The translations under genes and the position numbers were made by a program. Shown here in pieces: positions 1-14,506 of a DNA stretch of 14,506 bases; position 1 is the first letter of the stretch, and each line of letters starts with the position of its first letter. The notes under the pieces are model-generated. The model did no database searches. It was not told where the DNA came from and saw only the letters and a program-made list of their open reading frames with translations. Where the stretch lies: NCBI GenBank assembly GCA_028714615.1, contig JAQTMA010000101.1, positions 1-14,506 of the forward strand, written 5' to 3'. This DNA is from Anaerolineaceae bacterium (lineage in GTDB: Bacteria; Chloroflexota; Anaerolineae; Anaerolineales; Anaerolineaceae).

Positions 1-1
1 T

Positions 2-97
2 ATGTCCGAGAACGAGAAGATCTATATGCGCGACGCGGCCTACATGGTGGCGATCGCCCGCGTCAGCAAAGCGATGGAGCTGCGCGGCTGGCTATAA
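2..97 (+). CDS. gdhA: Glu/Leu/Phe/Val dehydrogenase (glutamate dehydrogenase), C-terminal fragment
   Basis: Only the last 31 codons lie in the window; the gene enters from the left edge, so position 2 is not its start. The visible peptide contains MRDAAYMVAIARV followed by KAMELRGW, which I recognise as the conserved C-terminal helix of hexameric NAD(P)-dependent glutamate dehydrogenases of the Glu/Leu/Phe/Val family. These enzymes interconvert glutamate and 2-oxoglutarate plus ammonia in the cytoplasm. The reading frame is open from the edge to TAA at 95-97 and is followed at once by a strong terminator (114-150). Codon use is G+C-rich, unlike the sugar genes that follow. The family call is fairly firm; the exact substrate (glutamate versus another amino acid) cannot be fixed from this tail. 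Confidence 0.8.
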   Translation: MSENEKIYMRDAAYMVAIARVSKAMELRGWL

Positions 98-113
98 GAT
101 TAGCAGATGAATC

Positions 114-150
114 AAAAACAGCGCGGCATGAACGCCGCGCTGTTTTTCTT
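114..150. terminator. Bidirectional intrinsic terminator
   Basis: A perfect 14-bp inverted repeat (114-127 against 134-147) has a GC-rich core, a 6-base loop (ATGAAC), an A-run on its left arm and a T-run on its right arm. Because both arms carry the A/T tract, the hairpin gives a U-tail on either strand. It sits 16 bp after the dehydrogenase stop and about 50 bp after the stop of the minus-strand cupin gene, so it probably ends both converging transcripts. Confidence 0.9.
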
Positions 151-197
151 TAATTGAAGATCAGATCCGGCGGTCGTTTGTCACCTGGAAACGACAA

Positions 198-560
198 TTA
201 TGTTTCCATCCGGAAGTCTCTATTTCCTTTCGAATATGCAACGATCATCTCGGCGCTTGTCTCACCTCGATTCATGGCATTGTGAAAGACACCCGAAGGG
301 ATGATGAGGGTATCGCCAGCCACCATCTCAATCGATTCATCTCCAATCGAGTGTGTCAACTCTCCACAAAGGAGATGGAGGATTTCCTCACAGCTATCAT
401 GACAGTGTCTGGGATTCGATTTTCCTTCTCTGATGACTACTCGCCCTATAGTGATATCGCTACCTGTGAGAACGGCGCTTGCCAACCATGTCAGGGTTCC
501 CCAATCTTCTACGACAGTATTAGCATTCGATTGGTTTTTCGATCTAAATTGGTTATTCAT
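198..560 (-). CDS. Small single-domain cupin protein
   Basis: This 120-residue protein is one cupin beta-barrel. Both signature motifs are complete. Motif 1 runs from G46 with H52, H54, E59 and ends at G66. Motif 2 runs from G82 with P88, G90, H93 and N97. The three His and the Glu are the usual metal ligands, so a divalent metal site is likely. No signal peptide is seen. The ATG overlaps the stop of the upstream oxidoreductase gene (ATGA), which suggests translational coupling and joint function. Small cupins in sugar-catabolic operons can be isomerases, lyases or sugar sensors; nothing in the sequence chooses among these. The gene is last in the minus-strand operon, just before the shared terminator. 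Confidence 0.85.
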   Translation of the reverse strand: MNNQFRSKNQSNANTVVEDWGTLTWLASAVLTGSDITIGRVVIREGKSNPRHCHDSCEEILHLLCGELTHSIGDESIEMVAGDTLIIPSGVFHNAMNRGETSAEMIVAYSKGNRDFRMET

Positions 561-1684
561 CCAATCCCATCCTTGCTAGGGTTATCTGGCCCTAGCAATA
601 TTCGCTTGCCAGGGCCTTCGGCAAAGGCTTCAAAAACCCGCGTTACCTGCCAAGCTTGTTGGAGAGTTCCTTTCGAGGGGGGTCGGTTTTCTAATATTGA
701 TCGGGCAAACTCGTTGACCTCATTGTAATAACCAAGCAGGAACAGTCCCTTGTTGTAAAGTTGGCCTAACGAAAACTCGGGGTCCCATACTGCGGAGGTT
801 TGTTCTGGTATTCCCGTATAGAAACTTGGGAAATCGCCATATCCCAATGGAGGTGTACGATGAAGTGTCACACGAGTGTTGTTTTCCACCGCAATGTGTT
901 GCCCTCTATTGGAGATGATCGTTGTTCGTTCTATACCGCTATTCCATGAAGCCCCGTTCGTCAGAGCGATTGAGGCTATGGTACCGGATGCGTAATGGAA
1001 AGTCGCAAGGCCTGCACCATTGTTGCTTCGTTCATAATAAAGTGATTCTGGCAGGCCAAGCAGGTAGACTAAAAGAGAAACCGGGTGACAAATGTGGTCA
1101 AGAAAACCTACAACAGAATTCGCCCTTGTGTTTTGGAAATAGTCCGTCAACTCTTCCACTGAAGGGACATACAGTGGATATTGGAGGGTCACAAGGTTAG
1201 GTTCCCCAAAATCAGGTGATTTCATCAATTCATACGCCTTCTCGTTGGCAGGGGAAAACATCTTTTTCAAGCCTACGACAACATTCTTCTTGGTAGAATT
1301 AGCAGTTTTCTGCATACGTACTATCTCTGCACAGGAGGCTGCAGGCGGCTTTTCTATCCAGACATGACATCCGGACTTAAGACAATCAACGGTTAATTGC
1401 GGATACTGCGGACGTCCTCGATCATCATATCCGGTGCAGATGAATACGGCATCCAGATTCGCGTTATCCACCATCTGATGATAACTAGAATACACCGACC
1501 TAACACCGAACTTGGCAGCAAATGCCTCTGCCGTTTGAACATTTAGATCGCATACTGCAACCAGATTCACCGGGGCAAACTGAAATACTGGATACAGATT
1601 CCGAAACGAATGAGAACCACAACCAATGAAGCCGGCATTGATCTCGGGCTCGTCCACGGTCTTGCCCTTGAAACTTATGCGCAT
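557..1684 (-). CDS. Gfo/Idh/MocA-family NAD(P)-dependent oxidoreductase
   Basis: This protein of 375 residues has the usual length and layout of the family: an N-terminal Rossmann fold and a C-terminal alpha/beta dimerisation domain. GFIGCGSHS (residues 18-26) is the dinucleotide-binding loop and CDLN (45-48) ends the second strand. WIEKPPA (109-115) carries the conserved EKP motif. DHICHP (196-201) supplies the Asp/His pair typical of the active site. Members oxidise or reduce sugars, inositols and related polyols, or hydrolyse glycosides by an oxidation-elimination route. The open frame extends upstream to 2047, but I place the start at ATG 1684 because a strong AAGGAGGA lies just before it and the extension overlaps the glycosidase gene and has no family similarity. 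It is 53 bp downstream of the glycosidase and overlaps the cupin by 4 bp. Confidence 0.88.
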   Translation of the reverse strand: MRISFKGKTVDEPEINAGFIGCGSHSFRNLYPVFQFAPVNLVAVCDLNVQTAEAFAAKFGVRSVYSSYHQMVDNANLDAVFICTGYDDRGRPQYPQLTVDCLKSGCHVWIEKPPAASCAEIVRMQKTANSTKKNVVVGLKKMFSPANEKAYELMKSPDFGEPNLVTLQYPLYVPSVEELTDYFQNTRANSVVGFLDHICHPVSLLVYLLGLPESLYYERSNNGAGLATFHYASGTIASIALTNGASWNSGIERTTIISNRGQHIAVENNTRVTLHRTPPLGYGDFPSFYTGIPEQTSAVWDPEFSLGQLYNKGLFLLGYYNEVNEFARSILENRPPSKGTLQQAWQVTRVFEAFAEGPGKRILLGPDNPSKDGIG

Positions 1685-1737
1685 AGTTCCTCCTTCCAAA
1701 GGTTTACCATTTTGGTTCGATTCATTTCGAAAGCATT

Positions 1738-4368
1738 TTATAAGCCGATCACAGTTTTCTCGCCATGTATAGCTCTGACCTTCGGCTCTATACTGACAGT
1801 TTTCCCATGCAGCGTGACCTCCAACCGCTCTATCTCCAGCCAGCCTTCTTCCAAGCGGATAATCAGCTCGCTGCCCTTTACAATCAATGCGCCCCAACCG
1901 GTGGCCGTGGAGAAGAATACTTTGAATGGGTCGATCTCGAGGCGTGGATTGAGGTAGAGCGCCTTCTCGGGAATGGAGTAACGAAAGCCCGACAATGCGA
2001 TCAGTAAGCCGTAACTCGCCATGGCTCGGGCATAATAGTTCCCACATTCATATTCATTCCAGGGGTTGCGAGCCAAGCCGTCATACCGGCTGCGTAATGC
2101 TTTTACTATCGTTAGACCTTCGTCAACCAACCCTTCAGCAATCATATGTGCAGCCGCCTGGTATTCGATGCCCGTCCAGACTTCATCTGAATAGACGAAC
2201 GGCAAGGTGGGTTTTCTACCATTCGGCCAGGTGCACAGTAGTAGCCCTGGTTCATCGCCGATGGCGTAGCCTGGGCGTTGTGGATTGGCATGACCCCATA
2301 ACGAAGCCTTGAAGTTATATTGGAAAATGGCTTTGAGGTTTGCTCGGATGTGGTCTTCGTTTTGAGTACTCTTTACGCCGCACAACCTAGCCATCCATGC
2401 TCCAAAAACGCCGTCGGTGATGCAACCCGTACCATATTGATATTTGGGCCCTTCTTCGATCAGCAACTGGTATTCTTCTGGATTAACCTGGCGCAGAGCT
2501 TCCAACTTTTCGTCAGAAGGCGAAGCGCGCAGACCCTTCAGCATGACTTCTTGCTCAAAATACTCCCCATTGAACAATCGTTCGTCCAGGTATCGAGCGC
2601 CTTTCTGTCCTAGTTCTTCATAGAATTTCACATCCTGCGGGCACGCGGCATCCCAAGCTAACCTCGCCATTGCCGCCAGCGCGCCAAGATAGAATCCGGT
2701 GCACATACCGTCGGGTCCCCAGAACTCGATATCGTAGGTATTATGATGGGGCTCCATTAAGACACCCTGGTGATTTGGGTCCCAGTACTGGATGCAAAAA
2801 TCCATGCTTCGTTTTGCCAGTGGGTACATTTCGTGAAGCCAATCTTTATCGCCTGAGATCTGCCATTCACGGTAGACTTTCATGATCCCACCCAACTGTC
2901 CATCTGCGGCTGGATGAAACGTATGCGAAGTTGGCCCATCAGGCAAAGCAGAACGGAAATTCACGTGACCGTCCTCATCCATCGAGTATTTCAATTCTTG
3001 TTCTCGAAAGGTGCGTTCTAGTGCTGGGAACAGGTGTGGAATGGCCTGTGCATAATTCCAGACGTGCGTGCACGATCCATAGCAACTGCCATGGTCGCTG
3101 GCACAGCCTTCCCATGCCCACAGATTTCCGTTGGATTGGCGCAGTATAGTAGGTGATTTGAGAATTGCCAGATTAGCCGACACCGCGTCCAATACATATC
3201 CCGGGAGCGTCGAGCAGAAAAGAGCATCGTGAAAAGCCTGGGTACGCGAGCGCAGGATTGGGTAATGGTCCCGCACATAAATCAAGACATCCTCTGCATC
3301 TTTCCATTGGGATGTGTAGTATGGTTTCCAGCGCGGTTTAGATTTCTGGCAGAAGTTATCAGGCTCGCAGCTAGTTCCACCCAACTGCTCAACATTATTT
3401 TTAACTTCACATTCTGGCTTTTGCACGTCGCCATACGCGTAATTAACGTTGGGGAAAAACCAGGTCAGGATGATCGGATAGGTCATCTTCTCACCCGGCA
3501 TTAAATACCCCTTCATCATAATCGACGCTCCGTTGCGACCTCGGCTCGTCTCCGCTAATGATCCGTCATTGGCGGAGAAGGTACCGGTAGATATTTCCTT
3601 CCACAAGGCCGTAATTCCATCAAACCATTCACCCCGGAACCACATAGCCTTGATTATGGGAATGGGACCTATCACTCCCAGCGCACAGCTACCAAAAATA
3701 TCGGCATTTTCATCGTATGTGTTATACAAATATACGCCTGTGGAGGGAATTACCTTATTACGGGTAGAGTCGTAATCTTTACCAGAATGGCCATGCGCAA
3801 AATGTGACATGTGATACGAGAATTCGAATTCCACGGTCTCTTCTGATGTATTTTTGAAGGTGTATTCCAGAATAGCACATGGAATGGAAGAATTCTTATC
3901 GTCTAAGGGAATAAAAGGATTGAATCCCGTTACGGTCACTGCTAAGGGAATATCAGGATCACTCAATTGCACAACTCCGAAGGGATATTCACCTTTAAAA
4001 AAACAATTATGAAAACGCGGAAGGCCTTCATAACCACCATTAATGTACCCTAATCCCTTGAGTCCTTGATTATAAATGCGCTCGACAGGCATAGGGCCTT
4101 CCACCAAACGAGCGATATCCCGGGAAGGAACGTAGATTGTGGCAAAAGCGCTGTCGCTTAGGTGACGACCATCTGCCATAACTGAGGTGGCCGGTGTGTT
4201 ACGTATAGAGAAATCTTGTAAGCCGCCTTGTCCATTAAGGTTGATACAACCAGCGCCGATTCCTCCTAATGGGAGTGCTATTTGAAGTAGGTTTCGTCCT
4301 CGAAATACCCGTTGTGGCTTGTTCCCATACAGTACTTTCTTGGGATACGGGCTGGCTTTTATCGTCAT
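1738..4368 (-). CDS. GH116-family beta-glycosidase (GBA2/DUF608 type)
   Basis: This 876-residue protein carries the two domains of family GH116, an N-terminal beta-sandwich and a C-terminal (alpha/alpha)6 barrel. LPLGGIGAG, then GGLQDFSIRNTP (about residues 32-59), is the N-domain signature. In the catalytic domain I see WAWEG (E420, predicted nucleophile), CTHVWNYAQAIPHLFP (about 433-448), NTYDIEFWGP (D546, predicted acid/base), EVWTGIEYQ and RNPWNEYECG. Characterised family members hydrolyse beta-glucosides, beta-xylosides or glucosylceramide with retention. No signal peptide is present, so it should act in the cytoplasm on imported glycosides. I choose ATG 4368: AAAGGAG lies 9 bases upstream. 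The in-frame GTG at 4374 would leave only 3 bases. It is first of the enzyme genes after lacI, followed by the oxidoreductase. The exact substrate is not determinable here. Confidence 0.9.
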   Translation of the reverse strand: MTIKASPYPKKVLYGNKPQRVFRGRNLLQIALPLGGIGAGCINLNGQGGLQDFSIRNTPATSVMADGRHLSDSAFATIYVPSRDIARLVEGPMPVERIYNQGLKGLGYINGGYEGLPRFHNCFFKGEYPFGVVQLSDPDIPLAVTVTGFNPFIPLDDKNSSIPCAILEYTFKNTSEETVEFEFSYHMSHFAHGHSGKDYDSTRNKVIPSTGVYLYNTYDENADIFGSCALGVIGPIPIIKAMWFRGEWFDGITALWKEISTGTFSANDGSLAETSRGRNGASIMMKGYLMPGEKMTYPIILTWFFPNVNYAYGDVQKPECEVKNNVEQLGGTSCEPDNFCQKSKPRWKPYYTSQWKDAEDVLIYVRDHYPILRSRTQAFHDALFCSTLPGYVLDAVSANLAILKSPTILRQSNGNLWAWEGCASDHGSCYGSCTHVWNYAQAIPHLFPALERTFREQELKYSMDEDGHVNFRSALPDGPTSHTFHPAADGQLGGIMKVYREWQISGDKDWLHEMYPLAKRSMDFCIQYWDPNHQGVLMEPHHNTYDIEFWGPDGMCTGFYLGALAAMARLAWDAACPQDVKFYEELGQKGARYLDERLFNGEYFEQEVMLKGLRASPSDEKLEALRQVNPEEYQLLIEEGPKYQYGTGCITDGVFGAWMARLCGVKSTQNEDHIRANLKAIFQYNFKASLWGHANPQRPGYAIGDEPGLLLCTWPNGRKPTLPFVYSDEVWTGIEYQAAAHMIAEGLVDEGLTIVKALRSRYDGLARNPWNEYECGNYYARAMASYGLLIALSGFRYSIPEKALYLNPRLEIDPFKVFFSTATGWGALIVKGSELIIRLEEGWLEIERLEVTLHGKTVSIEPKVRAIHGEKTVIGL

Positions 4369-4590
4369 AGACACTTACTCCTTTGATGTTATCGGCAGTG
4401 AGCCAGTTGGAATATCTTAAACCACCTAAATTTATAATTCGAGCTTCCATAAACAATAGCTATGGTTGTGTTCTGCAGATTTTGCTGCCACAATAGTCAA
4501 CTAGGGTGGGTTTTTACTTAATTCTTCTACTCGTTGCCAAGCAATAGATAGCGGACTATAGGAAAAGATCAAAAGAAATCGCGAAAGGGT
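4369..4590. promoter_or_regulatory. Intergenic region upstream of GH116 gene with possible promoter/operator
   Basis: About 220 bp separate the regulator stop from the glycosidase start. I see no terminator after the regulator, so read-through is possible. On the minus strand a TATAAA box (4431-4436) is followed 9 bp later by an 11-base block (4412-4422) identical to part of the candidate operator at 6034-6055. Only 14 of 22 positions match over the full operator length, so this is a weak site. No convincing -35 box accompanies the TATAAA. Confidence 0.3.
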
Positions 4591-5604
4591 TCAGGAAGAA
4601 GCCCTCTCTACAAGGAAAACCGGTAGAGTGATTTTAAGGGGTGCATCCTCCATTTCTGTGGAGTGTTCGATTGTCTGAATTAACCGTCGCGCGGCTTCAA
4701 TACCCATTTCACGTTTGGGCATGTGCACGCTGGTTAGAGGTGGGGAGGAATGAAGACCCTCTGGCGTATCGTCAAAACCGACCAGAGCAATATCTTCTGG
4801 CATACGCAGCCCGACCTCCTGCACTGCCGCCATGGCTCCAAAGGCAGCTCGATCGCTGATGCAAAAGACAGCCCGCGGTGGTTTGGGCCTAGATAGCATG
4901 GCTTTCATCTCCAGATAGCCCTTGCGTGGATTCCCTTTGGACAGATAAGGTTGGATTTGCCAGGGTTCGGGGTAACGCCCAGCTTCCAGCATGGCACGCA
5001 TATATCCCTGCAAACGGTCTGTAAGCGTCTTATATTTTGCAGGTCCCTGGAAAACGGCGATCGGGTCGTAGCCGCGGTCAATCAGATGGCGAGTCGCAAA
5101 GTATCCACCAATCTCGTTATCCGGGACAATTGCATCCATCTCACCATCCAGAAGGTAATTATCAACCAACAAGAGTGGGACGCCTGTACCGGCGATAGAA
5201 CGCAGGAACTTATCAGTGAGGTCGCCTCCGCCGAATGCTGCAACACCCACGAATTCGTTTTTCAGAATTGCGGGTGGAATTTCAAGATCGGATTTTATAT
5301 CGATGGTTGAAATCACCATATGGTAACCTAGCCGGCGGGCTTCATTCTCAAAACCTTGTAGCAAAGGAAGATAAAGGACATCTGAAAAGGCCGGGAAGGT
5401 CAGGTTTTCCATTAGAATAGCGATCAAGTTTGAATGCTCACTTTTTTTAACCCGGCGTGGCGTGTAACCAACCCGCTCGATGGCAGTGGCAATTTTTTCC
5501 TGGGTGGCTTTACTCACCCCTGGTTTTCCGTTTACGCACATCGAAACCAAAGTTATAGAAACGCCAGCTTCTCTAGCGACATCCTTCAAAGTTGACAGTG
5601 CCAT
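4591..5604 (-). CDS. LacI-family transcriptional regulator
   Basis: The 337-residue protein has standard LacI/GalR length and layout. Residues 5-24 ([20 protein letters not shown]) form the DNA-binding helix-turn-helix and the next stretch through VGYTPRR is the hinge helix. From about residue 60 onward comes a periplasmic-binding-protein-like sugar sensor domain, with [19 protein letters not shown] near residues 273-291 typical of the family. It should bind an operator as a dimer and release it, or bind it more tightly, on sensing a sugar. The start ATG has AAGGAA 6 bases upstream. It is the upstream neighbour of the glycosidase operon and divergent from the ABC importer genes. A candidate operator at 5641-5662 lies 37 bp in front of its own start, suggesting autoregulation. 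The HTH has LVSMCVNG where many relatives have TVSRVLNG, so the DNA site may be non-standard. Confidence 0.93.
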
Positions 5605-5640
5605 TTGAGTTTCCTTATCGTGAAAAAATTCAATAATGCT

Positions 5641-5662
5641 AGTTTATCAAAAACGATTTCCG
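5641..5662. promoter_or_regulatory. Candidate LacI-family operator, copy 1
   Basis: This 22-bp block matches 6034-6055 at 18 of 22 positions with the shared core TATCWWAAACGATTTYCG. The centre (AAACGATTT) is an imperfect dyad with a central CG, as is usual for LacI-family sites. It lies between the likely -10 box and the start of the regulator gene, where a bound repressor would block initiation. Confidence 0.5.
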
Positions 5663-5668
5663 AGTGTT

Positions 5669-5674
5669 ATTATA
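5669..5674 (-). promoter_or_regulatory. Possible -10 box for the LacI-family gene
   Basis: The minus strand reads TATAAT here, and a second TATAAT lies at 5680-5685. Neither has a good -35 hexamer at normal spacing. The expected start of transcription falls at the edge of operator copy 1. Similar A+T-rich boxes could arise by chance in this region. Confidence 0.35.
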
Positions 5675-5948
5675 CAACGATTATAAAACTTATTCTGTAA
5701 TTAACTATAATTCAATTGAATATCACAACAGAGTGAAATATATTTTAGAGTGAAATTTTACTGGTAAATCTCGTGTAGTCTTCCACAAATCCCAAAACAG
5801 CAAAAAAAGAATTGGAATAATTTATTGTTGATATAAAAAACCATCGCTTTATCGGCCATCTTTTCGACTTTCCATTATTCCTCGTGTACAAGTAACAAGG
5901 ATATACCTTGCCAATACCTTCTCTCGCAAGTCCCTGCAGATTTCCTAC

Positions 5949-5976
5949 TTGACACAAGGGTAATTACAGCTACAAT
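5949..5976 (+). promoter_or_regulatory. Probable sigma-70-type promoter for the ABC importer operon
   Basis: A perfect TTGACA (5949-5954) is followed after 16 bp by TACAAT (5971-5976), which matches the -10 consensus at five of six positions. Transcription would begin near 5983 and give a leader of about 400 bases before the binding-protein gene. Candidate operator copy 2 (6034-6055) would lie roughly 50-70 bases into the transcript. Confidence 0.55.
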
Positions 5977-6033
5977 ACTATATGTAATGAATTGAATTTC
6001 AGTAAATATTATAGCACTTATTCAGTTAGTTTT

Positions 6034-6055
6034 AGTATATCTTAAACGATTTTCG
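6034..6055. promoter_or_regulatory. Candidate LacI-family operator, copy 2
   Basis: This is the second copy of the 22-bp block found at 5641-5662, in the same orientation and with 18 of 22 identical positions. It lies downstream of the predicted importer promoter, where a repressor could act as a roadblock. The two copies are 393 bp apart, a distance at which DNA looping between them is possible. Confidence 0.5.
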
Positions 6056-6297
6056 GAATACCTTATCCCATTTTCGCGGTGCTTAATGATTGGCATGGTA
6101 CGCATGATTTCTTTTGGTCTATTGATGCTTCGCCACTCATCGGCCAAAAAGGTAAAGTGGGGGGGCTTTATATAACGGATGGGCTTTGTGAGCGCTTCAA
6201 AAGCAATGCTATCCTAAATTTGAGCACGAATAGTTACCCTTTGCCCCAGTTTTCAAGGAAAAAAAGATGAATGGTTATCTCAGAATTATCTTTGGAG

Positions 6298-6322
6298 GGA
6301 GGTGATTTACTTCCATTTTTTT
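6298..6322 (+). terminator. Weak hairpin plus T7 tract in the importer leader (possible attenuator)
   Basis: GGAGG (6298-6302) can pair with CTTCC (6310-6314) using one G-U pair and a 7-base loop, followed by A and seven T. The stem is short, so termination would be inefficient at best. It sits about 64 bp before the binding-protein start. The same G-rich stretch also resembles a ribosome-binding sequence (GGGAGGTGA) with no good start codon at the right distance. Much of the rest of 6056-6385 holds nothing I can name. Confidence 0.25.
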
Positions 6323-6385
6323 GATTAAAAGATTTGTCCTGATCCCACTGTATCCAATTCAATTCTATATAAAGGAGATGAGACC

Positions 6386-7756
6386 ATGTCTGAAAGTATA
6401 AAAAACCACCAACTGGGACGTCGCGCTTTCCTCAAGGTGGTTGGCACTTTTTCGGCTGGCGCCCTGCTCGTTAGCTGCGCTCCAAAGCTGGAAGCAACCC
6501 CTACAGCAACGGCAGCCGGGGCTGCTGAACTACCCACCAGTGTGCCTCCAGCCAAGGGCGTAATTACCATTCGCGCTACCAACAATTCGCCTATCGACCA
6601 GTTAGACGCATGGTCAGCTTCGATCAAGGATGACTTGGCTGCTAAGAACATCAAACTGGAGCTCTACCAAACCGCGATGGGGAACAGTTGGTCGGAATAT
6701 GCCGATAAAATCGTAACTCAACTCGCCGGAGGCGAGCAATTGGACGTTTTGGATGTCGCTATCGAAGGTCTTCCCCTAATGGGCAGTAAAGACGTTCTGG
6801 TTGATCTTAAACCATTCCTGGAAGCGGATCCAACTACTGCCAACATGGTCAAGAATGATATTTCTCCGGTGCTGACCGACATGTTGACCTACAAAGGAAA
6901 GCTCCTCGAGATCCCATTCTCCTGGAATAATATGGTCCTGTATTACAATACGAAGATCATGGCGGATGCCGGCATTAAAGTTCCCCTGCACATGACCTGG
7001 GATGAATTCCTGAGTATTGCGAAACAGGTTGCCAACGTTAAAGGCACTGCACAGGACCGCTATGCCTATAATTTCTGGCCCTCCGGGACTTTCGGTTGGG
7101 ATTCCTGGCTTTATATGAATGGTGGGCAGGGATACCTGACTGATGATCTGCGAGATTCCAATCTCAATAGCCCCCAAGTGGCCGAGACAATCCAATTCAT
7201 GGCCGACCTTATCCTGAAGCATAAGGTAGCACCCAATCCCGCAGGCTGGGACGAACAAGGTCAATTCCTGGCCGGGAATCTGGTCATGCGCACCGTAGGC
7301 CATTGGGGCATTGGAGGCTTACTGCAGAACAATTTCGCTGATTACGACCTGGTCTACCAGCCGCATAAGAGCGGCTCTGTCCTTACCGTCGCAGGCACGG
7401 ATGGATGGGGGGTTTGTACCAAAAGCAAGTATCAGAGTGAGGCCTTCGCGGTAATAGCTGCTCTGTCCAGTGACGCCCCTTATATGCAAATGCTCAAATT
7501 AGGCGGCAGCATCCCCGCTCGGAAATCTATAGCGGAGAAACCCGAGTTTACGCAATATGGCCCGAAAAACACCGCCATCTTTTATGAATCCCTCGCCGGT
7601 GCCAAAGCCGTTCAGGCGCCCACTAATTTCAACATCATCGAACCGATTGTAAATCGCAACTTTACCCCGATCTGGAGTGGCGAAGCCACGGTGGAAGCCG
7701 CACTCGCCAAAGCACACACTGAACTCCAAGCTGAGATGGACAAAATCAAAAGCTAA
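6386..7756 (+). CDS. Sugar ABC transporter substrate-binding lipoprotein (Tat-type, CUT1 family)
   Basis: The 456-residue protein is an extracytoplasmic solute-binding protein of the MalE/UgpB type. The N-terminus has a twin-arginine motif (GRRAFLK, residues 11-17), a hydrophobic stretch and a lipobox LVSC, with C31 as the expected lipidated cysteine. It should therefore be exported folded through Tat and anchored in the membrane. A Thr/Pro/Ala-rich linker follows (about 34-57), as is common in Chloroflexota. The mature part has the usual alpha/beta binding-protein pattern, for example WDEFLSIAKQ and NLVMRTVGHWGIGG. AAAGGAG lies 8 bases before the ATG. It is the first gene of the importer operon and is separated from the permeases by a strong hairpin. 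The ligand is probably an oligosaccharide or glycoside given the adjacent GH116 gene, which is inference. Confidence 0.92.
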   Translation: MSESIKNHQLGRRAFLKVVGTFSAGALLVSCAPKLEATPTATAAGAAELPTSVPPAKGVITIRATNNSPIDQLDAWSASIKDDLAAKNIKLELYQTAMGNSWSEYADKIVTQLAGGEQLDVLDVAIEGLPLMGSKDVLVDLKPFLEADPTTANMVKNDISPVLTDMLTYKGKLLEIPFSWNNMVLYYNTKIMADAGIKVPLHMTWDEFLSIAKQVANVKGTAQDRYAYNFWPSGTFGWDSWLYMNGGQGYLTDDLRDSNLNSPQVAETIQFMADLILKHKVAPNPAGWDEQGQFLAGNLVMRTVGHWGIGGLLQNNFADYDLVYQPHKSGSVLTVAGTDGWGVCTKSKYQSEAFAVIAALSSDAPYMQMLKLGGSIPARKSIAEKPEFTQYGPKNTAIFYESLAGAKAVQAPTNFNIIEPIVNRNFTPIWSGEATVEAALAKAHTELQAEMDKIKS

Positions 7757-7773
7757 TTTGGTGTTCCGACATT

Positions 7774-7799
7774 CATCTGGGGGGTTCTCCCCCCAGATG
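7774..7799 (+). terminator. Strong intercistronic hairpin between binding-protein and permease genes
   Basis: A perfect 11-bp stem (7774-7784 with 7789-7799) is closed by a TTCT loop; six G-C pairs surround the loop. It is followed by a mixed A/T stretch and not a clean T-run, so it is better read as a partial terminator or mRNA 3'-end stabiliser. Such elements after a binding-protein gene keep its level above that of the permeases. Confidence 0.7.
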
Positions 7800-7821
7800 A
7801 TCATATTATTAGCGAGGAGCA

Positions 7822-8766
7822 ATGACGGGATCCATAACGAACACCAACCCAGGGTATAGAGGAGCCCATAATAAGTATTGGGGGCGAAATTATCGATCAT
7901 ATGAAGCTGCTTCGGGCTATGTTTTCATATTACCAGCGATTGTGGCAATTGGTATATTTCTGGTGATACCCATCCTAATGTCGATTGCCCTTGTTTTCAT
8001 GAAGTATGATGTTCTCACGCCACCAACTTTTGCTGGGTTAAGCAATATCAATAAATTATTCACCGACACTCGTCTGGCCAATTCCTACCTGGTTACACTG
8101 CGGTTTGTCGTGTTTGCTACTATCTCCAACAACATTCTGGGTATTCTGCTGGCCACGGGCATCAACCGAGCTATGCCTTGGGTCATTAAATATCTCTTCC
8201 GCACAGCTTTATTTTTTCCTGTACTGACCACCAGCGCTTCGCTGGCGGTTGTATTTAACTACCTTTTCGCCACCGATCGGGGGATTATCAATTACTATTT
8301 AAGCCTACTTTCAATAAAAGCGATCCCTTGGTTATCCACCTCCACATGGGCGATCAACTCAATCGTCATTTATGACGTTTGGCGCTCGTGCGGCTACCTG
8401 ATGATCTTGTATCTCTCAGGCTTACAGAGCATCCCGAAAGACTACTATGAAGCCGCTGAGATTGACGGTGCTAATCGATTCCAGCTATTTCGATTTATCA
8501 CCCTTCCATTACTCTCACCCACGACTTTCTTTTGCGTGGTCACATCTATCTTGGGCGCAGCTCAAGTGTTCGATAACGCATGGGTGTTAACGCAGGGAGG
8601 TCCACTGGACGCAACGCGCCTTATCACACTATATATTTACGAGAAGGGTTTCAAGGGCTTTGATATGGGTTATGCGGCGACCATTTCCATGACGTTGTTA
8701 GTCATTCTGCTCGTGATCACTCTCCTTCAATTTTGGTTCTCGAAACGATGGGTCCATTACGAATAG
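7822..8766 (+). CDS. Sugar ABC transporter permease, MalF/UgpA type
   Basis: This is a 314-residue inner-membrane protein with about six hydrophobic segments (roughly 31-57, 92-114, 126-150, 176-200, 230-252 and 285-306). The EAA loop that docks on the ATPase is clear at residues 210-229: EAAEIDGANRFQLFRFITLP. It forms the translocation pore with the next gene product. The N-terminal ~28 residues are polar and probably cytoplasmic. The start is ATG 7822 with AGGAG only 2 bases away, which is tight; no better in-frame start is visible before the first membrane segment. The gene lies 65 bp after the binding-protein gene and 22 bp before the second permease gene. Confidence 0.92.
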   Translation: MTGSITNTNPGYRGAHNKYWGRNYRSYEAASGYVFILPAIVAIGIFLVIPILMSIALVFMKYDVLTPPTFAGLSNINKLFTDTRLANSYLVTLRFVVFATISNNILGILLATGINRAMPWVIKYLFRTALFFPVLTTSASLAVVFNYLFATDRGIINYYLSLLSIKAIPWLSTSTWAINSIVIYDVWRSCGYLMILYLSGLQSIPKDYYEAAEIDGANRFQLFRFITLPLLSPTTFFCVVTSILGAAQVFDNAWVLTQGGPLDATRLITLYIYEKGFKGFDMGYAATISMTLLVILLVITLLQFWFSKRWVHYE

Positions 8767-8788
8767 GATAGATAATCTTGGAGGGAAG

Positions 8789-9694
8789 ATGGCTTTTATC
8801 CAGAATGAGAAACCATTAAGTTTGAAAGGTGGAAAAGCAGAAGAAAAGCTCAAGCACCGCTCAGCTTGGAATTATCTAGGTGACGGTTTATTGTGGATTC
8901 CTCTAGTGATAATGGCCCTGATCGAATTCCTTCCGATTAGCTGGTTGTTTGCGAATTCGTTACGCGTACCTGCTGGTGCTTACAATCTTCCTCCCAGCTT
9001 TTGGCCCACCGATTTTCAATGGGTCAATTACCTCAATGTGATCAACTCCCCCAATATTAAATTCCTGCTATTTTTCCAGAACAGCCTGAAAATTGCAGTA
9101 ATTGTAACCATCTCTACGCTATTAACATCTTCCATGGCAGCGTTTGCCTTCGCCCGCTTACATTTTCCTGGCAGGAATACCTTGTTCTTCTTATTCTTGG
9201 CGACCATGATGGTTCCAGGGACCGTTATTTTAATTCCAACTTTCATCATTATCAGCCGGTTGGGCTTGATAAACTCCCATTGGGCATTGATCCTTCCCAG
9301 TTTGACCAGCGCTTTTGGCATCTTTATGCTTCGCCAGCAGTTTATGAATATCCCAGATGCTCTATTGGATGCTGCAAAAATCGACGGTGCAGGTTTCTTT
9401 CGCATCTTCTTCCAGATCATGCTCCCCCTCGTCGGTCCGGGGCTCTCAGCGCTGGGCATCCTCACGTTTCTTGCATCCTGGAACAACCTGCTGATGCCGC
9501 TGCTTTACCTGCGTACGTCCGACAAGTTTACCTTCCCGTTAGCGATCCTCCTCCTACAAGGATACATGGGCAGCGGCAACCGTGCCGAAATACTGGCCGG
9601 TATCATGATCTCTGTTGCGCCGGTGCTGCTCATATTCCTCCTGGCCCAACGCTTCATTATCCAAGGCTTTACTGTTTCGGGCCTAAAAGGTTAA
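8789..9694 (+). CDS. Sugar ABC transporter permease, MalG/UgpE type
   Basis: This 301-residue membrane protein is the partner permease of a CUT1 importer. Hydrophobic segments occur at about 33-57, 99-121, 130-154, 160-182, 205-230 and 265-290. The EAA-type loop at residues 194-213 reads DAAKIDGAGFFRIFFQIMLP, with Asp in place of the leading Glu, a common change in this subfamily. The segment ARLHFPGRN before the third helix is also typical. GGAGG lies 4 bases upstream of the ATG. No ATP-binding subunit gene follows or precedes, so the complex presumably uses a shared MsiK/UgpC-type ATPase encoded elsewhere in the genome. Confidence 0.92.
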   Translation: MAFIQNEKPLSLKGGKAEEKLKHRSAWNYLGDGLLWIPLVIMALIEFLPISWLFANSLRVPAGAYNLPPSFWPTDFQWVNYLNVINSPNIKFLLFFQNSLKIAVIVTISTLLTSSMAAFAFARLHFPGRNTLFFLFLATMMVPGTVILIPTFIIISRLGLINSHWALILPSLTSAFGIFMLRQQFMNIPDALLDAAKIDGAGFFRIFFQIMLPLVGPGLSALGILTFLASWNNLLMPLLYLRTSDKFTFPLAILLLQGYMGSGNRAEILAGIMISVAPVLLIFLLAQRFIIQGFTVSGLKG

Positions 9695-9712
9695 TACTAT
9701 ATCCTGAATCAG

Positions 9713-9826
9713 ACGGCCCATATCCGGCCGTAGGGCAATTTTCTAAACCGCCATAGGTGGGAGGTCGCCTCCTGTAGTGCCAGGAAGGGAGATTTGCCCA
9801 CAATATAGGGGAGGGAGCGCCTCTCC
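9713..9826 (+). promoter_or_regulatory. Cluster of three small stem-loops between importer and DUF624 gene
   Basis: Three inverted repeats follow one another in the 147-bp gap. The first is ACGGCC/GGCCGT (9713-9718 with 9726-9731), followed by a short T-rich stretch. The second is GGAGG/CCTCC with a TCG loop (9760-9764 with 9768-9772). The third is a 7-bp stem with one G-U pair (9808-9814 with 9820-9826) that ends 4 bases before the ribosome-binding site of the next gene. They may reduce read-through or protect RNA ends. I see no clear new promoter. Confidence 0.4.
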
Positions 9827-9841
9827 ACTTAAGGACAACGA

Positions 9842-10555
9842 GTGAACGAACAATATCCACCGGTTTTGACCTCAAAAACCTTCGTACAAGAGACCGCAAT
9901 TGAATTGTGGGAAATGCTTCCAACCGTACTCCTATCTGGTTTCCTGTTCACCCTGATCAGCCTGCCGGCGCTGGTTATTATCCTGATGAACATGACTGGC
10001 CTAGCGATCCTGGTCGGGATTGTGACTATAGGTCCGGGTTGGATATCGATGAGTTCCTTAATCGCGAGGGCCCTTTTACACGAATCTGCCACGATCGTGG
10101 ATTTTTTCAAGGCTTTCGCAAGTTTCTATATGCGTGGTGTACTATTGGGCACCTTGTTCGCACTACCATTGATCTCCGCTGCCTGGCTACTGCCGTCGCT
10201 GCTAATCCCCCCTATTCCAACCTTAATCTGGGTGGGCTTGGCTGCCGATGTCTCCGGGGTCTTCCTATTATCGGCTTTGTCACTGTATACCTACCCGCAG
10301 ATAGTTCTGTACAATCTAGGAGCAATGACAGCGCTGAAAAACAGTCTGCTCTTGGCCGCCCGTTACTTGAGTGATACCATCGGCCTGCTGGCGATGGCGG
10401 TTTTGTTTGCGTTACTGAGCATAAAAGTCAGTTACTTTCTCCTGATGGTGTTGCCAGCCTGCTGGCTAGTTTTCGTGATTAACCACTGCCGCATGGTAAT
10501 TTCGATAGAAATAGGGCAGATCGCCCATCCGAGCAGCCATCAGGGTCCAGAATAG
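9842..10555 (+). CDS. YesL-like (DUF624) integral membrane protein
   Basis: The 237-residue protein is strongly hydrophobic, with five to six predicted membrane segments (about 25-50, 52-73, 97-116, 120-150, 178-193 and 195-215). The pattern IGPGWISMSSLIARAL (63-78), then DFFKAFASFYMRGVLLG (87-103), and the region TYPQIVLYNLGAMTALKNSLLLAARY (start about 150) resemble the DUF624/YesL family, found beside sugar ABC permeases in many bacteria; its biochemical role is unknown. Translation starts at GTG 9842, with AAGGA 6 bases upstream. Six bases separate it from the chaperonin-like gene, so the two are surely co-transcribed. The family assignment is moderate because it rests on pattern and context. 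Confidence 0.7.
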   Translation: MNEQYPPVLTSKTFVQETAIELWEMLPTVLLSGFLFTLISLPALVIILMNMTGLAILVGIVTIGPGWISMSSLIARALLHESATIVDFFKAFASFYMRGVLLGTLFALPLISAAWLLPSLLIPPIPTLIWVGLAADVSGVFLLSALSLYTYPQIVLYNLGAMTALKNSLLLAARYLSDTIGLLAMAVLFALLSIKVSYFLLMVLPACWLVFVINHCRMVISIEIGQIAHPSSHQGPE

Positions 10556-10561
10556 CCCGCA

Positions 10562-12199
10562 ATGAATAATCACAGACGCAGTCTTGCTGCCTTCGGCGTT
10601 ACCCACCAGCCTCAAACTTATCAGGGCATGTTAGCAGGCGTATCTAAGCTCACCAGCGCCATACGTCCGACGCTTGGCCCCTTTCCACGCATGGTCGTTC
10701 TATCCTCAAGCAGACCTGGTAAGGCTCCAGAGCTTCTGGATGACGGCGGATTGATCGCCCGGCGGCTAGTCCAAGTTCTAGACCGCGATGAAGATATAGG
10801 AGTAATGTACCTGCGCCACCTGTTGTGGCGCATACGCGAGGACTGCGGCGATGGGACCGCCACTGCAGCCGTAATGTTCGAAGAAATATTCAAGCAGGGT
10901 ATCCGGCACATCGTCAATGGCGGACATGCCATGCCTTTACGCAGATATCTTGAAAAAGGCGCAAGGCTGGTACTCGCCGAGCTAAAGGAAATAGCTCGTC
11001 CAGTCCAAGGACGCGATAAGGTGATGCGCATCGCTAAATCGATGTGCTATGACCCGGCGATGGCGGAACTACTAGGTGAGATTTTCGATACGATCGGAGA
11101 GTACGGGCATTTTGAGTTGCGCGAAAGCCAAGGACGCGGGCTCGAGTACAAATTCACCACCGGTTCTTACTGGGAGGGCCCGTTGCACTCAAAACTAATG
11201 ATCAATCAACCAGCAGAGAAACGCGCCGTATTCGAAAATGCAGGCGTCGTCGTGACAGATTTTGCGATAGAAGAACCACAACACCTGGTTCACGTCTTGG
11301 TTGAAGCCCGGAAAGCTGGCATAACTAGCCTGCTCATGATCTGCAACTCAATCAGCGATCCCTGTCTCGGCTTTTTGATGGCCGAATCCACTCGGAAATT
11401 TTTGTCGGTCATCACGGTGAAAACTCCATCACAGCTTCTTGAAGAACAGTCGGGTGGTATGGAAGATATTGCTGTGCTAACCGGCGCAAAGCCGCTGACA
11501 CTGCATGCCGGCGAAACATTGGAGAGCGTTACTCCCAACCACTTTGGGCAGGCGCGACTGGTGTGGGCTGATCACCAGTTCTTCGGCATTCAAGGAGGCC
11601 AAGGGAATCCGCGTACCATACGGCAGCATGTCTCATCGCTCAAAAAGCTGCATGCCAGCCTGGAAGATGGCAAAATGCGCTCATTGGTGCGCAGCCGTAT
11701 CGGAAATATGCTGGGCGGATCTGCCATTTTGTTTATTGGAGGAGCCACTGAGGTGGAGATCAACGTAAACAAAGATCTGGCTGAACGCGCGGCTGAATCT
11801 ATCCGCGGCGCCATAGCCAAGGGTATATTGCCGGGTGGTGGAGCAGCCTTGCTGGTTTGCAAGCCGGCTTTACAAACCGCAATGGATCAGGCCAACGACC
11901 CGGACGAAATTGCAGCTTACAGCATTTTATTGCGTGCCATGGATATTCCCTTACGCACGATCTCTGCTAATGCCGGAATCTCTCCCGAGGATGTATTTGC
12001 GGAAATAAAACAGGCTGGTCCCGATCATGGCTACGACGTGCGCAAGCGGGGGGTATTTTCCATTGATCAAACTGAGATTTTCGACACGGCCTACACTGTC
12101 CAAGAGGCTGCATACCGAAGTATCGTCGGGGCAGCCCTCTTACTTACAGTAGATGTGCTTGTGCATCACAAAAAACGAGAAACTGTTATGGATACGTAA
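10562..12199 (+). CDS. Divergent GroEL/Cpn60-like protein, predicted to lack the catalytic Asp
   Basis: The 545 residues align over their whole length with group I chaperonins. Conserved pocket elements are TLGP (37-40), DDGG (60-63, D61 matching GroEL D52), GDGTAT (96-101, D97 matching D87), GGATEVE (393-399), PGGG (424-427) and FDTAYTV (507-513, D508 matching D495). Counting from GATEVE, GroEL D398, needed for ATP hydrolysis, falls on R409. The apical domain has SYWEGPLHSKLM where GroEL has the substrate/GroES-binding GYLSPYF region. The PGFGDRR segment is replaced by TPSQLLEEQSGG. The C-terminus ends HHKKRETVMDT without a GGM tail. No groES is adjacent. It sits between the DUF624 gene and the propeller gene with gaps of 6 and 2 bp. 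Slow ATP turnover or a purely structural ring is possible. Confidence 0.88.
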   Translation: MNNHRRSLAAFGVTHQPQTYQGMLAGVSKLTSAIRPTLGPFPRMVVLSSSRPGKAPELLDDGGLIARRLVQVLDRDEDIGVMYLRHLLWRIREDCGDGTATAAVMFEEIFKQGIRHIVNGGHAMPLRRYLEKGARLVLAELKEIARPVQGRDKVMRIAKSMCYDPAMAELLGEIFDTIGEYGHFELRESQGRGLEYKFTTGSYWEGPLHSKLMINQPAEKRAVFENAGVVVTDFAIEEPQHLVHVLVEARKAGITSLLMICNSISDPCLGFLMAESTRKFLSVITVKTPSQLLEEQSGGMEDIAVLTGAKPLTLHAGETLESVTPNHFGQARLVWADHQFFGIQGGQGNPRTIRQHVSSLKKLHASLEDGKMRSLVRSRIGNMLGGSAILFIGGATEVEINVNKDLAERAAESIRGAIAKGILPGGGAALLVCKPALQTAMDQANDPDEIAAYSILLRAMDIPLRTISANAGISPEDVFAEIKQAGPDHGYDVRKRGVFSIDQTEIFDTAYTVQEAAYRSIVGAALLLTVDVLVHHKKRETVMDT

Positions 12200-12201
12200 A
12201 C

Positions 12202-13110
12202 ATGGAAATTAATCTTGGGTCGTGCCATATCTGCGGATTAGCACTATCGCCCGATTATATGGTCGACGGACTTGGTTTTATAGCCACTGACCAAACTTTG
12301 CTAATCAGCCGCAACGGCGGAAATACCTGGCAAGATGCGCTTAAGGTTACACGAGCCGGTAAGTCCGTGCCGGTACTCTCGGTGTTGTTCTCCAACCGGA
12401 TCGGGGAGAGGCAAGTCCTAGCAGGTGTTTCGGGTGGGGTTCTTCGCTCTACGGATGATGGGGAAACCTGGCAAGTGATTACTTTTTCCTCACCACTGCC
12501 GTTGGTCACGGCGTTAGTTGAATCCGCTAATACCTTGTTTGCAGGTACCGCCCAAGATGGCGTTTTGCTCTCAAACGACGGTGGTCTCACCTGGGAGCGC
12601 TGGAATTTTGGGCTGTTGGACGGTAATATCTATGCTCTGTCGGTTGTGCAATGGGCCGATGGTAATACCGAGGTGTTTGTTGGCACCGAAACTGGGATTT
12701 TCTCCAGTGTCAATAATGGGCGTTCTTGGCGAGAAACCAATTTCCCTATTGAGATGGCACCGGTGCTATCCTTGTGTTCGCTGGCGCCCCAAGCTGGATC
12801 GGATCCATGTGGGTGGCTATTTGCCGGAACTGAGGCTGGAAACCTTTTCCGTTCATCCGATCAAGGACGAACCTGGGAAGCCACCGGTCAGGGTAACTTT
12901 GGCGCCGAAATCAGCGCTCTAGCAACGTTCGATGGCAACTTATATGCCGCTAGTGGGGATAAAGTGTGCATCTCGTCCGATAATGGAACCGTATGGCGTC
13001 GGTGGGATGCGCCTGCAGTAGTTTCTGGCGTGTTTACATGCCTGGCTTCGCTGCAGAATGGCTTGCTCCTGGCAGGCACCAGCGGGGGACAGGTTTTCCA
13101 AATTATTTGA
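12202..13110 (+). CDS. Asp-box (BNR-type) beta-propeller protein, apparently cytosolic
   Basis: The 302-residue protein is almost entirely beta-propeller. Six Asp-box motifs of the form S-x-D/N-x-G-x-T/S/V-W begin at residues 36, 83, 124, 169, 218 and 258, spaced 40-49 residues apart, so six blades are likely. The phrase LALSPDY (13-19) before the first blade is common in Asp-box proteins. No signal peptide or membrane segment is visible, which is unusual because many Asp-box proteins are secreted. A CHIC motif (C8-C11) lies at the N-terminus. Asp-boxes alone do not show sialidase activity: no catalytic Arg triad pattern is evident and I do not call an enzyme. The gene starts 2 bases after the chaperonin-like stop and has a weak ribosome-binding sequence, which suggests coupled translation and a partner role for the chaperonin-like protein. 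Confidence 0.82.
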   Translation: MEINLGSCHICGLALSPDYMVDGLGFIATDQTLLISRNGGNTWQDALKVTRAGKSVPVLSVLFSNRIGERQVLAGVSGGVLRSTDDGETWQVITFSSPLPLVTALVESANTLFAGTAQDGVLLSNDGGLTWERWNFGLLDGNIYALSVVQWADGNTEVFVGTETGIFSSVNNGRSWRETNFPIEMAPVLSLCSLAPQAGSDPCGWLFAGTEAGNLFRSSDQGRTWEATGQGNFGAEISALATFDGNLYAASGDKVCISSDNGTVWRRWDAPAVVSGVFTCLASLQNGLLLAGTSGGQVFQII

Positions 13111-13239
13111 ACTCAAGGGGAGCTCTTCGGCAGGGGGTTTACACTTCAACAGATCAAAGGGCAGATGGACTTATCCTTCCGAACGATCAAATACAATTAC
13201 ATCTGACGGGTCAGGTCGGTTTGCAAAGGTTGTTCTGGA

Positions 13240-14361
13240 TTATGCTTTGTCCAGGAAAGCCTTTGCGGCCTTGCGCGCCTTCGGGCTGGGGCTATCCAGC
13301 AGGCGCGCGGCAAAGGCCAGGATTTGGTCGCGCTCGGGAGCCGCGTCAGCGAAGGCTTCCAGCGACGCCAGGATATCTGTCTTGATCAGGTCGCGCCGCT
13401 CTGCATCGCGCGGGGAGCGCTCGACCTCCAACAGGCGAGCAACAATGCGATCGCGGAGCATGGGTAAGTCGCGTATCAAAATCCCGGTACTCTGCGCCAT
13501 CTGACGCGCGACGACAATACTTCCGTCTTCCAACAGGCTGAAGTACCGCTCAAAAATTGACTCAAAACGCTGGCCCTGATCTACTCCGGCGGTTTTTGCG
13601 ATGAGCTGCGCGCCGATCGAGCGGTGGAACGCATTCGTGCTTTCCAGCATACGGCAGAAATATTCCCAGGAAGGAGATAGCGCCGCGGGTTTGCGGTCGC
13701 CAATTTGAAGGAGCGTCTTGAAGCAGGAATAGCGCAGCACGTCATTGGTCGACTGCAGCGCCTGCAGCAGTTGGTCCAGGAAACATGGGTCCGCCAGCGC
13801 CAGATAGACCGCTTCGTCCAGGTCGGCGTTCTTATCGATGCCTAGCCCGGCCAACGCCCGTCCGACCGGGTAGGGTGTTTCGTTCTTCTTCTCCATGGAA
13901 TGGTCCCCTTTCATCAATCCGCTCTTTAACCGGTACCCCTGCAGGATGCGCTCGACAGGGCTCCAACCGATGTACGCCAGCTTCGTCCAACCTTCAGGCG
14001 GAGGCAGGCTCTCGACGGCCTGATAATCGTCCACGCGTACGCAACCCCAGGCGTGTACCACTTTACCGTCACCCATGCACAGCCCCACGTGTCCCCAGTT
14101 CTTATACTGGCCGAACAGCTCGCCCGAGCAGTCATAAAAGACGAAGGCTCCAAGAGGAGGCTTGCCGGTGATGCCCGCCGCCTCGTACTCGTCCGCGGAT
14201 TCTTTGGCGCTGCTGCCGCCGAACATCTCGATCCCGTTCGACTTTTCGTAAGCGTCCTCAACGAATGCCAGGCAGCGGGACGTGTAGCGGTTCTCGCCCA
14301 GGTGGCTGAGCGCCCAGTCGATCGCATTTTTGACGTAGGAATGGAATTCGGGATCCGTCAT
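13240..14361 (-). CDS. NlpC/P60-like cysteine peptidase domain fused to HEAT-like repeats
   Basis: The 373-residue protein has two parts. Residues 1 to about 150 resemble an NlpC/P60-type fold: C30 in SRCLAFVEDAY is the likely nucleophile, H91 lies in GHVGLCMGDG, and H103 in VVHAWG lies 12 residues later, the same spacing as the two active-site His of E. coli Spr. Residues from about 160 to the end form helical HEAT-like repeats. I see no signal peptide. I start at ATG 14361, whose ATGA overlaps the stop of the upstream gene, and not at ATG 14376. An internal ATG at 13896 (M156) has AGGGG 8 bases upstream and could give a separate 218-residue helical-repeat protein. The gene is convergent with the propeller gene and richer in G+C. 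Substrate unknown; peptidoglycan hydrolysis is a family possibility. Confidence 0.7.
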   Translation of the reverse strand: MTDPEFHSYVKNAIDWALSHLGENRYTSRCLAFVEDAYEKSNGIEMFGGSSAKESADEYEAAGITGKPPLGAFVFYDCSGELFGQYKNWGHVGLCMGDGKVVHAWGCVRVDDYQAVESLPPPEGWTKLAYIGWSPVERILQGYRLKSGLMKGDHSMEKKNETPYPVGRALAGLGIDKNADLDEAVYLALADPCFLDQLLQALQSTNDVLRYSCFKTLLQIGDRKPAALSPSWEYFCRMLESTNAFHRSIGAQLIAKTAGVDQGQRFESIFERYFSLLEDGSIVVARQMAQSTGILIRDLPMLRDRIVARLLEVERSPRDAERRDLIKTDILASLEAFADAAPERDQILAFAARLLDSPSPKARKAAKAFLDKA

Positions 14362-14506
14362 CCGGTGAGTCCCCATTCTACCCGCTCGGATGCTCTTTCC
14401 CGGATCGAAGGCTTCGCGTCACGGCTCAAGATCTCTAACACCCGTTTGGTGGCCTTATCGTTATAGACCAGGCGAGAGCGTACACCTTCGTCGGGGTCGG
14501 CAGCCA
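14358..14506 (-). CDS. Helical-repeat (LRV/HEAT-like) protein, C-terminal fragment
   Basis: The frame is open from the right edge of the window to TGA at 14358-14360 and encodes 48 residues: it begins AADPDEGVRSRLVYNDKATK and ends ERVEWGLTG. The pattern of an Asp/Pro turn, VRSRL, KATKRVLEILSRD and then IRERA resembles leucine-rich-variant or HEAT/ARM-like helical repeats, in which each unit packs two short helices. The stop overlaps the start of the NlpC/P60-HEAT gene by 4 bp, so the two genes are one translation-coupled operon. The start and most of the protein are outside the window. No function can be assigned beyond a likely protein-binding scaffold. Confidence 0.6.
   Translation of the reverse strand, partial: AADPDEGVRSRLVYNDKATKRVLEILSRDAKPSIRERASERVEWGLTG

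Follow-up and report, generated by a model that had tools for sequence, protein, structure and literature searches.

A group I-like chaperonin clade with arginine at the position of GroEL D398, represented by a gene next to a seven-bladed beta-propeller gene

The window, by which we mean the whole stretch of 14,506 nucleotides that was analysed, carries a gene for a GroEL-like chaperonin located downstream of a sugar operon and directly upstream of a gene for a beta-propeller protein, in the following arrangement:

557 to 2047, minus strand: Gfo/Idh/MocA dehydrogenase
1738 to 4374, minus strand: GH116-type glycoside hydrolase
4591 to 5604, minus strand: LacI-type regulator, transcribed away from the sugar ABC transporter genes
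6386 to 9694, plus strand: sugar-type ABC transporter (binding protein 6386 to 7756, permeases 7822 to 8766 and 8789 to 9694)
9842 to 10555, plus strand: membrane-type protein of 237 aa, 6 bp upstream of the chaperonin gene, resembling the MusI family only weakly (23 bits, cut-off 160)
10562 to 12199, plus strand: Arg398-type Cpn60 (GroEL-like) of 545 aa, with an ATG start
12202 to 13110, plus strand: seven-bladed BNR/YCF48-like beta-propeller of 302 aa, starting 2 bp after the chaperonin stop
13240 to 14376, minus strand: gene running towards that of the propeller; its product matches NlpC/P60 and HEAT repeats weakly

By homology and fold, the product of the gene at 10562 to 12199 belongs to the Cpn60 superfamily, yet it lacks the catalytic aspartate, the tail and the equivalog score of GroEL. 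Its sole Pfam match is PF00118 (residues 30 to 537, 104 bits, cut-off 34.3), a match also found in all 32 scanned members of the family profile A1, and its best PDB alignment covers residues 21 to 536 against solved group I chaperonins, with Foldseek identities to such structures of 24-28% among the 50 matches listed. The three-domain group I fold is present, and the AlphaFold2 monomer model shows a full-length fold (pTM 0.80) that resembles the closed, GroES-bound state, lying 2.7 A from 4v4o_C and about 10-12 A from open, uncapped structures; AlphaFold2 may favour this closed state for any Cpn60. In regard to NCBIfam, the two best GroEL models gave 299 bits (cut-off 352) and 275 bits (cut-off 582, the GroEL equivalog TIGR02348), the GroEL models other than the chlamydial ones ranged over 172-299 bits, and every GroEL cut-off lies above the score obtained. 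Group II/III (type II; thermosome/CCT) identity was ruled out by scores of 22-30 bits against cut-offs of 400-710. The chlamydial GroEL2 and GroEL3 are likewise divergent group I paralogues, but a Chlamydia-type variant was also ruled out, as the window protein reached only 77 and 95 bits with these models, whose cut-offs are 600.

The comparisons that follow rest on a family sample of 152 listed proteins, including the window's own, drawn from the best 120 of 2323 and the best 120 of 2270 matches. The GGM (Gly-Met) C-terminal tail, which the initial annotation had described as altered, is found in none of these 152 proteins. One study reports that bacteria with several chaperonins retain at least one with a Gly-Met tail, and that this tail is also missing from some known group I paralogues (PMC11978752). 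No groES was found either, as the annotation had also stated: all 40 window ORFs of at least 80 aa were scanned and none has a groES Pfam match. Loss of the tail from the whole family, together with the presence of R197 in only 29/152 members, could be explained if the protein were a scaffold and not a chaperone, acting as a monomer or small oligomer whose Cpn60 fold serves to hold nucleotide or a protein partner. However, R452 (150/152) and E386 (140/152) are kept and the predicted fold is full-length, so we regard such a scaffold as very improbable.

The residues of the nucleotide pocket that are discussed here are encoded, all on the plus strand, as follows:

10739 to 10744, plus strand: codons of D60 (GroEL K51) and D61 (GroEL D52); the Asp60 equivalent is present in 152/152 members
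10763 to 10765, plus strand: codon of R68 (GroEL E59); Arg in 152/152
10850 to 10861, plus strand: D97-G-T-A100, the GroEL D87 to T90 segment
11786 to 11788, plus strand: CGC codon of R409 (GroEL D398)
12083 to 12085, plus strand: codon of D508 (GroEL D495)

In the alignment with E. coli GroEL (MG1655 b4143, L004), whose standard numbering is used throughout, R409 falls at D398, as the initial annotation had proposed, while D61, D97 and D508 fall at D52, D87 and D495. Arginine occupies the D398 column in 151/151 readable family members, window included; the remaining protein (P0042) diverges from the family just before this column and was counted as a gap. In contrast, all 42 other Cpn60s used as controls carry aspartate there. 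These comprise 30 proteins from the phylum of a Lachnospiraceae genome (G001), chosen because they matched the family profile best and hence a non-random set, eight phage proteins hand-picked from 30 listed, two plasmid proteins from 40 listed, E. coli GroEL and the Lachnospiraceae protein itself. On the family tree, parsimony assigns 0 changes to the Arg column; the median for the 541 columns is 17. The 151 arginines therefore rule out that an ordinary GroEL has merely acquired a lone substitution or a sequencing error here, and the probability of this can be taken as negligible. A shifted acidic residue was also considered, but between E. coli 386 and 412 none of the positions holds an acid in every one of the 152 members. 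The best is 388 (148); of those nearest to 398, position 397 is acidic in 72, 394 in 133 and 401 in 104. Thus, no neighbouring acid clearly replaces D398.

Changes in the pocket extend beyond D398. The D52 column holds D in 93, N in 37, S in 21 and E in one of the 152 members, against D in 41/41 readable controls (one Bacillota control is gapped at 51, 52 and 59). All 58 members with N or S also carry Arg398, leaving them devoid of both catalytic aspartates. On the other hand, the window's own clade retains D52 in 23/23. The column underwent 26 changes on the family tree, more than 69% of columns (median 17), and shows no clear partner in covariation. The water-activating dyad has hence been dismantled in this family: Arg is fixed in place of D398, and D52 varies freely in members other than those of the window's clade. 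The initial annotation had D52, D87 and D495 as kept, which is correct for the window and extends to the family for D87 (152/152) and D495 (151/152), but D52 is kept in only 93/152. Its list of changes was also incomplete, since three further substitutions in or near the pocket, K51->D, E59->R and T90->A, are near-fixed. Position 51 is Lys in E. coli, Asn in 27/30 of the G001-phylum controls and Asp in all family members, while position 90 is Thr in 42/42 controls and Ala in 145/152 members. E59->R is the weakest of these signs and may mean little, since position 59 is also variable in the eight phage controls. Other family-wide differences from both reference GroELs are G35->P and A413->P (149/152 each). 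Loops that are kept include TLGP (151/152) and the GGG loop (414 and 416 in 151/152 each, 415 in 141/152). In sum of likenesses, the family shares with GroEL/Cpn60 the full-length PF00118 match, the three-domain fold, the TLGP, GDGT and GGG loops, D87 and D495, and differs from it in D398->R, K51->D, E59->R, T90->A, the variable D52 and the missing GGM tail, to which the window adds a lack of groES among its scanned ORFs and scores below the NCBIfam GroEL cut-offs.

In group I chaperonins D398 plays a key part in catalysis, and the E. coli D398A mutant is a standard tool. In the D52A/D398A double mutant the catalytic aspartates are lost and ATP binding is kept. We take Asp50 and Asp397 of Hsp60 to be the equivalents of GroEL D52 and D398. 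These two Hsp60 residues have been modelled as a catalytic dyad (PMC12557358), and the GroEL double mutant appears in a table of another paper, where it is written D52A/D358A (PMC5941174). For E. coli GroEL D398A, normal ATP binding and 3% ATPase activity are reported, and this mutant still encapsulates and folds protein (PMC3326522). Therefore, loss of D398 alone does not abolish chaperoning. The family resembles both laboratory mutants in the loss of catalytic aspartate, and in its kept loops, which would allow ATP binding as in the mutants, but here Arg398 is natural, cladewide, reversed in charge and accompanied by other fixed changes. Judging from the residues kept and lost, ATP binding is probably retained and canonical hydrolysis is probably weak. 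In the window protein hydrolysis may persist in part, since its clade keeps D52. Alternatively, the enzyme could be an active ATPase by another route, in which R409 acts as an arginine finger on the gamma-phosphate, D61 or D97 activates water, and the ring cycles normally with a re-engineered site. Strict fixation of Arg is what would be expected of a catalytic or phosphate-binding residue, and D87 in all members and D52 in the window's clade would supply the acids. However, D52 is N or S in 58/152 members, all with Arg398, which leaves the old dyad without an acid there, and T90 is Ala in 145/152. We consider this alternative unlikely, although credible enough to be kept in mind.

Phylogenetic analysis of 26 hand-picked family members out of the 152 and the 42 controls recovered the family as monophyletic, with support of 1.0 and a stem of 1.26. 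Mean tree distances were 1.08 within the family, 0.62 among the 34 cellular controls and 2.92 between the two; a first tree with a single outgroup had a label of 0.45 on the family stem. As far as these trees indicate, the family is a deep clade separate from ordinary GroEL. The gene is thus a member of a distinct group I-like chaperonin clade, for which we propose the name Cpn60-R. We found no account of an Arg398-type chaperonin in the open-access papers that were searched.

Three family members carry organism names, P0056 and P0135 being labelled 'Anaerolineae bacterium' and P0006 'Anaerolineaceae bacterium', and the assignment of the window to Chloroflexota is consistent with them. Within 398 genomes of the G001 phylum the family was not seen: profile A1 gave at best 404 bits there, with 7/398 genomes having no match, compared to at least 880 bits in the 120 listed family members. 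A scan of genome contigs returned only the ordinary Lachnospiraceae GroEL at 25% identity, and scans of viral contigs returned no relative of either the chaperonin or the propeller. Plasmid and phage matches listed for the chaperonin were GroELs only, which covered most of the query with roughly 30% identity at most, along with one 108-residue fragment at 35%, while the 15 plasmid matches listed for the propeller were all at 34% identity or less.

The gene that follows the chaperonin encodes a propeller whose AlphaFold2 model (pLDDT 95.1) contains seven strand sets in its secondary structure. The best Foldseek match was YCF48 (5oj3, E 3.5e-12, TM 0.69). A second aligner placed a designed seven-bladed propeller first by Z (7big, Z 30.1, 2.4 A over 269), with virginiamycin B lyase and WD40 proteins also among its top matches and YCF48 absent from the 50 matches listed. 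NCBIfam scored the F510_1955 glycosylhydrolase model (83.5 bits, cut-off 175) above Ycf48 (43.6 bits, cut-off 326). No evident signal peptide was found, and the protein is probably cytosolic. With YCF48, a photosystem II assembly factor, it shares the seven-bladed BNR propeller, but differs in having no evident signal peptide, in being encoded beside a chaperonin and in the following signature:

12601 to 12621, plus strand: WNFGLLD motif in the loop from blade 3 to blade 4, exact in 116 of the 120 listed proteins, window included

The listed proteins are the best 120 of 2379 matches (P0153-P0272), and one source calls these homologues photosystem II stability/assembly factor-like. Mean conservation is highest in the WNFGLLD loop (0.92); the SPxP (0.79) and FPxxxAP (0.62) loops also exceed those between blades 5/6 and 6/7 (0.35 and 0.32).

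Whether the two genes also lie together elsewhere was approached through the longest-contig sizes given for the homologues, 151 of the chaperonin and 119 of the propeller, used in place of gene order. Six sizes coincide exactly (15705, 3466, 10315, 12428, 10943 and 44240), and for 6/6 of these contigs the same source appears in both lists; in the 15705 pair, six contigs are reported for both proteins. Among contigs of at least 10 kb there are five coincidences, whereas 120 shifted comparisons averaged 0.05 and never exceeded 1. When all sizes are taken there are six coincidences, and the null averages 1.24 and reaches its maximum of 6 in one shift. As the null can reach six when short contigs are included, the 3466-bp pair by itself is no evidence. 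Three of the pairs fall inside the window's clade and three outside. Furthermore, chaperonin and propeller identities agree over the seven pairs that include the window (Mantel r 0.66, matched by 0.75% of pairings), while without the window pair the agreement is borderline (r 0.72, 5.3% of pairings as good). The chaperonin and the propeller are likely co-inherited.

What recurs beside the chaperonin is the propeller and not the sugar operon, which bears on the proposal of the initial annotation that the chaperonin is dedicated to the proteins of that operon. The chaperonin gene is co-directional with the sugar-type ABC transporter genes and follows the membrane protein gene after 6 bp, but 147 bp separate the last permease gene from the membrane-type gene, and the linkage that recurs outside the window is with the downstream propeller gene. 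Dedication to the sugar operon was thus not borne out and is quite improbable; on present evidence the operon is best described as a plain neighbour.

It is also possible, although improbable in our view, that the propeller is a cap or co-chaperonin replacing GroES, with its seven-bladed disc placed on the seven-membered apical ring through conserved inter-blade loops. The number of blades in the model, the lack of groES among the window ORFs, the apparent co-travelling of the two genes and the conservation of the SPxP, WNFGLLD and FPxxxAP loops above that of the 5/6 and 6/7 junctions would all fit such a role. Positions 203, 234, 237 and 264 presumably line the GroES/client groove. Positions 234 and 237 remain hydrophobic in nearly all members, but the residue at 203 (Y203 in GroEL) is Q or E in 116/152, which would mean an altered GroES/client surface, and position 264 is Ala in 105/152. 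On the other hand, the conserved loops lie at three blade junctions rather than seven, so that a seven-fold fit is not indicated, and GroES could be encoded elsewhere in the genome. The cap reading is less well supported than the client reading. The linkage itself would fit a client as well as a cofactor.

Arg398 and the linkage to the propeller suggest that the chaperonin is specialised for folding and that its ATP cycle is altered. Since the three-domain fold and the nucleotide-binding loops are kept, the subunit probably forms rings and binds ATP-Mg, as far as sequence and model allow. Helix M would close on the nucleotide as in GroEL, where R409 could contact the phosphates and/or form a salt bridge with D60/D61, thereby taking the place of the water-activating acid. 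Binding of ATP would then close the ring and hydrolysis would be slow, so that the product would be a clamp or a long-timer chamber instead of a fast folding cycle. The co-encoded seven-bladed YCF48-like propeller would be its dedicated substrate or partner, a role resembling that of eukaryotic CCT for seven-bladed WD40 proteins. A specialised group I-like chaperonin, with canonical hydrolysis slowed or abolished and serving the seven-bladed propeller, is the best explanation of the observations, and we give it about an even chance. The notion of a repurposed chaperonin in the initial annotation is thereby upheld in part: the protein is GroEL-type, its ATP-binding loops are kept and its catalytic Asp is gone cladewide, while dedication to the sugar operon falls away.

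A more specific version, which we put forward as a rather doubtful extension, is a two-component machine in which closure depends on binding and not on hydrolysis, by means of an Asp/Arg, Asn/Arg or Ser/Arg pair, with the co-inherited propeller as a GroES-replacing cap or as the single obligate client. If true, bacteria would have a group I counterpart of CCT and its WD40 proteins. CCT is a group II chaperonin that is built of eight different subunits and carries its own lid. It is reported to serve seven-bladed WD40 proteins (PMC8544692). The proposed likeness is that of a chaperonin serving seven-bladed propellers, where the client relation on the bacterial side is suggested by gene linkage only; the difference is that here the chaperonin is a group I-like subunit and the propeller is of the BNR/YCF48 type. 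In a broader context, a natural Arg398 clade with a drifting D52 and kept ATP loops offers a ready test of why chaperonins need hydrolysis, and the linked propeller family is a concrete candidate client or cofactor.

Several minor observations concern the chaperonin family and the remaining genes of the window. A DUF6381 (PF19908) match occurs beside Cpn60 in P0050 and P0112, and in 3/32 members of A1. The dehydrogenase ORF at 557 to 2047, as listed, overlaps the GH116-type hydrolase gene by 310 bases, and its true start is therefore probably further in. Finally, a strong hairpin of 12 pairs, eight of them G-C, lies at 7773 to 7800, right after the binding-protein gene and before the permease genes, where it may limit read-through.
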